DNA of 64,000 bases from an uncultured Poribacteria bacterium (GTDB lineage: Bacteria > Poribacteria > WGA-4E > WGA-3G): NCBI GenBank assembly GCA_951828385.1, contig OX639973.1, positions 1,978,470 to 2,042,469 on the forward strand. Reading direction: 5' to 3'. Below, piece by piece: positions 1 to 64,000 of this stretch. Under the pieces are notes generated by a model, which made no database searches, was not told where the DNA came from, and saw nothing but the letters and a program-made list of their open reading frames with translations. How positions within the stretch are numbered: position 1 is the stretch's first letter; each line of letters opens with the position of its first letter. The position numbers and the translations under genes are program-made.

Positions 1-149
1 CATGGTATACTGAGGTGGTTTTGAAATGCTGGATAAACGAGAAAGTAGGCGTTAACAAAATGCCATACCTATCTCAACATAGCGGAAAATTTACGTTCAT
101 ACGATGATAACATGCTAAACTGCGATAAAGGAAATCAAAGAAATAAATT

Positions 150-914
150 ATGTCAAAAGCATATCTTGAAGAATTTACCCCTTCACCTGAAATCAAAGAT
201 GCTGATGAATTAGACCTGTTTGGACTTGATGATATATTGCCCAAAGAGCAACTTGCGCCACATGCTCCATCGGCAGCAGATATTGATGAATTTAGTCGTG
301 CCTTTGGAGATCAAGAGCAGGCACCTGTTAAATTTAGTTCATCATCGATACAACGGAACTCTGAGACCACAGCATCCGCAGCAGCACTTAGGTTCTATGC
401 AACCGGAGAAGTCAATAGATTTCAACTGCTTATTGCTGCTGTGGACACACTTGCCAACATAACTGAAGATCAACTCTTAACTACGTTGACCGAAAATGAT
501 TATCAGGAACTTGTGGCAGCATTAGACAAGTTGATTGATGTTGTTGGTGAAGATGAAAATCATTTCTTCGCTCCGTTAATGCACTTCATCGGTAACCTCA
601 TTGCGAAGTATGAGGAGCAATCTACTATAACAAATTGGACTGAATCATCGGATGCAGAAGAAACTAAGACCGAACGGAATGCCAGTTTGCGGTTACCCGC
701 GCGTGGTCTTGAGGCTGCCTACAGTAATGACGAACCCGAGTATACCCCCGACATGCTTACTGAGGTAAATCCTAATTACGCAGGACTTGACGAGAACGGA
801 GAAGTCAGTTTGCGGTTACCCGCGCGTGGTCTTGAGGCTGCCTACAGTAATGACGAACCCGAGTATACCCCCGACATGCTCACCTCGGTAAATCCTGACC
901 ATGATGCATCATAG
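150..914 (+). CDS. Hypothetical protein with duplicated 41-residue C-terminal unit
   Basis: I do not recognise the family. The 254-residue product has an acidic N-terminus rich in D, E and L, a helical-looking middle (about residues 80-155), and a C-terminus made of two copies of a 41-residue unit containing LRLPARGLEAAYSNDEPEYT. No signal peptide or membrane segment is visible, so it is probably cytoplasmic. The 75-bp cores of the two units are identical in DNA as well as protein, which points to a recent duplication or gene conversion. The stop overlaps the start of the next gene by 14 nt, so the two are probably translationally coupled. The second gene is a TPR protein, so the repeat could be a peptide that a TPR groove binds; that is a guess. 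Confidence 0.7.
   Translation: MSKAYLEEFTPSPEIKDADELDLFGLDDILPKEQLAPHAPSAADIDEFSRAFGDQEQAPVKFSSSSIQRNSETTASAAALRFYATGEVNRFQLLIAAVDTLANITEDQLLTTLTENDYQELVAALDKLIDVVGEDENHFFAPLMHFIGNLIAKYEEQSTITNWTESSDAEETKTERNASLRLPARGLEAAYSNDEPEYTPDMLTEVNPNYAGLDENGEVSLRLPARGLEAAYSNDEPEYTPDMLTSVNPDHDAS
683..880 (+). repeat. Perfect 75-bp direct repeat, period 123 bp
   Basis: Bases 683-757 and 806-880 are identical and in the same frame. They encode the same 25 residues twice. The 48 bp between them is not duplicated exactly, although the residues after the second copy (SVNPDHD) still resemble those after the first (EVNPNYA), so the protein period is 41 residues. Confidence 0.95.
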
Positions 915-1590
915 ACCTATCCAAGAGCGCGACGTAATTCTTGTTTATTTGCTCGAAAATCCTCAAACATTTCTTACAAGAATCCAAGTTTATCTTAAGG
1001 CGAGACGCTTATTGGTTGACCTGCCTTCTGAAGATTTGCAACGCCACCAAATACGAGTGGAAAATGCCCTTGAGGCGAATCCTGATGATATACAGGCACT
1101 CCTGGAGTTGGCAGTGCTTCTTGAGGTCCAGGATGATCTTCCTGAGGCAACAAACGTACTTGAGGATGTACTTGAGATACTCTCAGGACATCAAGAGGAC
1201 CGTTCTGATGTTTACATACCGTTAGGATCCCTATATGAACGCCAAAAACGATACGACGAGGCACGCCATGCTTATGAAGAGGGCGAAAAGTTAGGATTAA
1301 AACTTAGACCTGCAATTTGTCTGAAAAAATTACCGCCAACTTATGAGGAATTTCTCGTTTGTGGTTTAAGCACACGCGGGCGGTTGACTGACAACTTTGA
1401 CGAAAAGATCAGGAATGGAGAAAACGGAGTACGACTCGCCTCTGAAGAATCTGTGATTCGACTCGGTTTTTTAGGTCGAGTACGAAGAGAAGAAGTAGTC
1501 GGACGTAGAGGTTCTATCTCGGTTGTCCGTCACAGGCGTTTATTGAAAAAATTGAGTGAGTATTTGGTTAATTCAAAGCATCGCGTGTAG
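901..1590 (+). CDS. Small TPR-like protein
   Basis: A 229-residue soluble protein. Residues about 53-135 hold two to three TPR-like helical hairpins (ALEANPDDIQALLELAVLLE, then LGSLYERQKRYDEARHAYEE). The C-terminal third is basic (RLGFLGRVRREEVVGRRG) and not recognisable. It overlaps the preceding gene by 14 nt and needs no separate Shine-Dalgarno if coupled. It probably acts as a protein-binding scaffold with the product of the upstream gene. Tandem ATG codons at 901 and 902 are in different frames; the one at 901 gives the long frame. Confidence 0.75.
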   Translation: MMHHRPIQERDVILVYLLENPQTFLTRIQVYLKARRLLVDLPSEDLQRHQIRVENALEANPDDIQALLELAVLLEVQDDLPEATNVLEDVLEILSGHQEDRSDVYIPLGSLYERQKRYDEARHAYEEGEKLGLKLRPAICLKKLPPTYEEFLVCGLSTRGRLTDNFDEKIRNGENGVRLASEESVIRLGFLGRVRREEVVGRRGSISVVRHRRLLKKLSEYLVNSKHRV

Positions 1591-1622
1591 TGTTTCAAAC
1601 AGTCGTTTTACCGTTCCAAATT

Positions 1623-1883
1623 TCAATGTGGTAAAATTTCCTCTTTTACTTTACTCACAACTACCACAGGAGAGTTGGACTTTGTGATGCACTGCATGAG
1701 GGAAAATGAAGTGAAAATTGCCGTCTGGTTTGGGTCTCCGAGTAGAAATTGATAGTCGTAAATACCGCCATGCTCCGCTTGTTCACACACAATTGTTCTT
1801 ACTTGAAATCGGTCATCAAGCGGACTTGATCCCAGAAAACGGCATAATGTGAGATACAACATCGAAGGTAACTGTGAACGCAA
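1623..1883 (-). CDS. Possible small hypothetical ORF
   Basis: An 86-codon frame fills most of the gap between two plus-strand genes and reads back from the start of the big TPR gene (10-bp overlap at the divergent starts). Its sequence (DPNQTAIFTSF, EHGGIYDYQF) looks like folded protein rather than a shadow, but I recognise no family and see no clear ribosome site. It could equally be a decayed gene fragment. Confidence 0.25.
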   Translation of the reverse strand: MRSQLPSMLYLTLCRFLGSSPLDDRFQVRTIVCEQAEHGGIYDYQFLLGDPNQTAIFTSFSLMQCITKSNSPVVVVSKVKEEILPH

Positions 1884-3895
1884 AAACGCTAATTGAAATC
1901 ATAGAAAATATCAGCAATCTGCAGGAAGTTGGATCAGTAACCGAAACTGTGCAAAAGGAACTGCAGAACACTCAACTGCCTCTGGTAGAAAGAGCGATAG
2001 TTGATGCCTATCAGTTGCAACAGGATGGAAAAATTGCCGATGCTATAGAAAAGTGGCGATCTATCGCAAATATTGCGGAAGGAATGGATAACAAACTTGC
2101 TGCTCATGCTTGGTTTTCCATTGGTGGTCTCCTCGCGAATAACAATCCAGAAGATGCACTTCTTGCTTACGATAAGGCAATTAGTCTTAAACCCGATAAC
2201 GCTATCTTCTATAATGATCGGGGAGCTGCGAAATCGCTTTTAGAACAATACGAGTCCGCTATTTTTGACTATGATGAAGCAATACGTTTGGACCCAGAAT
2301 ATGTGCACGCTTATTACAATAGAGGGTGGGTAAGAAGCAAAATCCATCAGTATGAATCTGCAATCAACGATTATAACGAAGTACTACGTCTGGAACCGAA
2401 TTATCCAGAAGTTTACAATAACCGAGGAAGAGCAAAAGGTACGCTAGGGCAACATGAGGCTGCAATTGCAGATTTTGATGAAGGTATAAAACTCAAACCT
2501 GATGATGCTCAAACCTATTTCATCCGCGGACATGCGAAGAGCATGTTGGATCACTATGAGGATGCGATAGCAGATTTTGATAAAAGCATCCAACTCAACC
2601 CAGATTATTCCCGTCCGTACTTTAGGCGAGGATGCGCGAAGATTGAATTAGAACGCTATGAGGATGCGATAGCAGATTTTGATAAAAGTATAAAACTCAA
2701 ATCCGATGATGCCTATGTCTACTTTAGACGGGGTTCTGCGAAAGCAATGCTGGAATATTATGAAGAGGCAGTAACCGATTTTGATGAAGTCATTAAAATG
2801 ACTCCAGATGATGCCCATACTTACTTCATGCGTGGTTATGCGAAAGATAAATTAGAACGTTATGAGGCTGCCATCTCAGATTTTGATAAAGGTATTCAAC
2901 TCAATCCAGATGATGCCTATGCTTACTTTAGACGGGGTTCTGCGAAAGCAATGCTGGAATATTATGAAGAGGCAATAACCGATTTTGATGAAGTCATTAA
3001 AATGACTCCAGATGATGCCCATGCTTACTTCATGCGTGGACATGCGAAGGAGAAATTAGAACAGTATGAGGATGCGATCACTGATCTTGATAAAGGTATT
3101 CAACTCAAATCGGACGATGCACTCGCCTACTTCAGACGCGGTTCTGCGAAGTTTGAATTAGAACGCTATGAAGCCGCAATCGCCGATTTTAATATGAGTA
3201 TTCAACTCAAACCAGACAGTGCGCTAGCTTATTTTGATCGAGGAGGTGCGAAGTTTGAATTAGAACGCTATGAGGATGCCATCTCAGATTTTGATAAAAG
3301 TATTGAACTCAAACCAGATGATGCCTATGTTTACTTCATGCGTGGTTATGCGAAAGATAAATTAGAACGCCATGAGGATGCCATCTCAGATTTTGATAAA
3401 GGTATTGAACTCAAACCAGATGATGCTTATCCCTACGTCATGCGAGGCTATGCCAAATATAGATTAAAACACTATGAAGCTGCGCTTGCTGATTTCGACA
3501 AAACCATCCTACTTAAGCCAGATGATGGCGAAGCATATAACAACCGGGCCCATCTAAAAAACAAACTTGGACAATATGAATCTGCAATTGCAGATTGCAA
3601 TGAATCCATCCGTCTAAATTTTGATGATGCCTGGGCGTATGCCAATAGAGGGTTTGCGAAAATTAAATTAGGTCAAACCGAGTCTGCTCTTACTGACTGT
3701 GAGGAAGCGATTCAGAGAAATCCTGATTTGGCGGAAGCCTACCACACACGAGGTGAAGCCTATCGTCTCTTAGGCAAAACGCAGGAAGCAAAAGCAGATT
3801 TCCAAAAAGCATTAGTATTAGCCGAGGAAACCGACGACCAAGATCTTAAAACCAAAATTGAGCAATCCCTTCAAGAACTTGATAATACAGAATAA
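1874..3895 (+). CDS. Long TPR array protein (about 17 repeats)
   Basis: A 673-residue protein built almost wholly of 34-residue TPR units with the signature AYxxRGxAKxxLxxYExAIxDF, from about residue 80 to 655; I count 17 units. It is a protein-protein interaction scaffold with no enzyme domain, signal peptide or membrane segment, so cytoplasmic. The start is a GTG at 1874 preceded by GAAGG at 1864-1868. Units 7-10 include a two-repeat block copied almost exactly in DNA (one copy from 2721, the next from 2925, period 204 bp), so the array is expanding or being homogenised. It follows another TPR gene on the same strand. Confidence 0.9.
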   Translation: MNAKTLIEIIENISNLQEVGSVTETVQKELQNTQLPLVERAIVDAYQLQQDGKIADAIEKWRSIANIAEGMDNKLAAHAWFSIGGLLANNNPEDALLAYDKAISLKPDNAIFYNDRGAAKSLLEQYESAIFDYDEAIRLDPEYVHAYYNRGWVRSKIHQYESAINDYNEVLRLEPNYPEVYNNRGRAKGTLGQHEAAIADFDEGIKLKPDDAQTYFIRGHAKSMLDHYEDAIADFDKSIQLNPDYSRPYFRRGCAKIELERYEDAIADFDKSIKLKSDDAYVYFRRGSAKAMLEYYEEAVTDFDEVIKMTPDDAHTYFMRGYAKDKLERYEAAISDFDKGIQLNPDDAYAYFRRGSAKAMLEYYEEAITDFDEVIKMTPDDAHAYFMRGHAKEKLEQYEDAITDLDKGIQLKSDDALAYFRRGSAKFELERYEAAIADFNMSIQLKPDSALAYFDRGGAKFELERYEDAISDFDKSIELKPDDAYVYFMRGYAKDKLERHEDAISDFDKGIELKPDDAYPYVMRGYAKYRLKHYEAALADFDKTILLKPDDGEAYNNRAHLKNKLGQYESAIADCNESIRLNFDDAWAYANRGFAKIKLGQTESALTDCEEAIQRNPDLAEAYHTRGEAYRLLGKTQEAKADFQKALVLAEETDDQDLKTKIEQSLQELDNTE

Positions 3896-3931
3896 ATATG
3901 AGCGGCGGCGGGATCCGTCGTACAACCTACC

Positions 3932-4711
3932 CTAATCAAACCGAGATGTAATCTCTGGCGGCGGTTCTCCCACAGCAGACTTGCCATCCTTCAACAACGG
4001 CTCCGCATTGCCCCACAAACGACTCCCATCATGTGAAAGCAGCGGCTCCGCTGAATACTGGGCAAGATACGCACGCCGCAGGTTACGCGTATAGTTCGTA
4101 CCGCTACAGTGGAAATTCACACTCGTAAACGCCACAATGCTCCCCGCAGGCACAACAGCAGGTACACCCTTCTCCGGTCCGAAATAACCCACCAGATCGT
4201 TGCTCTCATCATCTCGGATATGCTTCACCCATGAACGCACACCGATCCGAGAAAACGGCATCACATAGACCGTCCCATTCTCTTCGGACATATCATCAAG
4301 CGCACACCAACAGGTCAGATACGGCTTATGATCCGGATAGCCGACGTAGCCCGAATCCTGATGCCAACTGAACTTCATCCCCTCTTCCGCGCCCTTGACG
4401 ACATACTGTTCCCAGAAGAGATACGCCGTATCACCTAAAGTGGCGCGGCAGACATCTGCCATCAAGTCGCTGAACAGGAATTCGCGAAGTTTCGGCTGTT
4501 TCCTGAAGCAGTTTGAGACGAAATACCGTTTACCACGATGGTTAAGACCGAGGACATCCGTGTCCTGCCGCGCCATCTCAGCATCCGCCTGATTGATAAA
4601 GGTCCCGCACTCACCGCGAAGCAGTTCCAGCAGCGGTTCCGGGATAACATTTTCTAAAATGAAATAGCCTTCCTCTTGGAATTGCTGTTTCTGTGCATCA
4701 GTTATATTCAT
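3932..4711 (-). CDS. Phytanoyl-CoA dioxygenase (PhyH) family protein
   Basis: A 259-residue Fe(II)/2-oxoglutarate oxygenase of the PhyH family. The metal triad is visible: H117-x-D119 in SWHQDSGY, and distal H201 in NFHCSGTNYTRN followed by Arg 212/213, which would bind the 2-oxoglutarate carboxylate. PhyH proteins hydroxylate a carbon of a lipid or small molecule; the substrate cannot be read from sequence. Length is normal for bacterial members. It stands alone on the minus strand with an A-rich upstream and no clear Shine-Dalgarno. It converges with the long TPR gene, 36 bp apart. A second, divergent PhyH gene lies at 17398-18183. Confidence 0.9.
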   Translation of the reverse strand: MNITDAQKQQFQEEGYFILENVIPEPLLELLRGECGTFINQADAEMARQDTDVLGLNHRGKRYFVSNCFRKQPKLREFLFSDLMADVCRATLGDTAYLFWEQYVVKGAEEGMKFSWHQDSGYVGYPDHKPYLTCWCALDDMSEENGTVYVMPFSRIGVRSWVKHIRDDESNDLVGYFGPEKGVPAVVPAGSIVAFTSVNFHCSGTNYTRNLRRAYLAQYSAEPLLSHDGSRLWGNAEPLLKDGKSAVGEPPPEITSRFD

Positions 4712-4756
4712 ATTTTTTTTAATTATTCAGTGTTTGCGCTGCTAATTTTAGGTTTG

Positions 4757-4953
4757 GTTCGTAGTAGTGCGATTTTTGCGGCGTACTTGAAGAAACACCC
4801 CAGCAAAAACCCCAGATGCGACGTGCATCGCGGCGTACTCGCCCAAATTTTGCCCACACGCGGCAAAATTTGTCTTTGCTTTACATTTGCGATCTGCCTT
4901 ATCGCACGTTCCAATATTAACAACGGGCAATGAATGGTTTCCCTACTACGAAC
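4757..4953. repeat. Composite dispersed element with GTTCGTAGTAG inverted ends
   Basis: The gap between the PhyH and sulfite-oxidase genes is filled by a 197-bp block ending in GTTCGTAGTAG (4757-4767) and its complement CTACTACGAAC (4943-4953). Inside lie two diverged copies of the 32-bp unit beginning TGCGGCGTAC (from 4777 and from about 4829). The second copy is itself split by a small palindrome, ATTTTGCC...GGCAAAAT. The right flank ATCGCACGTTCC recurs after the unit at 37226. Open frames here are chance. Confidence 0.75.
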
Positions 4954-5001
4954 AGAATTTACCTCTAATTTTAAACTGGACCAAGCACTACAAAAAAGCT
5001 T

Positions 5002-6132
5002 TTATTTGATAGTGATTCGACGGACGACCTGACCGTTGCTTTCCCAATAGGTATGCTTTCCTGTGATATAGTCAGAATCCGCTGCAGGTTGAATGTTTCC
5101 TTTCGTATCAATCGCTCTGGAGACGACAGTGTGTTCACCCTTCGGCGGATTATCCCAATTAAGATGCCAGATTTTCCATGCGAATTCCGCATCCTCTTCC
5201 GAGTCAATCGTCGCTTTTTGCCACGCACCGCCATCAATACTCACTTCAACTGTTTTGATAGGCGCGCCCCACGCAGCACCATAGATGCGGTACTTATCGC
5301 TGGTGCGCGTCACTTTCGCCGCTAACGACTTCAATTGTGTTCTACCGACCGAAGTCTCCATCCAGACCGATTCACCATCGGGACGTTTTTCCTCACGCAT
5401 CGTCACATAATCGCGTCCCATAAATCTTCCCATAAACCGAGTATCCCGCACCTCAATACGCTTGAGCCACTTGACACAGGCGATGCCGTACCAACCCGGA
5501 GCAATCAAGCGTAGCGGCGCACCGTTGTCGTGTGGTAACGGTTCACCGTTCATCTCGTAGCAGAGGAGGTTGGTGTCTTCCAGCGCGTCTTCAACGGACA
5601 TGCTCCGTGCGAAGTTCTGACGCATCTTCACATCTCGCCGTTCTTCTTCACCAACATCGTGTCCGAAGAAGATAACCTCAATACCGTTTTCTTGGATACC
5701 GGCTTCCTTGAGAATCGGCGCGAGGGGTGTACCAGTCCATTTCGCGTTCCCAATTGCACCAGTGAACGTCGGAAAACCGTGATTACCGGAGCATTCCAGC
5801 GTAAAGGTTACCTCCTGCCGAGGGCGCGCTTTAATGTCTTCAATCGTGAGCATCAGCGGATTATCAACCAAGCCGCTCACCTCTAACTTCCACGCCGCGA
5901 GATCGACTTCAGGTTTGCCGTAATGTGAAACGTTGAAGAATTCGTTGTTCGGTGTAATGAAGGTATCCAATTCGCTCCAATCCAACAAGACTCGTTCTGA
6001 AGGTGGCGGCTGATCTGCGAATGGGATAAGCACTTCACCCTCACGACTTGGAAAGGCGTAGACTGCCCACGGACTGAGTAGCAGTCCGGTAAGCGTTAAA
6101 CCGCTGCGCCGCAAAAAATCTCTACGCTCCAT
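5002..6132 (-). CDS. Tat-exported sulfite oxidase-family molybdoenzyme
   Basis: A 376-residue molybdopterin-dependent oxidoreductase of the sulfite oxidase/SorA-SoxC group. The twin-arginine leader (RRDFLRRSGLTLTG, residues 3-16) exports it folded with cofactor. The molybdenum-ligand cysteine is C114 in LECSGNHG. The oxidoreductase domain spans about residues 45-230, and the C-terminal immunoglobulin-like dimerisation domain about 245-375. No heme domain is present, so electrons must go to a separate carrier, not seen nearby. A strong GAGGAGGGA site precedes the ATG. It lies 30 bp downstream of the superoxide dismutase gene on the same strand, so the two probably form one transcript of periplasmic redox enzymes. 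Confidence 0.9.
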   Translation of the reverse strand: MERRDFLRRSGLTLTGLLLSPWAVYAFPSREGEVLIPFADQPPPSERVLLDWSELDTFITPNNEFFNVSHYGKPEVDLAAWKLEVSGLVDNPLMLTIEDIKARPRQEVTFTLECSGNHGFPTFTGAIGNAKWTGTPLAPILKEAGIQENGIEVIFFGHDVGEEERRDVKMRQNFARSMSVEDALEDTNLLCYEMNGEPLPHDNGAPLRLIAPGWYGIACVKWLKRIEVRDTRFMGRFMGRDYVTMREEKRPDGESVWMETSVGRTQLKSLAAKVTRTSDKYRIYGAAWGAPIKTVEVSIDGGAWQKATIDSEEDAEFAWKIWHLNWDNPPKGEHTVVSRAIDTKGNIQPAADSDYITGKHTYWESNGQVVRRITIK

Positions 6133-6162
6133 GGTCCCTCCTCGTTTTTCGATAGTCGCGGT

Positions 6163-6888
6163 TTAAGCGTTCATCGCCGCAACATAGTTGGCGTTAACCT
6201 GCTTCCAATTGACGACCTTACCCCACGCATCAACGTAATCTGCGCGTCGGTTCTGATAGTTCAGATAATAGGCATGTTCCCAGACATCAAGACCAAGGAT
6301 AGGCGTATGTCCTTTCATCAAAGGGCTATCTTGATTCTTTGTTGAATAGATTTGCAACTTCTTCTTATCATCAACAACAAGCCATGCCCACCCTGACCCA
6401 AAATGCGTTTTCGCAGCTTTGGCGAACATCTCACTGCCAGCATCGAACGATCCAAACATGGATTGAATGGCTTCGGCAACTTTGCCTGTCGGTTCTCTGC
6501 CGTCCGGAATCATAATGCTCCAGAAAAGGGTATGATTAGCATGTCCACCGCCACTGTTGATGACGGCTTGGCGAATGTCTGCTGGCACTTTATCAATATT
6601 CCGAAGTAGATCTTCAATTGACAGGTGTTCCAAGTCATGATGGTTACCAATGGCTGCATTGAGTTTATTGACATAGCCTTGGTGATGTTTTCCGTGATGG
6701 ATCTCCATCGTGCGTTTATCAATAGAGGGTTCAAGCGCATCGTACGGGTAACGGAGTTTTGGCAGCGTATGGCCATGACTATGTGCCGCCTGCTCGTGAT
6801 GATCTGCATAAAGGCGCAGCGGACTGTTCGCAAGCAGCAGCCCTGCTACTGCAGCACTTCCCTGAATTAAAAAATTTCTACGGTTCAT
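6163..6888 (-). CDS. Tat-exported Fe/Mn superoxide dismutase
   Basis: A 241-residue Fe/Mn-type superoxide dismutase that converts superoxide to oxygen and hydrogen peroxide. Metal ligands are visible: H64 in [10 protein letters not shown]119 in HANHTLFW, D201 and H205 in [11 protein letters not shown]. Unlike the usual cytoplasmic enzyme it begins with a twin-arginine signal ([19 protein letters not shown]) and a His-rich linker ([15 protein letters not shown]), so it should act outside the cytoplasm. Whether it uses Fe or Mn cannot be settled from sequence. AAGGAG lies 7 nt before the ATG. It is first of a two-gene operon with the sulfite oxidase-like enzyme. Confidence 0.95.
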
Positions 6889-7056
6889 GATTTCTCCTTG
6901 TCCTGCTGTTTTGAATAGGATTGTAGCAGAAGTTACGAGTTCGTGTCAATATAAAATTCAGTTGATTTTGGCAAAGAAATATGCTATGTTGATTATAATT
7001 CCATAGGATCAATCTAAAAAAGACAGTCTTGCCCGAGGTCCGGTAGGTGCGGTTTG

Positions 7057-7173
7057 ATGAAGTTTAAGAAAATATTTCGGTAATTCTACGTCTTCTGCAG
7101 ACCCGGTAGGTTCGGTTTCCTAACCGAACCGGGCTTCACCAAAAAATTACCGAATTAAAAAATTAATCTTCAT
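7057..7173. mobile_element. MITE-like element, copy 1 (117 bp)
   Basis: Its ends are imperfect inverted repeats: the left 29 bp (starting ATGAAGTTTAAG) and the complement of the right 29 bp (starting ATGAAGATTAAT) match at 22 of 29 positions. A second copy at 37111-37268 has exactly the same left 29 and right 28 bp but a different interior. The element sits between the arms of another palindrome (GGTGCGGTTT on the left, GGAACCGCACC on the right). Its own interior is a further palindrome, CCGGTAGGTTCGG...CCGAACCGG, at 7103-7132. No transposase is encoded. Confidence 0.7.
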
Positions 7174-7226
7174 GGAACCGCACCGGATTTTAGGAGAACC
7201 GCCGTACAGCCCTAAATGGGTTTTTA

Positions 7227-7290
7227 GTCCCGTAGGGACGGTATGTTTATAGCAGCATATATCTCTACTCTTTTTTAGCCCTGTAAGGGC
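7227..7290 (+). repeat. Two short dispersed hairpins
   Basis: GTCCCGTAGGGAC (7227-7239) and GCCCTGTAAGGGC (7278-7290), each preceded by TTTTTA and followed by GG-ATGTTTATA. The same hairpin type with different but still pairing stems recurs near 39288, 50400, 50451, 51059, 51111 and 58660. Stem changes that keep base pairing suggest selection on the folded form. Confidence 0.75.
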
Positions 7291-7388
7291 GGCATGTTTA
7301 TAACCGCTAAACGTCATGAAAACCTAAATTCACACTCATAAGCAATATTAAGAAATAAATTTCAACTTTTGAGGAAGGGTGGAAAACA

Positions 7389-7440
7389 GGAAGGATGGAA
7401 GAACCGCCGTGTCCCCTATCTTCCCCACTTCCAACCTTCC
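7389..7440. repeat. Purine/pyrimidine inverted repeat
   Basis: GGAAGGATGGAAG at 7389-7401 pairs with CTTCCAACCTTCC at 7428-7440 (12 of 13). It closes the 660-bp non-coding tract 6889-7548, which otherwise holds only the MITE-like element and the two hairpins. I see no gene in that tract. Confidence 0.6.
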
Positions 7441-7548
7441 AATCTTCCAATCCATCCGAAGATCAAAAACGTCCATTTAATATTGAAACTTGCTTAAGTA
7501 TGTTGATATAGAACCAAATATAAAGAAACAAGAAAGGAACAATACCTT

Positions 7549-8541
7549 ATGTCTATAGAACTTTCTCGCCTTGAAGAGGTTGGATTACGTGAAATTTGGC
7601 CCGATGAAGCACAGGATTTCACTCCATGGTTAGCACAGGAAGAAAATCTCACTCTCCTCGGTGAAACATTGGGCATGGAACTTGAACTTGAAGCACAAGA
7701 GATATATGTCGGAAACTTCCGTGCCGATATCTTGTGCCGGAATATAGAAAATCCAGAACATGAAACGTGGGTGTTAATTGAAAACCAATTGGAAGAAACA
7801 AACCATAGGCATCTCGGTCAAATTTTGACATATTCGGCAGGTTTGGATGCTCATACTGTTATCTGGATTGCAAAAAAATTCCGAGAGGAACACCGTGCTG
7901 CCCTTGATCACCTAAACGAGATTACAGATGAACGTTTAAAATGCTTTGGTGTTGAGGTTAAGGTCTGGCAGATAGGAGACTCAGCCCGCGCTCCTCAATT
8001 TGAGATCGTTTCGAGTCCTAACGACTGGAGACGCGAGATAAGTCAGGAAGCACAGCGCGCTGAAATAGAAAACTTTTCTCCTGCGCGATTACAAAGGAAA
8101 AAATTTTGGGCACAATTTCGGGACTATATAAGCCAGAGAGGCAGTCAACTTCAACCTCGGGAGCGGAAGTCAACACGCTACCTAGTTTTTGACATAGGCC
8201 GTCAAAGCTTCGCGATGTCAGCATGGAGGAATCAGCGCGACAGACTTTGTTGTATTGAACTCTATATGACAGGAAAAAATGCGTCAGCACACTTCTATCA
8301 GCTAAAGGAAGAACGTGAGGAGATTGAAAGTGAATTCGGTGAGTCACTTGTATGGCAGGAAAAATATAAAAATGTAGTGGTGTCGCAGGGTTTTGACAAC
8401 CTAACAGATGAAAGCGATTGGCCCAATCAGCATAAATGGCTCGCGGATAATCTTGAAAAGTTTGATAAAGTCTTCCGACCTCGCGTAAAAGCACTCAATG
8501 CTGATGACTGGGAACCACCCGAAGATGAGGATGACGAATAG
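7549..8541 (+). CDS. DUF4268-type protein with PD-(D/E)XK-like N-domain
   Basis: A 330-residue protein of the DUF4268 type. The N-terminal half resembles a restriction-endonuclease fold: D60 in GNFRADILCRN followed by E78-x-Q80 in WVLIENQLE, then a conserved HLGQILTYSAGLDAHTVIW stretch. The C-terminal half (about residues 185-310) is the DUF4268 domain proper, and the tail is highly acidic (PPEDEDDE). Function is not established; a nucleic-acid cleavage or repair role is inferred from the fold motif. It is 17 bp upstream of the patatin gene on the same strand, so the two may be co-transcribed. A long repeat-rich gap precedes it. Confidence 0.8.
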   Translation: MSIELSRLEEVGLREIWPDEAQDFTPWLAQEENLTLLGETLGMELELEAQEIYVGNFRADILCRNIENPEHETWVLIENQLEETNHRHLGQILTYSAGLDAHTVIWIAKKFREEHRAALDHLNEITDERLKCFGVEVKVWQIGDSARAPQFEIVSSPNDWRREISQEAQRAEIENFSPARLQRKKFWAQFRDYISQRGSQLQPRERKSTRYLVFDIGRQSFAMSAWRNQRDRLCCIELYMTGKNASAHFYQLKEEREEIESEFGESLVWQEKYKNVVVSQGFDNLTDESDWPNQHKWLADNLEKFDKVFRPRVKALNADDWEPPEDEDDE

Positions 8542-8558
8542 ATGCAGAGAAACATCCA

Positions 8559-9467
8559 ATGAACAACACAGACACCTTCCACATCCTCGCATTAGATGGC
8601 GGCGGCACCCGCGGCATATACACCGCCCAACTCCTCGCCAAAATTGAACAAGCTATTGGAACGCGTATCAAAACCTGTTTCGACCTCATCGTCGGAACGA
8701 GTACAGGCGCGATTATCGCCGGCGCCGCCGTTTCCGACATCCCGATGACAGATATCGTTGAACTCTTTGATACCGAGACACCGCACATCTTCAAAAGAAG
8801 ATGGTATCGCATTCCGTTATTTCTCAGCAAATATCCAAGCGAACAACTTGCCCAGGTGATCGCCAAGCATATTCCAGAAACGCCCCTCGGTGAAATCGCA
8901 ACGCCGTTGATGATAACAAGTTCAGAGATCACCAAAAGTGAAGTCCAGATTTTTAGATCCAATTATGGAAGTCGCGATGCGGGGATCGCTCCTACAAATA
9001 AAGAGGTCTGTTTACGAGACGCTATCCTCGCCTCCTGTGCTGCACCCACATTTTTTGCCCCAAAGTCCGTTGACAACCTTTTGTTAGCAGACGGCTGCTT
9101 ATGGGCAAACAACCCTTCCGCAATTGCCGCCACAGAGGCACTCTCAGTGTTTGGAAAAGAGGCGCGAAAGATTCGGATGCTATCCATCGGTACAGGACAT
9201 TCGATAAACATGTATCGGCAAAGACGCGGCTGGGGCTTTATCACCGGATGGGGTGGCGCGAAACTAACCTCCTATGTGATGACATTGCAAGCCCAAGCAT
9301 CCGCACATACAGCCAAACTGTTGCTAAAGGGCAATTATTTACGCATCAATCCAGAGATCGATCGTTGGGAGATAGATAACCTTACGCAATTAGACACCCT
9401 CAAATCCCTCGCCGATCGCGATTTTGAGAAGCACGCCGCAGAAATTAAAGCATTCATTCCGTTCTAA
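8559..9467 (+). CDS. Patatin-like phospholipase
   Basis: A 302-residue patatin-fold lipid acyl hydrolase. The oxyanion loop is DGGGTRG (residues 13-19), the nucleophile elbow is GTSTG with S48, and the catalytic aspartate is D178 in LADGCLW, giving the Ser-Asp dyad. It would release fatty acids from phospholipids. No signal peptide is seen, so it acts from the cytoplasmic side. The family includes CapV, the membrane-degrading effector of CBASS immunity, but no cyclic-nucleotide synthase gene lies nearby, so an immune role is only a possibility. It is directly downstream of the DUF4268 gene. Confidence 0.9.
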   Translation: MNNTDTFHILALDGGGTRGIYTAQLLAKIEQAIGTRIKTCFDLIVGTSTGAIIAGAAVSDIPMTDIVELFDTETPHIFKRRWYRIPLFLSKYPSEQLAQVIAKHIPETPLGEIATPLMITSSEITKSEVQIFRSNYGSRDAGIAPTNKEVCLRDAILASCAAPTFFAPKSVDNLLLADGCLWANNPSAIAATEALSVFGKEARKIRMLSIGTGHSINMYRQRRGWGFITGWGGAKLTSYVMTLQAQASAHTAKLLLKGNYLRINPEIDRWEIDNLTQLDTLKSLADRDFEKHAAEIKAFIPF

Positions 9468-9474
9468 TAGTCCC

Positions 9475-9534
9475 GTAGGTTGGGTTGAACGGATACTCCC
9501 AAAACGCTGAAAAGTAACACAAGACTCAACCCAC
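9475..9534. repeat. GTAGGTTGGGTT inverted repeat
   Basis: TGGGTTGA (9481-9488), within GTAGGTTGGGTTGA, pairs with TCAACCCA (9526-9533). It starts 8 bp after the patatin stop and resembles the ends of the 245-bp element at 21607-21851. Confidence 0.55.
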
Positions 9535-9610
9535 ACCAGAGATAGCACACCAAACAGAAAACCGAGAGAAACCCAACGCATTTGCGGTTTCTGGGCATTC
9601 GTAAAAAAAA

Positions 9611-9639
9611 TTGACTTTTTATATTGCAAAATGTATAAT
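9611..9639 (+). promoter_or_regulatory. Strong sigma-70-like promoter
   Basis: TTGACT (9611-9616), a 17-bp spacer, then TATAAT (9634-9639). The predicted transcript start is near 9646, leaving a leader of about 160 nt before the membrane-protein gene at 9807. The leader contains GAGAGGCTAAAAACCTC, a small stem-loop, but I cannot assign it to a riboswitch class. Confidence 0.7.
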
Positions 9640-9806
9640 GCAGGCGAATGTGACAAATTTTTCCGTTTTAAGAAGTGCAAGGTAATTTCTTGTTTTGTTA
9701 ACGAGAGGCTAAAAACCTCAAACTTCATCCATTAATAATGCTATTTCCAATTTCGTCTTGGAGTAGGATTTAACTGGACCCAATCAGGGAATAAGGAGAA
9801 ATTTTC

Positions 9807-10241
9807 ATGGAAGCGTTCAAGCGATTTATAGGGATTGTACTTATCGTCATTGCGGCGATAGTCGCCATCCAGACAATACTCGAGCCGATTTACCACACCT
9901 CCACCGATGATAGTCCGTACAGTTCCGCTTGGGACATCATCAATCCGCTCTCCGCGATTTCGATAATCTTAGGGTTGATATTCGGTTACATGCGTATGCG
10001 CAGTGTCGGTGAGAACTCAAGCGTCCAAGAGTTTATAGCGGCGAACACGTTATTCTACGGGTTCATCTTCACAGGCATACTGTTCTTCTGGAACTGGTTC
10101 GGCATCATGGGTGTCGCGTCAGACTTTACCGCTGTTAGCCATGGCACCAGAGGGTTGGTATGGATTCTCTTTGATGCCATACTCCCGCCATTGAATATCG
10201 CGATGGGTATTTCTCTGCTACGTGCCAGTTCCAGTGAATAG
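9807..10241 (+). CDS. Small four-helix membrane protein
   Basis: A 144-residue protein with about four hydrophobic segments: residues 7-24, 45-62, 82-97 and 116-138. There is no signal peptide beyond the first helix and no recognised motif; function unknown. The start follows AAGGAG with good spacing. It has its own strong promoter and ends at a clear terminator, so it is a single-gene unit. Confidence 0.8.
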   Translation: MEAFKRFIGIVLIVIAAIVAIQTILEPIYHTSTDDSPYSSAWDIINPLSAISIILGLIFGYMRMRSVGENSSVQEFIAANTLFYGFIFTGILFFWNWFGIMGVASDFTAVSHGTRGLVWILFDAILPPLNIAMGISLLRASSSE

Positions 10242-10277
10242 ACAACGGCGTCTATTCACAACTACGAACCTAAGTGC

Positions 10278-10314
10278 AAAGTGCGCGCTTTTCAAGTGCG
10301 CACTTCACTTTTTT
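10278..10314 (+). terminator. Rho-independent terminator
   Basis: AAGTGCGC at about 10279 pairs with GCGCACTT at about 10297, followed by CACTTTTTT. It lies about 40 bp after the membrane-protein stop and 65 bp before the aldolase gene. Confidence 0.75.
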
Positions 10315-10380
10315 ATCGACAATTTTCAAAATTCATGATACCCTTTACTTCAAAAGATAACACCCTAATAGGAGAGATTT

Positions 10381-11136
10381 ATGGAAATACGAACAAATCG
10401 AGTTAAACAGAAATTAGCAGATGGTGACCTCGCCTATGTCATCTCAGGACTCACCAACGCTGACGATATAGACATCTTCGGTCCAAACGGATTCGATGGC
10501 GTATGGTTGGAAGGTGAACACGGTGCTGTCGATGCGTCGCGAATCGGCGATCTGACACGCGCATGCGACCTCTGGGGCATGACCTCCATCACACGCGTCA
10601 ATCGCAACGACCAAGGACTTATCTACCGCACGCTTGACTGTGGTTCGATGGGGATTTGTGTCCCGCACGTCAACACGAAAGCGGAAGCGCAAAACGTCGT
10701 GGATGGCGCGAAATTCGCACCGATTGGACACCGCGGAATGTTCACCAGTCGTCAAGGCTATGGTGTAGACAACTACTTTGACGTGGCAAACGCACAGACA
10801 CTTGTCATCGTGCTCATCGAAGATATTATCGCTGTGAACAATCTCGACGAGATTCTTACCGTCGATCATATCGACGTGTTTTTCGTCGCACCCTCAGATT
10901 TAGCGACCTCTATGGGGCATATCGGGAATCTTACCCACCCAGATGTTCAGAACACAATAGATACAGCACTCGCGCGTATCCAAGCGGCAGGACGGGTTGC
11001 TGGCACCTTGACGCTTGATGCCACTGTCGAAAAATATGTCAAAGCAGGTGTCCGGTTTCTAATGACAGGCATTAGTGGCTGGATTACGTCTGGTGCTGCG
11101 GCGTTTAAGGAACGTGCGGAAAGTGCGAAACCCTAA
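10381..11136 (+). CDS. HpcH/HpaI family aldolase
   Basis: A 251-residue class II (metal-dependent) aldolase of the HpcH/HpaI family, which includes 2-keto-3-deoxy-L-rhamnonate aldolase and 4-hydroxy-2-oxoheptanedioate aldolase. The family residues are in register: H47 in EGEHGAVD, R72 in ITRVNR, metal ligands E147 in LIEDI and D173 in VAPSDLATSMG. It splits 2-keto-3-deoxy acids into pyruvate and an aldehyde. The L-fuconate dehydratase at 12211-13581 makes a 2-keto-3-deoxy sugar acid, so both may serve deoxy-sugar breakdown, although they are on opposite strands. AGGAGAG precedes the ATG. Confidence 0.9.
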   Translation: MEIRTNRVKQKLADGDLAYVISGLTNADDIDIFGPNGFDGVWLEGEHGAVDASRIGDLTRACDLWGMTSITRVNRNDQGLIYRTLDCGSMGICVPHVNTKAEAQNVVDGAKFAPIGHRGMFTSRQGYGVDNYFDVANAQTLVIVLIEDIIAVNNLDEILTVDHIDVFFVAPSDLATSMGHIGNLTHPDVQNTIDTALARIQAAGRVAGTLTLDATVEKYVKAGVRFLMTGISGWITSGAAAFKERAESAKP

Positions 11137-11225
11137 TACGTTTAAAGCGGCAGCGGAACCGGTTTCCAGCGCGAACTTGACCGCTGCCAAATATGCATTG
11201 GTGACTTTTGCCTGCTTATCCAAAT

Positions 11226-11254
11226 TTGATATCCGACAATTTTTGTGGTACAAT
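11226..11254 (+). promoter_or_regulatory. Sigma-70-like promoter with TGG extended -10
   Basis: TTGATA (11226-11231), 17-bp spacer, TACAAT (11249-11254) preceded by TGG. It predicts a start near 11261 and a leader of about 33 nt for the gene at 11294. This supports starting that gene at 11294 rather than at the upstream in-frame codon at 11075. Confidence 0.65.
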
Positions 11255-11293
11255 ATGCTTAAACCATATTACCTAAAAATGGGAGGCAGCACA

Positions 11294-12214
11294 ATGCAGA
11301 AACAAATGAAAAAAGCATTTTGGTTCATCACGGCTGCAGCCCTATCCTTAGCCCCTGTTTGCTGGGTTGCTGGGCAATTTGATAACCAGTCTCCAGGGCA
11401 GAGTGTTTACCCTGGCACCTTCACCAGCCTAAAACGGACTCAGAATCAGTGGACACTTACTGGGGTTAACATTCACCTGCAGTCACTGCCGGAAGGCTTT
11501 ATTGAAGAAACGACGGAGATTTGGCCTGCTATTAAACTCACCCCGGAAGGCATCTTTGCGGACATGGACATCCACTTAGGCGACTCGAAAGGTTACGCTG
11601 CAATCACACATGGACTCAGCAATTTTTTTTCGGATCCAGGTCAACAAATTCTGCTAAAAAATATGGCATGGGGTGAGTTTACGTATGATTTAGGCACTTT
11701 TCATGAACCGAGTGTCATGACAGTTGATATTTGGACCTATAGGGAAGGCAAAGAAATAAATGTAATCTATGGAGAGTTCGATGTAGGAAAACTGCCTGCG
11801 CGCGTTTATCATGTTACGCTAAGCAAAGACAATCATATTTGGAATCGAACGCTTCAGGACGTTATGATTCCGCTACATGCGCTTCCTGAAGGCTTTGTGA
11901 TGAAGCCTACACAGGTGTGGCCCGCTATTAAACTCACGCCCGAAGGTATTTATGCACATGCTGACCTTCAGATTACTGGGATATGCACTCGCGAATATGA
12001 CGGCGCAACGGCGTACCTCACGAAGTTAATTCGTGAGGCACAAAACCAAATTACTCTCAAAAACATGATGTGGATGTGTTGGTGGGTGACAGACAGCGGC
12101 TATAATAAAGTTGGTATTGAATGCGAAATTTATATCATCAAAGACGGTAAAGAGATTAACGTCGGTGAACACATGATTGAAGCCGGTTATGCCAGAGCGT
12201 GTGACGGATGTTAA
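11294..12214 (+). CDS. Secreted duplicated SNase-like protein
   Basis: A 306-residue protein with an N-terminal signal peptide (MQKQMKKAFWFITAAALSLA). The rest is two related halves, about residues 35-170 and 178-306, each with LPEGF...WPAIKLTPEGI(F/Y)A. The second half ends KDGKEINVGEHMIEAGYARA, which resembles the end of the staphylococcal-nuclease (thermonuclease) fold; the catalytic arginines are not evident, so activity is uncertain. GGGAGG at 11281-11286 sets the start. An in-frame extension back to 11075 overlaps the aldolase and is rejected. Its TAA shares the four bases TTAA with the stop of the convergent fuconate dehydratase gene. Confidence 0.75.
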   Translation: MQKQMKKAFWFITAAALSLAPVCWVAGQFDNQSPGQSVYPGTFTSLKRTQNQWTLTGVNIHLQSLPEGFIEETTEIWPAIKLTPEGIFADMDIHLGDSKGYAAITHGLSNFFSDPGQQILLKNMAWGEFTYDLGTFHEPSVMTVDIWTYREGKEINVIYGEFDVGKLPARVYHVTLSKDNHIWNRTLQDVMIPLHALPEGFVMKPTQVWPAIKLTPEGIYAHADLQITGICTREYDGATAYLTKLIREAQNQITLKNMMWMCWWVTDSGYNKVGIECEIYIIKDGKEINVGEHMIEAGYARACDGC

Positions 12215-13581
12215 GCCAAAAACGTTATCCCTCCAGATGCTTCTCTGCCTTGCCAGACTGAACCTGTCGGATAGGTATGCTTCTCAACGAAGTCCGGGGA
12301 CATTTCAAGTCCCCAACCCGGTACCGTCGGTGTGACATAGGCACCGTCATGAACTTGGATCGGGTGTAGGAAAACGTCTTCTTGGAGGAAATTGAGGTAT
12401 TCAACCACTTGCGTATCCGAATGTGCCGCAACGCAAATTTGATCCCATATCGCGTAGTGTTGGATCATATTGCACAAACCAATCCCACCACCGTGTGGAC
12501 AGACAGGTATATCATATTTCGCTGCCATTAGGATAACCGCCAACACATCATTAACGCCTCCCAACCGCGTCGCGTCAATCTGACAATACTGGATCGCACC
12601 ACTCGTAATCAACTGCTTGAAAATAACAGGCGATGGCACCTGCTCTCCTGTCGCAACACCGATACCGTGTTTCTCCAAAGCACGCGATATTTTTACAAAG
12701 CCGAGCACATCATCGCGCGCTGTCGGTTCTTCAATCCAAGTCGGCTTGAATGCTGCCAACGCTTCCATATACGCTATCGCTTCATCAACACCCCAGATCT
12801 GATTTGCGTCTAACATCAAAAGCGCTTCTGGACCGATTGCTTCTCGGATAAAAGCGAGTCGTTTCTTATCAAACTCCAGATCCTGTCCAACCTTCATCTT
12901 GAAGGCATCAAGTCCGGCTGCTTTAACTTGGTTCACCGTCTCAATAATCTGTTCATCCGTCAAACCGAGCCATCCTGCGGTAGAATACGCCTTCGGTCCC
13001 TGTTGACGGAGTGTCTGTTCACGGACTTCACGGCTGTCCCAATGTGTGCTAAGTATCTCCGCTGCTTCATCAGGTGTCAGCGCATCTCGCAGGTACCGCC
13101 AATCAATGGACTGCACAATTTTCTCCGGCGGCAAATCGACCAGCAGTTTCCAGAGCGGTTTATCCACCAGTTTTGCCCAAACATCCCACATTGCATTGAC
13201 AATGCTCCCGATCGCCATCCGATTCACACCGTCTGCAAGCCAACGTAACTGGTGATGATCAATAAGGAGTCTGTGAAACGCACCTGGATCATCAACGAAA
13301 GTGTCCACCTCCATCCCAACCACGAGTTGCGCAAGGTCTTCAACGCCGTAGGCGATCCAATCGTTTCCGGCACCAGCAGTGAAAGCAACTGAAATACCGA
13401 GATGCCCAGTATCTGTTTCTATTGTTGTTAGCACTGCGGAATAGTTGGGTTTCTTATGGAACGGATCCGAACCGAGTAGCGTATCCGATGTAGGCACCCG
13501 CAAATCGACAACGTTAACCTTTTGAATTTTTGGCGTAGCTGGCAAGCCAAAATTTGCTATAGATTGTCCCGATATTTTCAT
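12211..13581 (-). CDS. fucD: L-fuconate dehydratase-like enolase-superfamily enzyme
   Basis: A 456-residue enolase-superfamily protein closest in motif pattern to L-fuconate dehydratase. Features: substrate-loop LGSDPFHKKPNYS (36-48); K228/K230 in FKMKVG; metal ligands D258 (LDANQIWG), E284 or E285 (IEEPTARDD) and E313 (ATGEQVPSP); and H363 in CPHGGGIGLC. It dehydrates a C6 sugar acid such as L-fuconate to the 2-keto-3-deoxy acid, the kind of product cleaved by HpcH/HpaI aldolases like that at 10381. Fucose is common in host glycans, which fits a symbiont. Other acid sugars remain possible. GGAG lies 12 nt before the ATG. Confidence 0.88.
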   Translation of the reverse strand: MKISGQSIANFGLPATPKIQKVNVVDLRVPTSDTLLGSDPFHKKPNYSAVLTTIETDTGHLGISVAFTAGAGNDWIAYGVEDLAQLVVGMEVDTFVDDPGAFHRLLIDHHQLRWLADGVNRMAIGSIVNAMWDVWAKLVDKPLWKLLVDLPPEKIVQSIDWRYLRDALTPDEAAEILSTHWDSREVREQTLRQQGPKAYSTAGWLGLTDEQIIETVNQVKAAGLDAFKMKVGQDLEFDKKRLAFIREAIGPEALLMLDANQIWGVDEAIAYMEALAAFKPTWIEEPTARDDVLGFVKISRALEKHGIGVATGEQVPSPVIFKQLITSGAIQYCQIDATRLGGVNDVLAVILMAAKYDIPVCPHGGGIGLCNMIQHYAIWDQICVAAHSDTQVVEYLNFLQEDVFLHPIQVHDGAYVTPTVPGWGLEMSPDFVEKHTYPTGSVWQGREASGGITFLA

Positions 13582-13588
13582 ACTTAAC

Positions 13589-13617
13589 TTGACTCCTTTT
13601 TCCCTAAAGTATATAAT
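13589..13617 (+). promoter_or_regulatory. Sigma-70 promoter giving a leaderless transcript
   Basis: TTGACT (13589-13594), 17-bp spacer, TATAAT (13612-13617). The start codon of the adenosyltransferase begins at 13626, 9 bp after the -10 box, so the transcript should start at or within a few bases of the ATG. No ribosome-binding site fits. The promoter also overlaps the upstream region of the divergent fucD-like gene. Confidence 0.75.
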
Positions 13618-13625
13618 GAATTGAT

Positions 13626-14168
13626 ATGAAAATCTACACTAAATTTGGTGATTCTGGGGAAACCGCTTTGTACGGTGGGACAAGAGTCGGAAAAGACGCG
13701 CCCCGAATTGAAGCGATCGGGACTGTTGATGAACTGAACGCTTACATCGGCTATGCGCAAACACTCGTTGAGGATACAGATCTCTCCGAGCTGATGGCGC
13801 AAATCCAAAATCACCTCTTCGCGGTCGGAGCAGATTTGGCAACGCCTGCGACACACACAAAAGCCGCTGAATTCCGCATACCGGCGGACTTCACAACAGC
13901 CATGGAAACCGCGATAGACACACTTTCAGAGGAACTGCCGCCACTGACGAACTTTATTCTACCGGGTGGATGCGCTGCCGGTGCTATTTTACATATTGCG
14001 CGCGTCGTCTGCCGCCGAAGCGAACGCCGTGTCGTTCAACTCGCAAACGAAACGGAAGTTAATCCAGAAATAATCCGGAGTTTGAACAGGCTTTCGGACC
14101 TCCTATTCGTTCTTGCCCGGACGGTAAACTGCCGTGCACAGGCTCCAGAACCGATTTGGAAGTCGTAA
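13626..14168 (+). CDS. pduO: PduO-type cob(I)alamin adenosyltransferase
   Basis: A 180-residue ATP:corrinoid adenosyltransferase of the PduO/MMAB family, which makes adenosylcobalamin from cob(I)alamin and ATP. Signatures: N-terminal ATP site YTKFGDSGETAL (residues 4-15), IEAIGTVDELNAYIGYAQ (28-45), FILPGGCAAGAILHIARVVCRRSER (about 110-134) and RSLNRLSDLLFVLAR. Length is normal. No B12-dependent enzyme is adjacent. The start matches the conserved family N-terminus M(K)IYTK, which fixes it at 13626 even though the mRNA would have almost no leader. Confidence 0.93.
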   Translation: MKIYTKFGDSGETALYGGTRVGKDAPRIEAIGTVDELNAYIGYAQTLVEDTDLSELMAQIQNHLFAVGADLATPATHTKAAEFRIPADFTTAMETAIDTLSEELPPLTNFILPGGCAAGAILHIARVVCRRSERRVVQLANETEVNPEIIRSLNRLSDLLFVLARTVNCRAQAPEPIWKS

Positions 14169-14266
14169 CCAAGTTCTAAAAAAAGAGTTATATCATCTCA
14201 AGTGATATGCGAGGATTGAAAATACCTACGCTTCATTCGTTTATTTTTATCAAAGGAGACTAAAAG

Positions 14267-15034
14267 ATGACTTTGAGATTAGCAAATCTATTTATGATAA
14301 TTTTTATCGCGCTCGTCGCACTCGCGGGTTGCGAAAGAGCACAAGATATGGTTGCAGATACCATGCCGTCAGCGGGTGCCACCATGGATGAGACTATGAC
14401 TGAGGTGGAAGCGATTCCAGTGACTTTAGTCTGGTTAGTTGATTACCCTGAGGGGGCAAAGGATGTGTATCTTGAATGGATCGCGTCCGTCGCACCCACA
14501 CTGAAAGCCCCCGCAGAAGTCAATCGGATAAGATCTTACGACAATCTTGAGGAGACGACGCCACATCGGTTTGTTGAGTTCGCATTTGACAGTTTTGTTG
14601 ATGCGATGACATATATGAATCGTCCAGAGATAGCTGCCGTTTTTGAAGACCTTCCCAACCACGCAACGCAAGTGAGCGCACACACGTTTATTGAGCGTTC
14701 TGACTACGCAAAAACTGAGGTTGACGATTGGCCAATTAAAGGTATTATTTTTGTTGACTATCCCCTGGGTGGGAAAGCAGCATATCTCGAATGGGTTGCT
14801 TCCGTTTCTTCTGCCTTGGTCGGGCCCCCTCAAGTGAAAGCGGTATCCTCTTACGATAACTATAATGGTGAATCTCCGCATCGGCTTGTTACGTTGGAGT
14901 TTGCCAGCCAAGAAGATATCGATATTTATGAGGAACTCGAAGAGATAAATGCGATTGAGGCTGAACTTGACAACCAGGCAGACAGCTGGGTGCTGCATAC
15001 ATTTGAGTTACGATCAGATTACATCAAGGAATAA
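14267..15034 (+). CDS. Lipoprotein with two ferredoxin-like repeats
   Basis: A 255-residue lipoprotein: hydrophobic leader and lipobox LAGC with lipidated C22. The mature part is two homologous domains of about 90 residues (about 50-148 and 155-254). Each starts with VDYP(E/L)G-K--YLEW(I/V)ASV and ends H-F--RSDY, and each resembles the dimeric alpha/beta-barrel (ABM/EthD-like) fold. This internal duplication would let one chain form the two-domain barrel. Function unknown; it should be membrane-anchored in the envelope. AAGGAG precedes the ATG, and a strong terminator follows. Confidence 0.8.
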   Translation: MTLRLANLFMIIFIALVALAGCERAQDMVADTMPSAGATMDETMTEVEAIPVTLVWLVDYPEGAKDVYLEWIASVAPTLKAPAEVNRIRSYDNLEETTPHRFVEFAFDSFVDAMTYMNRPEIAAVFEDLPNHATQVSAHTFIERSDYAKTEVDDWPIKGIIFVDYPLGGKAAYLEWVASVSSALVGPPQVKAVSSYDNYNGESPHRLVTLEFASQEDIDIYEELEEINAIEAELDNQADSWVLHTFELRSDYIKE

Positions 15035-15057
15035 TACTTCGCTGTTTACTTCCTCTC

Positions 15058-15091
15058 AGAGGCGCGCTTCCAAGCGCGCCTCTTTTTTTTT
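15058..15091 (+). terminator. Rho-independent terminator
   Basis: A perfect 12-bp stem, AGAGGCGCGCTT / AAGCGCGCCTCT (15058-15069, 15072-15083), followed by eight T residues. It ends the lipoprotein transcript and also separates it from the convergent WD40 gene, which stops at 15101. Confidence 0.95.
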
Positions 15092-15100
15092 ATTTCATCT

Positions 15101-17125
15101 TCACTCTATCGCGCCTGCAACCCCAACAAGATCCAGGATATTGACAACACCATCACCGTTAACATCCGCTGCATCTCCTTCTCCGTGTCCAAGGCGAGCA
15201 GCAACAAGCGTTAAATCGTCAATATTGACACTCCCATCGCCGTTGACATCTTCAGGCATTTCAGACTGAACTTCCCACAGGAGAATTGTCCCATCTCCAC
15301 CGCCACTGGCAAGCGTGCGACCATCGGGTGAAAACGCAACGGAATTGACCTCATACTTATGTCCTGTGAAAATCGTGTGATTTTGACCTGTGTGCGCGTC
15401 CCACAACCAAACGGTGCCCTCTCCACCGCCACTGGCAAGTGTTAAACCATCTGGCGAAAACACAACGGAAGTTACACCCTCCGTATGTCCGCTAAGGGTT
15501 TGTCTGAGCATGTTAGTCTCTGTGTCCCATAACCGAATTGTGTCATCCCAACTCCCACTGGCGAGTGTTTTTCCATCTGACGAAAATGCTAAGGTGGTAA
15601 TGGGTTCCTCATGTCCATTGATAGTCGCTCTTAAGTGCGCAGCAGAGACATCCCACAACAAAATAGTACCTTCTCTACCTGCACTTGCGAGTGTTTCTCC
15701 ATCTGGTGAAAAAATCAAGCTATTAAAACTGTCGCGGTGTTCATCAAGGATAACACGATTTTCGAGAATCGTATGATCATGAATCGTGCGTGCATCCCAT
15801 AACCGGATCGCACCACCGAATCGCCCACTGGCGAACAACTCTCCGTTCGGTGAAAACGCAATAGCACCATACCAATTTTGATACCTCGCGTGAAGCTCTC
15901 CGGTATGTGCGCTCCATATCAATACCTCCTCTGAACTCCCACTAACGAGCAGCTGTCCATCCAGCGAGAATGTAAGACCCCAGACCCAAAACGCATCGGC
16001 TTCAAACCTTGCTTGGGGTTGTCGTGTATCCATATCCCACAATTGAATTGTGTGTGTCGAACTACCACTCGCGACGGTTCCTCCATCCGGTGAAAATGCC
16101 ACGACACCAACCGACCCCAAGTGTCCTTGGAGTGTCATTCGATTCCCGCCAGTTTCTGTATTCCATACCCGAAGCATGCCATTCCCGCTTCCACTGATCA
16201 ACGTCTTTCCATCCGGCGAGAACGCTATTGTATTAATAAACCCTGTATGCCCTGTAAAAGTTGTGAGGGATTCGCCTGTTTGCGCGTTCCAAAATTCAAT
16301 TAAGTAATCCGGCCAACCACTGCCACTGGCAAACATTCTCCCGTCCGGTGAAAACGCAATAGCATCCACCGATCCAGCAGTTCTGAAGGTCCGTAGGAAT
16401 TGACCCGTGTTCGTTTCCCACAATTCAATCTTCCGAATGTTCCTGTGTGCCATAGCAAGCACCTTTCCATCCGGTGAAAACACAACATCATCATATCTAT
16501 TCAGTTTCACATCAAAAGATTTATGTTGCTCCGTCAGCACATCCCACACTCGAATCGTTCCATCCCGGCTTGCACTCACCAATTTGCTCCCATCTCGGAC
16601 AAACGCAATGGCTTTTACCGAACCTGTATGTCCGCTAAGGACAGTCCGCTGTTGACCGGTTTTCGCATCCCACAACAGGATTTCGTTAGCATTTGCGATA
16701 GCAAGCGTTGTTCCGTCCGGCGAGAACGCAAGAGCATTAACATTATTTACATATCCTGTTATTGTAACGCGGAGCTGCCCGGTGGAAACATCCCACAACC
16801 GAACCGGATCGTCCCAACTCGCGCTGGCAAGCGTTTTACCATCCGGCGAGAAGGCTATCGTGGAAACCTCCTCCCACGTATGTCCAGTCAGTAAGGCAGT
16901 CTCTTTATAGGTATGCGCATCGTAGAGCCAAATTCCGATCGTACTCACCACAGCAAAATGAGCGCCATTCGGGGCATACGTGATGTCAACTATGCTACCT
17001 TTACCGAGTCGCGCTACAGCATTATCAGGTAAGTGCCATTGCGAAGAATTCTGCGCGAAACTGTTCGGCAAAGATAGTATAGAAATCAGTAACAGGACGT
17101 AAATAAAATTGGTGATCTTCTTCAT
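15101..17125 (-). CDS. Secreted 14-repeat WD40 protein with C-terminal dockerin
   Basis: From the ATG at 17125 (GGGAG upstream) the product is 674 residues; an in-frame ATG eight codons earlier is less likely. It has a signal peptide (KKITNFIYVLLLISILSLP...FAQ), then 14 WD40 units (FSPDGKTLASG...IRLWD), enough for two seven-bladed propellers. It ends with two calcium-loop repeats (DVNGDGSVNIDDLTLVAARL, DVNGDGVVNILDLVGVAGAI) typical of a type I dockerin. It is an exported scaffold; a cohesin partner is not seen here. Its first blade (LPDNAVARLGKG...IGIWLYD) matches the first blade of the sigma-factor fusion at 59483-62206. Confidence 0.92.
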   Translation of the reverse strand: MKKITNFIYVLLLISILSLPNSFAQNSSQWHLPDNAVARLGKGSIVDITYAPNGAHFAVVSTIGIWLYDAHTYKETALLTGHTWEEVSTIAFSPDGKTLASASWDDPVRLWDVSTGQLRVTITGYVNNVNALAFSPDGTTLAIANANEILLWDAKTGQQRTVLSGHTGSVKAIAFVRDGSKLVSASRDGTIRVWDVLTEQHKSFDVKLNRYDDVVFSPDGKVLAMAHRNIRKIELWETNTGQFLRTFRTAGSVDAIAFSPDGRMFASGSGWPDYLIEFWNAQTGESLTTFTGHTGFINTIAFSPDGKTLISGSGNGMLRVWNTETGGNRMTLQGHLGSVGVVAFSPDGGTVASGSSTHTIQLWDMDTRQPQARFEADAFWVWGLTFSLDGQLLVSGSSEEVLIWSAHTGELHARYQNWYGAIAFSPNGELFASGRFGGAIRLWDARTIHDHTILENRVILDEHRDSFNSLIFSPDGETLASAGREGTILLWDVSAAHLRATINGHEEPITTLAFSSDGKTLASGSWDDTIRLWDTETNMLRQTLSGHTEGVTSVVFSPDGLTLASGGGEGTVWLWDAHTGQNHTIFTGHKYEVNSVAFSPDGRTLASGGGDGTILLWEVQSEMPEDVNGDGSVNIDDLTLVAARLGHGEGDAADVNGDGVVNILDLVGVAGAIE

Positions 17126-17298
17126 AGTGGATGCTCCCATTTCAAGCAATAAACATTTGTCATAAATTTTAGCAATTTATATGCCAATATCTAAACCCCA
17201 TTTCTGCCTCCAAAATAGATAATCTGCACAAAAATGGGCAATCCGATCTTCACACTGCACGATATAGTGCATCCCCACACCACAAATGCATAATATGT

Positions 17299-17327
17299 TT
17301 GACAAAGTCCAACCAATGTGCTAAATT
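17299..17327 (+). promoter_or_regulatory. Probable sigma-70 promoter for PhyH gene
   Basis: TTGACA (17299-17304), 17-bp spacer, TAAATT (17322-17327). It gives a leader of about 65 nt before the PhyH start at 17398. The -35 is consensus; the -10 is 4 of 6. Confidence 0.55.
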
Positions 17328-17397
17328 GACTATCAACGACTATTGAGACTATTTCACAGTCAAATTTGAAACCTGTAGATAATAGGAGAACAAACGC

Positions 17398-18183
17398 ATG
17401 AGCGATCTACAGTTGCAACAGTACCTTTTTGATGTACAAGGCTACCTCGTCATCGAAAATGTCTTGAATCCAGACGAACTCGCAGCACTGAATCAACGAA
17501 TTGACGCGCAACAACTGCCCACACCCGGAAAAGTCCAAAGATTTGGGAGCGCACCAGATGGCTCCGGCTTTCTGCAGTGGGGGAAACCGTTTTGTAATCT
17601 GCTTGACCATCCTAAGATTATGCCGATACTTCAACTCCGGTTAGGGGATTGCTTTCGTCTCGACCGGATTTACGGGATGTATATGGAGGAAGGCATGCCG
17701 AGAGGCGGGCTCCACGCTGACTACGGCGCGACATCACCAACGGCAAAAGCACAACCGGGGGAATATTATTCGTTCCGAGACAACGAAATCCACAACGGGT
17801 TCGTCGTTGTGACATGGAATCTCGCGGATACGGGACCCGAACACGGCGGGTTTTGCTGCATTCCGGGCAGCCACAAAAGCAATTATAAACTGCCACAACA
17901 GATAGCTGCTGCACCCGAAAATGCGCACTGTGTCGTCATTCCGAACGCACCCGCAGGGTCAGCAATTCTATTTACTGAGGCATTAACCCACGGCACCGCG
18001 GCGTGGAACGGAAAACACCAACGCCGGTCCTTACTCTATAAATATTGTGTCTCACACATCGCTTGGACTTCACGGCGTGTCGCACCACCGGAGGATATAG
18101 CATTAACGGAGCGTCAAAAAATCCTCTTCCGGGACCCCGCCGACCCATATCGCCATTTCCCATCACTCTTTGACGCAGCATAG
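17398..18183 (+). CDS. Phytanoyl-CoA dioxygenase (PhyH) family protein
   Basis: A 261-residue Fe(II)/2-oxoglutarate oxygenase. Metal ligands are H106-x-D108 in GLHADYG and H198 in ALTHGT, with R209/R210 for 2-oxoglutarate. The CIPGSHKSNY segment (154-163) is typical of the family. It differs strongly from the PhyH protein at 3932-4711, so the two have different substrates or are old paralogues. It precedes a HAD phosphatase and a 2-oxo-acid decarboxylase on the same strand, and the three may be one transcript. AGGAG lies upstream of the ATG. Confidence 0.9.
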   Translation: MSDLQLQQYLFDVQGYLVIENVLNPDELAALNQRIDAQQLPTPGKVQRFGSAPDGSGFLQWGKPFCNLLDHPKIMPILQLRLGDCFRLDRIYGMYMEEGMPRGGLHADYGATSPTAKAQPGEYYSFRDNEIHNGFVVVTWNLADTGPEHGGFCCIPGSHKSNYKLPQQIAAAPENAHCVVIPNAPAGSAILFTEALTHGTAAWNGKHQRRSLLYKYCVSHIAWTSRRVAPPEDIALTERQKILFRDPADPYRHFPSLFDAA

Positions 18184-18220
18184 TAGAAACAGCGGAGGTC
18201 GGGATACCCGAACTTGAGTT

Positions 18221-18919
18221 TTGAGACAATTGAAACCGCCTATTCAAGCCATCATCTTTGACTTTGACTATACGCTCGCAGACTCTTCAGAGGGGGTCAT
18301 TGAATGTATCAACTTCGCGCTTGACAGACTCGGTCTCCCACTCGCTGCGGATGCCGAGATTCGGAAGACAATCGGTCTATCACTACCCGATGCACTGCTG
18401 ATGTTAGTCGGAAAGGAGTATGCTCGGTATACCGACGAATTTACACGACTGTTCGTTGAACGCGCGGATGAAGTAATGACTGACATGACAGAACTCTTTG
18501 ACAGTGTGCCAGAGACAGTCACAGCGTTGCAGAAATTGGAAATCCGACTCGGTATTGTTACACTGAAGTATCGTTACCGCATCGAATCGGTTCTCAGACG
18601 GGAGCAGCTGACGGACGCGTTTGAAGTCATCATCGGTTTTGAAGATGTGTCTGAGCAGAAACCGAACCCAACGGGTTTGCTGGCGGCAATGGAGAGGTTG
18701 AATTGTGTCCGCCAAAATTGCTGCTATGTTGGAGATAGTATAACCGATGCCAAAACCGCACAGCGGGCTAATATCGACTTTATCGCTGTGCTGTCGGGTG
18801 TTACGCCAAGAGCCGCTTTTGATGATTACGATGTTTATGCGATTCTTGAAAATGTGTCTGGAGTATTGGATTTAGAGTTTTTGACAAATTCCGAAGCAAG
18901 GAGTTCCAATGCCAAATAG
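18221..18919 (+). CDS. HAD-family hydrolase (phosphoglycolate phosphatase-like)
   Basis: A 232-residue HAD phosphatase. Motif I is DFDYTLADS with nucleophile D14 and acid D16; motif II threonine is in GIVTLKY; motif III lysine in EQKPNP; motif IV acidic pair in GDSITD. A helical cap (about residues 25-90) is the C1 type seen in phosphoglycolate phosphatase and beta-phosphoglucomutase-like enzymes. The substrate is not defined. The start is uncertain: the longest frame uses TTG at 18221. Its end overlaps the decarboxylase start by 11 nt, implying coupling. Confidence 0.85.
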   Translation: MRQLKPPIQAIIFDFDYTLADSSEGVIECINFALDRLGLPLAADAEIRKTIGLSLPDALLMLVGKEYARYTDEFTRLFVERADEVMTDMTELFDSVPETVTALQKLEIRLGIVTLKYRYRIESVLRREQLTDAFEVIIGFEDVSEQKPNPTGLLAAMERLNCVRQNCCYVGDSITDAKTAQRANIDFIAVLSGVTPRAAFDDYDVYAILENVSGVLDLEFLTNSEARSSNAK

Positions 18920-20549
18920 ACAACCTACTATTGGGGAGTACCTTCTAAAAAAATTAGAAAGTTACGGTATTAACCACATCTTCGGCATCCCTGGCGATTA
19001 TGTAGTCCAGTTCTTTGATCTCATTGAGCAGAGTCCGATTCAACACATCGGCACAACGCGAGAAGAGACAGCAGGGTTCGCTGCAGATGCATACGCGCGC
19101 ACAAATGGCATGGGAGCCGCATGTGTGACCTATGGTGTCGGTGGTTTATCTATGATTAACGCTGTCACTGCTGCCTACGCTGAAAAATCGCCACTCGTTG
19201 TCATTAGCGGCAGTCCTGGCATGAAGGAGCGTACTGAGGGTGCACTTTTGCACCATAAAGGTAAAAATTTTTACACACAGCAGCGTATCTATGACGAGAT
19301 AACGGTCGCATCAGCACTACTTGACGAACCTTTTACCGCCTTTAATGAGATAGACAGAGTGTTGGATGCAGTTTATGGGCATAAGCGTCCGGGCTACATT
19401 GAACTCCCACGCGATATGTTAAATATACAAGGTGCCGTCCACCAACGCCCCTCAACAGGTGAACACCGCAGTGACCCCGAAACGTTGGATGCCGCTTTAG
19501 CGAATGCCATTGCGTTCATCAATCAATCCGAAAATCCTGTCATTTTAGCCGGGGCTGAACTGCATAGATTCGGATTTCGAGACAAATTACTTCGGCTTGC
19601 AGAAGAAAAACAGATCCCAGTAGTGACAACGCTGTTGGGCAAATCAGTGATGCCGGAAGCGCATCCGCTCTACTTGGGTATCTATGGGGGCGCAATGGGC
19701 AGAGCAGAAATCACAATGCTTGTTGAAACTTCCGATTGTATTATTATGCTCGGTGCCTTCATGACCGATGTCAACCTGGGGATTTACACGGCAAACCTCG
19801 CGCGAAGCCGTAGTGTCTATGCCATCTCGGATAAAATCGCAGTCGGTTATTCCACTTATGAAGATGTTACTTTCGAGGATTTTATGGACGGTTTATGTTC
19901 TCCGCAACTTGACAAACGCCCTGAAACCGACTTGGAATGGGTCCTGGAAGTGGCAGATCCTTTTGTGATGGTCCCTGGCCAAGTGTTAACTGTGCAGCGC
20001 TTGTTCCAACAACTCAATCAATTTCTGCGCAATGACCTGATGGTTATCCCGGATGTCGGTGACTGCCTTTGGGGGGCCGCGGATTTACGTCTGCCGGAAC
20101 ACACGGAATTTATTTCTCAAGCATACTATACCTCAATGGGATTTGCAATTCCCGCTGCTATTGGCGCACAACTCGGCAAACCCGATGCCCGACCAATTGC
20201 GATCGTCGGAGATGGCGCATTCCAAATGACCGGCACCGAGTTGTCAACAACCATCCGCTACGGACTCAATCCGATCATTTTGATTCTAAACAACAAGGGG
20301 TATGGCACCATTCGCCCCCTCGTTGAAGGTCCCTTTAACAATATAGAGAATTGGAACTATACGCTTGTGCCTGAACTCTTCGGCGCAGGAAGGGCATTTT
20401 CTGTCCAGACCGAGGGCGAATTTGACGCTGCCATGAAGACCGCGCTTACCGAGACGCAACATTTTGTCATCATTGAGGCAGAAATTGACAAATTAGACAT
20501 GTCACCTGCCCTTACCCGACTCGCAGAACGAGTGTCTGAGAAAGTTTAA
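18909..20549 (+). CDS. ThDP-dependent 2-oxo-acid decarboxylase
   Basis: A 546-residue thiamine-diphosphate enzyme of the pyruvate/indolepyruvate decarboxylase group. The activating glutamate is E52 in REETAGFAADAYAR. The paired histidines of decarboxylases are present in LLHHKGKNFYTQQR, which argues against acetolactate synthase. The cofactor-binding motif GDG...NN is in VGDGAFQMTG...LILNNKGYG. It should decarboxylate an aromatic or branched 2-oxo acid to an aldehyde; which one is not readable. Domain order (Pyr, central, PP) and length are normal. It is coupled by overlap to the HAD phosphatase gene. Confidence 0.92.
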   Translation: MPNRQPTIGEYLLKKLESYGINHIFGIPGDYVVQFFDLIEQSPIQHIGTTREETAGFAADAYARTNGMGAACVTYGVGGLSMINAVTAAYAEKSPLVVISGSPGMKERTEGALLHHKGKNFYTQQRIYDEITVASALLDEPFTAFNEIDRVLDAVYGHKRPGYIELPRDMLNIQGAVHQRPSTGEHRSDPETLDAALANAIAFINQSENPVILAGAELHRFGFRDKLLRLAEEKQIPVVTTLLGKSVMPEAHPLYLGIYGGAMGRAEITMLVETSDCIIMLGAFMTDVNLGIYTANLARSRSVYAISDKIAVGYSTYEDVTFEDFMDGLCSPQLDKRPETDLEWVLEVADPFVMVPGQVLTVQRLFQQLNQFLRNDLMVIPDVGDCLWGAADLRLPEHTEFISQAYYTSMGFAIPAAIGAQLGKPDARPIAIVGDGAFQMTGTELSTTIRYGLNPIILILNNKGYGTIRPLVEGPFNNIENWNYTLVPELFGAGRAFSVQTEGEFDAAMKTALTETQHFVIIEAEIDKLDMSPALTRLAERVSEKV

Positions 20550-20552
20550 GTT

Positions 20553-20650
20553 AGGACTTACCCAGCGCATTCATAAGTCCCCCTGATAAGGCGGATTTAG
20601 GCGGTTTAAAAGCAAAAACCTACCGCCACGTGCTGAATTTGCGTAAGTCC
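20553..20650. repeat. GGACTTAC inverted-repeat element, copy 1
   Basis: Starts AGGACTTACCC and ends TTTGCGTAAGTCC, 98 bp, three bases after the decarboxylase stop. A second copy with compensating change (GGGCTTAC / GTAAGCCC) lies at 27204-27280, also right after a stop codon. The interiors differ. Confidence 0.7.
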
Positions 20651-20753
20651 GTCCTATAAGTCTAAAGGTAAATGTCCGCTTGTGTCTATCTTTTTATCCC
20701 TACACAGCGTACTGAAACTGCACCTAACACAGAGCAAAGGAGCTGGATCAATC

Positions 20754-21554
20754 ATGAAAACGATGCTTTTATCAACTATCCTCGCGGTTCTGCTCGTTCT
20801 TTCAGCGAATGCAGACTTCCTGCCAGAGGACAACAGCGACGCGTTTGGGTTGGAATATGGAGAATCCATCGCTGGTTTTATTCCGAATGCCCCCAAAATT
20901 GACGGAAAACTTGACGACTGGAAATATGCTATCTGGGTCGCGTTTGACTCAGAGGATGAACTTCTTCGCGGAAATGGTGTGTGGGAAGGGAAAGATGACT
21001 TGACGATGACTTGGTCAACCATGTATGACGCGAAAACTTTTTATTTTGCAGCAGCGGTACGCGACGATATTTTCGCCCCAGCAGCCAACGCCGGACAACC
21101 CTGGGTCGGCGATACCATTTTCTTGTACATTGATTGGGAGCAAGTAGGAGTCGGAACACCGGCGTGCAAGCCCAATTTCGCTTTTATCAACAAAAAAGCC
21201 CTCGTCACTGATTTCAGCGCAGTCAAAAATCCGGATCTCCCCAAGTCCGATATAGCAATCATGCCGACACCTGAATTGGGCAAAGGTGGTATGATTTATG
21301 AGGTGGCGATGCCGTTTACGTCGCTCACGAAGGTGAAAGTCAAGGAGGGAACCGAAGTCGGGTTTACACCCGGATATGAGGAAGGCACGGATGATCCGGA
21401 GAAAAAAGGTGGACTTGTGTTTATGGATTGGCACGGCCTGAATCCAGACGAATCGGCGAATCTTGGCACTTTGACCTTTGGCGAACCCCTTGCTGTTGAT
21501 CCGATAGGTAAGTTAACACTAACGTGGGGACAGTTGAAGAAATTTTCTCCATAA
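20754..21554 (+). CDS. Secreted CBM9-like sugar-binding protein with TWG tag
   Basis: From the ATG at 20754 (AAAGGAG upstream) the product is 266 residues; a longer frame from 20682 lacks a ribosome site. It has a signal peptide (KTMLLSTILAVLLVLSANA), then a family-9 carbohydrate-binding-like beta-sandwich: IDGKLDDWKYA (about 45-55), TMYDAKTFYFAAAVRDD, and VGDTIFLYIDW. It likely binds glycan at the cell surface or outside. The C-terminus VDPIGKLTLTWGQLKKFSP matches the ends of the secreted proteins at 23357 and 36303, which suggests a shared sorting or anchoring tag. Confidence 0.82.
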   Translation: MKTMLLSTILAVLLVLSANADFLPEDNSDAFGLEYGESIAGFIPNAPKIDGKLDDWKYAIWVAFDSEDELLRGNGVWEGKDDLTMTWSTMYDAKTFYFAAAVRDDIFAPAANAGQPWVGDTIFLYIDWEQVGVGTPACKPNFAFINKKALVTDFSAVKNPDLPKSDIAIMPTPELGKGGMIYEVAMPFTSLTKVKVKEGTEVGFTPGYEEGTDDPEKKGGLVFMDWHGLNPDESANLGTLTFGEPLAVDPIGKLTLTWGQLKKFSP

Positions 21555-21606
21555 ATTCAGTAGGGGCGTTCCAGTAACAGAGCATAAGTGTCAATTTAGG
21601 GTTCCC

Positions 21607-21851
21607 GTAGGTTGGGTAGACCGGTGTTGAGAAGGCAGACATCGGTGTTCCAAACACACCCAAATCCAATATGCCGCCCTATACACTCAAGAAACATAGT
21701 GAAACCCAACTTCATCCGCTCAGAGTTGTCGGAACTTCACAACAAAAGCGTTGGGTTTCACTCGGTATCTCGTTGATGTGGCGTGTATAGAGAAAATTTC
21801 GTTTTTTATGGCTTTTTACGGTTTCGATGGCGTCCGTTCTACCCAACCTAC
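21607..21851. mobile_element. 245-bp nested inverted-repeat element
   Basis: The gap 21555-21905 holds no gene but a symmetric element. The outer ends GTAGGTTGGGTAGA (21607-21620) and TCTACCCAACCTAC (21838-21851) are perfect 14-bp inverted repeats. A middle pair is CTATACAC (21679-21686) / GTGTATAG (21783-21790). An inner pair is AGTGAAACCCAAC (21698-21710) / GTTGGGTTTCACT (21750-21762), perfect over 13 bp. No open frame of note is inside. It looks like a palindrome within a palindrome within a palindrome. Confidence 0.75.
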
Positions 21852-21905
21852 AATACTACAAGGCTATAACTGTGAGAAACTCACAATTACATAAGGAGGG
21901 GACCA

Positions 21906-22115
21906 ATGGGGGGACCAGGCTTTTCAGAAGTCATATTACTGGCATTGTTAGTCTATCCATTAGGGGCTATGTTGGGGGCAGTCATGATTGGTGTCGGTAT
22001 TGCCCTGGGTTTCAGATGGGGTGGTAGATGGCTGTTGAAAATCATTTACAGCGATCCTGAATTTAAAAAATGGTTGAAACAAGTTCTCAATGCCTCTGAA
22101 AAATCGGATCCATAG
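21906..22115 (+). CDS. Small membrane protein, paralogue 1
   Basis: A 69-residue protein with a strong AAGGAGGGG site 5 nt before the ATG. One long hydrophobic stretch (about residues 8-36, ILLALLVYPLGAMLGAVMIG) is followed by a basic, amphipathic end (GFRWGGRWLLKII...DPEFKKWLKQVLN). The next gene encodes a clear homologue. Function unknown; the hydrophobic-plus-amphipathic design is seen in toxins, holin-like and regulatory peptides. Confidence 0.65.
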   Translation: MGGPGFSEVILLALLVYPLGAMLGAVMIGVGIALGFRWGGRWLLKIIYSDPEFKKWLKQVLNASEKSDP

Positions 22116-22142
22116 CAGCATATCTAAGTAAGGAGTTTACCA

Positions 22143-22334
22143 ATGACTTCAACTTTCGGAGGACTAATAATCCTATTTCTTCTGTATGCATCAGGGGCTA
22201 TCTTTGTAACAGTCATGTTGGCTGTTGGCATCGCATGGGGCATTCGATGGGGTATCACATGGTCGCTCAAGGAAATTTCCAGAGACCCTGAACTTGAAGA
22301 CTGGATAAAACAGGTCTTCAACACTGAGAAATAA
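22143..22334 (+). CDS. Small membrane protein, paralogue 2
   Basis: A 63-residue homologue of the preceding gene, 27 bp downstream. It shares G(A)(I/M)--(T/A)VM(L/I)-VGIA-G(I/F)RWG and the ending (S/R)DPE(L/F)--W(I/L)KQV(F/L)N. AAGGAG sits 7 nt before the ATG. The pair arose by tandem duplication and may form a hetero-oligomer in the membrane. Confidence 0.65.
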   Translation: MTSTFGGLIILFLLYASGAIFVTVMLAVGIAWGIRWGITWSLKEISRDPELEDWIKQVFNTEK

Positions 22335-22383
22335 TATAATACCCAACGTCTCTACTGACACTCTAAACCGATCAAATTAAACT

Positions 22384-23289
22384 ATGTCTAAAAAGAATCA
22401 AGAGATAGAAGGCATTTTGCCGCTTTTCACGGAATTGCTGGAAAAAGCCGATAGTTTGCTAAACCGGCTGGACCCACACACAGCGAACACACCAAGCGAA
22501 TATCTCGACAATTACATCGCTTTTCAGTGGCGAGCGCAGAACGGTACCGGATATCTCATGCCTGTTAAACACCCGCATCTTGTTGATAGCACGGATCTCA
22601 TCGGCATAAACTCGCAATGTACAGCGTTAGACAGGAACACGCGGCAGTTTCTACAAGGGTTGCCCGCGAACCACGTTTTACTATGGGGAGACCGCGGCAC
22701 CGGGAAATCCTCGCTCGTTAAAGCAATGCTGGAACGCTATGCGCCCAAAGGACTCCGATTGATAGGTATCGGTAAAGGGGGACTTGTCCATCTACAGGAA
22801 GTTGCCGAGATGTTGTGGGAACGTCCAGAACATTATATCTTGTTCTGTGATGATCTCGCATTCAACGAAGACGAACCCGAATACCGTGAACTGAAAGCGA
22901 TGCTGGAAGGCGGAATTTCTGCATGTCCAGACAATGTACTCATCTATGCCACTTCAAACCGTCGGCATTTGATGCCTCGGCAAGTCGGTGAAAACCAATA
23001 CCCTCAGAACGATGAAGATGAATTGTATCCGCGCGAAGCAACGGAGGAGAAAGTGTCGCTGAGCGACCGTTTCGGTTTACGGCTCGCTTTCTATCGGATT
23101 TCGCAAGATACTTATCTACAGATTGTGTCCCACTACGCACAAAAACGGGGACTCTCTGTGCCGACAGAGTCACTACACCGAGCAGCGTTAGAATGGGCAG
23201 CATCCTCAAGCGGACGGTCTGGACGTGTCGCCTATCAGTTCGTCGCAGACCTCGCCGGACAATTAGCACTCGAATCAGATACAAAGTAG
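22384..23289 (+). CDS. DUF815-family P-loop ATPase
   Basis: A 301-residue single-domain AAA-like ATPase of the DUF815 type. Walker A is GDRGTGKSS (102-110), Walker B is ILFCDDLAF (152-160), and a sensor-like NVLIYATSNRRHLMP follows. The C-terminal lid includes SLSDRFGLRLAFYRISQDTYL. Family members are widespread but lack a settled function. It begins 50 bp after the two small membrane genes and could be transcribed with them; I see no good Shine-Dalgarno. Confidence 0.88.
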   Translation: MSKKNQEIEGILPLFTELLEKADSLLNRLDPHTANTPSEYLDNYIAFQWRAQNGTGYLMPVKHPHLVDSTDLIGINSQCTALDRNTRQFLQGLPANHVLLWGDRGTGKSSLVKAMLERYAPKGLRLIGIGKGGLVHLQEVAEMLWERPEHYILFCDDLAFNEDEPEYRELKAMLEGGISACPDNVLIYATSNRRHLMPRQVGENQYPQNDEDELYPREATEEKVSLSDRFGLRLAFYRISQDTYLQIVSHYAQKRGLSVPTESLHRAALEWAASSSGRSGRVAYQFVADLAGQLALESDTK

Positions 23290-23291
23290 TA

Positions 23292-23308
23292 GGCACGCTC
23301 CGCGTGCC
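23292..23308. repeat. Short palindrome GGCACGC-TCC-GCGTGCC
   Basis: A perfect 7-bp stem with a 3-nt loop directly after the ATPase stop. No T-run follows, so it is more likely a dispersed palindrome than a terminator. Confidence 0.6.
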
Positions 23309-23356
23309 GTAACAAACAATCCGTACGGTTTTAACCGTGCATCTATGGAGGTTCTT

Positions 23357-23921
23357 ATGAAAACTCGATCAATGCTCTACTTAGCACTCGCGATCTTTCT
23401 AAGCGGTGTGCTTCTGATACAAACAACAAATGCTGTACCGAAAAAAGGCACATTACGGGTCAGCGGTGATAATACTTGGACTGCCTTTATCGACGGTGAA
23501 GAGGTTGCACAAAGTGGAAACTGGCAAGCACCGACCGTCAGTGAGTTTACATTGAAGAACGGCTTCGCACAGATTGCTGTCTATGTCCACGACGCGGAAC
23601 CCGGTGCCGCCGGCAGAGGCGGGTTCCTCGCCGATATTATCCTTGATGCTAAGCCCGATTACATCGGCACAGGCGAAGACGGCTGGCGATGCGATACCGG
23701 TAAACCTATCGCCGATCGGAATGACGGTTGGGAAAAAGTCGATTTCGACGACAGCAAATGGGAAGACGAACTCGAAATCTACGAAAAATTCGGGGCAGGT
23801 ATCTGGGGGTGTTGAAGACGATATCTACTTCCGAAAGACTGTCGGAGATCTACCAACCACGCCTGTTGAACCCGGTGGGAAAGTCACCACCACATGGGGT
23901 GCCTTAAAGGCAGCACAATAA
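23357..23921 (+). pseudogene. Frameshifted secreted jelly-roll-like protein with TWG tag
   Basis: The start is the ATG at 23357 (GGAGG at 23347-23351). The frame has a signal peptide (MKTRSMLYLALAIFLSGVLL) and a beta-rich domain (TLRVSGDNTWTAFIDGEEV, then AQIAVYVHDAEPG), and stops at 23815. The +1 frame continues the sense at once: VEDDIYFRKTVG...VEPGGKVTTTWGALKAAQ, ending 23921. Removing one G from the G5 run at 23805-23809 joins them as IWG-VEDDIY. The restored protein of about 188 residues would be an exported sugar-binding-like protein with the same C-terminal tag as the genes at 20754 and 36303. Sequencing error, mutation, or frameshifting are all possible. Confidence 0.75.
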
Positions 23922-23932
23922 GCCCAATTCTG

Positions 23933-23960
23933 TAGGGAACAGTCTTTGTACCGTTCCCTA
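23933..23960. repeat. Inverted repeat between convergent genes
   Basis: TAGGGAAC (23933-23940) pairs with GTTCCCTA (23953-23960) across a 12-nt loop. It overlaps the last bases of the aminotransferase gene and may end transcription from both sides, though T-runs are absent. Confidence 0.5.
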
Positions 23961-25262
23961 TACTTGCTCAATAACCCTCGCAATCTCCGCAAAGACCATC
24001 TCAATATCCGATGCATCAAGACACGAATAGGCAATCCGCAACTCTGTCTCACCAAGTGCTATTGTCCCGATGCCGTGCGCCTCAAGAAGCCGTTGTCGAA
24101 CGGTTTCAGCGTTCCCAGATTTAAGGTTCAGACACGTGAAATAACCTGCATGACTCGGATATACTTCCCATAATTCCGCATACCGCACATCAGACGCGAC
24201 CGCCTTCACTTTCAACGCACGTGCCTTGAGCGTTTCATAGTTGTGTCGTTTCTGTTCAGCATACCCCGGTGCCTTCATCGCTTCAAGAATAAGCGTTTGG
24301 GAGACCTGTGATGCGCCGGAGGTATCCGCCCGGACCAAACCACTTAACTTCTGTTCGAGCGGTTGCCTTGCCACCTCGCTGAGTCCGAAACTCATAAACG
24401 CCACACGTAACCCCCATGCGTATTCCTCTTTTGTAGCACCATCTATCTTCACTGGCACCACATTCGGGTGACACCCAACCAACAACCCGAAAAGCGACTC
24501 TTGCATGACGCTCGCATCGTACCACAAACCGGCGTAGGCATCATCAATCATCACCAAGATATGGCATCCCGCCTCTGCCCGGGCAACAATCGCGTCCACA
24601 ATCTGCTGTGCTTCTACGCGGGTAATCGCATAACCGGTCGGATTGTGAGGGAAATTCAGGAGGATTAGCAACTTTTCAGCAGTCGTATTCGCAAGCACCT
24701 CCCGAAATCCGTGTGTGTTAAAGCCGTTTGAAGCGTTGAAGAACGGATAACTCTGGATACGCGCACCGGCTTTCGTTTGGAAGATGAGCCGGTAATTTCC
24801 CCAGATGTTATCTGGAAGCACAAGAGTGTCTCCACTCTCCACGAAGAGTTCCGCGAGCAGACTAAACCCGTGTGTCATGCCGCTCGTCACAATTGGAAGA
24901 CTGAATGTTTTCCCCGCGAGTGTCGGATTCTCTTGTAAAAGATGCGTTTTCCACGCTTCCCGTAACGCTTGTTGACCGAGTACGGGCGCGTAACCGTAGA
25001 TGCTCTCCAGTGTGAGTGCCGGCACCAGTTCTCGCGCAACCGGCAGGTGCATCATGTCGCTCCTATCCTGTGAAAAATCTAAGGCAATCGCGCGCGTCGC
25101 GTTAAACTGGTAGGCTTTTGTGCTCGCCTCCGCTGTTTGGCTCAAGATACCTTTCGGGAGGTAGATGCGGTTCCCTAACTCGGAGAGAAGCGCGAAAACC
25201 GCTGGTGAAGCGGAGCGAATCTGTTCGTTTAAATCGGCTGCTAACGGATTTAAGTCTTGCAT
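23958..25262 (-). CDS. Class I/II PLP-dependent aminotransferase
   Basis: A fold-type I aminotransferase. I start it at the ATG at 25262 (434 residues, MQDLNPLAADL); the longer frame to 25394 adds a Cys-rich stretch with no homology feel. Signatures: substrate/PLP asparagine in NFPHNPTGY, PLP aspartate in MIDDAYAGLWYD, and Schiff-base lysine in KIDGATKEEYAWGLR. The YxCLNLKSG and ELRIAYSCL segments near the C-terminus bind the carboxylate in this family. The amino donor is unknown. The 334 bp upstream to 25596 hold no gene I can recognise. Confidence 0.85.
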   Translation of the reverse strand: MQDLNPLAADLNEQIRSASPAVFALLSELGNRIYLPKGILSQTAEASTKAYQFNATRAIALDFSQDRSDMMHLPVARELVPALTLESIYGYAPVLGQQALREAWKTHLLQENPTLAGKTFSLPIVTSGMTHGFSLLAELFVESGDTLVLPDNIWGNYRLIFQTKAGARIQSYPFFNASNGFNTHGFREVLANTTAEKLLILLNFPHNPTGYAITRVEAQQIVDAIVARAEAGCHILVMIDDAYAGLWYDASVMQESLFGLLVGCHPNVVPVKIDGATKEEYAWGLRVAFMSFGLSEVARQPLEQKLSGLVRADTSGASQVSQTLILEAMKAPGYAEQKRHNYETLKARALKVKAVASDVRYAELWEVYPSHAGYFTCLNLKSGNAETVRQRLLEAHGIGTIALGETELRIAYSCLDASDIEMVFAEIARVIEQV

Positions 25263-25596
25263 AATTTCCAAAGCCGCGGAAAATGTAATTTTTGAAGAAT
25301 TAATGACGTTTAAGTATCTAACAAATTGATAACAGGTGTATGACACACCGCATTTATAGTCGTGCAATGCGTCGCACGTCCAAAACCACAGCATAATTCA
25401 TCTTCATGGTAGTCATGGTAACGCAATCTATCACACGTTCAACATAATTCATGACCAACCTTGCTGTAATTGTGGACTGCTACCAACTTAATGTCAACAA
25501 TTTTCCGCCAAGACTCGTTATGCATTATACACAACGAAGCGGCGCGAATATAGTTCAGACAGGTTCAGCAGCGGAAATAAAAAGGAGTTATTTCTG
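25263..25596. other. Non-coding gap without recognised features
   Basis: Divergent space between the aminotransferase and the VWA lipoprotein genes. It must hold promoters for both. I see no clear -35/-10 pair, repeat element or RNA gene; AAAAAGGAG near 25580 is the ribosome site of the VWA gene. Confidence 0.5.
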
Positions 25597-27198
25597 ATGA
25601 AAACTGAATTTAAAACAGTATACCCATTAAGCGTTGTCCTTGCGATGTGTGGGCTGATGCTTATCTACACGGGCTGTGGCGGTTCTGATGAGGAAGCGGA
25701 CAGTGCGGATGCTACAGAGGAGTATGCTACGCAAGGAGGCACAACTTTTGGATTGACCCCTCCGAACGGTGCCGCCTATAACGATGTTTTCTTTAAGGAT
25801 TACGGCACGAATCAATTTATTGATACAACAGATGATCACCTTTCGACATTTGGTATGGATGTCGATACCGCCTCCTATTCCATCACGCGAAACTATCTTC
25901 GGGAGGGATACCTTCCGCCCCCAGAAGCCGTTCGAGTCGAGGAATTTGTTAACGCTTTTGATTACAATTATCCACCACCATGGGGTGAAGCATTTGCTGT
26001 GCACGTTGAGGGCGCACCATCCCGATTTGGTGAGGGCGGACGACACCAATTGCTGCAAGATCGCAGACGACTCCGATTGCCCCAAGATGACGAACAACTC
26101 CAGTTACTCCGAATCGGTATACAAGGGCGCATGGTTCCCGACGAAAACCGAAAGGACGCGATGTTGACTTTCGTCATTGATGTCTCCGGTTCAATGGCTA
26201 TCGAAAACCGATTGGAATTGGTCAAAGATGCCCTAACGCTTTTGGTTGAAGAACTCCGGCCGAGGGATAAGGTGGCTATTGTCGCTTACAGTAACCAGGC
26301 GCGCATCGTCCTTCCCCATACCGGTATTGAGGGACGTGAGGGCATCCTCGCAGCAATCCATTCGCTTGCCCCAGAGCAGGCAACCAATGTTGACGAAGGA
26401 CTCCGCCTCGGGTACAGCCTCGCCTTGCGCAATCCAAACATTGGCGGCATCAACCGTGTGATTCTCTGTTCCGACGGCGTTGCCAATGTTGACGCAACAG
26501 ACCCTAACATCATACTCAGAAAAGTTCGCGGGCATGTTGCGGAAGGGATTACCTTAACAACAATCGGGGTCGGCATCGAGAATTTCAACGATGTCCTTCT
26601 CGAGCAACTCGCTGATAACGGCAACGGGAATTACGCTTATGTTGATACCCTCAATGAAGCGAAACGTGTCTTTGTTGAAAACTTAACAGGGACCCTACAA
26701 CTTATCGCTAAGGACGCAAAGGTCCAAGTTGACTTTAATCCGCAAGTCGTCAGTCATTTTCGACTGATCGGCTATGAAAACCGCCGTCTCGACCATGAGG
26801 AATTTCGGGATGACAGGGCAGATGGCGGAGAAATCGGCGCAGGCCACAGCGTTACAGCACTTTATGAAATTGAACTCTCTGAAGGTGCGAGAGGATATTT
26901 GGCGACTGTCTCTATACGTTACGAGGATCCGGATACCCACCGTCCCTCGGAAATTAACGAGGAAATTTTCACAACACAGTTGAAGAGGACATTCAAAGCG
27001 GCATCCCCTGAATTTCAACTCGCAGCGACTGTCGCGGAATTCGCAGAAATTCTGCGCGAGAGTTTTTGGGCAGAAGATGGAAATTTAACAGCCGTATCCC
27101 AAAGCCTTAGAGAGATCGCACCGCGTATCCACAATGAACAAGTCGATGAATTCAGACATCTCGTAAGTAGAGCCGCTCGCTTTAAGGCATTAGACTAA
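25597..27198 (+). CDS. VWA-domain lipoprotein (YfbK-like)
   Basis: A 533-residue lipoprotein: lipobox IYTGC with C27, then a low-complexity acidic linker. Next comes an N-terminal domain (about 75-180, STFGMDVDTASYSITRNYL) typical of YfbK-type proteins, and a von Willebrand factor A domain with an intact MIDAS, D195-x-S197-x-S199, plus ATNVDEGL and CSDGVAN (about 187-360). The DUF3520-like C-terminal region spans about 365-530. It binds a metal and a protein partner at the envelope. AAAAAGGAG precedes the ATG. Confidence 0.9.
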   Translation: MKTEFKTVYPLSVVLAMCGLMLIYTGCGGSDEEADSADATEEYATQGGTTFGLTPPNGAAYNDVFFKDYGTNQFIDTTDDHLSTFGMDVDTASYSITRNYLREGYLPPPEAVRVEEFVNAFDYNYPPPWGEAFAVHVEGAPSRFGEGGRHQLLQDRRRLRLPQDDEQLQLLRIGIQGRMVPDENRKDAMLTFVIDVSGSMAIENRLELVKDALTLLVEELRPRDKVAIVAYSNQARIVLPHTGIEGREGILAAIHSLAPEQATNVDEGLRLGYSLALRNPNIGGINRVILCSDGVANVDATDPNIILRKVRGHVAEGITLTTIGVGIENFNDVLLEQLADNGNGNYAYVDTLNEAKRVFVENLTGTLQLIAKDAKVQVDFNPQVVSHFRLIGYENRRLDHEEFRDDRADGGEIGAGHSVTALYEIELSEGARGYLATVSIRYEDPDTHRPSEINEEIFTTQLKRTFKAASPEFQLAATVAEFAEILRESFWAEDGNLTAVSQSLREIAPRIHNEQVDEFRHLVSRAARFKALD

Positions 27199-27203
27199 AC
27201 CAT

Positions 27204-27280
27204 AGGGCTTACCCGAATCGGTGAGGTGCCAAACTGCGTCAATCGTATATGGGTAGGCATCCGAATTTTGCGTAAGCCCT
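27204..27280. repeat. GGGCTTAC inverted-repeat element, copy 2
   Basis: Begins AGGGCTTACCC and ends TTTTGCGTAAGCCCT, 77 bp, 5 bp after the VWA stop. Same family as 20553-20650, with paired stem change A-T to G-C. The interior is unrelated. Confidence 0.7.
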
Positions 27281-27359
27281 AAAAATAATACACACGGCGG
27301 CAATAGGAGCGGGCATTCCTCCCAAAGCTAAAGCATTGGGTTTCCTGCCCGAAGATTAG

Positions 27360-28463
27360 ATGAAAGCACTTCTGAAAAGCATGACATTTATCATTATCTT
27401 TGTCGTTTTCGTCGGTTTCGGCGTTAGCGTTTATGTGCTTCAAGCACCACCCGTTGAACAGACGAAGGTCCCGAAATTACAGATTCACACGCGGACAGCA
27501 GTGCGTGGAAGACCAGTAGTCACTTCAAAACCGCTCGCCTACACGAAAGATGTATATCGCTTTAATTTGGATAGGCAATATATCAGCAACCTGAATAACG
27601 ATAAATTGGAACGTGAACTGCTGTTTAGCGCGGCATTGACACATCGCGCGAAACTCAAAGGGGCAGCTTTGGACAACGCCTTGAGAACAGAGACCGATTG
27701 GCAAAAGATGTTCGCCAATATGACAGACAATATTCGCCTCGGTCCGAGTACCCCCATCCTTGAAGCTTTGCTTAGTGGCGAGGAGTGGCTACTCAAAAAT
27801 GCCACCGGTGCCGGGTATATAGTTGTTAAAACAGGGAACCAGATTGATATCTATCTTCCTGACCTAAAGGAAGCGTTTAGCACAAATAAAACTGAACTTT
27901 CAACAGATCTGGAAGTCTCCACCCGACAGACAAACAAACAGTGGTTCATTAAAGATAAAAAATACGGGCAGACTTATCGGATCACGAACGGTAAGGAAAA
28001 TCTCATTGTCTACCAACAATCCAAGTACGAAATTCTGACGTTGCTGTTTGAAGTGGATTTAGCAGCGCAAGCTTCCCTCGCCAAAGGCAAATTGTCTCAG
28101 GAACTGAGCCAAGGATTCAAAATAGCAAAAATACCGCTCGCGGGACGCGCAGAAGTGTCAACAATCGAAGAGGGGGTCAGCTGGCAGGTAACCGACCTTT
28201 CGATGACATATAACATCCGAAGCGAGGACGATCGATTAAAGGTCTACCTCGATCTTGAAAGCAGATGGCTCCGCATTAAGGCTGATGACAACATAATAGG
28301 TTGGGTACAAAGTGAGCGAGGCACTATTTTTCAACCACCCCCACCAATACCGAGTTCACGTCAGTTAGCGAAAAAGCGGTTGCTCGCACTCATTGAGACC
28401 TTAAAAGAGAAAGTTGGGATTTTAAATGAAGAAAATAAAACCCAAGATACTGCGTCCCGGTAG
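27360..28463 (+). CDS. Membrane-anchored protein with C-terminal SH3-like domain
   Basis: A 367-residue protein with one N-terminal membrane segment (FIIIFVVFVGFGVSVYVL, about 10-27), an unrecognised middle domain (60-260), and a C-terminal bacterial SH3-like module (YNIRSEDDRLKVYLDLESRW through IIGWVQSERGTIF, about 285-325). A basic, helical tail follows. SH3-like modules in bacteria often touch the cell wall. Its end overlaps the S66 peptidase start by 38 nt, so the pair is probably coupled and may act together on peptidoglycan. I see no Shine-Dalgarno at the start. Confidence 0.75.
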   Translation: MKALLKSMTFIIIFVVFVGFGVSVYVLQAPPVEQTKVPKLQIHTRTAVRGRPVVTSKPLAYTKDVYRFNLDRQYISNLNNDKLERELLFSAALTHRAKLKGAALDNALRTETDWQKMFANMTDNIRLGPSTPILEALLSGEEWLLKNATGAGYIVVKTGNQIDIYLPDLKEAFSTNKTELSTDLEVSTRQTNKQWFIKDKKYGQTYRITNGKENLIVYQQSKYEILTLLFEVDLAAQASLAKGKLSQELSQGFKIAKIPLAGRAEVSTIEEGVSWQVTDLSMTYNIRSEDDRLKVYLDLESRWLRIKADDNIIGWVQSERGTIFQPPPPIPSSRQLAKKRLLALIETLKEKVGILNEENKTQDTASR

Positions 28464-29478
28464 CCGTATCGCAGCGATCTCGCTCTCTTGGGGCGGTCCC
28501 GGCACTGTCCCTTACCGCTACCAGATAGGGAAACAGCAATTTGAAGAAGAATTCGATGTAATGGTTGTTGAGACAGCACACGCCTTGCGCGATGCAGACT
28601 GGCTTGCTAAAAATCCTGAAGCACGTGCCGACGATTTGATGCAAGCCTTTGCCGACGAGACAATCGACGGTATCATCTCAACCATCGGGGGTGAAGATTC
28701 GATCCGCACGCTGCCCTACATCGACTTGGACCTGATTCGGAAGAACCCCAAAGTCTTTATGGGTTTTTCGGATACGACTATTTCCCACGCTGCCTGCTTT
28801 AAAGCCGGGATCGTTTCATTTTACGGTCCCTCGTTTATGGCAGGATTTGCCGAAAACTGCGGGATGTTTCCGTATATGGTGGATTCCGTTCGACGTACCC
28901 TCTTTTCCGCCGAACCGATTGGCGTTATTGAACCCAACCAAGCAGAATGGACGGTTGAATACCTGCCGTGGGAGAGCCCTGAAAACCAATCAACTCGTCG
29001 AAAACTGAATCCCTGTACTGGCTGGAGATTTCATCAGGAAAAAGGTGTCGTTGAAGGGCAACTTTTTGGGGGGTGTGTTGAAGTTTTGGACTGGCTTCGC
29101 GGCACTGACTACTTCCCCGCTGCCAAGGACCTTTACGGTACTGTTCTCTTCTTGGAAACCTCCGAAGAGATGCCACCACCCTCTTTTCTAACACGGTTTG
29201 TCAGATGCCTCGCAGCGATGGACATTCTTGAAGGACTCAGTGGTATTCTACTCGGACGACCCGGCGGAGGCGTTAATCCCGATATTTTCTGCGAATACGA
29301 CGACGCACTTTGTAAAACAGTACGCGAGGAGTATGGCTTAAACGACATGCCCATTGTCACCAACATGGACTTTGGGCATACCGATCCGATGTTTGTCCTT
29401 CCGATCGGGACAAAGGTTCGTATTGATTCTGCCAAGCAAGAAATCGCCATTGACGAGGCAGCCGTCACTAAAAACTAA
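28426..29478 (+). CDS. S66-family peptidase (LD-carboxypeptidase/MccF-like)
   Basis: A 350-residue serine peptidase of family S66. The nucleophile is S115 in FMGFSDTTISH. The glutamate and histidine of the Ser-Glu-His triad fit FLETSEEMPPPSF and NMDFGHTDPMFVLPIG. Members either trim the L,D bond of peptidoglycan tetrapeptides (LdcA) or cleave peptide-nucleotide antibiotics (MccF). The long insert around residues 170-215 and the PPPSFLTR segment look more MccF-like. No signal peptide, so it acts in the cytoplasm. It overlaps the preceding gene by 38 nt. Confidence 0.88.
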   Translation: MKKIKPKILRPGSRIAAISLSWGGPGTVPYRYQIGKQQFEEEFDVMVVETAHALRDADWLAKNPEARADDLMQAFADETIDGIISTIGGEDSIRTLPYIDLDLIRKNPKVFMGFSDTTISHAACFKAGIVSFYGPSFMAGFAENCGMFPYMVDSVRRTLFSAEPIGVIEPNQAEWTVEYLPWESPENQSTRRKLNPCTGWRFHQEKGVVEGQLFGGCVEVLDWLRGTDYFPAAKDLYGTVLFLETSEEMPPPSFLTRFVRCLAAMDILEGLSGILLGRPGGGVNPDIFCEYDDALCKTVREEYGLNDMPIVTNMDFGHTDPMFVLPIGTKVRIDSAKQEIAIDEAAVTKN

Positions 29479-29502
29479 CACAGATAGGTCCTTGCGCTGC
29501 TA

Positions 29503-30600
29503 TTACCGATTTTCCGAAACCGGATACAGTGTGAGTCTCGCTTTCTTACCCGACCCTTCATCTGCAATGATGAGGGCCCCATCCGCAGCGAAGGTGATAC
29601 CTTCAGGCTGACGATGCCACTCGGCAGGAAACCGCTTGGCTGCAACGACCTGACCACTTGGCGTAATCTCCGCGATCGCCTTCTGACGCGCAGCAATGAC
29701 AAAGTAATTTCCGGACACAGGGTGTCGTTCGATACCAGAAGGCTGAAATTCTTTCCCCTCAATATGACGCGTGAATTCAATCACAGGTATGACGATATGT
29801 GCATCTTCGATGAGTTGTTTCTCATCAGTTGACCAATGATATATGACCAACTGTTCTTTCAGCTCTTCTCTACGAGGGCTTTTGCACATCAGTAAAAGTA
29901 CCCGCTGGCTCGCGTCGTACGCTAAACCCTCTATTTCGTAATCCATACCGACACCAGTAGCATAGATATTATAAAGGACGGACTCCCCGTCAGCTCCCCT
30001 ACTCCCCTCGAATATCCGCCCTGAACTTGTGACCAAATAGACCTGATCCTTAACTGTCGCAATACCTTCAAAATCACCATTGACTGGGGCCTTCATATCC
30101 GCCAGTTGGAATGCTTTTATGATTTCCCCTTTCCGATAATCGATCTCGTAAATAACCGCCTTTTCATCATTGTGTGCAAGGAGGTGGTCGTCCAAGGTCA
30201 TTGCTAACCCAGAAATCTCCTCAAGACGACGTCCCGGCAGCTTCCAATGCGTCGCTGTCTCTACTTTCAGGTCATAGCTGTCGAGAGATATTTTCCTTTG
30301 TCCTACCGTCCTCCTGCCCGCCGAAGGGTGGTCAAGTATCGGGTTTGGATTCATATTTAGCAAATTTTCACTCAAACCTGTTGGTGGATTCTCTTTATCG
30401 ATCTTCTCTTCACCCAAACCTGATGGTGGATTCTCTTTATCAACCTGCTCTTCACTCGAACTTACTGACGGATCCTCTTTATCGACCTTCTCTTCACGCA
30501 AATCTACTGATGGATCCTCCGTATAAAATATCGACACTAAAAGGATAAGGAGGCTAAAAACAAGGAATCCTAACAAGAGTTTATTTCCGCGATTCTTCAT
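29503..30600 (-). CDS. SdiA-regulated-like beta-propeller with 14-residue repeats
   Basis: A 365-residue protein with an N-terminal membrane anchor (LLLGFLVFSLLILLVSIFY). Next are three tandem 14-residue units (EEKVDKEDPSVSSS, EEQVDKENPPSGLG, EEKIDKENPPTGLS; period 42 bp at about 30380-30510), an acidic proline-containing spacer likely to span the periplasm or wall. The C-terminal 250 residues resemble the SdiA-regulated family propeller (EISGLAMTLDDHLLAHND, DFEGIATVKDQVYLVTSSGR, QPEGITFAADGALIIADEG). Last gene of a three-gene envelope operon; its start overlaps the DUF4956 gene end by 20 bp. Confidence 0.82.
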   Translation of the reverse strand: MKNRGNKLLLGFLVFSLLILLVSIFYTEDPSVDLREEKVDKEDPSVSSSEEQVDKENPPSGLGEEKIDKENPPTGLSENLLNMNPNPILDHPSAGRRTVGQRKISLDSYDLKVETATHWKLPGRRLEEISGLAMTLDDHLLAHNDEKAVIYEIDYRKGEIIKAFQLADMKAPVNGDFEGIATVKDQVYLVTSSGRIFEGSRGADGESVLYNIYATGVGMDYEIEGLAYDASQRVLLLMCKSPRREELKEQLVIYHWSTDEKQLIEDAHIVIPVIEFTRHIEGKEFQPSGIERHPVSGNYFVIAARQKAIAEITPSGQVVAAKRFPAEWHRQPEGITFAADGALIIADEGSGKKARLTLYPVSENR

Positions 30601-31630
30601 GTGCGATTGTACCTCCCCCGAGTTCTTGCGCCTTCAGTTTTACGTTGTTGATACACCCTCTTCCGTTTTCTTCAATATCCTGGATAAAGGATGGCAAAGT
30701 AACAGATTTTTTTAGCCAGACATCAAACACAACGATAGCAGTCCCATCCGGGTTTTCAACCACATCTGCTACCTGCCACCGTTTGGTACTGGATTTAAGG
30801 ATTTGCGCAGTTGATTTTCTCGCTACATTGACATTCAGGCTCGTCGTGTGCACTTCGACCTGGGCATTATAAAGGTTTTCGGGGGCAGTATCCCCTTCTT
30901 CAGGGGCTGTGCTCCATTCTCTAGAATCATCGATTCTCCAGCCAGAAAGGATTTCCGGTTGCGCGCCAAAATTGCTTTTCCACACACCCAGAGTTACGAT
31001 GACAAAAACCAACGAGGCAAGGTAAGCCACTACAAAAAGTTGGGTCCCGGCCGCGAGTCCTATCCCGATAGCCATCAGCATATATACGGAATCCATCGGC
31101 TCATCGAGTGAGGTGCGAAAACGGACAGCCGCCACAATACCAGCCAAACTGAATGCAAGGGCAATACTATCCTTGACTAAAAAAACAACCAACGATATGG
31201 CAATAGGTATAACGATCAAAGTGTGTACGAAGGATTGACTGTATTTCTTACGCGGCCTCGTCCAACGATATAGCCAAGTAATCGGAAGCGTAAGCCAAAA
31301 AGCCATTGCCAAAGCGAGCATAACCGGAATGGTGTGTGTCGGATCACCAAACGTGACCGAGATCAAGCCTGCTCTGATATTTCCTTCAAAAATCGTGGCA
31401 ACCCCCTCTCTGACTTTCTCCAGTGTAACGGGTACATCAGATCCCGTGTCCCCTGGTTGTCCTTCAAAGAAGCGTCCACCCCCTTGGATGCGTTCACGCT
31501 CTTGGGCAACATAAATGAGAATTTCGGGGAAGATCTGGAAAATCCCGCCGAGAGCCAAAAGCCATGCAAGATAGTAAACAACAAGACGTATAATTATATT
31601 GTTGAGCATGTCATGTATCTTGTCGAGCAT
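30581..31630 (-). CDS. DUF4956-family membrane protein
   Basis: A 349-residue inner-membrane protein. Hydrophobic helices lie at about residues 13-33, 103-122, 136-155, 158-170 and 185-222. The hallmark ALAFSLAGIVAAVRFRTSLDEPMDS identifies DUF4956. A soluble C-terminal domain (240-349) follows. From established associations DUF4956 genes often accompany VTC (polyphosphate polymerase) or CotH-like kinase genes; here the upstream gene carries a kinase-like region, which fits that pattern. AGGAGAG precedes the ATG. Middle gene of the operon, 36 bp after the Omp85-like gene's stop-side neighbour start. Confidence 0.85.
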   Translation of the reverse strand: MLDKIHDMLNNIIIRLVVYYLAWLLALGGIFQIFPEILIYVAQERERIQGGGRFFEGQPGDTGSDVPVTLEKVREGVATIFEGNIRAGLISVTFGDPTHTIPVMLALAMAFWLTLPITWLYRWTRPRKKYSQSFVHTLIVIPIAISLVVFLVKDSIALAFSLAGIVAAVRFRTSLDEPMDSVYMLMAIGIGLAAGTQLFVVAYLASLVFVIVTLGVWKSNFGAQPEILSGWRIDDSREWSTAPEEGDTAPENLYNAQVEVHTTSLNVNVARKSTAQILKSSTKRWQVADVVENPDGTAIVVFDVWLKKSVTLPSFIQDIEENGRGCINNVKLKAQELGGGTIAHEESRK

Positions 31631-31654
31631 ACGGTATCTCTCCTATTTGAGTGG

Positions 31655-34366
31655 CTAAAACATGAAACCCGCGCGCAGATACACGCCTGTCAAGTCATCG
31701 CCATTGATGACCGCAACGCTCAAGGTCTGCTTGCGTTTGAGAAAAGAGAGCCAGAATCCGCCGCCGACACCCGTGTGCCATTTGTCGGCAGCGTTCGGAT
31801 CTTCGGCGAAAAATACCCGGCCAACATCAGCCGCAATCAACACGCCGAACTCTCCCGGCACTATGAAGTTGATGGGGACCAGCACAAGGCGCAGCTCGGC
31901 ATTTCCATACACCGAGGTGTCTCCAGCAAACCGATTTTTCCGGAAACCCCGTATATGGCTATCGGATAGACCGGTAGCAGCAAAGCCGGGCCCGCCGAGA
32001 AAGGCACTTTCGTGGAAAGGATAAGTGCCCCATACTTTCTTGCCACCTACCCTCACTGCCAGGGTCGGCTTCGTCGGAATAGGAGCCGTCAGGTAAGTGT
32101 GCACTCTGCCATCTATACTGCCAAAAGGAGACTCCACATCCCAGACACCGGGGTAGACAGCTCCGGCAGCCCTGACCAAAAACCCACGAGTCGGATAGGC
32201 TGGATTGTTTCGTGTATCGTACATGATTTCACCCGACGCGCCTACCTGACCAAAGTAACCTGTCCCATACACCGGGTGATCGGGAGAGTAGATGAATTTG
32301 CCCGCATTGGCATCTGATGGCGTGCTTGAATACTTGACGATCGGCCCCAGATACACGGACAATGCCGAGCGCAGCGGTTCCGCAGGCCCCCCAGGGACAT
32401 CTTCCTCATGCGCTTTCTTGCGAAAATAGAGGGACGGTGCGAGAGTGATATGGCTCTGTTCCACCTTATAGTGGGAAGACGGTTTTGGAATCTGAGTGTC
32501 GTTGCCGAAGCCGTTAAATCGGATTGTCTGGATGCCAGAATACTTGAAGCGAACTCTTGCGTCGAGATTCGGCAGGACGCGGCGAAAGTCGCCCGTATAG
32601 GAGGCAAAAGGCTCGAAACCATTCGTCGCAAGCCCAACGTTGAAAGAATGCCGCGAAGCGAAAGGCGCTTTTCGATAGCCGAAATACATCCGGCTGTGGT
32701 GCGCCTTCAAGAACAGACCCAGATCCGGATTTACCGTAAGGCTCGGGTAAGTAAAGGTGTGCTTACCCCAGTCCAGGGCATACCGGGCAAGTAAAATGGG
32801 AATCCACCCAGGAGGACGTTTGTAGGAAGTCTCATCAATTTTCGCGCCCTTGCCTTTGACAAACCGATTTTTCCCACGAAAATCATAGAACCGAGTCTTT
32901 GAGGCACCCGCCTCGGAGGCGTTTGTAAACGTGTCGTCCCCACCGCCACCATCTATACGAACGGTAATGCGACCCGTTGTGCCTAATATTTCGGCATGGT
33001 CATCTCCACCCCGGAGGTATATTCGGACTTCCCGGGATTCTTCAGGCTGGAATGTCCGCTCGAAATAGGGTGCTTCCCTTTCTCCATCAGCACCTTCTAT
33101 GAGACCGATACGGACGACCAAATCACCACTCGGTGTATGCTCACACGCGACGTACTCGTTCTGATCAGTCGCCTGGATTTCAGGCTCGCGGGTAATCAAC
33201 GCATAGTACCGGCTGGCAAATTGAGGCAAGGCATCCCGTCTCGATTTGAGTGCCTCAGTAAGAGTCGCTCCAAGGATCTCGTAATACGGCTGTGGAAGCC
33301 GCCTTACCGCATCCTCTATAACCGGGTCGGATAGAGCCTCGCAAAACGCTGTTACGACCGAGTCCCATGCAGCCTTATCGAGCTCGATAAGGAACTCGCG
33401 ATCGAGTTCCCAACCCGTAATCGTCAACCCCAACAGACTTGGATACTTAGCCTCGAATTCCATGAAAACGGGGACCCCTCTCCGCGCGACTGCCATAGCG
33501 ACCCCGTCAAGGTCGCTAAAAGCGTGATCGCGATCCTCCGGTATTGGCACCCAGATATGCCCGTCGCCATCGGGGAACCGCGCCCATCTCCATTGACCGT
33601 CATGACGGTCCTTGTCGCCGATGAGAAAATCCATCAATCGCGCCTTCAGAAACGCGCGGGCATCAACGCGATTGAGAGGCGTTTCTTCCAAATGCTCCCA
33701 CAACTTCTCCGTTCCGCTGATCTGCCGGGAACCCGCAAAGCCGGGAGTATTATCAACCCCTTCGGATGGGTGTTCCTGTAGCGTTCCTATAAGGCCAGCA
33801 AATTCCTCGCGATACTCCTTCAGCCTCGGATCATCCGGAATAACAACAAGCGTATGCTTGGAATGGAGGATAACAGTGGCTTCCATCAGTGGATCGGTCA
33901 TGAGGGCTCCTGTCGGCAGGAGTGCACTAACCATGTTCTGAAGGAAGTCGTCGGCAATCGTACCTTTGAGGGCTTCCCATATCCGTTTGGTGGGATCCTT
34001 GTCCAGGGAACGAACTGTATACCGGCGACCATCTTCCCCTGTGAAATGAAGAGATATAGACTGTCCGAAGCCGCCAGTACGAAGCGGAGTCAGCCCGCCG
34101 CCTACACTGTCAAGGTCGAGGACTGCAACTTCGATTGGGGTGGTCCAGAGATCCCGGTAATCGCTGCCGTAAATCCAACGTTTGAACCCACCAGCGCGGA
34201 ACCTTTCCCCCGGAACTACTACGTGGGTCTTAGCCCCCTGTGGCGGAATAGATCGATGAATCCGATATCCTGGAGGAGGTGAATCCTTCTCAGATGCCGA
34301 TACTGCCGGAATAGAAACAATAAACACTAACGAAAGTAAAAAGGCGTTCCATTTAGAAAATATCAT
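31655..34366 (-). CDS. Omp85/BamA-like outer-membrane protein with kinase-like N-domain
   Basis: From the ATG at 34366 (GAGAGG upstream) the product is 903 residues; an in-frame TTG six codons earlier is possible. It has a signal peptide (FLLSLVFIVSIPAVSA). Residues about 105-400 contain YTVRSLDKDPTKR, then FLIGDKDRHDGQWRW (D251, D253, H255) and PIPEDRDHAF (D278, D280). This pattern is reminiscent of the catalytic and metal loops of HipA/CotH/FAM20-type atypical kinases. Residues about 560-903 look like an Omp85-type barrel: GEIMYDTRNNPAYPTRGFLV, LGGPGFAATGLSDSHIRGFR and a terminal aromatic residue (GFMF). First gene of the three-gene operon. Kinase activity is an inference. Confidence 0.82.
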   Translation of the reverse strand: MIFSKWNAFLLSLVFIVSIPAVSASEKDSPPPGYRIHRSIPPQGAKTHVVVPGERFRAGGFKRWIYGSDYRDLWTTPIEVAVLDLDSVGGGLTPLRTGGFGQSISLHFTGEDGRRYTVRSLDKDPTKRIWEALKGTIADDFLQNMVSALLPTGALMTDPLMEATVILHSKHTLVVIPDDPRLKEYREEFAGLIGTLQEHPSEGVDNTPGFAGSRQISGTEKLWEHLEETPLNRVDARAFLKARLMDFLIGDKDRHDGQWRWARFPDGDGHIWVPIPEDRDHAFSDLDGVAMAVARRGVPVFMEFEAKYPSLLGLTITGWELDREFLIELDKAAWDSVVTAFCEALSDPVIEDAVRRLPQPYYEILGATLTEALKSRRDALPQFASRYYALITREPEIQATDQNEYVACEHTPSGDLVVRIGLIEGADGEREAPYFERTFQPEESREVRIYLRGGDDHAEILGTTGRITVRIDGGGGDDTFTNASEAGASKTRFYDFRGKNRFVKGKGAKIDETSYKRPPGWIPILLARYALDWGKHTFTYPSLTVNPDLGLFLKAHHSRMYFGYRKAPFASRHSFNVGLATNGFEPFASYTGDFRRVLPNLDARVRFKYSGIQTIRFNGFGNDTQIPKPSSHYKVEQSHITLAPSLYFRKKAHEEDVPGGPAEPLRSALSVYLGPIVKYSSTPSDANAGKFIYSPDHPVYGTGYFGQVGASGEIMYDTRNNPAYPTRGFLVRAAGAVYPGVWDVESPFGSIDGRVHTYLTAPIPTKPTLAVRVGGKKVWGTYPFHESAFLGGPGFAATGLSDSHIRGFRKNRFAGDTSVYGNAELRLVLVPINFIVPGEFGVLIAADVGRVFFAEDPNAADKWHTGVGGGFWLSFLKRKQTLSVAVINGDDLTGVYLRAGFMF

Positions 34367-34384
34367 AAATAATATGCCTCTCAA

Positions 34385-35001
34385 GGTCTTTTATCAAACT
34401 TATGTTCGCAAAAACCGTGCCAACGCTTCCAACCTTCTGATGTGTCGTTGCGTGTTCTACGGGTTCACATACCATACAACCTTGTAAAATCTGGGTTTCT
34501 AACATCTTATTAATTCTCAACCCAATGAGAACGCGTTTCGCTAAGCCGTGTAAAACCGCAAAAATTTTTGTGGTGCTTGCAAAAGTTTTTAGCTTCAGAA
34601 AAGATTTTATAGTGAATCCTAAAAATAAATAGACACATTCGTACCACAAACTTCCAGTTTGTGCCAGTCTGAATGCCTGTTATAGGTATTCAGACTGTTT
34701 GAGAGTGCCCAATTAATTCTAAACTTTACTATAGTAGCGATATCTTGAGTTTCATCAAGGAACGTTCCAAATATTGGTTCACGAAGGCACCGAGAAGACA
34801 ACCAACACAAAGCATTATAATAGGTCTATTTCAAATATTATTCAAGTTAAAAATAATCAAGTCTATATCTGACTTTATACTATACTTTATGACAAAAGGC
34901 AAATTATACAGAACTATTTAGTTTTCGATTTTTCCATTGACTTATTTATCGAAAACCTATATCCTTATCAAAAACCAACACGCTTCTACCCAGCGCATAC
35001 T
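34385..35001. other. 617-bp AT-rich divergent gap
   Basis: Separates the Omp85-like operon (minus) from the glycosyltransferase (plus). It holds the two palindromes at 34645-34697; the rest is AT-rich with no open frame or RNA gene I can support. Promoters for both sides must lie here, but no convincing pair stands out. Confidence 0.5.
34645..34697. repeat. Two adjacent palindromes
   Basis: CACAAACT-TCC-AGTTTGTG (34645-34663, perfect 8-bp stem) is followed two bases later by CAGTCTGAAT (34665-34674) pairing with ATTCAGACTG (34688-34697), perfect over 10 bp. The first resembles the AGACTGTTAGTCTGTGGCAC hairpins near 39045 in layout. Confidence 0.7.
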
Positions 35002-36210
35002 ATGAAAATCCTTTTCCTATCGCCTACTGTCCCGTTCCCACTCACCGATGGCGGACGCATCCGGGTTTTTAACCTCCTTAAACAGGTTGCAGCGAAAAGC
35101 GATGTGACACTGCTCGCTTTGGAGACACAACCGACAGATACGGACGCGGTCCCCCAATTGCAGCAGTTAGGCATTCAGGTTCACCTCGTCCCCAACGCAC
35201 CGACACTTCCACGCGTATCATTGGGCACACTCGTCACCGCTTTTCTCAAACGGCAACCCATCACTGTCGCTCGCTATGCGCTGCCTACCTATCGCCAAAA
35301 ATTTCGGGAGCTCGTCGCGACTGAAGATTTCGATCTCGTCCATTATGAGATGTTTCACACGGCACAATTTCGGACGGACACCGACCTCCCCGGTGTGCTT
35401 TCACAACAGAACGTCGATTCCGCAATCTGGCGGCGACTCTGCAGTGAAACGACCAATCTGTTCTACAAACTCGCGTATTGGACACAGCAACTCGCATTCC
35501 AACGCTATGAACGGGTGCTAAGTCCAAAGTTTGACGCGGTCACGTGTACCTCTGACATTGACGCTGCCGTTTTTCAACAACACTGTGCCGAAGACAGCAT
35601 AGAGATCATCCCGAACGGTGTAGATGTCACGCATTTCCAACCCGATTTTACCTCTGAAGCCCCTGCGCACCTCATCTATATCGGGAGTATGGACTGGTAT
35701 CCGAATGAAGATGCTGTTGCTTTTTTCGCTGATGAGGTGTTACCACAGGTTCAGGAGAAAGTCCCCGATGTCCAATTTTCGATTGTCGGTGGCAACCCGT
35801 CAGCACGTGTGCAAAGGTTAGCCGAGAGAGAAGGCATTGGTGTCACAGGGCGGGTGCCGGAGATCAAACCCTATTTCGCCGAGGCGACGGTTTTTGTTGT
35901 GCCGTTGCGTATCGGGAGCGGCACGCGCCTGAAAATCCTTGAAGCGTTGGCGATGGGCAAATCGATTGTCTCTACGTCAGTCGGTGCGGAGGGGTTAGAC
36001 CTCAAAGACGGGGAGGAAATCTTCATTGCCGACGAACCGAAACCTTTTGCTGAGGCAGTCACCCGACTGCTCACAGACCCTTCACTCCGCCGTAGGATTG
36101 GCAAAAATGGACGCGCCCGCGTCGAACAAGATTACGATTGGCGAAGCATCGGCGAGAAACTCCACAACCTCTACACCAAGATTGGTCGGCGCGCGAATGG
36201 ACTTCATTAG
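35002..36210 (+). CDS. GT4-family glycosyltransferase
   Basis: A 402-residue GT-B glycosyltransferase. The N-terminal Rossmann domain opens KILFLSPTVPFPLTDGGRIR with the glycine-rich acceptor loop. The C-terminal nucleotide-sugar domain starts at LIYIGSMDWYPNEDA and contains GSGTRLKILEALAMGKSIVS (about 305-324), the EX7E-like donor motif of family GT4. It transfers a sugar from a nucleotide donor to a glycan or lipid; the substrate is unknown. Monocistronic by position. Confidence 0.9.
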   Translation: MKILFLSPTVPFPLTDGGRIRVFNLLKQVAAKSDVTLLALETQPTDTDAVPQLQQLGIQVHLVPNAPTLPRVSLGTLVTAFLKRQPITVARYALPTYRQKFRELVATEDFDLVHYEMFHTAQFRTDTDLPGVLSQQNVDSAIWRRLCSETTNLFYKLAYWTQQLAFQRYERVLSPKFDAVTCTSDIDAAVFQQHCAEDSIEIIPNGVDVTHFQPDFTSEAPAHLIYIGSMDWYPNEDAVAFFADEVLPQVQEKVPDVQFSIVGGNPSARVQRLAEREGIGVTGRVPEIKPYFAEATVFVVPLRIGSGTRLKILEALAMGKSIVSTSVGAEGLDLKDGEEIFIADEPKPFAEAVTRLLTDPSLRRRIGKNGRARVEQDYDWRSIGEKLHNLYTKIGRRANGLH

Positions 36211-36239
36211 TTGATTTTTGTTATCATATATGCTAACAT
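36211..36239 (+). promoter_or_regulatory. Probable promoter with TATGC extended -10
   Basis: TTGATT (36211-36216), 17-bp spacer, TAACAT (36234-36239) preceded by ATATGC. It lies right after the glycosyltransferase stop and predicts a leader of about 60 nt for the LamG-like gene at 36303. The ATATGCTA core recurs at 39549 and 52679. Confidence 0.5.
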
Positions 36240-36302
36240 TTAAGCAACGCGAACAAACCGCTTGAACCTCAAAAGCGAACTACTTAATAAGGAGCGACAA
36301 TA

Positions 36303-37031
36303 ATGAAACTCTTTACATTAACTTTGGCAGTCACCCTTCTACTGATGAGTGCCACTTTAGGGATTACTGGTGAAGATCCAGATTTAGTGGCGTACTTCCC
36401 ATTTGAAGGCAACCCCGAAGACGCATCTGGAAACGACAACCATGGCGAGATTACAGGCAAATCTGATTGGGTTAAAGGCAAATTTGGAGATGCCATCCAC
36501 TTAGACCCGGGAGCCTTTGTTGGGCTGCAAGTCTCCGATTCTCTCCACGGAGACATTTTCAAATCAGACCCGTTTACAATCTCCACTTGGATTAATCCGA
36601 ACTTTGAGGGGACCACATGGGAACACATCTGGCGGAGCCTGCCCGGTGCTGCCGGACATAATACCTTCTTTCTCAACAAAGACCAAGGACTCCTCTCTTG
36701 GCGCGGACAGGTCGGTGGCTGGACAGTCCTATGCCAGACCGATGGTGGCATCGTTGAAAAGGATAAGTGGATGCATGTAGCCGTCACAGGCGATGGCGAT
36801 AAATTCAAAATTTATGCCGATGGTGAGAAGGTCGCCGAAACCGACTTCCAAGAGACCCGTGGCGAAAACGTCACTTATCATCTTGGTGGTGAAGGCGGCG
36901 AGACTTTTGCGGGGTTATTGGACGATTACGCAGTCTTCACCCGCGATCTGGACGAGGATGAAATCAACCTAATAATGGAGGGCGTTGAGACGTTCTTGCC
37001 CGTCGAACCGAAAGGCAAACTCGCAACCTAA
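36303..37031 (+). CDS. Secreted LamG/concanavalin-like protein, tag cut by a stop
   Basis: A 242-residue exported protein: signal peptide (LFTLTLAVTLLLMSATLGI), then a LamG-like beta-sandwich (LVAYFPFEGNPEDASGND, FTISTWINPN, WMHVAVTGDGDKFKIYADGE, FAGLLDDYAVFTRDLDEDEI), likely for glycan binding. It ends VEPKGKLAT and a TAA at 37029-37031. The same frame then reads WADLKRSGVTLQR before a second stop at 37073. That is the remainder of the GK-TW-LK tag seen whole in the gene at 20754. So the stop has either removed the tag or is read through. AAGGAG precedes the ATG. Confidence 0.85.
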   Translation: MKLFTLTLAVTLLLMSATLGITGEDPDLVAYFPFEGNPEDASGNDNHGEITGKSDWVKGKFGDAIHLDPGAFVGLQVSDSLHGDIFKSDPFTISTWINPNFEGTTWEHIWRSLPGAAGHNTFFLNKDQGLLSWRGQVGGWTVLCQTDGGIVEKDKWMHVAVTGDGDKFKIYADGEKVAETDFQETRGENVTYHLGGEGGETFAGLLDDYAVFTRDLDEDEINLIMEGVETFLPVEPKGKLAT

Positions 37032-37110
37032 TGGGCAGACCTCAAACGCTCAGGAGTGACGTTACAACGATAGCGATAACAATTTATTAGACCTTCGCTG
37101 GCGGGGTCTC

Positions 37111-37268
37111 ATGAAGTTTAAGAAAATATTTCGGTAATTGACAGGCAATAAATTGCCCTACTACAAACGGTCAGGTTCGTAGTAGGGCGATTCTGCGGTG
37201 TACTCACCCAAATGCGAAGTGCATTATCGCACGTTCCGACATTACCGAATTAAAAAATTAATCTTCAT
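37111..37268. mobile_element. MITE-like element, copy 2 (158 bp)
   Basis: Left 29 bp and right 28 bp are identical to those of the copy at 7057-7173. It too sits between palindrome arms (GGCGGGGT on the left, AACCCCGCC on the right). The interior differs: TTGCCCTACTAC / GTAGTAGGGC (about 37153-37188), then a 32-bp unit TGCGGTGTAC...GTGCATT (37194-37225), then ATCGCACGTTCC, the flank also seen at about 4901. It fills most of the gap 37032-37333. Confidence 0.72.
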
Positions 37269-37333
37269 CCAACCCCGCCTACCGACAACAGATAACTGAT
37301 AACTAAACACCATCAACCAAAGGAAACGAACCC

Positions 37334-38968
37334 TTGCCAAAAGACAAAACCGCAACAGAACCGACCCAAACCACACTCCCCTTTCCATCCACAGACGAAG
37401 AACATCTGGATATCTCCACCCTCGAAACTTGGCTATTAGATGCCGCGAATACGATCCGAGGCGCGAGCGATGCCCCAAAATTCAAGGATTTCATTCTACC
37501 CCTCATCTTCTACAAACGCCTCTCCGATGTGTTCGACGATGAATTTGCCAAACAGATAGAAGAATTCGGCAGTGAAGAATTAGCACGCGAAATTGTTGAG
37601 GCAGACCACGAGGACGCACTCAAATCCGGACGGAACCCGATTGTCCGTTTTTACATTCCACCGGAATATCACTGGAAGGCACTCCGCAACCACGCCGCCG
37701 ATGGCCACTTGGGAGAGTTTGTCACTGAAGCGATGCGTGAGGTCGCGCGTCTGAACCCACTCCTGCAAGGGGTCCTTGATGTCAAGGATTTCAACGAAAG
37801 TCAGAGCGGACAGCGGACACTTGACGAGGAACGGTTGGAAGCACTGATTGGGGTGTTAAGCCGACATCGGCTCGGACTACAAGACACAGAACCTGACATC
37901 CTCGGACGTGCCTATGAGTATCTATTACGGAAATTCGCTGAAGGACAGGGACAAAGCGCGGGCGAGTTCTACACACCAAAAGAGGTCGGATGGTTAATGG
38001 CAAAACTCATTACCCCGGAACCCTACACCACTATTTATGATCCTGCATGCGGCTCAGGCGGCCTGCTTATCAAGCCACGCCTGCTATTTCAGCAGACGCA
38101 TCCAGACGACAAAAGCCAAGCACCCCAAATCTATGGACAAGAACTGACCCCCACCACCTACGCTATGGCAAAGATGAACGCTTTCCTGCACGACTTTATC
38201 GGTGCAGATATTCAGATCGGGGATACTTTCCGCAATCCGCGTTTCGTTGAGAAGAGTTCATCGCTCCAACGGTTTGACTATGTGGTTGCGAATCCGATGT
38301 GGAATCAGAAGGAATATGACGAGGCTTTTTACGAGAACGACAATTGGAGCCGATTTTCGGACGGCACCGCGCCGAGTTCGTCCGCTGATTGGGGATGGGT
38401 GCAGCACATCCTCGCCTCTCTAAAGAAAGATGGACGCGCAGCGATTGTGCTGGATACCGGTGCGGTTTCTCGGGGTTCTGGTAGTAAGCAGACCAATCGG
38501 GAACGCGATATCCGCGAGAAGTTTGTGGAAAGAGACTTGGTTGAAGGTGTAGTCCTTCTCCCCGAAAACCTGTTTTACAACACAACGGCACCAGGGATCA
38601 TTTTGTTGCTCAACCGAAACAAACCGACAGAACGCAAAGCACAGATACTGCTTATCAATCTCTCCCAGTATTTTGAGAAGGGGAAACCGAAAAATATCCT
38701 GACCGATGAAGGGATTGAAACAGCGACGGAAGTCTATCAGGCGTGGGAATCTCGTGAAAAGTTGAGCAATATTATCACCTTAGAAGATGCCCAAAAAACC
38801 GATTACAACCTGAGTCCCTCCCAATTTGTAGACGTAGGCGACAAGGTAGAGCACCGCCCAGTAGATGAGATTCTGGCGGACCTAACAGAAGCACGCATCG
38901 CCCGCGAAAAAGCAGATAAGGCGTTGGGTGATGTGTTGGCACGGCTTGGATTGAATGAACAGCATTAA
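37334..38968 (+). CDS. hsdM: Type I restriction-modification methyltransferase HsdM
   Basis: A 544-residue N6-adenine methyltransferase, the modification subunit of a type I system. The helical N-terminal domain (about 28-180, LETWLLDAANTIRG...FILPLIFYKRLSDVF) is followed by the SAM-binding core: QSAGEFYTPKEV, motif I DPACGSGG (236-243), and motif IV NPMW (320-323), a variant of NPPF/Y. The start is a TTG at 37334 after AAGGA. Normally hsdS follows directly; here it begins about 10 kb downstream at 49067, after three inserted genes. It pairs with hsdS and hsdR (53357). Confidence 0.95.
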   Translation: MPKDKTATEPTQTTLPFPSTDEEHLDISTLETWLLDAANTIRGASDAPKFKDFILPLIFYKRLSDVFDDEFAKQIEEFGSEELAREIVEADHEDALKSGRNPIVRFYIPPEYHWKALRNHAADGHLGEFVTEAMREVARLNPLLQGVLDVKDFNESQSGQRTLDEERLEALIGVLSRHRLGLQDTEPDILGRAYEYLLRKFAEGQGQSAGEFYTPKEVGWLMAKLITPEPYTTIYDPACGSGGLLIKPRLLFQQTHPDDKSQAPQIYGQELTPTTYAMAKMNAFLHDFIGADIQIGDTFRNPRFVEKSSSLQRFDYVVANPMWNQKEYDEAFYENDNWSRFSDGTAPSSSADWGWVQHILASLKKDGRAAIVLDTGAVSRGSGSKQTNRERDIREKFVERDLVEGVVLLPENLFYNTTAPGIILLLNRNKPTERKAQILLINLSQYFEKGKPKNILTDEGIETATEVYQAWESREKLSNIITLEDAQKTDYNLSPSQFVDVGDKVEHRPVDEILADLTEARIAREKADKALGDVLARLGLNEQH

Positions 38969-39042
38969 AAAAGCCATGCTGATATGTGCGATTTGGGTGT
39001 GTAAAGTTTTTGGCGCGTGAAAAATAAAAGTGCGCCCCTGTA

Positions 39043-39072
39043 GCATAGACTGTTAGTCTGTGGCACGTATCC
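39043..39072. repeat. AGACTGTTAGTCT hairpin repeat
   Basis: GTAGCATAGACTGTTAGTCT and then GTGGCACGTATCC. The last 20 bases (39053-39072) recur exactly at 39371-39390, and a near copy (AGACTGTCAGTCTGTGGCAC) lies at about 39401-39420. The two exact copies bracket the 296-bp element described next. Confidence 0.7.
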
Positions 39073-39368
39073 ATAGGTGTCAATTTTAGAAAAATGACCG
39101 CCTCCGCCCCCGGCCCGGTAGGTTCGGTTTTGCGGTGTACACACCCAAATGCGATCTGCATTCCTAACCGAACCGGATACTACGCGGAAACCTTGAAGAC
39201 TCCAAAAACCTCTTTAGTCCCGTAGGGTTTATTTGCTTGGGTATTTCTTCAGTATCTATGTAGGACCGTGTTTGCCCGAGACTCCTTAGCCCCGTAGGGG
39301 CGGCATCTGGCGGCATCTATAGAGACAGTCCTCCGAAATACCATGAAAATCGCTAAATTGACACCTAT
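39073..39368. mobile_element. 296-bp composite element with ATAGGTGTCAATTT inverted ends
   Basis: Ends ATAGGTGTCAATTT (39073-39086) and AAATTGACACCTAT (39355-39368) are perfect 14-bp inverted repeats, flanked by exact 20-bp direct repeats (39053-39072 and 39371-39390, offset by GA on the right). Inside are a filled palindrome with the 32-bp unit (39115-39176) and two hairpins of the CCCGTAGGG type (about 39216 and 39288). No open frame of note. It lies in the 624-bp gap between hsdM and the inserted defence genes. Confidence 0.65.
39115..39176. repeat. Palindrome filled with a 32-bp unit
   Basis: Arms CCGGTAGGTTCGGTTT (39115-39130) and CCTAACCGAACCGG (39163-39176) are separated by exactly 32 bp (39131-39162) starting TGCGGTGTAC and ending GATCTGCATT. 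The identical arms occur at 7103-7132 with nothing between them. Confidence 0.85.
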
Positions 39369-39450
39369 GATTAGTCTGTGGCACGTATCCGTTGTAGCAT
39401 AGACTGTCAGTCTGTGGCACGTATTTCCCAATCCGCAAAAATCCGTGATT

Positions 39451-39482
39451 TGCGGCGTACTCGCCCAAATGCGACCTGCATT
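39451..39482 (+). repeat. Stand-alone 32-bp unit
   Basis: TGCGGCGTAC...ACCTGCATT, 32 bp, same orientation and length as the units at 37194-37225 and 39131-39162, differing from them at only a few bases. It lies 50 bp upstream of the promoter of the TPR-PIN gene. Confidence 0.8.
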
Positions 39483-39531
39483 CAGACAACAATTGACAAA
39501 ATATTTACACATCCATGCGGTTTCCTAAATT

Positions 39532-39560
39532 TTGATTTAACAGCATAAATATGCTATAAT
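39532..39560 (+). promoter_or_regulatory. Strong promoter with overlapping palindromic operator
   Basis: TTGATT (39532-39537), 17-bp spacer, TATAAT (39555-39560) with a TATGC extended -10. A perfect palindrome AGCATA-AA-TATGCT (39542-39555) fills the spacer and touches the -10, where a bound repressor would block polymerase. The predicted start is near 39567, 26 nt before the TPR-PIN ATG; GGAG is at about 39578. Confidence 0.7.
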
Positions 39561-39592
39561 GTTGATAAACACTCGGTAGGAGCTGAAAATCC

Positions 39593-42500
39593 ATGACAAT
39601 ACTCGGTTTAGTACTCAAGGCTTACAATATTGTAGGCACTGGATTTTCTATTATTGGTGGTATCAACCACGCCATACAACATTTTTGCAAAACTACAGCA
39701 GAAGATCTTTTCAAAGAGTCTTTTGTTAAGGTGGTTAAGCAATACGCATCGGACTTCGCCGATCAAACTGACCCAAAAGCAGTTGAAGTTGATTCTAATT
39801 TACTTGATAGAGTTATTACTTCACTAAAAGATGCTGATATAGTCCAACTCACACGATTAAATGAAAGTGAGAAAATCGCGAAAATCACAACGCTTTTTCG
39901 GCACTGTATTATCGTCCCCAACCATCAATTGCCCGATATGGATTTTGAACATAGAATTCGCCCCATTATTCAGAGAGTGATTATTGACTTTTATGCACAA
40001 CTGCCATTCAAACAGGAAGCATTCAATCAAATTGTGCTTGAATTTATTCAAAATAGCACCACTGAGCAAACAAACACACATTCTATGCTATCGGACTTTG
40101 TAAGAGAAATTGAACAGGTGCAATTGGAAGTTAGTGAACGCTTAACCCAAGATATCCAAGCCATCAAAGATGACACCGAAAAAATTAAGGATGACAATAA
40201 GGAGATTAAGCAAACAACAAGTGCGACTTTAGATGTAGTTCGTGATATTAAATCTCTACTCGGTGTAAATACCTCTCTGTCAATAGAGACCGCAATTGCA
40301 AAAGAACATCAAGAACAAATAGACATTGCTCGAAAATTACTTAAGAGTCATAAACCTACGACTGCTTTTGAGTTATTAGAAACTCTGAAGAAACGAACAT
40401 GGAAAGATGCTTCGGATGATCTAAAGTTTAGCATTCTAACAAATATGGCAGCTGCTCAATTTACTCTCAATAACGAACAAGAAGCCGCAGAGTTGCTTCA
40501 TGAAGCATTTAACTATGATCCTAAAAACGAAAAAGCACTTTCTAACCGTGCTTTAGCATACCTCTTACAGGGAGAAACGGAAAAAGCTGCTGATTACGCA
40601 AAACAGGCATCGAAGATGAACTGTAAAAATACTGATGCCTACGTAATCCTTGTTGGAATTTCTGATGAGGAAGAACCCCTTGATGAAGTAATTGCTAAAG
40701 TTCCTGACTATTTGCATGAATCCCCACAAATTGCTTATGCTATCAGCGAGTTAGCAAGGCAACGTGAGAACTATGAAGCAGCGAAAAGATGGGGTGAAAT
40801 CATGGTGTCACAGGACCAGGAAAATGCTCCTGATTTCAAGGCTGCTTTTGCAACTACCTTGATTAAGCAAGTATTAGAAGATAATCTTGCAGTGGGTACC
40901 AGTCAACTTTATCAAGCACAAAAGGAACAACTACAAAGTGCAATAGGATTTCTTACTGAGGCATGGGATTGTGTTTCCAATACAGAATTAAAGGATTATA
41001 GAGCAGATTGGATCATTAGCAGAGGAATTGCACATTTTCACCTCAGCGAGTTAACACAAGCAACAGAAGATCTTGATACTGCCTTAGAAATTGAAAAATC
41101 AAATCCAACTTTGATAAAAAATCGTGCGTTATTAGCTTTTGAGTGTGGAGATATACCCAAAGCTGTTGAACTCTTGGAAAAAATCCAATCCGCACCGGAA
41201 GTGCCTGAAGCACCCATTATACTTGCTAATTTTTTCTTAGCGGATAAACGATTAGATGAAGCAATAACAAAACTTAACGATCTTTTGCAGACAGATTTGT
41301 CTCCAGAGCTTCAAGAAAAAGCAAGCCATTTGCTTATTGATGTTTATATTGCTGATAAACGTTTTGATGAAGCATTAGAAATTTCAATAGCGATGCGCGA
41401 GTCAACGCCAATGAGTATAGCGAATCTTGTTGATGCTGCTCGTATTTATAGTGCAAATGAAAAACGCGATGAAGCAATTGCTCTACTCAAAGAAGCATAC
41501 AACTATGTTCAGGATGGCGCAGAATTTCTTGATATTGTAATGTTGGCTGACCAACTCTACATTCATGAGTTATTTAAAGAAGCTGCTACGCTTTACGAAA
41601 AACTTGCTGACACGAATTTGAATTCTGAATTAACACAGTGGTTGATCAAAAGTTATTATGGCGCGGGAGAAATCGGGAAAGCACTCGAGATATGTCAGAG
41701 ACTTCGTGAGAAATATGGACCTCTTGAAAACATCTCCGAGATGGAGGTCGTGATTTATGAAGAAATCGGCGATATGAGTCAAGCCGAAACGGTATGTAAG
41801 GACTATTTGAAAAAATTTCCTAATGATATTGATATGCGAATCCGTCTTGGAATGGTTTATTTTCGTTCTAATAAAGAGACAAAGATTGATAAAGTGTTAG
41901 ATAGTTTTTCCGATTTCAAAAACTTTTCTTTCCTTAAGGATCTTTCTTTAGAGGCATGCGTTCAATTAGTCCAATTACATCAAATGAGATTTCAACCGGA
42001 AAAAGCACTGAAGATTATGTATGAAGTGCGAAGAACGTATTTCAATAATCCGGATGCTCACCTAAGATACATGTATATCTTCTTTTCTGTTCAAAAAGAT
42101 ATTTCTGATGTGCTGAAACCAACGCAAGTTGATAAGGACACAGCAGTACAAATCAACATTTCTGACGAAGACTATTGGTATATCATTGAAGAACGTGAAA
42201 ATGCAGATATCAAACGCGATGAACGTGATGTGAATAACCGTTTTGCTCAACAATTGCTCGGAAAAGAGAAAAATTCCGTGATAAGGATTGGAGAAAAGAC
42301 TGTAAAAATTGTTGATATCAAGAGTAAATTCTCTTATGCCTATCAAGAGAGTTTTCGTAAATACGAGCCTCTGTTTCCAACGGATGAAGGTGTGGAAACG
42401 GTTAAATTGGATGATTCTGAAGAAATTGATGATAAAGAAAGATTTCAACCGATGTTTGATAGGATTGATCGGCATCACGAATACATACTCGAAATTGAAG

Positions 42501-43999
42501 AACTATACAAAAAAGAAAACATAACAATCGGTTGTTTTACTAATTTAGTGGGTAGTAATAGTTTAGATACATGGGGTTCCCTCATGGGTAACCCTGAATT
42601 AGGGATTAGGTGTAATATTCGGGGTATTGAGGAAAGAAGCAGCATCCTTAACCGACTTCATGATTCCAAACCTAAACTTGTTGTAGATATTATTTCCCTA
42701 ATTACTTTACACAGCTTGGATGCTGCGGATATTGTGGTCAGCGCATTCGGAAAATTATGCATTGCTCAATCAACTATCGATGAATTACAGAGTATTATCA
42801 GTGAAAGAGAGGGAATGTGGTCTAAACGCGAGGGCATGATAGTTGGTAAACAAGGAAATCGGTACGTAAAACAAATTATCAACCCTGACGAAATGAAGCA
42901 GGGAATAGAATATCTAAAAGACATTATTCACTGGATTAGGCAGAACTGTGACATTGGTCAAGCCACTGCTGGGTCAGAGATGAACCAATTACGCAGGAGA
43001 GAACTCAATGACATGCTACAGCAGCATTTCCTTGATACTGTTCTTCTTGCAAGCCAACCAGAACACCTACTTTTCTCGGATGATGGACGGCTCAGACATT
43101 ATGCGAAAACAAGCCTCAATAGCGATGCAGGGACAAACTTTCAAATTGACGGTGTGTGGACACAAGTTTTATTGGAACACTGTGTTAATCAGAATCTCCT
43201 TGATGAAGTTGACTACGATGAGATGACGATAAAATTAGTTTGTTCTCGCTACTATCACACGCAATTTGATGCAGATTTGTTAATGGAAGTAGCTAAACGT
43301 TCAAATTGGAAACTCTCTGAGCCTTACAACAGTTTTGTGCTTGCCTTAGGTGAAGAACGAATGAATGGACATTCGGCATTAGACGTGGCAGTTGATTTTC
43401 TTTTTAAACTTTGGGAGGAATCAATTTTATTCAGAGAAAAAGAATTCTTGACGTTGGGTTTATTAACTGGACTTACTTATGAACGGTATACTCATGATGT
43501 ATTAAATCAACTCGCAAGGCAGATTCGGGTAAAATATAGAATATATACACCGAATCAGAATCATATTCTCAGACAAATCCGTAATTTTCAACAGATCTAT
43601 CCTCTTGAAGATAACTTCATGTTTTTGGCAGAAAATGATATTCGTCTTAAAGGAACACGGGTAGGCATTGAAACTATCCTATATGAATATATTCACAATA
43701 GCAAACTACCAGCAGTAATCGCCGATCACTATTATTATTCACTCACAGTGGAACAGGTTTACGCCACGATCTTATATTATCTTCAAAATCAAGAAAAAGT
43801 TGGTACATATCTGGAGGATTATCTAAAATACTGCCAAAATGCACGGGAGGAATATGAAAAAGATCCGCCACCCGGTGTTGCTCGTTTGCGTGAACTTATA
43901 GCAGAAAAGGAAGCTGTTTCTGATAATTCACACACGAACATCCCAAAAAATGGATCAGCCAGCACAACACAATCTCCATCCGAAAATGAACAGGAATAA
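39593..43999 (+). CDS. Giant TPR / GreAB-C-like / PIN-domain protein
   Basis: A 1468-residue soluble protein. Residues 1-170 form a helical N-domain, with a coiled coil at about 175-225 (EIEQVQLEVSERLTQDIQAI). TPR-like repeats run from about 245 to 840. A GreA/GreB C-terminal-like segment spans about 857-930 (VNNRFAQQLLGKEKNSVIRI). A PIN nuclease-like domain at about 1028-1200 has acidic residues D1032 (LVVDIISL), E1064 (TIDELQ), D1148 (FLDTVLLA) and D1163/D1164 (LLFSDDGRLR). The C-terminal 250 residues are helical. I recall TPR-GreAB-C-PIN proteins being proposed as RNA-cleaving effectors in prokaryotic conflict systems. AT-rich relative to hsdM; has its own promoter; followed at once by the DUF5615 gene. 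Confidence 0.82.
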   Translation: MTILGLVLKAYNIVGTGFSIIGGINHAIQHFCKTTAEDLFKESFVKVVKQYASDFADQTDPKAVEVDSNLLDRVITSLKDADIVQLTRLNESEKIAKITTLFRHCIIVPNHQLPDMDFEHRIRPIIQRVIIDFYAQLPFKQEAFNQIVLEFIQNSTTEQTNTHSMLSDFVREIEQVQLEVSERLTQDIQAIKDDTEKIKDDNKEIKQTTSATLDVVRDIKSLLGVNTSLSIETAIAKEHQEQIDIARKLLKSHKPTTAFELLETLKKRTWKDASDDLKFSILTNMAAAQFTLNNEQEAAELLHEAFNYDPKNEKALSNRALAYLLQGETEKAADYAKQASKMNCKNTDAYVILVGISDEEEPLDEVIAKVPDYLHESPQIAYAISELARQRENYEAAKRWGEIMVSQDQENAPDFKAAFATTLIKQVLEDNLAVGTSQLYQAQKEQLQSAIGFLTEAWDCVSNTELKDYRADWIISRGIAHFHLSELTQATEDLDTALEIEKSNPTLIKNRALLAFECGDIPKAVELLEKIQSAPEVPEAPIILANFFLADKRLDEAITKLNDLLQTDLSPELQEKASHLLIDVYIADKRFDEALEISIAMRESTPMSIANLVDAARIYSANEKRDEAIALLKEAYNYVQDGAEFLDIVMLADQLYIHELFKEAATLYEKLADTNLNSELTQWLIKSYYGAGEIGKALEICQRLREKYGPLENISEMEVVIYEEIGDMSQAETVCKDYLKKFPNDIDMRIRLGMVYFRSNKETKIDKVLDSFSDFKNFSFLKDLSLEACVQLVQLHQMRFQPEKALKIMYEVRRTYFNNPDAHLRYMYIFFSVQKDISDVLKPTQVDKDTAVQINISDEDYWYIIEERENADIKRDERDVNNRFAQQLLGKEKNSVIRIGEKTVKIVDIKSKFSYAYQESFRKYEPLFPTDEGVETVKLDDSEEIDDKERFQPMFDRIDRHHEYILEIEELYKKENITIGCFTNLVGSNSLDTWGSLMGNPELGIRCNIRGIEERSSILNRLHDSKPKLVVDIISLITLHSLDAADIVVSAFGKLCIAQSTIDELQSIISEREGMWSKREGMIVGKQGNRYVKQIINPDEMKQGIEYLKDIIHWIRQNCDIGQATAGSEMNQLRRRELNDMLQQHFLDTVLLASQPEHLLFSDDGRLRHYAKTSLNSDAGTNFQIDGVWTQVLLEHCVNQNLLDEVDYDEMTIKLVCSRYYHTQFDADLLMEVAKRSNWKLSEPYNSFVLALGEERMNGHSALDVAVDFLFKLWEESILFREKEFLTLGLLTGLTYERYTHDVLNQLARQIRVKYRIYTPNQNHILRQIRNFQQIYPLEDNFMFLAENDIRLKGTRVGIETILYEYIHNSKLPAVIADHYYYSLTVEQVYATILYYLQNQEKVGTYLEDYLKYCQNAREEYEKDPPPGVARLRELIAEKEAVSDNSHTNIPKNGSASTTQSPSENEQE

Positions 44000-44001
44000 A
44001 G

Positions 44002-44358
44002 ATGCGGCGGTATCTGATAGACGAAAATATTTCTCCGAAATACCGTACGCAATTGCTCAACCATGAACCCTCACTAACGGTCTTGGCGGTTGGCGATGAA
44101 GGTGCTCCTCCGAAAAGTACACCAGACCCGGAAATCTTAGTGTGGTGTGAACAGAACCAATTTAACCTGATAACAAACAATCGAGACAGTATGCCTCAAC
44201 ATCTCTCTGACCATATCGCAGCAGGACACCATGTTCCCGGCATTTTCACGATTAATCGCAAGGTATCAATGGGATTGATCATTGATCAATTGCTGCTCAT
44301 CGCCGGTGCATCTGACGAAAATGAATATATGGACGAAATTAAATATCTACCACTTTAA
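44002..44358 (+). CDS. DUF5615 PIN-like protein
   Basis: A 118-residue PIN-like protein of the DUF5615 type: YLIDENISPKY (acidic D7, E8), VLAVGDEGAPPKSTPDPEIL, and FNLITNNRDSMPQHL (N59-N60-R61-D62). Such proteins are usually toxin-like nucleases paired with a DUF433 antitoxin; no DUF433 gene is present. It starts 2 bp after the TPR-PIN stop, so they are co-transcribed. A likely role is as a second nuclease or as a partner of the TPR-PIN protein; either is inference. Confidence 0.85.
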   Translation: MRRYLIDENISPKYRTQLLNHEPSLTVLAVGDEGAPPKSTPDPEILVWCEQNQFNLITNNRDSMPQHLSDHIAAGHHVPGIFTINRKVSMGLIIDQLLLIAGASDENEYMDEIKYLPL

Positions 44359-44500
44359 CAACGAACGCAAGTTAATGATGCCACCTGACTCCGCTCAATC
44401 GGCTTCATTCGCGAAAAACTGGCACCGCATAAGTTGAATCAGAGAGGATGCAATGGAGAAAGTAAATTTGCCAGCATCTTGAACAAGGAGAAAACAAACA

Positions 44501-47500
44501 ATGATTGATTGGTCAAAACTCAAGCCGTATCAAAATGATAAATACCGTAGTTTTGAAGAATTGTGTTATCAAATTGCCAAAGGGCTTTATGGGGAAAAGG
44601 GACGATTTACTTCTGTAGACGACAGTGGAGGCGGTGACGGCGTTGAATTCTACCTAACCTTCCCAAATGGCGACGAATGGGGTTGGCAAGCCAAGTTTTA
44701 CCATCCTCAAGAACGCCTCAGTTATAGTAATCGAAAACAATCCATCACTAATTCTCTGAAAAAAGCCTGTAAAATACATCCGCGTCTGAAAAAATGGATT
44801 TTGTGTACTCCAACCAATTTTACTACAAAAGAACAAGACTGGTTTAAAAACACACTCCCTCAGGCAATGCCCGAAAATATGAACGTTGAGTTTGAACATT
44901 GGGGAGATAGTGACTTCAACAACTGGTTGAGTCAACCGCGTTTTAGTGGAAAGTCACACTATTTCTTTGGTGAACTTGAACTTGATATGGACTGGTTTAA
45001 AAGGCAATTTGAAAAGCAGATGGCTGGTGTAGGTGATAAATTCGATTCGTCCTTGCATACCGAAACTGACGCAGATGCTGAAATTCACGCGCTTTTAGCC
45101 GATAAAGCATTCGGGCACCAAATCACTGAATGGATTGAAAAACTTGAGGAAGATCTTCCGGTTTTAAAGGAAGCAATTGATGATCTCAAACGTCCTATTC
45201 CAAATGAAATTGAGTGGGACGAAGCGGAAAAGTCAAAGGTCATTGGGGCTTCTGAATCACTTCAAGATGCCTTAGTGAATATAATTGACAAGTTTGAACA
45301 AGTCAGAAAGATCCTGGATAAACAGGAACTTACTGCAGCACAAGCCATAGACTGGGGAGCCGCGTTCGGTGAACTTCGCAAAGTTTTTGATAACTGTGAA
45401 GAAGTTACAATGGAATCTGGCATATCACAGATAAAGTACATTGGTGAACAAGAAAATGAAGAACAAAATGAAGAAGCTTTACGCAAGGCAAGCTCGATTA
45501 TTCATGGTCCGCGTAATCTTGTTGCTAGATTATTGGATAAATTTTTTCCATCTGTAATCTGGCGATGCGGACTTATCAACAAGTCGGATCTACATATCCT
45601 CGGGGATGCTGGAATTGGCAAAACTCATATCGCTTGTAATATCTGTGATGATCGATTGAAAAACGGATTACCCGCCCTATTTGTCCGCGGAAGTCTTTTT
45701 ACCACCGAGCAACCAATTGAAACGCAGTTACGGAACATTTTTGGGATCCCACCATCCTATGATTGGCACGACTTTTTGCAAGCATTATCGGCGGCTGCTG
45801 AAGCGTACCAGACCCATATTCCGTTGATAATTGATGGACTTAATGAATCTGTTCATAATGGCACTTTTTCAAAGGTATGGGAATTGGGACTAACAGGACT
45901 CGTTCAGGAGATCGCACAGGCAAAAAACCTTGTGTTAATTACAACATGTCGCGAGAGTTACAAAGAGACGATTTGGAAAGATGCCACTTCAAAAGAGTAC
46001 ATTTGGGAAAAGCTTATTTGGAAAGATAATGATTCGCCAAATTTGGTGTATGCTTCCGGTTTTGACACCGACGAAGTAAAGCAGGAAGCTATTGATAAGT
46101 ATTTTAACGCGTACAAGATTAAGGCGGATCTCACCTGGGCACCCTTGATGCAATTTGAACATCCTCTGCACCTTAAAATTTTCTGTGAAACTAAAAATCG
46201 CGAACGCAAGACTGAGGTACAAGTTTATGTAGGCGAACAAACGCTTTTTGAAGTTTTTGATAAATATTTGGAGCAATGCAACAAAGCAATATGTGATCGT
46301 CTGAATCGTCATCCAAAAACAATTATAGTTCAGTCTGCTTTAAACAAGATGGCGGCCCACTTGTGGCAAAATAGAAGTCGCGAGATTCCATTTGAAGAAC
46401 TGGTCCGCATTGTAGACGGTAAATCCCGTGAACATTTGGATTGGCAGTCATCAAAAACGCGTGCTATAGAAAGCGAAGGGTTGTTAGTTTATCGAGATTG
46501 GGTAGATGTCGGTGAAGTCATGCATTTTACCTACGACCTATTCGGTGGTTATCTGATTGCAAAATACTTGGTTGATCAAGCTGCTGACGATGTGCAAGCA
46601 TTTTTAAATAGTGAAGAGGCGGTTACATTACTGTTTGGTGAAGACTATCAAACCTTACATCCGATGCACGAAGACATCTGCGGGTGTCTGGCTGCACTTG
46701 TACCATCTGAAACAGGACATTTTCTGCACGAGCTTCCAGATAATAAAAAGACATTTGGTTTATCAATACGTGCTTTATTTGAAATTTCCCCAAAATATAT
46801 CAATCAAGATTGTATCAATCTGGTTACTCATCTCTTTGACCAATATCAGAAGAATCGCGATTTCTTTTTCAAGTCAGCAGAAACTACTGTAGGACATCCC
46901 AACCATCCGTTCAATGCTTCGTTCTGGTCAGAACGACTTTCGGCACTGTCTATGGCGGAACGGGACCTCAGTTGGACAGAGTATATCCGATATAACCGTT
47001 ATAGTTTTCGTAATCGTTATAGTTTTGAAGATATGGTGATACGCTTTGAGGAAACTTGCCAGAACCCACAAGACATATCTGCGCTTAGTGCGAAACATCT
47101 ACATCTTATGGCAGAATACATTATGTGGATTCTTACATCAACAGTCAGACCTTTGCGCGATCAAGCGACACGCGCACTTTATTGGTATGGACGGCGTTTC
47201 CCTCAAGAATTCTTTGGGTTGGTAATAAAGTCTTTCACAATTAACGACCCTTATGTTTCCGAGCGGATGTTAGCTGCAACTTATGGCATCGCTATGGCAC
47301 GGCAAAACGATTTTGAGGATACCAGTTTTGTAACTGAGGTGTTACCTTCGTATGGGAAACAATTGTATGAAGCTATGTTCAAGCCTGAGGCCTCGCATGC
47401 AACGACCCACATCTTAGCTCGCGATTACGCGAAACGAACAATTGACATCGCTTTAATACATCATCCTGACTTATTGACAGAGGATGAACGTGAACGCATC

Positions 47501-48964
47501 ACACCACCGTTTACAGATGGTGGAATTCGTGAGTGGGATGAAAGTGAAGATAGGAATAAAGGTGAACGTGAAAAAGGTCCCGCACCATTGCATCTGGATT
47601 TTGAGAACTATACACTTGGTCGTTTAGTAAAGGATAGAGGCAACTATGATTATGAACACGATGAATACAAACGTGTGAGAGCAAATATCTTCTGGCGAAT
47701 ATATGATTTGGGGTATTCCCTGGAAAGTTTCGGAAAAATTGATGATCGACTTATCGAAGAAAATTATAGGAAATATGGTCGATCAGCGGATGGACGCAAA
47801 ACAGATCGATATGGCAAAAAATACTCTTGGATAGCATTTTATGAACTTGCCGGATTTCGACAAGATAAGGGACTTTTATCAGATTATTATGATGACTTGC
47901 GTATTTTAGACGCAGATATTGATCCGAGTTTCCCTAATGGGCAACGAGAGTATAATTTCGTCACGGAAGATTTTTTAGGAGATCGAAAAGTATCTGCCGA
48001 AGAATGGATTTCCAAGACCGCTCCTCCAGATTTGACACCGTATTTGAAAATTGATAATCTCTGTGAAAAACAAGGGCCTTGGGTGCTTCTAGATGGGTAT
48101 ATAAGCCAGAAAGATGATCAAGCCAATCGTGATATGTTTTCTTTTTTACGCGGATTGATTGTAAAATCAGGAGAAGCAAATAAAATTGCTGAGATTTTGA
48201 AAAACCAAGAGGAAATAGATACGGACAGGATCCCATCAGGCCCAACAGATTGTCGGACTTATGCTGGGGAAGTACCGTGGTGTGATACATACCAAGAAAA
48301 CAGTTGGGAGGAAGTGTCATTAAAAACAGGGACAGTTTTAGTTCCTGAAGCGCAGCCAGTACTTCTACAGAACGGTGAACCCATATCTAACAAAGAGTTA
48401 CAAGAATTTTTAGACAGTATCAGGGATCTAATTGAATCAGAGGATCCTTTCGCCAAATTGTTAGGGTTCTGGGGTATAGATAGTATCGCGGATCTAATTG
48501 AAAGAGAGAATTGGGAAATGATTGAAGCACAATTACACGAGCGAGGCTTTGATCTGAAAATGGAAATGATTGAAGTTGAAAAGCCAGAATATCAAACATT
48601 TAAGATGTTAGTTCCAGTAAGAGAGAACTATTGGGAGGAATCCTGTAGTGTAGTGATTCCACACCGAACTGTACCATTACCACCGAGAGAGATCGCAGAA
48701 TATCTATGTTTATGTGGACAGCCTCAGAGTTTCGATCTTTTTGAAAAAGATGGTAGGCGTGCTTCAATAACCTTTCGATACGGCGAAAAATGGGGAGAGA
48801 CGCAACATTTCACATATTTAAGGCAAGATTTATTGGAACGCTATTTAGCAAAAATAGATGGAGAACTAATTTGGGTGATATGGGGAGAACAAAATGTAAT
48901 CCCTCGAGATAAAGATACTCCATATATACTTTTTCATGATGCAAAAGTATACCCCCAACCGTGA
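44501..48964 (+). CDS. Mrr-like nuclease-STAND NTPase (Avs-like)
   Basis: A 1487-residue protein. The N-terminal domain (about 15-160) is a PD-(D/E)XK Mrr-like nuclease: FEELCYQIAKGLYG (E19/E20), D46 in SGGGDGVEFY, Q63-A-K65 in GWQAKFY. A linker and coiled region (185-340) follows. A STAND-type P-loop ATPase begins near 365: Walker A GDAGIGKT (368-375), Walker B PLIIDGLNES (441-450), and VLITTCRESY. The remaining 900 residues have no named domain and would be the helical sensor. The layout matches antiviral STAND (Avs) proteins, where sensor binding of a phage protein releases the nuclease. AAGGAG precedes the ATG. Lies between hsdM and hsdS; AT-rich. Confidence 0.85.
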   Translation: MIDWSKLKPYQNDKYRSFEELCYQIAKGLYGEKGRFTSVDDSGGGDGVEFYLTFPNGDEWGWQAKFYHPQERLSYSNRKQSITNSLKKACKIHPRLKKWILCTPTNFTTKEQDWFKNTLPQAMPENMNVEFEHWGDSDFNNWLSQPRFSGKSHYFFGELELDMDWFKRQFEKQMAGVGDKFDSSLHTETDADAEIHALLADKAFGHQITEWIEKLEEDLPVLKEAIDDLKRPIPNEIEWDEAEKSKVIGASESLQDALVNIIDKFEQVRKILDKQELTAAQAIDWGAAFGELRKVFDNCEEVTMESGISQIKYIGEQENEEQNEEALRKASSIIHGPRNLVARLLDKFFPSVIWRCGLINKSDLHILGDAGIGKTHIACNICDDRLKNGLPALFVRGSLFTTEQPIETQLRNIFGIPPSYDWHDFLQALSAAAEAYQTHIPLIIDGLNESVHNGTFSKVWELGLTGLVQEIAQAKNLVLITTCRESYKETIWKDATSKEYIWEKLIWKDNDSPNLVYASGFDTDEVKQEAIDKYFNAYKIKADLTWAPLMQFEHPLHLKIFCETKNRERKTEVQVYVGEQTLFEVFDKYLEQCNKAICDRLNRHPKTIIVQSALNKMAAHLWQNRSREIPFEELVRIVDGKSREHLDWQSSKTRAIESEGLLVYRDWVDVGEVMHFTYDLFGGYLIAKYLVDQAADDVQAFLNSEEAVTLLFGEDYQTLHPMHEDICGCLAALVPSETGHFLHELPDNKKTFGLSIRALFEISPKYINQDCINLVTHLFDQYQKNRDFFFKSAETTVGHPNHPFNASFWSERLSALSMAERDLSWTEYIRYNRYSFRNRYSFEDMVIRFEETCQNPQDISALSAKHLHLMAEYIMWILTSTVRPLRDQATRALYWYGRRFPQEFFGLVIKSFTINDPYVSERMLAATYGIAMARQNDFEDTSFVTEVLPSYGKQLYEAMFKPEASHATTHILARDYAKRTIDIALIHHPDLLTEDERERITPPFTDGGIREWDESEDRNKGEREKGPAPLHLDFENYTLGRLVKDRGNYDYEHDEYKRVRANIFWRIYDLGYSLESFGKIDDRLIEENYRKYGRSADGRKTDRYGKKYSWIAFYELAGFRQDKGLLSDYYDDLRILDADIDPSFPNGQREYNFVTEDFLGDRKVSAEEWISKTAPPDLTPYLKIDNLCEKQGPWVLLDGYISQKDDQANRDMFSFLRGLIVKSGEANKIAEILKNQEEIDTDRIPSGPTDCRTYAGEVPWCDTYQENSWEEVSLKTGTVLVPEAQPVLLQNGEPISNKELQEFLDSIRDLIESEDPFAKLLGFWGIDSIADLIERENWEMIEAQLHERGFDLKMEMIEVEKPEYQTFKMLVPVRENYWEESCSVVIPHRTVPLPPREIAEYLCLCGQPQSFDLFEKDGRRASITFRYGEKWGETQHFTYLRQDLLERYLAKIDGELIWVIWGEQNVIPRDKDTPYILFHDAKVYPQP

Positions 48965-49066
48965 ATTCGCCTTCAAAGCGGAGACTACAAAGATAGACGA
49001 TCTATTCTCACTTCAGATTTTTTTAATTAACCACACACCTATTGAACTAAACGCGGAAAGACTACA

Positions 49067-50362
49067 ATGAACGACATAAATTTACCAGAATATTGGGAAG
49101 TGATAAAACTATCAAATCCGCAGCTATTCAGTTTTGAGAATGGTATTTGGAAAGGGAAAAAAGAACCTTTTAAGGAGTGTGCTGTTGTAAGAAATACTAA
49201 TTTCACCAGCGATGGATACCTTGACTTAACAGATGTAGCAGTTTTGCCTATAGAACAGCGGCACTTAACGAAAAAAAGCCTGAAATGGGGTGATATAATT
49301 ATTGAACGTTCTGGTGGGGGTCCTGAACAACCCGTTGGTCGAGTCGTGTTTTTTGACCTCAATGATGGAACATACTGTTTTAGTAATTTCACAAGTCGCT
49401 TGAGAGTAATTGATAAGAACACAATACACCCTATTTTCCTTTTCTTCTACCTTCTATATTTTCACGCTTCAGGGCAAACCAGAAAACTACAAAAAAGGAC
49501 AACTGGAATAAGAAATCTAATTTTCGGAGATTACAAAGAATCCAGAGTTCCCCTTCCCCCGCTTCCTGAACAACGCGCCATTGCCCACGTCTTACACACA
49601 ATCCAAGAAGCAAAGTTCACCCGACAACGCGAGATCGCATTAGAGCGAGAACGCAAAGCAGCGTTGATGGATTTTCTCTTTTCACACGGCGCAATGGATG
49701 AACCCCGCAAGCAGACAGAGATTGGCGAGATACCTGAGAGTTGGAATATTATACAGTTTGGAGAAGCAGTTATATTTACAAAGAAACCGAGGGACTTACG
49801 ATATTCAGAATACGATAAAATTCCGTTTGTGCCGATGGAATTGATTCCAATCGCCAAACTATCTTCTGAAGAATTCATCCTCAAAACAAACGATGAACTA
49901 AAGAGCGGAACCTATTTTGAGCCTGACGATATTCTCCTTCCTAAAATTACACCATCTTTTGAAAATGGGAAACAGTGTATCATCAAGAAGTTGCCAACGC
50001 CATTCGGTATTGCAACAACTGAAGTAATTCCAATTCGGGAGGTGGAAGGTGTTAGTGATATATCCTATCTTTTCTACTACCTATTGCTTCCTAACGTTCG
50101 GATTTCGCTTGCAGGAAAAATGCAAGGCACGACCGGACGGCAGCGATTAAGTAAAGACGCGCTGGTTAACTTGCAAATACCTCTCCCGCCACTCCCCGAA
50201 CAACGCGCCATTGCTGCCGTGTTCCAAGCGATTGATAAAAAAACAGCAGCCCTTGAACAGGAAGCAGCACATCTGGACGAACTCTTCCACGCCATGCTTG
50301 ATGAACTCATGACAGGGCAACGGTCTGCTGTGCCACTAATTGAGGCCGGATTTTCGAGTTAA
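49067..50362 (+). CDS. hsdS: Type I restriction-modification specificity subunit HsdS
   Basis: A 431-residue specificity subunit with two target-recognition domains (about 5-155 and 215-370). Each is followed by the conserved PLPPLPEQRAIA and a helical spacer (KFTRQREIALERERKAALMD; KKTAALEQEAAHLDELFHAM). Each target domain would read one half of a bipartite site. The two conserved segments share 17 identical bases (49568-49584, 50198-50214), a place for domain-swapping recombination. The target domains look AT-richer than the spacers. It follows the STAND gene by 102 bp instead of hsdM. Confidence 0.95.
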   Translation: MNDINLPEYWEVIKLSNPQLFSFENGIWKGKKEPFKECAVVRNTNFTSDGYLDLTDVAVLPIEQRHLTKKSLKWGDIIIERSGGGPEQPVGRVVFFDLNDGTYCFSNFTSRLRVIDKNTIHPIFLFFYLLYFHASGQTRKLQKRTTGIRNLIFGDYKESRVPLPPLPEQRAIAHVLHTIQEAKFTRQREIALERERKAALMDFLFSHGAMDEPRKQTEIGEIPESWNIIQFGEAVIFTKKPRDLRYSEYDKIPFVPMELIPIAKLSSEEFILKTNDELKSGTYFEPDDILLPKITPSFENGKQCIIKKLPTPFGIATTEVIPIREVEGVSDISYLFYYLLLPNVRISLAGKMQGTTGRQRLSKDALVNLQIPLPPLPEQRAIAAVFQAIDKKTAALEQEAAHLDELFHAMLDELMTGQRSAVPLIEAGFSS

Positions 50363-50398
50363 CAGATAGGGTGACGCGTTCTAATCACCTTGTATACA

Positions 50399-50471
50399 AG
50401 CCCCAGCGGGGCGGAATGTTTATAGAACACGGGTAAACAACTCCTCTTTAGCCCCAGCGGGGCGATATGTG
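50399..50471 (+). repeat. Left bracket: two AGCCCCAGCGGGGC hairpins
   Basis: Outer hairpin unit 50399-50427 (AGCCCCAGCGGGGC then GGAATGTTTATAGAA) and inner unit 50444-50471 (CTCTTTAGCCCCAGCGGGGC then GATATGTG). Both recur in reverse orientation and mirrored order after the small gene, at 51096-51124 and 51051-51077. Confidence 0.85.
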
Positions 50472-50613
50472 CCGACATTCTGGCAAAATTTTTACACCTA
50501 AGATTTGGCTATTTAACATCGCGTGTTGTATCATAATAGGTAACCCAGAAGGGCGTTTATACAAATTCTAATATGTTATACTCACCGAAATATAGAGTAT
50601 GGAGGATATGATA

Positions 50614-51018
50614 GTGGCGCGAGCAAAAATGAAACGAAAAGTAGAAACTTTCATTGAAGAAGGTAAAAATGGAGGTATTTATCGTAAAATAGATGCATCC
50701 GAATCCACCTTCTCAAAGATTGCCAAAATCACTAAATGGCGTTCAGAAGTGGACTTAGAGATAGTATCAGTGAATACATTTGACGGACCTGCATCTGCTA
50801 CCGGTCACAAGAAGCAGATGATTTCTGTAACAGGCACAACAGATGATTCAATTGGCAAAGGGGACGAAGTTGTGTTAAGATTGCGTTCACTTGACTACAT
50901 TACGCAGGATTTTCAAGGTTCTGTTGATTCTATTGATTATCATCCTACAACCAATGGGTCAAAGTTTTTCAGGGCTATTATCTATGTGAATAAGGCTGTC
51001 ACAACTAAAGCATCCTAA
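50614..51018 (+). CDS. Orphan small protein inside inverted-repeat bracket
   Basis: A 134-residue protein if started at the GTG at 50614, which has GGAGG at 50601-50605 with normal spacing. An in-frame ATG at 50599 gives 139 residues but lacks a ribosome site. It has a basic N-terminus (ARAKMKRKVETFIEEGKNG) and a beta-rich body with TKWRSEVDLEIVSVNTFDGP, VTGTTDDSIGKGDEVVLRLR. No family is recognised, and no membrane segment. It is bracketed by perfect 29-bp and near-perfect inner inverted repeats, between hsdS and the insertion sequence. Confidence 0.6.
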   Translation: MARAKMKRKVETFIEEGKNGGIYRKIDASESTFSKIAKITKWRSEVDLEIVSVNTFDGPASATGHKKQMISVTGTTDDSIGKGDEVVLRLRSLDYITQDFQGSVDSIDYHPTTNGSKFFRAIIYVNKAVTTKAS

Positions 51019-51050
51019 TTATGCTAAACTTTGGACAATTTTAAGCGATA

Positions 51051-51124
51051 CACATTTCGCCCCTCTGGGGCTAAGAGGGTGTTGGTTTGCCGCGTTTCTA
51101 TAAACATTCCGCCCCGCTGGGGCT
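51051..51124 (-). repeat. Right bracket: mirrored GCCCC hairpins
   Basis: 51096-51124 is the exact reverse complement of 50399-50427 (29 of 29). 51051-51077 is the near-exact reverse complement of 50444-50471, with the hairpin loop changed from AGC to AGA. Together with the left bracket they form nested inverted repeats around the orphan gene. Confidence 0.85.
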
Positions 51125-51295
51125 GCCGTTTGGTATATCCGAGTTTATTTTTTTCTGAGTTGCGTTTGCGTGAGAAACTTTGAGAAAAACCAGAAATAGT
51201 AATAATGTCCGATGCGCTTAGGAAACCGCATCTACCGGTCCTGGGTCTTCAAAATATGTGTAAAAAATGCAAAACCGGATAACTTTGTCAGATAT

Positions 51296-52642
51296 CAGGG
51301 CCATTTAGTTTTAAGATTTGTCATAAGATGAGGTTAACTGCGAGTTTAGGTTCTGAAGCGAAAAGTCTCAATGTTTCAGCGATTTTTGTATATCCGTTAA
51401 AGCGTAAGACCGACATGGCAGTGTTGCGTAAGGCTGCCATAACGTGAGGCATACTTCCCGTTCTTGCTTGTGAAGCATCTTCACAGAATGCTGTGTCTCG
51501 GACCCAATGGACTTTGTTCTCTATAGTCCAATGTCCACGCTGGAGTTTGATCAAATCTTTTGCGGAGGCGACTTCGGGTGAGAGACTCGTTATACAATAC
51601 TGTGTATGACGGCTGACTTCACCTGTTTTGGTATTTTCTCTATGAGTTTTGTAGCGATAAACCTGTGCGATCCCTGGCCAGTTGATGTAATCTGTCAACA
51701 CTGTGCTTGCTGTAACCGTGCGCGTTATGATACACCCGCGTGCTTTTTGAACATCGGTATGTGTATCAAGATGTGCGCCTTCTTCGGTGTGTAGGCTCTC
51801 AAAGCGTCGCTTTTCAACTTCGGGTGTGTCTGTCTCGGAGAGGGGTTCAAAGAGTTGACGAATATCCTCATACATCTGTTTGTGATTCTCTTTGACGGGC
51901 AGTGCGTAATCTGCCTTATTTTCAAGCACTTCTTCACAAAAGGTTTTCTGTGTCAAAAGCGCATCAGTTGTCACAACTTTGCCAATGACATCAAACGCTT
52001 TGAGGAGTTGCGTTGAGATCGGGATCTCATTCGTTTTTCCATCAACGGCACATTCTGCCAGCACAATACCTGTCTCATGAGACACAGCGGCGAGTAAATG
52101 TGTGCGGAACCCGGTCTCTGGGTCTTTAGAACCACATAACTCTTTACCATCAATGGCAATACCCTCTAAACCCTTGGTTTTCAAAACTTGAAAGTCTTCA
52201 AGTTTTGAAAACACCCATTTCGTTAGGGAGGCTTCGAGACTCACGACATCAAGACGCTTCAAGAGATTATGGATCGTCGCGGCACACGGGGGCTTCGCAG
52301 ACCTGAAACCTAATGCTTTCGCCAACTCAGGTTGGTTTCGTGCCCAAGTCGCTATGGAAGTATACCCTTTATGATTCGCAAGTAGACCGATGACGATCAA
52401 AGCAAGAATAGAGTTCAAAGGGTGACGTTTGCCTTTTTTATGGCGAGGATCCAGCACTTCTGCTAATATATCAAGTAAGTGGCAAGAGGAACTGCTTGTC
52501 ATGATTCACCTCAAAAAATATGGTCATTTTTTACGGTGAAGTATAGCAGATGCAGCCTGAAAAGTCACGCTGCATCTGTTTACATCAAAATATTAACAGA
52601 TGTGAAAAATACTGCCGAAAAACCGAAAACTAAATGGCCCTG
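51296..52642 (-). mobile_element. ISAs1-family insertion sequence, 1347 bp, with target duplication
   Basis: Terminal inverted repeats CAGGGCCATTTAGTTTT (51296-51312 and complement at 52626-52642) are perfect over 17 bp. The 10 bases TGTCAGATAT occur directly before (51286-51295) and directly after (52643-52652) the element, an intact target duplication of the size usual for ISAs1. One transposase gene fills it. The insertion is therefore recent and complete. It lies upstream of the Uma2 promoter. Confidence 0.95.
51321..52502 (-). CDS. ISAs1-family DDE transposase
   Basis: A 393-residue transposase. The N-terminal region (DPRHKKGKRHPLNSILALIV) is typical of ISAs1/H-repeat proteins. Catalytic residues fit D118 (GIAIDGKELCGS), D180 (VVTTDALLTQK) and E328 (GHWTIENKVHWVRD). 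The frame is intact at full family length, so the element may still be active. Confidence 0.95.
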   Translation of the reverse strand: MTSSSSCHLLDILAEVLDPRHKKGKRHPLNSILALIVIGLLANHKGYTSIATWARNQPELAKALGFRSAKPPCAATIHNLLKRLDVVSLEASLTKWVFSKLEDFQVLKTKGLEGIAIDGKELCGSKDPETGFRTHLLAAVSHETGIVLAECAVDGKTNEIPISTQLLKAFDVIGKVVTTDALLTQKTFCEEVLENKADYALPVKENHKQMYEDIRQLFEPLSETDTPEVEKRRFESLHTEEGAHLDTHTDVQKARGCIITRTVTASTVLTDYINWPGIAQVYRYKTHRENTKTGEVSRHTQYCITSLSPEVASAKDLIKLQRGHWTIENKVHWVRDTAFCEDASQARTGSMPHVMAALRNTAMSVLRFNGYTKIAETLRLFASEPKLAVNLIL

Positions 52643-52661
52643 TGTCAGATATCGCAGCAGG

Positions 52662-52690
52662 TTGCAATCTTGGCGATAATATGCTAAAAT
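52662..52690 (+). promoter_or_regulatory. Probable promoter for Uma2 gene
   Basis: TTGCAA (52662-52667), 17-bp spacer, TAAAAT (52685-52690) with TATGC extended -10. The segment ATATGCTAAAATGTTG (52679-52694) differs at one base from 39549-39564 in the TPR-PIN promoter. It begins 10 bp after the insertion-sequence target duplication, so the IS sits just upstream of the -35. Confidence 0.6.
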
Positions 52691-52741
52691 GTTGTCAAGT
52701 ACTTCATCTTAATAACAGAAGGCTTAATTTCGGAGACACGC

Positions 52742-53317
52742 ATGTCATCTATTGCAGCCGACACCTACATTACCCCCGAGGCATACCTCGCTTCGGAACG
52801 CCGGGGAAAATATAAAAGCGAATACATCCACGGAGAAGTCCTTGCAATGTCCGGGGCAAGTCGCGCACATAATATAATCACTGTGGATATAACCACTGAG
52901 TTAAATATCCAATTAAGACCACGCGGTTGTGAAATCTACAGCGGCGATATGCGCGTGCAAACCAGTCGGACAGGGTCCTACTTCTACCCAGATGTTGTCG
53001 TTGTTTGCGATGAACCTCGTTTTGAGGATAACGTTTTTGACACGCTCCTCAACCCTATCGTTATTGTAGAGGTACTTTCACCGTCAACGGAAGTTTATGA
53101 CAAAGGCGAGAAATTTGCGCACTATCAAGAACTCACCTCTTTACGAGAATATGTGCTTGTTTCACAGGACAGGATTCGTGTCGAGCATTATCACCTTATG
53201 GGGACACAGTGGGTAGGTAAGGAGTTTCACAGGTCTGAAGATGTGCTGCTGCTCGATTCCATTGAATGTAAACTCCCTTTGCGGGATATCTACACCCGCA
53301 TCACATTCTCTGATTAA
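52742..53317 (+). CDS. Uma2-family endonuclease-like protein
   Basis: A 191-residue Uma2 (DUF820) protein with the PD-(D/E)XK fold. Visible residues: E32 in YIHGEVLAMSG, D84 in YFYPDVVVVCDEP, E110 in PIVIVEVLSPST, and K121/K124 in YDKGEKFAHYQ. The family is very common in cyanobacteria and in multicellular-lifestyle or symbiotic bacteria. It is presumed nucleolytic, but its function is unproven. It lies 40 bp upstream of hsdR on the same strand and may be transcribed with it. Confidence 0.9.
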   Translation: MSSIAADTYITPEAYLASERRGKYKSEYIHGEVLAMSGASRAHNIITVDITTELNIQLRPRGCEIYSGDMRVQTSRTGSYFYPDVVVVCDEPRFEDNVFDTLLNPIVIVEVLSPSTEVYDKGEKFAHYQELTSLREYVLVSQDRIRVEHYHLMGTQWVGKEFHRSEDVLLLDSIECKLPLRDIYTRITFSD

Positions 53318-53356
53318 AATGTAGAACGGGTTTGTCCGCCCGATTTCGGTGATATT

Positions 53357-56230
53357 ATGTCCGAACGTTCCGCAGTGCAGGCGCCAATGCTCAAATACGC
53401 CGCTGAAATCGGTTGGCAATCTATTTCACCATCAGAAGCCATGCCGATGCGCGGAGGTGATACCGCTGCACGTTATTTCACCGAAGCACTGAAAGCACAA
53501 CTCTTGAAACTCAATAAGGGAGTCATAGACGACTCCAATTACGCGGATGTTCTAAGGCAACTCGGTCTGCTCAACGCAACACTTGAGGGAAATCAGGAGG
53601 CATTGTTGTGGATGCGCGGTGAAAAGTCAACTTTCGTTGCCAGTGAAAACCGCAACCGCAATGTCACCCTGATCGACTTTGAAAACCCCAATAACAATTT
53701 ATTTCACGTCACCGATGAATGGGAACAGCAAAACGCAGCGCATCGCAATCGCGCCGATGTAGTGTTCCTGATTAACGGGATTCCTGTGGCAGTCGTTGAG
53801 GCAAAAAATGCTGGCAAACTGGACGGATTAGCACTCGGCGTGGATCAAATTCGCCGCTACCACACCGAGACACCAGAGATGTTCACCACCGCACAACTCT
53901 TCGGTGTGACACAACTGCACGACTTTTTTTACGGCGTGACATGGAACACCAGCCGCAAAAACCTGTTCAACTGGAAAATTGACGAACCCACCAACTACGA
54001 GCAGAAAGTCAAAACCTTCTTCGACCGCAATCGCTTCCTGAAGGTCCTGCAGCGGACCATTATCTTCCAGAGCAAAGACGATCAACTCACCAAAATCGTC
54101 CTGCGTCAACACCAGACGCGCGCTGTGGAGAAAGTCATTGAACGGGTACAGGATCCGAACAAGCGGCGCGGGCTTGTCTGGCATACACAAGGCAGCGGCA
54201 AAACCCTCACCATGATCAGCATCGCAGCGCGGCTCCTACGCAGTGGAGAACAAACAGAAAAACCCACCGTGCTAATGGTCGTTGACCGCAATGAACTCGA
54301 AAGCCAACTCTTTAGAAACATCACCGGCTACGGTATTACCACGCTTGAGGTCGCGCAAAGCAAGGACGACTTGGAAAGGATTTTAGCATCCGATTATCGC
54401 GGCTTGGTCGTGTCAATGATTCATAAATTCGACAAGCGACCCGCGAACCTCAACACCCGTGAGAGCGTAGCAGTGTTGATTGATGAGGCACACCGTACAA
54501 CCGGCGGCGATTTCGGAAACTATCTGATGGCTGCCCTCCCCAACGCAACCTATATCGGTTTTACCGGCACCCCGATTGACAGCCTCTCTAAAGGCGAAGG
54601 AACATTTAAGGTCTTCGGCGTAGACGATGAACAAGGCTATCTCGACAAATACGCAATCTCGGAATCCATTGAGGATGGCACCACTGTACCGTTGAATTAC
54701 ACCCTTGCTGCCTCTGACTTACAGGTTGACCGCGAGACGTTGGAACGGGAATTTCTAAACCTCGCAGTAACCGAAGGAATAAGCGATCTGGAGGAACTCA
54801 ATGCAATCCTTGACCGTGCCGTTCAGTTGAAGGAGATAATGAAAGCACCTGAAAGGGTAGATGGTATCGCTGAATATGTCGCCAAACATTTCCAAGATAC
54901 CGTAGAACCGATGGGATTCAAGGCGTTTCTCGTGGCTGTGGACCGCGAGGCGTGCGCGCTTTACAAAGAGGCATTAGATAAGTATCTACCACCAGAGTAC
55001 TCAGAGGTCATCTATTCTCCCTATCATCAGGACCCTGAGAATCTAAAAGCATATCATCGCTCCTCTGACGAGGAAAAGGATATCCGCAAAAAATTCATCA
55101 ACAAAGATGAACAGCCCAAAATATTGATTGTAACCCAGAAGTTATTGACCGGTTTTGATGCGCCAATCCTCTACTGCATGTATCTCGATAAACCGATGCG
55201 AGATCATGTGCTGTTACAGGCAATCGCACGCGTCAACCGCCCGTATGAGGACGCAGACGGATTAGCAAAACCCGCCGGTTTCGTTTTAGATTTTGTCGGC
55301 ATCTTTGAGAACCTCGAAAAAGCACTCGCCTTTGATTCTGACGAGGTCGAGAGTGTTATCCAGAACATTGACGTGCTCAAAACAGCTTTCGCCAAGCGGA
55401 TCCGAGAGGACGCAGCGGCGTATTTACCCTTTGCCACCGGTTGGGACGACAAAGCGAAAGAACGAGCCATTGAACATTTTGACGACAAAGACAGTCGAGA
55501 AGCTTTCTTCAAATTCTTCAAAGGATTACAAAATCTCTATGACATTCTTTCACCGGATGCCTTCTTACGCGAATTCATAGCGGATTATCAGGCATTAGCA
55601 ACCCTCTATGGGTTGATTCGTAATGCACACTCTGACCGCATTTACGTTGATAAGGAGTTAACCGCCAAGACGCGAGAACTTTTACAGGAGCATACAGAGA
55701 GTGATTTGTTTGAATTACCGGATGCCGTTTATGAATTGCGAACGGACACCTTGGAGAAAATGGATCAAAGTGGGACATCCGATACAGTCAAGGTGCAGAA
55801 TTTAAGGAAGGCACTACATCGGACGGTAGCAAGCGAAGGCAAATCAAAGCCGTTTCTAATTTCCATCGGTGACCGGGCAGAAGCGATCGCAGAGGCTTAT
55901 GAAAATCGTCAGATGGCGACGCAAGACGTATTGGCTGAGTTTAGGAGATTAGCGGAGGAATATGCACATGCTGCAAGAGAAAGCGAACAACTCGGTTTGG
56001 ATGAGAATACCTTTGCGGTCTACACAGTACTTAAAGACGTTATAGAAAACGTTACTTCAGGACAGGCGCAAGCCGTCAATCAAGTATTTGAGCAATTCCC
56101 TGACTATCGATGGGACAACCAGCAAGCCAGCCAGCTGCGGATAATGCTTTATCGCACATTAGAACCGACAGTCGGTATAACAAACATCGTCCAAACAGCA
56201 AATAAATTGTTAAGATTGGAACGCTTATGA
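53357..56230 (+). CDS. hsdR: Type I restriction endonuclease HsdR
   Basis: A 957-residue restriction subunit. The N-terminal nuclease domain has D134 (HRNRADVVFLING) and E148-A-K150 (AVVEAKNAGK). The SF2 translocase motor follows: Walker A QGSGKT (278-283), motif II LIDEAHR, motif III FTGTPI, and the second RecA domain with TQKLLTGFDAPIL and AIARVNRPY. A helical C-terminus binds the methylase core. It cuts unmodified DNA after translocation. It is separated from hsdS by the orphan gene, the IS and Uma2. The last four bases overlap the peptidase gene (ATGA). Confidence 0.95.
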   Translation: MSERSAVQAPMLKYAAEIGWQSISPSEAMPMRGGDTAARYFTEALKAQLLKLNKGVIDDSNYADVLRQLGLLNATLEGNQEALLWMRGEKSTFVASENRNRNVTLIDFENPNNNLFHVTDEWEQQNAAHRNRADVVFLINGIPVAVVEAKNAGKLDGLALGVDQIRRYHTETPEMFTTAQLFGVTQLHDFFYGVTWNTSRKNLFNWKIDEPTNYEQKVKTFFDRNRFLKVLQRTIIFQSKDDQLTKIVLRQHQTRAVEKVIERVQDPNKRRGLVWHTQGSGKTLTMISIAARLLRSGEQTEKPTVLMVVDRNELESQLFRNITGYGITTLEVAQSKDDLERILASDYRGLVVSMIHKFDKRPANLNTRESVAVLIDEAHRTTGGDFGNYLMAALPNATYIGFTGTPIDSLSKGEGTFKVFGVDDEQGYLDKYAISESIEDGTTVPLNYTLAASDLQVDRETLEREFLNLAVTEGISDLEELNAILDRAVQLKEIMKAPERVDGIAEYVAKHFQDTVEPMGFKAFLVAVDREACALYKEALDKYLPPEYSEVIYSPYHQDPENLKAYHRSSDEEKDIRKKFINKDEQPKILIVTQKLLTGFDAPILYCMYLDKPMRDHVLLQAIARVNRPYEDADGLAKPAGFVLDFVGIFENLEKALAFDSDEVESVIQNIDVLKTAFAKRIREDAAAYLPFATGWDDKAKERAIEHFDDKDSREAFFKFFKGLQNLYDILSPDAFLREFIADYQALATLYGLIRNAHSDRIYVDKELTAKTRELLQEHTESDLFELPDAVYELRTDTLEKMDQSGTSDTVKVQNLRKALHRTVASEGKSKPFLISIGDRAEAIAEAYENRQMATQDVLAEFRRLAEEYAHAARESEQLGLDENTFAVYTVLKDVIENVTSGQAQAVNQVFEQFPDYRWDNQQASQLRIMLYRTLEPTVGITNIVQTANKLLRLERL

Positions 56231-56529
56231 GCACCAATAAAGCGGATTTGAAAGGGGCAGTTTGGCAGTGGGCAGAGCGTATCGGTGTGAAGGTGCGGGA
56301 GATTCATCTGCGTCAGATGCAGCGCAAGTGGGCATCTATCTCAACAAACGGACGCTTGACCCTCAACACTGACCTACTCAACCTACCAGAAACGTTGACG
56401 GAATTCGTCATTGTCCATGAACTGGTGCATCTGCTCGTTCCGAACCACGGCAAGTTGTTTAAAGGCTATATGTCTGCGTATCTCCCAGATTGGGAAGAGC
56501 GGCAAAATCGTCTAAAATCGCTCTTATAA
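56227..56529 (+). CDS. YgjP-type M48-like metallopeptidase
   Basis: A 100-residue protein with the zinc motif H64-E65-L-V-H68 followed by H74 in PNHGKLF, as in the YgjP/DUF45 group. It is shorter than the typical 200+ residue YgjP proteins and carries only the catalytic half. YgjP-like genes are often linked to hsdR in type I loci. The 4-bp overlap with hsdR implies translational coupling. A role in processing or turnover of the restriction enzyme is plausible but inferred. Confidence 0.9.
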   Translation: MSTNKADLKGAVWQWAERIGVKVREIHLRQMQRKWASISTNGRLTLNTDLLNLPETLTEFVIVHELVHLLVPNHGKLFKGYMSAYLPDWEERQNRLKSLL

Positions 56530-56581
56530 AAACTATGAAATTTCACACCATTTCCTTAATATCCTATTTTGTTTCTACACA

Positions 56582-58492
56582 TCAATTGCGCAAGCCGAGT
56601 TGATTACCTAACTCCTTTAAACGTTTGTTTATCGCTGTTTTATCAATTCGGTTTCCATCCACAAATTCTTGATATTCCGGCAACAAGCCATCTGGAACCA
56701 TAATACGGGAGTTCGCTTCTCGTAACGCTAATAACCCCATAAAGATTTGCATCTCCCGTGAATAGTCGGGGATGAAGTCGTTGAGTCCTTGGCGGAGCTC
56801 ACCTTCTGTGAAGGTATCGCGACCATTGCGTCTCGCGATGTTATTCGTACGTTGAACAATCAGAAGCAGATCTCGCCAAGTCAATCCGTCCGTTTCTGCA
56901 CCACCGACAAGTGACTGAAAATTGATGTTACCGGATGTTTGCCCTTGACAGAGAATTTTCAAAATTTCTACTCTGCCACCACTTGTAGGCGGTAGCATGA
57001 TCAATTTGGTGTCAAAAATACCGTACCGTCGAAAAATAGGCGGCATTAAGTCGGGGCGCTGCGATGCCCCCACCCATATCACTCTACCGTGCAACGATAT
57101 ATCGTTCATCGCATTCGCGAGAGCACGAGGAAACATTTGCTCATGCTCCTCTGGATTCATTGTAGCATACGGCGATGCCTGCTCGATGTCCTCTATAAAG
57201 ACGACCGTTGGGGCAATCCCGCGAATAAAATTGAGACCCGCATTCAGGTTCCGTTCATAACTGTTTTGGCTGTCATTAATATTTATTGTGACTTCACCGA
57301 CCTGATTCGCGTAGCGGAGCCGGACGAAAGTCATGTTCGCCTCACCCGCGAGCACCCTCGCAGCGTATACTTTGCTCGTTCCATGTGGACCGAGGAAGAG
57401 CATACCCCGCGGCACACGCCTCAAGTCTTGATTTTTCATACCATCTGCAATATCTCGGATGATACGCATGACATACCAACCATCGTCAGAAGGCCCCCTA
57501 TAAGTTTCACCGAGTTCAAGAACGCCGCGGCTGAAGGTCTTGATACTCTCACGCCGATAGTTGAGCAACTCTTCACCACCGGCTTTCCGCTGGGCGGATT
57601 CTGCCTGTTGCACAACATCGTGAACACCGAATAGGTTTAGCCCAATTGTTTCCCGTGCCAAGGTTTCCTGATCGCGATGATTTCCCAAGGTTTTACGCAT
57701 CTGTGACGAACCCTCCGAAATATCATGCAGATGTTCAATAAACCTTAGGCGTTCCTCATAGGGCGGAAACGGGATTTCTATCATGGGAATCTCAGGATTC
57801 ACGGTGAAATTCGGGTGGACATCGGATATATTGTGCGTGACCAGCAGAATAACATGCTTACGCCTTCGGATATCAAGGTCAGATGCCCAAGATTGGATTT
57901 GGCTAAACAAGAGTTGGACCTCATCTTTGGCAACCTCGTTCAACGACGGATCGTTCGGTGTGAGCATCTCCAAAGAAGTGATCACCAACCCAATTCTTGT
58001 TCTTCCCTGCCGCAAGAGGTGGTTTAATTTTTTTCGGAATTCCGCAGAAAGCGAAGGGTCCATGGCCACGAATGGATCTTCATGTTCTTTATCAAACGCC
58101 AAATCGGCGTTAATTCTTCGACGGACAAGCTGTGGATCTACTTCCTGTTCGGCAAGATTAACGTCTTCAACCTCTCTAAAGCGGTTAAGCGTCTGAATCC
58201 ATGTCGCGACACTCTGAAAATGAAAAACACCTGTTTTATTGTATTGTGGGAAAATCTCAAGGGTTCGCTGTGTGTTTCGCCATTGACCCACTTTTGGGAA
58301 ATGAATGCCTTCCGATGTATTATATCCGAGAACGAGTTCGCAGCCTAATGTATTGAGCTGCGCCATGAGATAGTCCGTCGTGCGCAAGTAGCCATAAACA
58401 TCGTCGTAGAGCAAATCATTTACATTAAAATGGATCAGAAATTGGTGAGCAGACCCTGCCTCATAGTGTTTTTTGACTTCATCCCAGAACAT
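56582..58492 (-). CDS. AAA+ protein with degenerate Walker A
   Basis: A 636-residue protein. The N-terminal half (1-330) includes an ATPase-like fold without a P-loop (RIGLVITSLEMLTPNDPSL, KHVILLVTHNISDVHP). The C-terminal half resembles FtsH-type AAA: LFLGPHGTSKVYAAR (Walker A position 368-375, but GTSKV instead of GTGKT), Walker B VVFIEDIEQ (430-438), and a sensor-1-like WVGASQRPDLMPP. The lysine remains, but the Gly and Thr of GTGKT are changed, so ATP binding may be weak. A helical lid and a C-terminal domain (540-636) follow. GGAGG precedes the ATG. Convergent with the restriction locus; function unknown. Confidence 0.8.
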   Translation of the reverse strand: MFWDEVKKHYEAGSAHQFLIHFNVNDLLYDDVYGYLRTTDYLMAQLNTLGCELVLGYNTSEGIHFPKVGQWRNTQRTLEIFPQYNKTGVFHFQSVATWIQTLNRFREVEDVNLAEQEVDPQLVRRRINADLAFDKEHEDPFVAMDPSLSAEFRKKLNHLLRQGRTRIGLVITSLEMLTPNDPSLNEVAKDEVQLLFSQIQSWASDLDIRRRKHVILLVTHNISDVHPNFTVNPEIPMIEIPFPPYEERLRFIEHLHDISEGSSQMRKTLGNHRDQETLARETIGLNLFGVHDVVQQAESAQRKAGGEELLNYRRESIKTFSRGVLELGETYRGPSDDGWYVMRIIRDIADGMKNQDLRRVPRGMLFLGPHGTSKVYAARVLAGEANMTFVRLRYANQVGEVTININDSQNSYERNLNAGLNFIRGIAPTVVFIEDIEQASPYATMNPEEHEQMFPRALANAMNDISLHGRVIWVGASQRPDLMPPIFRRYGIFDTKLIMLPPTSGGRVEILKILCQGQTSGNINFQSLVGGAETDGLTWRDLLLIVQRTNNIARRNGRDTFTEGELRQGLNDFIPDYSREMQIFMGLLALREANSRIMVPDGLLPEYQEFVDGNRIDKTAINKRLKELGNQLGLRN

Positions 58493-58659
58493 TTTGCCTC
58501 CGCGGTTTATTGTAAAATTTTTGTAAGCAGACGCACCTGAAGGGTTTGCCCATCTTTAACTAAAGTTTGGATAATCCTTGTTTCGTGAGCATTGTGTTTC
58601 AAAGGCGTGTATATTTTTCCGAAAGTTTCGCACGCACAAGGAACCCGTAGAAAGATTCT

Positions 58660-58724
58660 CACTCCGTAGGAGTGCTATGTCTATAGAAATCCGTGTATCC
58701 AAACTCCCGCACTCCGTAGGAGTG
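58660..58724 (+). repeat. Two CACTCCGTAGGAGTG hairpins
   Basis: Identical hairpins CACTCCGTAGGAGTG with CTATGT behind them at 58660-58680 and 58710-58730, 50 bp apart. They are the only structure in the 359-bp gap 58493-58851; the rest shows nothing I can name. Confidence 0.75.
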
Positions 58725-58851
58725 CTATGTATCTTGAGTCATGGAGTTTTTGCAAACGCTAAAATCCAATGCGAAGAAAGTGTTCTTCTTGGTTGTCCGC
58801 CCTGCTGAAAATTGTCCAAAGCTTAGTATAACACAATATCTTTCAAGAAAC

Positions 58852-59283
58852 TTACTTGCGAAAGATAATTTTGGAGCAAATAACCAAAAACTTCGTGCCA
58901 CCACAGATGAATCCAAATTCCCATTTGATGTCAGAGCCATTAGGGACAGGTTCAGGCATTGTGAGTGTGTCTAAAGTGCCCCATGTTGGACCAGACTTCC
59001 GACCATGATCCTCCAGCGGCGATAACATTTCAAAGGATTTGACATCCTTGAATTCAACTTGAACGCGCTGTTGATGTTCTTTACGATAAGGATCGGTGTT
59101 GACAGTGAGAACAATCGTCTTATCAGCGTTTTTAATCCCAGTAGACGCGCCCTCACCATCTAAGGCTTTGTAATTTTCAAACTTAATTTCAATCCCCGCA
59201 ACGTGATCATCATGAAAATCATTAAAATGCTTTAGGGCTTCATCAACCTCTTTGATAGTAGTAGCTTCAAATCGCTCGTCCAT
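58852..59283 (-). CDS. Hypothetical protein
   Basis: A 143-residue soluble protein of unknown family. It is mixed alpha/beta with a coherent core: HFNDFHDDHVAGIEIKFEN, TIVLTVNTDPYRKEHQQRV, QVEFKDVKSFEMLSP. The last 15 residues are hydrophobic and basic (TKFLVICSKIIFRK). GAGAGG lies a few bases upstream of the ATG, which supports the start. It reads like a small domain that responds to ligand or binds DNA bases in family contexts I cannot identify. Isolated on the minus strand. Confidence 0.65.
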   Translation of the reverse strand: MDERFEATTIKEVDEALKHFNDFHDDHVAGIEIKFENYKALDGEGASTGIKNADKTIVLTVNTDPYRKEHQQRVQVEFKDVKSFEMLSPLEDHGRKSGPTWGTLDTLTMPEPVPNGSDIKWEFGFICGGTKFLVICSKIIFRK

Positions 59284-59482
59284 TATATACCTCTCGGTTG
59301 TTTTGAAAATATAGTCGTTAATTTCGCAGCAAAAAACAGCCCTAACGGGAAACCCCAGAGGTATAGAAAAATTTAGGTTAGAAAGATACCTTGGGCGTAC
59401 CTTTTAACCCAATCTATCGCATTTAATTCAAAAAATTGTCCAAGGTTTGGCATGGATGTAAGAAACATAATGAATTACGCGA

Positions 59483-62206
59483 TTACGGATTCATCTCCCA
59501 GAGAAGCACAGAACCATCCTCACTACCGCTCACGAGAGTTTTCCCATCCGGACTGAACGCGAGACTTTTAACCCAAGCTGCATGACCCGTCAGTGTTTTC
59601 TTGTATTCACCTGTTTGGGCATCCCATAAGTGAATCGTGGCGTCAACGCATCCGCTTGCGATTGTTTTTCCGTCCGGACTGAACGCGATGCTTTCGACCC
59701 AATCTGTATGCCCGGTGAGCTGCATCTTGGTTGTCCCTGTATCTATATTCCACAAAAGAATGATACTGCCCCCACCCCCACTCGCGAGTGTTTTACCATC
59801 CGGACTAAACGCGATACTTTCGATCCACTCAGTCCGTCCAACAAGCGTCATTTCGTTCTTACCCGTGTCAACATCCCAGAGGCGTATAGTTTCGTCAACA
59901 CTCCCACTTGCGAGTGTCCTTCCATCCGGACTGAACGCGACACTATTGACTGACTTTGTATGTCCAATGAGCGTTTTTTTATGTTCGCCGGTATGTGCAT
60001 CCCAGAGGCGGATCGTATTATCCCAACCCCCACTTGCGAGGGTCTTACCATCCGGACTGAATGCTACACTTCCGATAGCATCTATATGTCCGGTGAGTTG
60101 CATCTTATGTTCACCGGTCTGTACATCCCATAGACGGATGCCATCGTGTCCACTTGCGAGTGTCCTGCCATCCGGACTGAACACCAGATTGTTCGCTATA
60201 TCCCCAAACCCACTGAGTGTTTTGATGTGTTGTGCTGTGTCTGCATTCCATAAGTTAATAATGCCAGTGACAGATCCACTTGCGATAATGTCCCCATTCG
60301 GATTGAATGCCACACTATAGACAATTTCCGAATGCCCAGTAAATGTATGTTTTTCGTTGCCTGTGTCTGTATCCCAAAAACGGATAGTGCCATCATCAAT
60401 ACTGCTCGCGAGGGTTTTCCCATCCGGACTGAACGCTACGCCGAGGGCATCTAACGTGTGTCCAGTGAATATTAACCTATGGTCGCCGGTATGTATATCC
60501 CACAAACGGATAGTGCCATCACCACTACCGCTCACGACGGTTTTCCCATCGGGGCTAAACGCTAAGTTCTCAACATATTCCTCATGTCCCGTGAGTGCCA
60601 TCTCGAGTTCACCTGTGTCTAAGGCGTGGAGGTAGATGGTGCCATTCTCACTGCCAATAGCGACTGTTTTTCCATCCGGACTAAACGCTGCACCCATAGT
60701 GGAACAATCCGGATGCAAAGCAAATGTTTGCTTATGTTTACCAGTACTCGGGTTCCACAGACTAATTTCGTCATCCCAATTCACACTCACCATTGTCCCG
60801 CCGTCTGGCGTGAATGATAACATACTGGCACGATCTGAATCTTTCGTGAGTGTCCACTTCTGTTCTCCAGTGATTGCGTCCCATAATCGGGTCGTGCCGT
60901 CCCGACTATCACTCGCAAGCGTTTTGCCATCAGGACTGAATACTAAGTTCCAGACATAATCCGTATGCCCGGTAAGTGTTTTTTGCACACCTATGCTTTT
61001 ATCCAACTGGACAATGGGACCATTCAGGATGATAGTGCCGTCCGCCCTTCCACTCGCAAAGGTGCGTCCATCCGGACTAAAGACAAGGCTGCCGACTCCA
61101 CTCGTAGGCTCGGTAAGTAGGGCGACTTCTTGATGTGTTGTGACATCGTAAAGCCAAATACCGATGCGGCTCGCAACAACAAGCAATCTACCATCTGGAG
61201 AATACTGTATTTCATTTATATTCCCTTTACCGAGGCGTGTTTTAGCACCTTCCGGTAGGTTCCATTGCATAGATTCTTGTGTTAAGTTGTTTTCCACTGT
61301 TTCCGCTCCTGTTGATAAACCGTTGTTGCTATTTTTACCGGGTGTCGTCTCGTTGCCAACCCGATTTTGTAAATCCCGTTTTGATTGACTATCAAGAACG
61401 ATAGGCGCGTCAATAATTTCAATCGTGGGTTCCGATGCTGCATCAACACTATACGGTTGCTGGAAATTATTGGTAATTTGATGGTTCGCGCCCATCAACA
61501 AAATAACCAAAATAACAGATGAACCTAAAGCCGCGAACGGTAGCAACGGCTTAGCTCCTGAAGGAGATGTCTGTTTTACTGGGTCAATGTTCCGCATGAT
61601 GTTTTCGGTGAAATTTGGATGTAAGGGGACGCTACCGAGGCTCTCATGAAGTATGTGTTCTTCGTTCTTGAGCCGTTCTCGAGCGCGTCGCAGCCGACTT
61701 TTAACCGTATGCGGAGATACCCCCAAAAACTTGCTAATCTCTTTGCAGTTCATTTCGCCGAGATAGTAAAGCACCATCACCGTGCGTTCACTTTCCGGCA
61801 GTTGTGCCATGAGTTTTTGCACGATTTCACGTTGGCACTCAACCGCTGTCTCTTCACGCTGTTCACAGAGGTAGTTTGCGTAAGCGGTTTTTTCGAGCGT
61901 TTCTTCGCGGGTCGTTTCGATCGACTGGATGTTTTTGAGTTGCTTCTTTCGGAACCATGATCTACAAAGCCGATCCGCAATCACATAGAGCCACCCCGGA
62001 AACTGACTCGGATTCTTCAGCGATGCGAGTTTTTTGTGTGCTTGAAGAAAAGTGTCTTGTGTGATCTCCTCAGCGATATGGAAATCCTTAACTTTCCGCC
62101 ATGCCAGCGCGTGAACGCCTTTTTGGTATCTTTTCACCAAAGCACTAAAGGCATTCTCGTCACCTGACAATACACGCTGAATCAGTTCAACATCATCTCT
62201 TTCCAT
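59483..62206 (-). CDS. ECF sigma factor-transmembrane-WD40 fusion
   Basis: From the ATG at 62206 (GGGAGG at 62214-62219) the product is 907 residues; a 34-codon upstream extension lacks a ribosome site. Residues 1-90 are sigma region 2 (ENAFSALVKRYQKGVHALAW, EEITQDTFLQAHKKL). Residues about 125-182 are region 4 (LPESERTVMVLYYLGEMNCK, VSPHTVKSRLRRARERLK). A membrane helix (PLLPFAALGSSVILVILLMG, 220-239) follows, then a linker, then 14 WD40 repeats forming two seven-bladed propellers outside the cytoplasm. The layout resembles an ECF sigma and its anti-sigma sensor in one chain. Release would need proteolysis. A WD40 gene ends 103 bp upstream. Confidence 0.92.
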   Translation of the reverse strand: MERDDVELIQRVLSGDENAFSALVKRYQKGVHALAWRKVKDFHIAEEITQDTFLQAHKKLASLKNPSQFPGWLYVIADRLCRSWFRKKQLKNIQSIETTREETLEKTAYANYLCEQREETAVECQREIVQKLMAQLPESERTVMVLYYLGEMNCKEISKFLGVSPHTVKSRLRRARERLKNEEHILHESLGSVPLHPNFTENIMRNIDPVKQTSPSGAKPLLPFAALGSSVILVILLMGANHQITNNFQQPYSVDAASEPTIEIIDAPIVLDSQSKRDLQNRVGNETTPGKNSNNGLSTGAETVENNLTQESMQWNLPEGAKTRLGKGNINEIQYSPDGRLLVVASRIGIWLYDVTTHQEVALLTEPTSGVGSLVFSPDGRTFASGRADGTIILNGPIVQLDKSIGVQKTLTGHTDYVWNLVFSPDGKTLASDSRDGTTRLWDAITGEQKWTLTKDSDRASMLSFTPDGGTMVSVNWDDEISLWNPSTGKHKQTFALHPDCSTMGAAFSPDGKTVAIGSENGTIYLHALDTGELEMALTGHEEYVENLAFSPDGKTVVSGSGDGTIRLWDIHTGDHRLIFTGHTLDALGVAFSPDGKTLASSIDDGTIRFWDTDTGNEKHTFTGHSEIVYSVAFNPNGDIIASGSVTGIINLWNADTAQHIKTLSGFGDIANNLVFSPDGRTLASGHDGIRLWDVQTGEHKMQLTGHIDAIGSVAFSPDGKTLASGGWDNTIRLWDAHTGEHKKTLIGHTKSVNSVAFSPDGRTLASGSVDETIRLWDVDTGKNEMTLVGRTEWIESIAFSPDGKTLASGGGGSIILLWNIDTGTTKMQLTGHTDWVESIAFSPDGKTIASGCVDATIHLWDAQTGEYKKTLTGHAAWVKSLAFSPDGKTLVSGSEDGSVLLWEMNP

Positions 62207-62309
62207 CAGGAACCTCCCATAACCCAATTTAGACCCATAATTGTTAGTGACGCGATTTTGGGGTGGGTAGGATGCAAGATTGTCATAATTTGAAAAAAAA
62301 GTGAACACA

Positions 62310-64000
62310 TTACAAATAAGGAGTCAAATCCCATAGAAGGATGGAGCCGTCATAACTCGCGCTCGCTAAAAGTGTGTTGTCTGGGGAAAATGCAAGTGCA
62401 TGTACATCTGTTGGATGTCCTCTAAATGTAACAATCTGTTTACCGGTTTTAACCTCCCATAAACAGATGACCATTTTCTCCATACCTTCTCGCCACCATG
62501 TCCCGGCTGCAAAATATTTCCCACACATAGAAAATTTAGCAGCCCAAAATATATCTTCTAACCCCTGCGGTAAGGTCAACCGAGAAAGATAGTCGTCCTG
62601 TTTCACATCATACAAGTAAGAGTTATCTCCAATAGAAGATAAATACTTTCCATCATGAGAAATGTGGACGACCTCACGAGATTTAGGTTTCAACCATCTG
62701 AAGACGAGTCTTCCGGGGATTCGGGTAATAACATTATCATTTAGGGAATTATCAATCTCTTCACCAAGTTCCATGTCCCACGAAATGACATGCGGTTGAG
62801 GATGATTTGATTCACTTGCAAGTATTTTTCCATCAAAACTAAATTGCAAATCTCCAATTGTATCACCATCATCTTCATCATCCTCGTTATCTTTTGGCTC
62901 AAGTGGATGTTTCAGTTCATAGCGTTGATTCCCGCTGTTTACATCCCACACTTTCAGGTTACCATCTGCATCGGCATAAGCAAAAAGCTCGCCTGTTGGT
63001 GATAATGCAGGAAACGCACTCCAGTATTCGCGCCCCGTTCTTTCAATAAGAGGGATACCATTCCCATCTACTTCCCAGAGCTTAACATTATCCGCTTTGA
63101 TGCTCGCGACATAGAATTTTCCACTGTTGGTTTTATATAAGAACTGATTTTTGCCTGCCGATTCCACTTTAACTGCAGGACGTGAACGTTTACTTGCAAT
63201 ATCCCATAACACAACACCTTCATGATGATGTTTTACGGCTAATGTTTTGCCATCATCTGAAAACAATGCAGTAGGAAACGAAATAGATGTCCGTTCATAA
63301 GCAGGAAACGAAATAGGGGAATGTGTAAACTGCCGTCTGCACGGATATTCAAGGGTCCACACGTTGATAAATTCGTGTCTACATTCATAAGCAAGCCGCG
63401 AACCGTTTGAAAATACGGCAGTGTTCCCCCAATCATCTGCATCCGAAAATTGGACGGTATTGCCCCAAAATTTATCCGTGTAAAGTTGTTCTCCACTTTC
63501 GAGATCACAAACAGAGATTGTGGCGGGACCGGTATCATCATAATCGACTATCGCTGCACGAAGAATGCCCTCTGGTGAATAGGACGGCATAATACGAGAC
63601 ACGTCACCAAAATCGGTATACGATTGCACCTGTCGCCAAGTGCTAACATCCCAAACGTACACAGTGCCATCTTCGCCACCAGAGGCAAGAAACTGTCCAC
63701 ACGGTGAGAAGCAGAGTGTCGATATCCAATAGGTGTGTGCTGTGAGGGATGCGATTTGTTGACCACTTTCCATATCCCACACGACTATTGCCTCCGCATC
63801 GTCAGTTGTGTCGGAGGCACTTGTGGACGCTATCAGTCGGGTATCAGGCGAAAAACTGATAGGGCTGTAAAAACCCGCTTCTTCAGTATCTGAAGCGAAT
63901 TGGGTAACCGGTTCACAGGTTTCCGCATGCCAAACTTCAAAGGTAGCAGACCGGGCATAAGCCGCTGCGAGATATTGATTATTATATGAAAAGGTCAGCT
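62310..64000 (-). CDS. WD40-repeat protein, 5' end beyond the window
   Basis: The frame is open from the stop at 62310 to the window edge. Bases 63783-64000 still encode WD40 sequence (PISFSPDTRLIAS...AIVVWDMESG), so the GTG at 63782 is not the start. At least 560 residues are present, with WD units such as LCFSPCGQFLASGGEDGTVY and LAFSPDNTLLASASYDGSIL. The blades are more diverged than in the other two WD40 proteins, and an acidic insert (DNEDDEDDGDT) interrupts one. No signal or membrane segment is seen in the visible part. It may be co-transcribed with the sigma-WD40 fusion downstream. Confidence 0.88.
   Translation of the reverse strand, partial: LTFSYNNQYLAAAYARSATFEVWHAETCEPVTQFASDTEEAGFYSPISFSPDTRLIASTSASDTTDDAEAIVVWDMESGQQIASLTAHTYWISTLCFSPCGQFLASGGEDGTVYVWDVSTWRQVQSYTDFGDVSRIMPSYSPEGILRAAIVDYDDTGPATISVCDLESGEQLYTDKFWGNTVQFSDADDWGNTAVFSNGSRLAYECRHEFINVWTLEYPCRRQFTHSPISFPAYERTSISFPTALFSDDGKTLAVKHHHEGVVLWDIASKRSRPAVKVESAGKNQFLYKTNSGKFYVASIKADNVKLWEVDGNGIPLIERTGREYWSAFPALSPTGELFAYADADGNLKVWDVNSGNQRYELKHPLEPKDNEDDEDDGDTIGDLQFSFDGKILASESNHPQPHVISWDMELGEEIDNSLNDNVITRIPGRLVFRWLKPKSREVVHISHDGKYLSSIGDNSYLYDVKQDDYLSRLTLPQGLEDIFWAAKFSMCGKYFAAGTWWREGMEKMVICLWEVKTGKQIVTFRGHPTDVHALAFSPDNTLLASASYDGSILLWDLTPYL

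Follow-up and report, generated by a model that had tools for sequence, protein, structure and literature searches.

The window analysed here, a stretch of 64,000 nucleotides (64 kb), belongs to the 6.66-Mb, single-contig genome of a sponge-associated member of Candidatus Poribacteria; all features given with window coordinates are on its forward strand. At 39115–39176 a palindrome is split by exactly 32 bp (39131–39162), as an earlier note on this DNA had reported. The left arm (39115–39130) is GTAG-tagged, belongs to the target class called A below and ends in TTT, and the right arm follows at 39163–39176, both delimited from sequence. The symmetric core of the palindrome is GGTTCGGTT-TCCT-AACCGAACC, the unit entering after the first loop base. 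The same arms form an empty, uninterrupted class A palindrome at 7103–7132, recognised by sequence and fold, and here too the coordinates and sequence given earlier were borne out; a filled counterpart of this block lies at L134:3798.

Within the filled site, hairpin 1 (39131–39147), TG-c-GGTG-TACA-CACC-CA, has a bulged C, and hairpin 2 (39148–39162) reads AATGC-GATCT-GCATT; both are supported by DNA folding and by covariation, at unit positions 6/13 and 18/32, respectively. The filled palindrome as a whole folds as DNA into an outer stem of 9 bp that encloses the two internal hairpins, forming a three-way junction (z −3.7).

Further copies lie in the same window. The one at 37194–37225, previously placed in the middle of another palindrome, does sit there, with a class B REP (GGGCGATTC^ATCGC) holding it in its loop. 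This copy is the innermost of four nested levels: an outer hairpin (GGCGGGGT...AACCCCGCC, 37100–37279), empty at the orthologous locus of G019 (L220), surrounds a MITE-like element (37111–37268) that holds a class B REPIN, which in turn holds the unit. At 39451–39482 the unit reported earlier is present, but no palindrome is centred there; it is preceded by AATCCGTGATT in a class C context (AATCCGTGATT^CAGACAA), with an interrupted copy in ortholog L205. The supposedly diverged pair at 4777–4900 does consist of two units, now seen to be in tandem within one class B REP loop and each split by a further insert: the first (4777–4829) carries GAAGAAACACCCCAGCAAAAAC inside hairpin 1 and the second (4830–4900) is interrupted in hairpin 2. 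Apart from the two orthologous comparisons, these assignments derive from the nucleotide sequence.

Sequence, structure and copy number of the unit

The unit is non-coding and follows the 32-bp consensus TGC-GGYG-TACN-CRCC-CA-RATGC-GANNT-GCATY. Searching with this consensus (≤3 mismatches) recovered at least 120 copies genome-wide, 68 forward and 52 reverse, while the consensus read backwards gave no match under the same conditions. The window contained three consensus matches, against none in 100 dinucleotide shuffles. When a public genome collection was searched, every one of the matches listed came from Candidatus Poribacteria.

Two adjacent hairpins with covarying stems make up the unit. 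Among 214 matches to a loose pattern, a few of them chance matches, pair 6/13 was C-G in 151 and T-A in 48, and pair 18/32 was A-T in 146 and G-C in 51. In an alignment of 36 distinct sequences built from observed copies, 98.7% of stem cells pair; double-change cells numbered 20 versus 6.1 in shuffles and were confined to two unit pairs. A search for known structured RNAs gave no Rfam match in the window at the gathering threshold.

Target sites

Insertion occurs 3' of TT(T/C), adds exactly 32 bp and neither removes nor duplicates target sequence. With tandem pairs left out, position −2 was T in 164 of 167 copies and position −1 was T or C in 166 of 167. There are four main target classes, and for every one of them this genome also contains exact empty forms: class A, GGTTCGGTTT^CCTAACCGAACC; class B, GTAGTAGTGCGATTC^ATCGCAC and variants; class C, AATCCGCGATT^CAGACAA; and class D, AAACTAACAGTTT^ATGCTAC. 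Filled copies and empty ones also have longer repeat backgrounds in common.

The preference for palindrome centres proposed in the earlier note was upheld by the genome-wide search. A stem of at least 7 bp flanked the junction in 87 of 182 copies (48%; the copies are non-independent and involve 14 arm sequences), versus 3.6% of control sites, these being intergenic TTT/TTC/ATT sites. Base pairs crossing the junction in RNAfold minimum folds proved too permissive a measure of hairpins (control mean 6), and the strict stem measure was used instead. Classes C and D (∼22% of copies) and several singletons have no simple central stem. Palindrome centres are strongly preferred, not obligatory, and the preceding TT(T/C) is nearly universal.

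None of 104 copies in this genome lies within a long ORF, as would be expected if the unit inserted at many kinds of site and were retained only where an intergenic hairpin stayed intact. We regard this explanation as very improbable: selection of that kind is hard to reconcile with a T at position −2 in 98% of copies or with the excess at stem centres over intergenic TT controls, and REPs are unlikely to be essential. As a separate observation, a 429-aa ORF takes its last residues from the unit at L052:4902–4933 (the same locus as L343 of G062), which lies near the 3' end of that reading frame.

Orthologous filled and empty sites

Orthologous filled/empty pairs were found at four loci, including the reported site, where L205 (G015) carries the empty palindrome, lacking the unit, between near-identical flanks. 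At locus L003, a single-copy hairpin (GCGCGGTT..AACCGCGC) between convergent genes has no insert in 19 congeners, whereas six genomes carry one, a pure unit in this genome and interrupted units in the five others. A tree built from five segments places every filled genome inside one clade, and every scored genome outside it is empty, so that insertion is the derived state. Some empty genomes also fall inside the filled clade, and these need loss, gene-tree error or transfer. A second hairpin locus, L007, is empty in three genomes, filled in four, and holds a remnant of the unit's hairpin 2 in G015. At the G002 locus, a filled site aligned against empty G010 and G029, and the same empty form was visible in other relatives.

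Movement of the unit is well supported. These orthologous pairs, together with the enrichment at stem centres, back the earlier idea that a mobile unit enters the loops of hairpins, with the qualification that the preference is not absolute.

Other inserts in hairpin loops

The unit is not the only insert of this kind. A palindromic, MITE-like element of ∼120 bp (ATGAAG...CTTCAT) was found in nine copies, with stems of at least 6 bp in 9/9 against 8% in the control. These copies lie in the window at 7040–7190 and 37100–37279 and at L183, L156, L181, L189, L177, L182 and L184. Both window copies hold a REP or REPIN inside; the first, a ∼117-bp element at 7057–7173, lies within an outer class A palindrome, in its loop, and is itself centred on the empty palindrome. 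REP loops are also occupied by a second family of short inserts, GTTTTTGCTTGGGTRTTTCTTC (for example in GTAGGAGCGAGT^..GTCGCTCGCGA), which nests in itself; there is one copy in the window (39229–39249), missing from ortholog L205, and 44 copies in the loci examined. Its boundaries are uncertain and a crude stem measure gave no clear stem enrichment for its copies, but this ∼22-bp unit probably also enters hairpin loops.

We tentatively suggest that the lineage may have one general means of admitting several unrelated small elements (the 32-bp unit, the ∼120-bp element and probably the ∼22-bp unit) into hairpin loops, guided by structure and a short motif and producing nests of several levels. 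If true, elements as small as 32 bp would be inserted by shared machinery under the guidance of structure.

The same observations could be read without any dedicated enzyme, as replication template switching or gene conversion copying loop contents between hairpins; within repeats, conversion of short tracts can look like insertion. Several unrelated inserts do occupy loops, at different hairpins and sometimes at the same orthologous one, and nesting and partial remnants such as L297 would also fit. Yet the arms are unrelated, the many contexts share only a short TT-containing motif, the 32-bp boundaries are constant and the orientation is fixed, and we consider such exchange a rather doubtful account of the unit.

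Distribution in Poribacteria

A first search matched 34 of 60 relatives, all in the genus. Restriction to one genus was ruled out with a covariance model, which found at least 85 copies in G062, from another genus of the family, and one in G069. With this model the unit was detected in all genus members tested but one, other family members tested had none, and the order yielded two weak single hits. The targets in G062 are other palindromes, such as CCCCCGCTTT^GCGGGGG, with an empty form nearby. One genus member, G028, whose genome is a single contig, has no unit at all and offers a useful comparison.

RAYT and candidate enzymes

The earlier note had proposed a search for a RAYT gene, and both a RAYT and its REPs were found. 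Among 12 Y1_Tnp matches in this genome, one (P0001) is a RAYT, scoring 93 bits against a curated cutoff of 80; its motifs NHYH and YIHYNP fit subclass 2.8 of PMC6006769. P0001 has class B repeats on its flanks, together with a copy filled by the unit, and its relatives in five other genomes are likewise flanked by class B repeats. Since class B repeats flank the RAYT in all six genomes, class B is most likely the REP of this RAYT. The unit occurs near the RAYT in two of the six, within the flanking class B REPs.

Two side observations concern this family. L196:10282–10884 is a complete REPtron, in which a RAYT is accompanied by about ten class B REPs/REPINs, some of them arranged as tandem repeats of ∼86 bp. 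A second RAYT, at G000:C1:1235078–1235491 (L291), is flanked by GTAGGAGCGAGC..GCTCGCGA palindromes, which we take to resemble Pseudomonas REPs.

The flanking of the RAYT by class B repeats would suit a history in which the unit entered few REPs and nearly all copies arose as the RAYT moved REP and unit together. Unit subtypes correlate with target class, so that many copies may have spread inside REPs and independent insertions are far fewer than copies. Moreover, at the class B locus L183 the whole REP is missing from about 20 relatives, so that REP and unit may have arrived together. Such passive carriage is nevertheless an unlikely origin for most copies, given that some insertions lie in hairpins other than GTAG-tagged REPs; for two of these, empty forms exist at the orthologous site. 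The P0001-type RAYT is also absent from G018, G032 and G062, in which no P0001 match was found and each of which has at least 74 units.

More generally, RAYT presence showed no correspondence with unit number, and Y1 genes are nearly universal, unit-free genomes included, which makes their association with the unit uninformative; in these comparisons no enzyme tracked the unit. Resident IS200/IS605 ends were rejected as a source, the IS200 left end being unlike the unit. No replication-strand bias of the units was detectable (Fisher p 0.34, skew weak). The RAYT or IS200/IS605 route suggested earlier is no more than a candidate. A RAYT and REPs are present, but the unit carries neither GTAG nor free cleavage sites, is unlike the ends of resident IS200, is abundant in genomes lacking the P0001 RAYT and shows no detectable replication-strand bias.

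Discussion

We consider the 32-bp unit likely to be a tiny mobile element, built of two hairpins, that prefers hairpin loops and TT(T/C) targets, a confidence that applies to the element and not to the enzyme. It inserts precisely 3' of TT(T/C), mostly where the TT stands at the top of the 5' arm of a hairpin already present, whether a REP sequence, a single-copy intergenic hairpin or another palindrome. With a fixed orientation and neither loss nor duplication of the target, the stem is kept and the hairpin becomes a three-way junction. We infer that the element or its target may be recognised as folded single-stranded nucleic acid; the form we favour is single-stranded DNA at hairpins, joined by a trans-acting enzyme, perhaps a Y1 (HUH) transposase. 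As to mechanism, a Y1 single-strand route is put forward tentatively. Replication template switching or conversion seems less probable, and an RNA route less probable still, on a par with any mechanism other than these three.

At 32 bp the unit ranks with the smallest mobile DNA elements so far described. Elements of the IS200/IS605 family enter 3' of a short motif without duplication, and the unit is like them in its insertion 3' of TT(T/C)^ with no target duplication; it differs in being 32 bp long and non-coding and in having a hairpin 2 that ends at the last base, with no free cleavage sites. The ends TGCGG/GCATT are not inverted and there is no target duplication, unlike MITEs. The commonest targets look like REPs of the REP/REPIN-RAYT systems (PMC3116915, PMC3733652, PMC6006769), whereas the unit itself has GTAG at neither end, starts with TGCGG and has two hairpins rather than one, and is an insert, not a REP. 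Insertion at palindromes is also known from IS elements that target REPs (PMC1525189).

The closest descriptions are of still other short repeats. Elhai and colleagues are said to have described, in 2008, cyanobacterial SDRs of 21–27 nt with covarying hairpins, nested in repeats and in themselves. A route in which folded RNA enters RNA loops and is copied to DNA was reportedly proposed in that work. The SDRs of Nostoc and relatives, like the unit, are dispersed, multi-copy, non-coding and very short, have hairpin structure backed by compensatory changes, and lie inside other repeats and nested. By description rather than sequence, the unit differs in its 32 nt, two hairpins, other phylum and hairpin-loop targets with a TT(T/C) rule. 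The 2008 paper (Genome Res 18:1484) is cited in PMC4390886 and PMC3116915, and SDR5 sits precisely within the HIP1 palindrome (PMC4390886). Mitochondrial double-hairpin elements and GC clusters are likewise short, mobile, hairpin-built and intergenic, merging and nesting (PMC4478555; PMC2800124). The unit shares two adjacent hairpins with the double-hairpin elements, those of Paquin et al. 2000 as cited in PMC4478555; it differs in lying on a bacterial chromosome, in its defined hairpin-loop target motif and in having insertions polarised by orthologs.

RNA mechanisms have been suggested for the mitochondrial hairpin elements (PMC4478555). The resemblance of the unit to these and to SDRs, together with its covariation-conserved structure and conserved loops, could point to folded RNA inserting into RNA loops and then being copied back to DNA. 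A consistent sense-strand rule is missing, however: sense:antisense was 47:19 in this genome versus 18:28 in other genomes, opposite trends for which a transcription-strand rule was rejected. An RNA route thus appears unlikely to us, and the mobile hairpin-loop element that we favour would more probably move as single-stranded DNA.

How gene-less elements of a few tens of bases move has been a question since the cyanobacterial SDRs and the mitochondrial hairpin elements. Here, one genus with tens of genomes offers defined boundaries, empty sites at orthologous loci, a rule for target choice and a family of candidate enzymes, making DNA, RNA and replication models testable. For its hosts, the unit adds structure to REPs and terminator-like hairpins, and could alter transcript ends.
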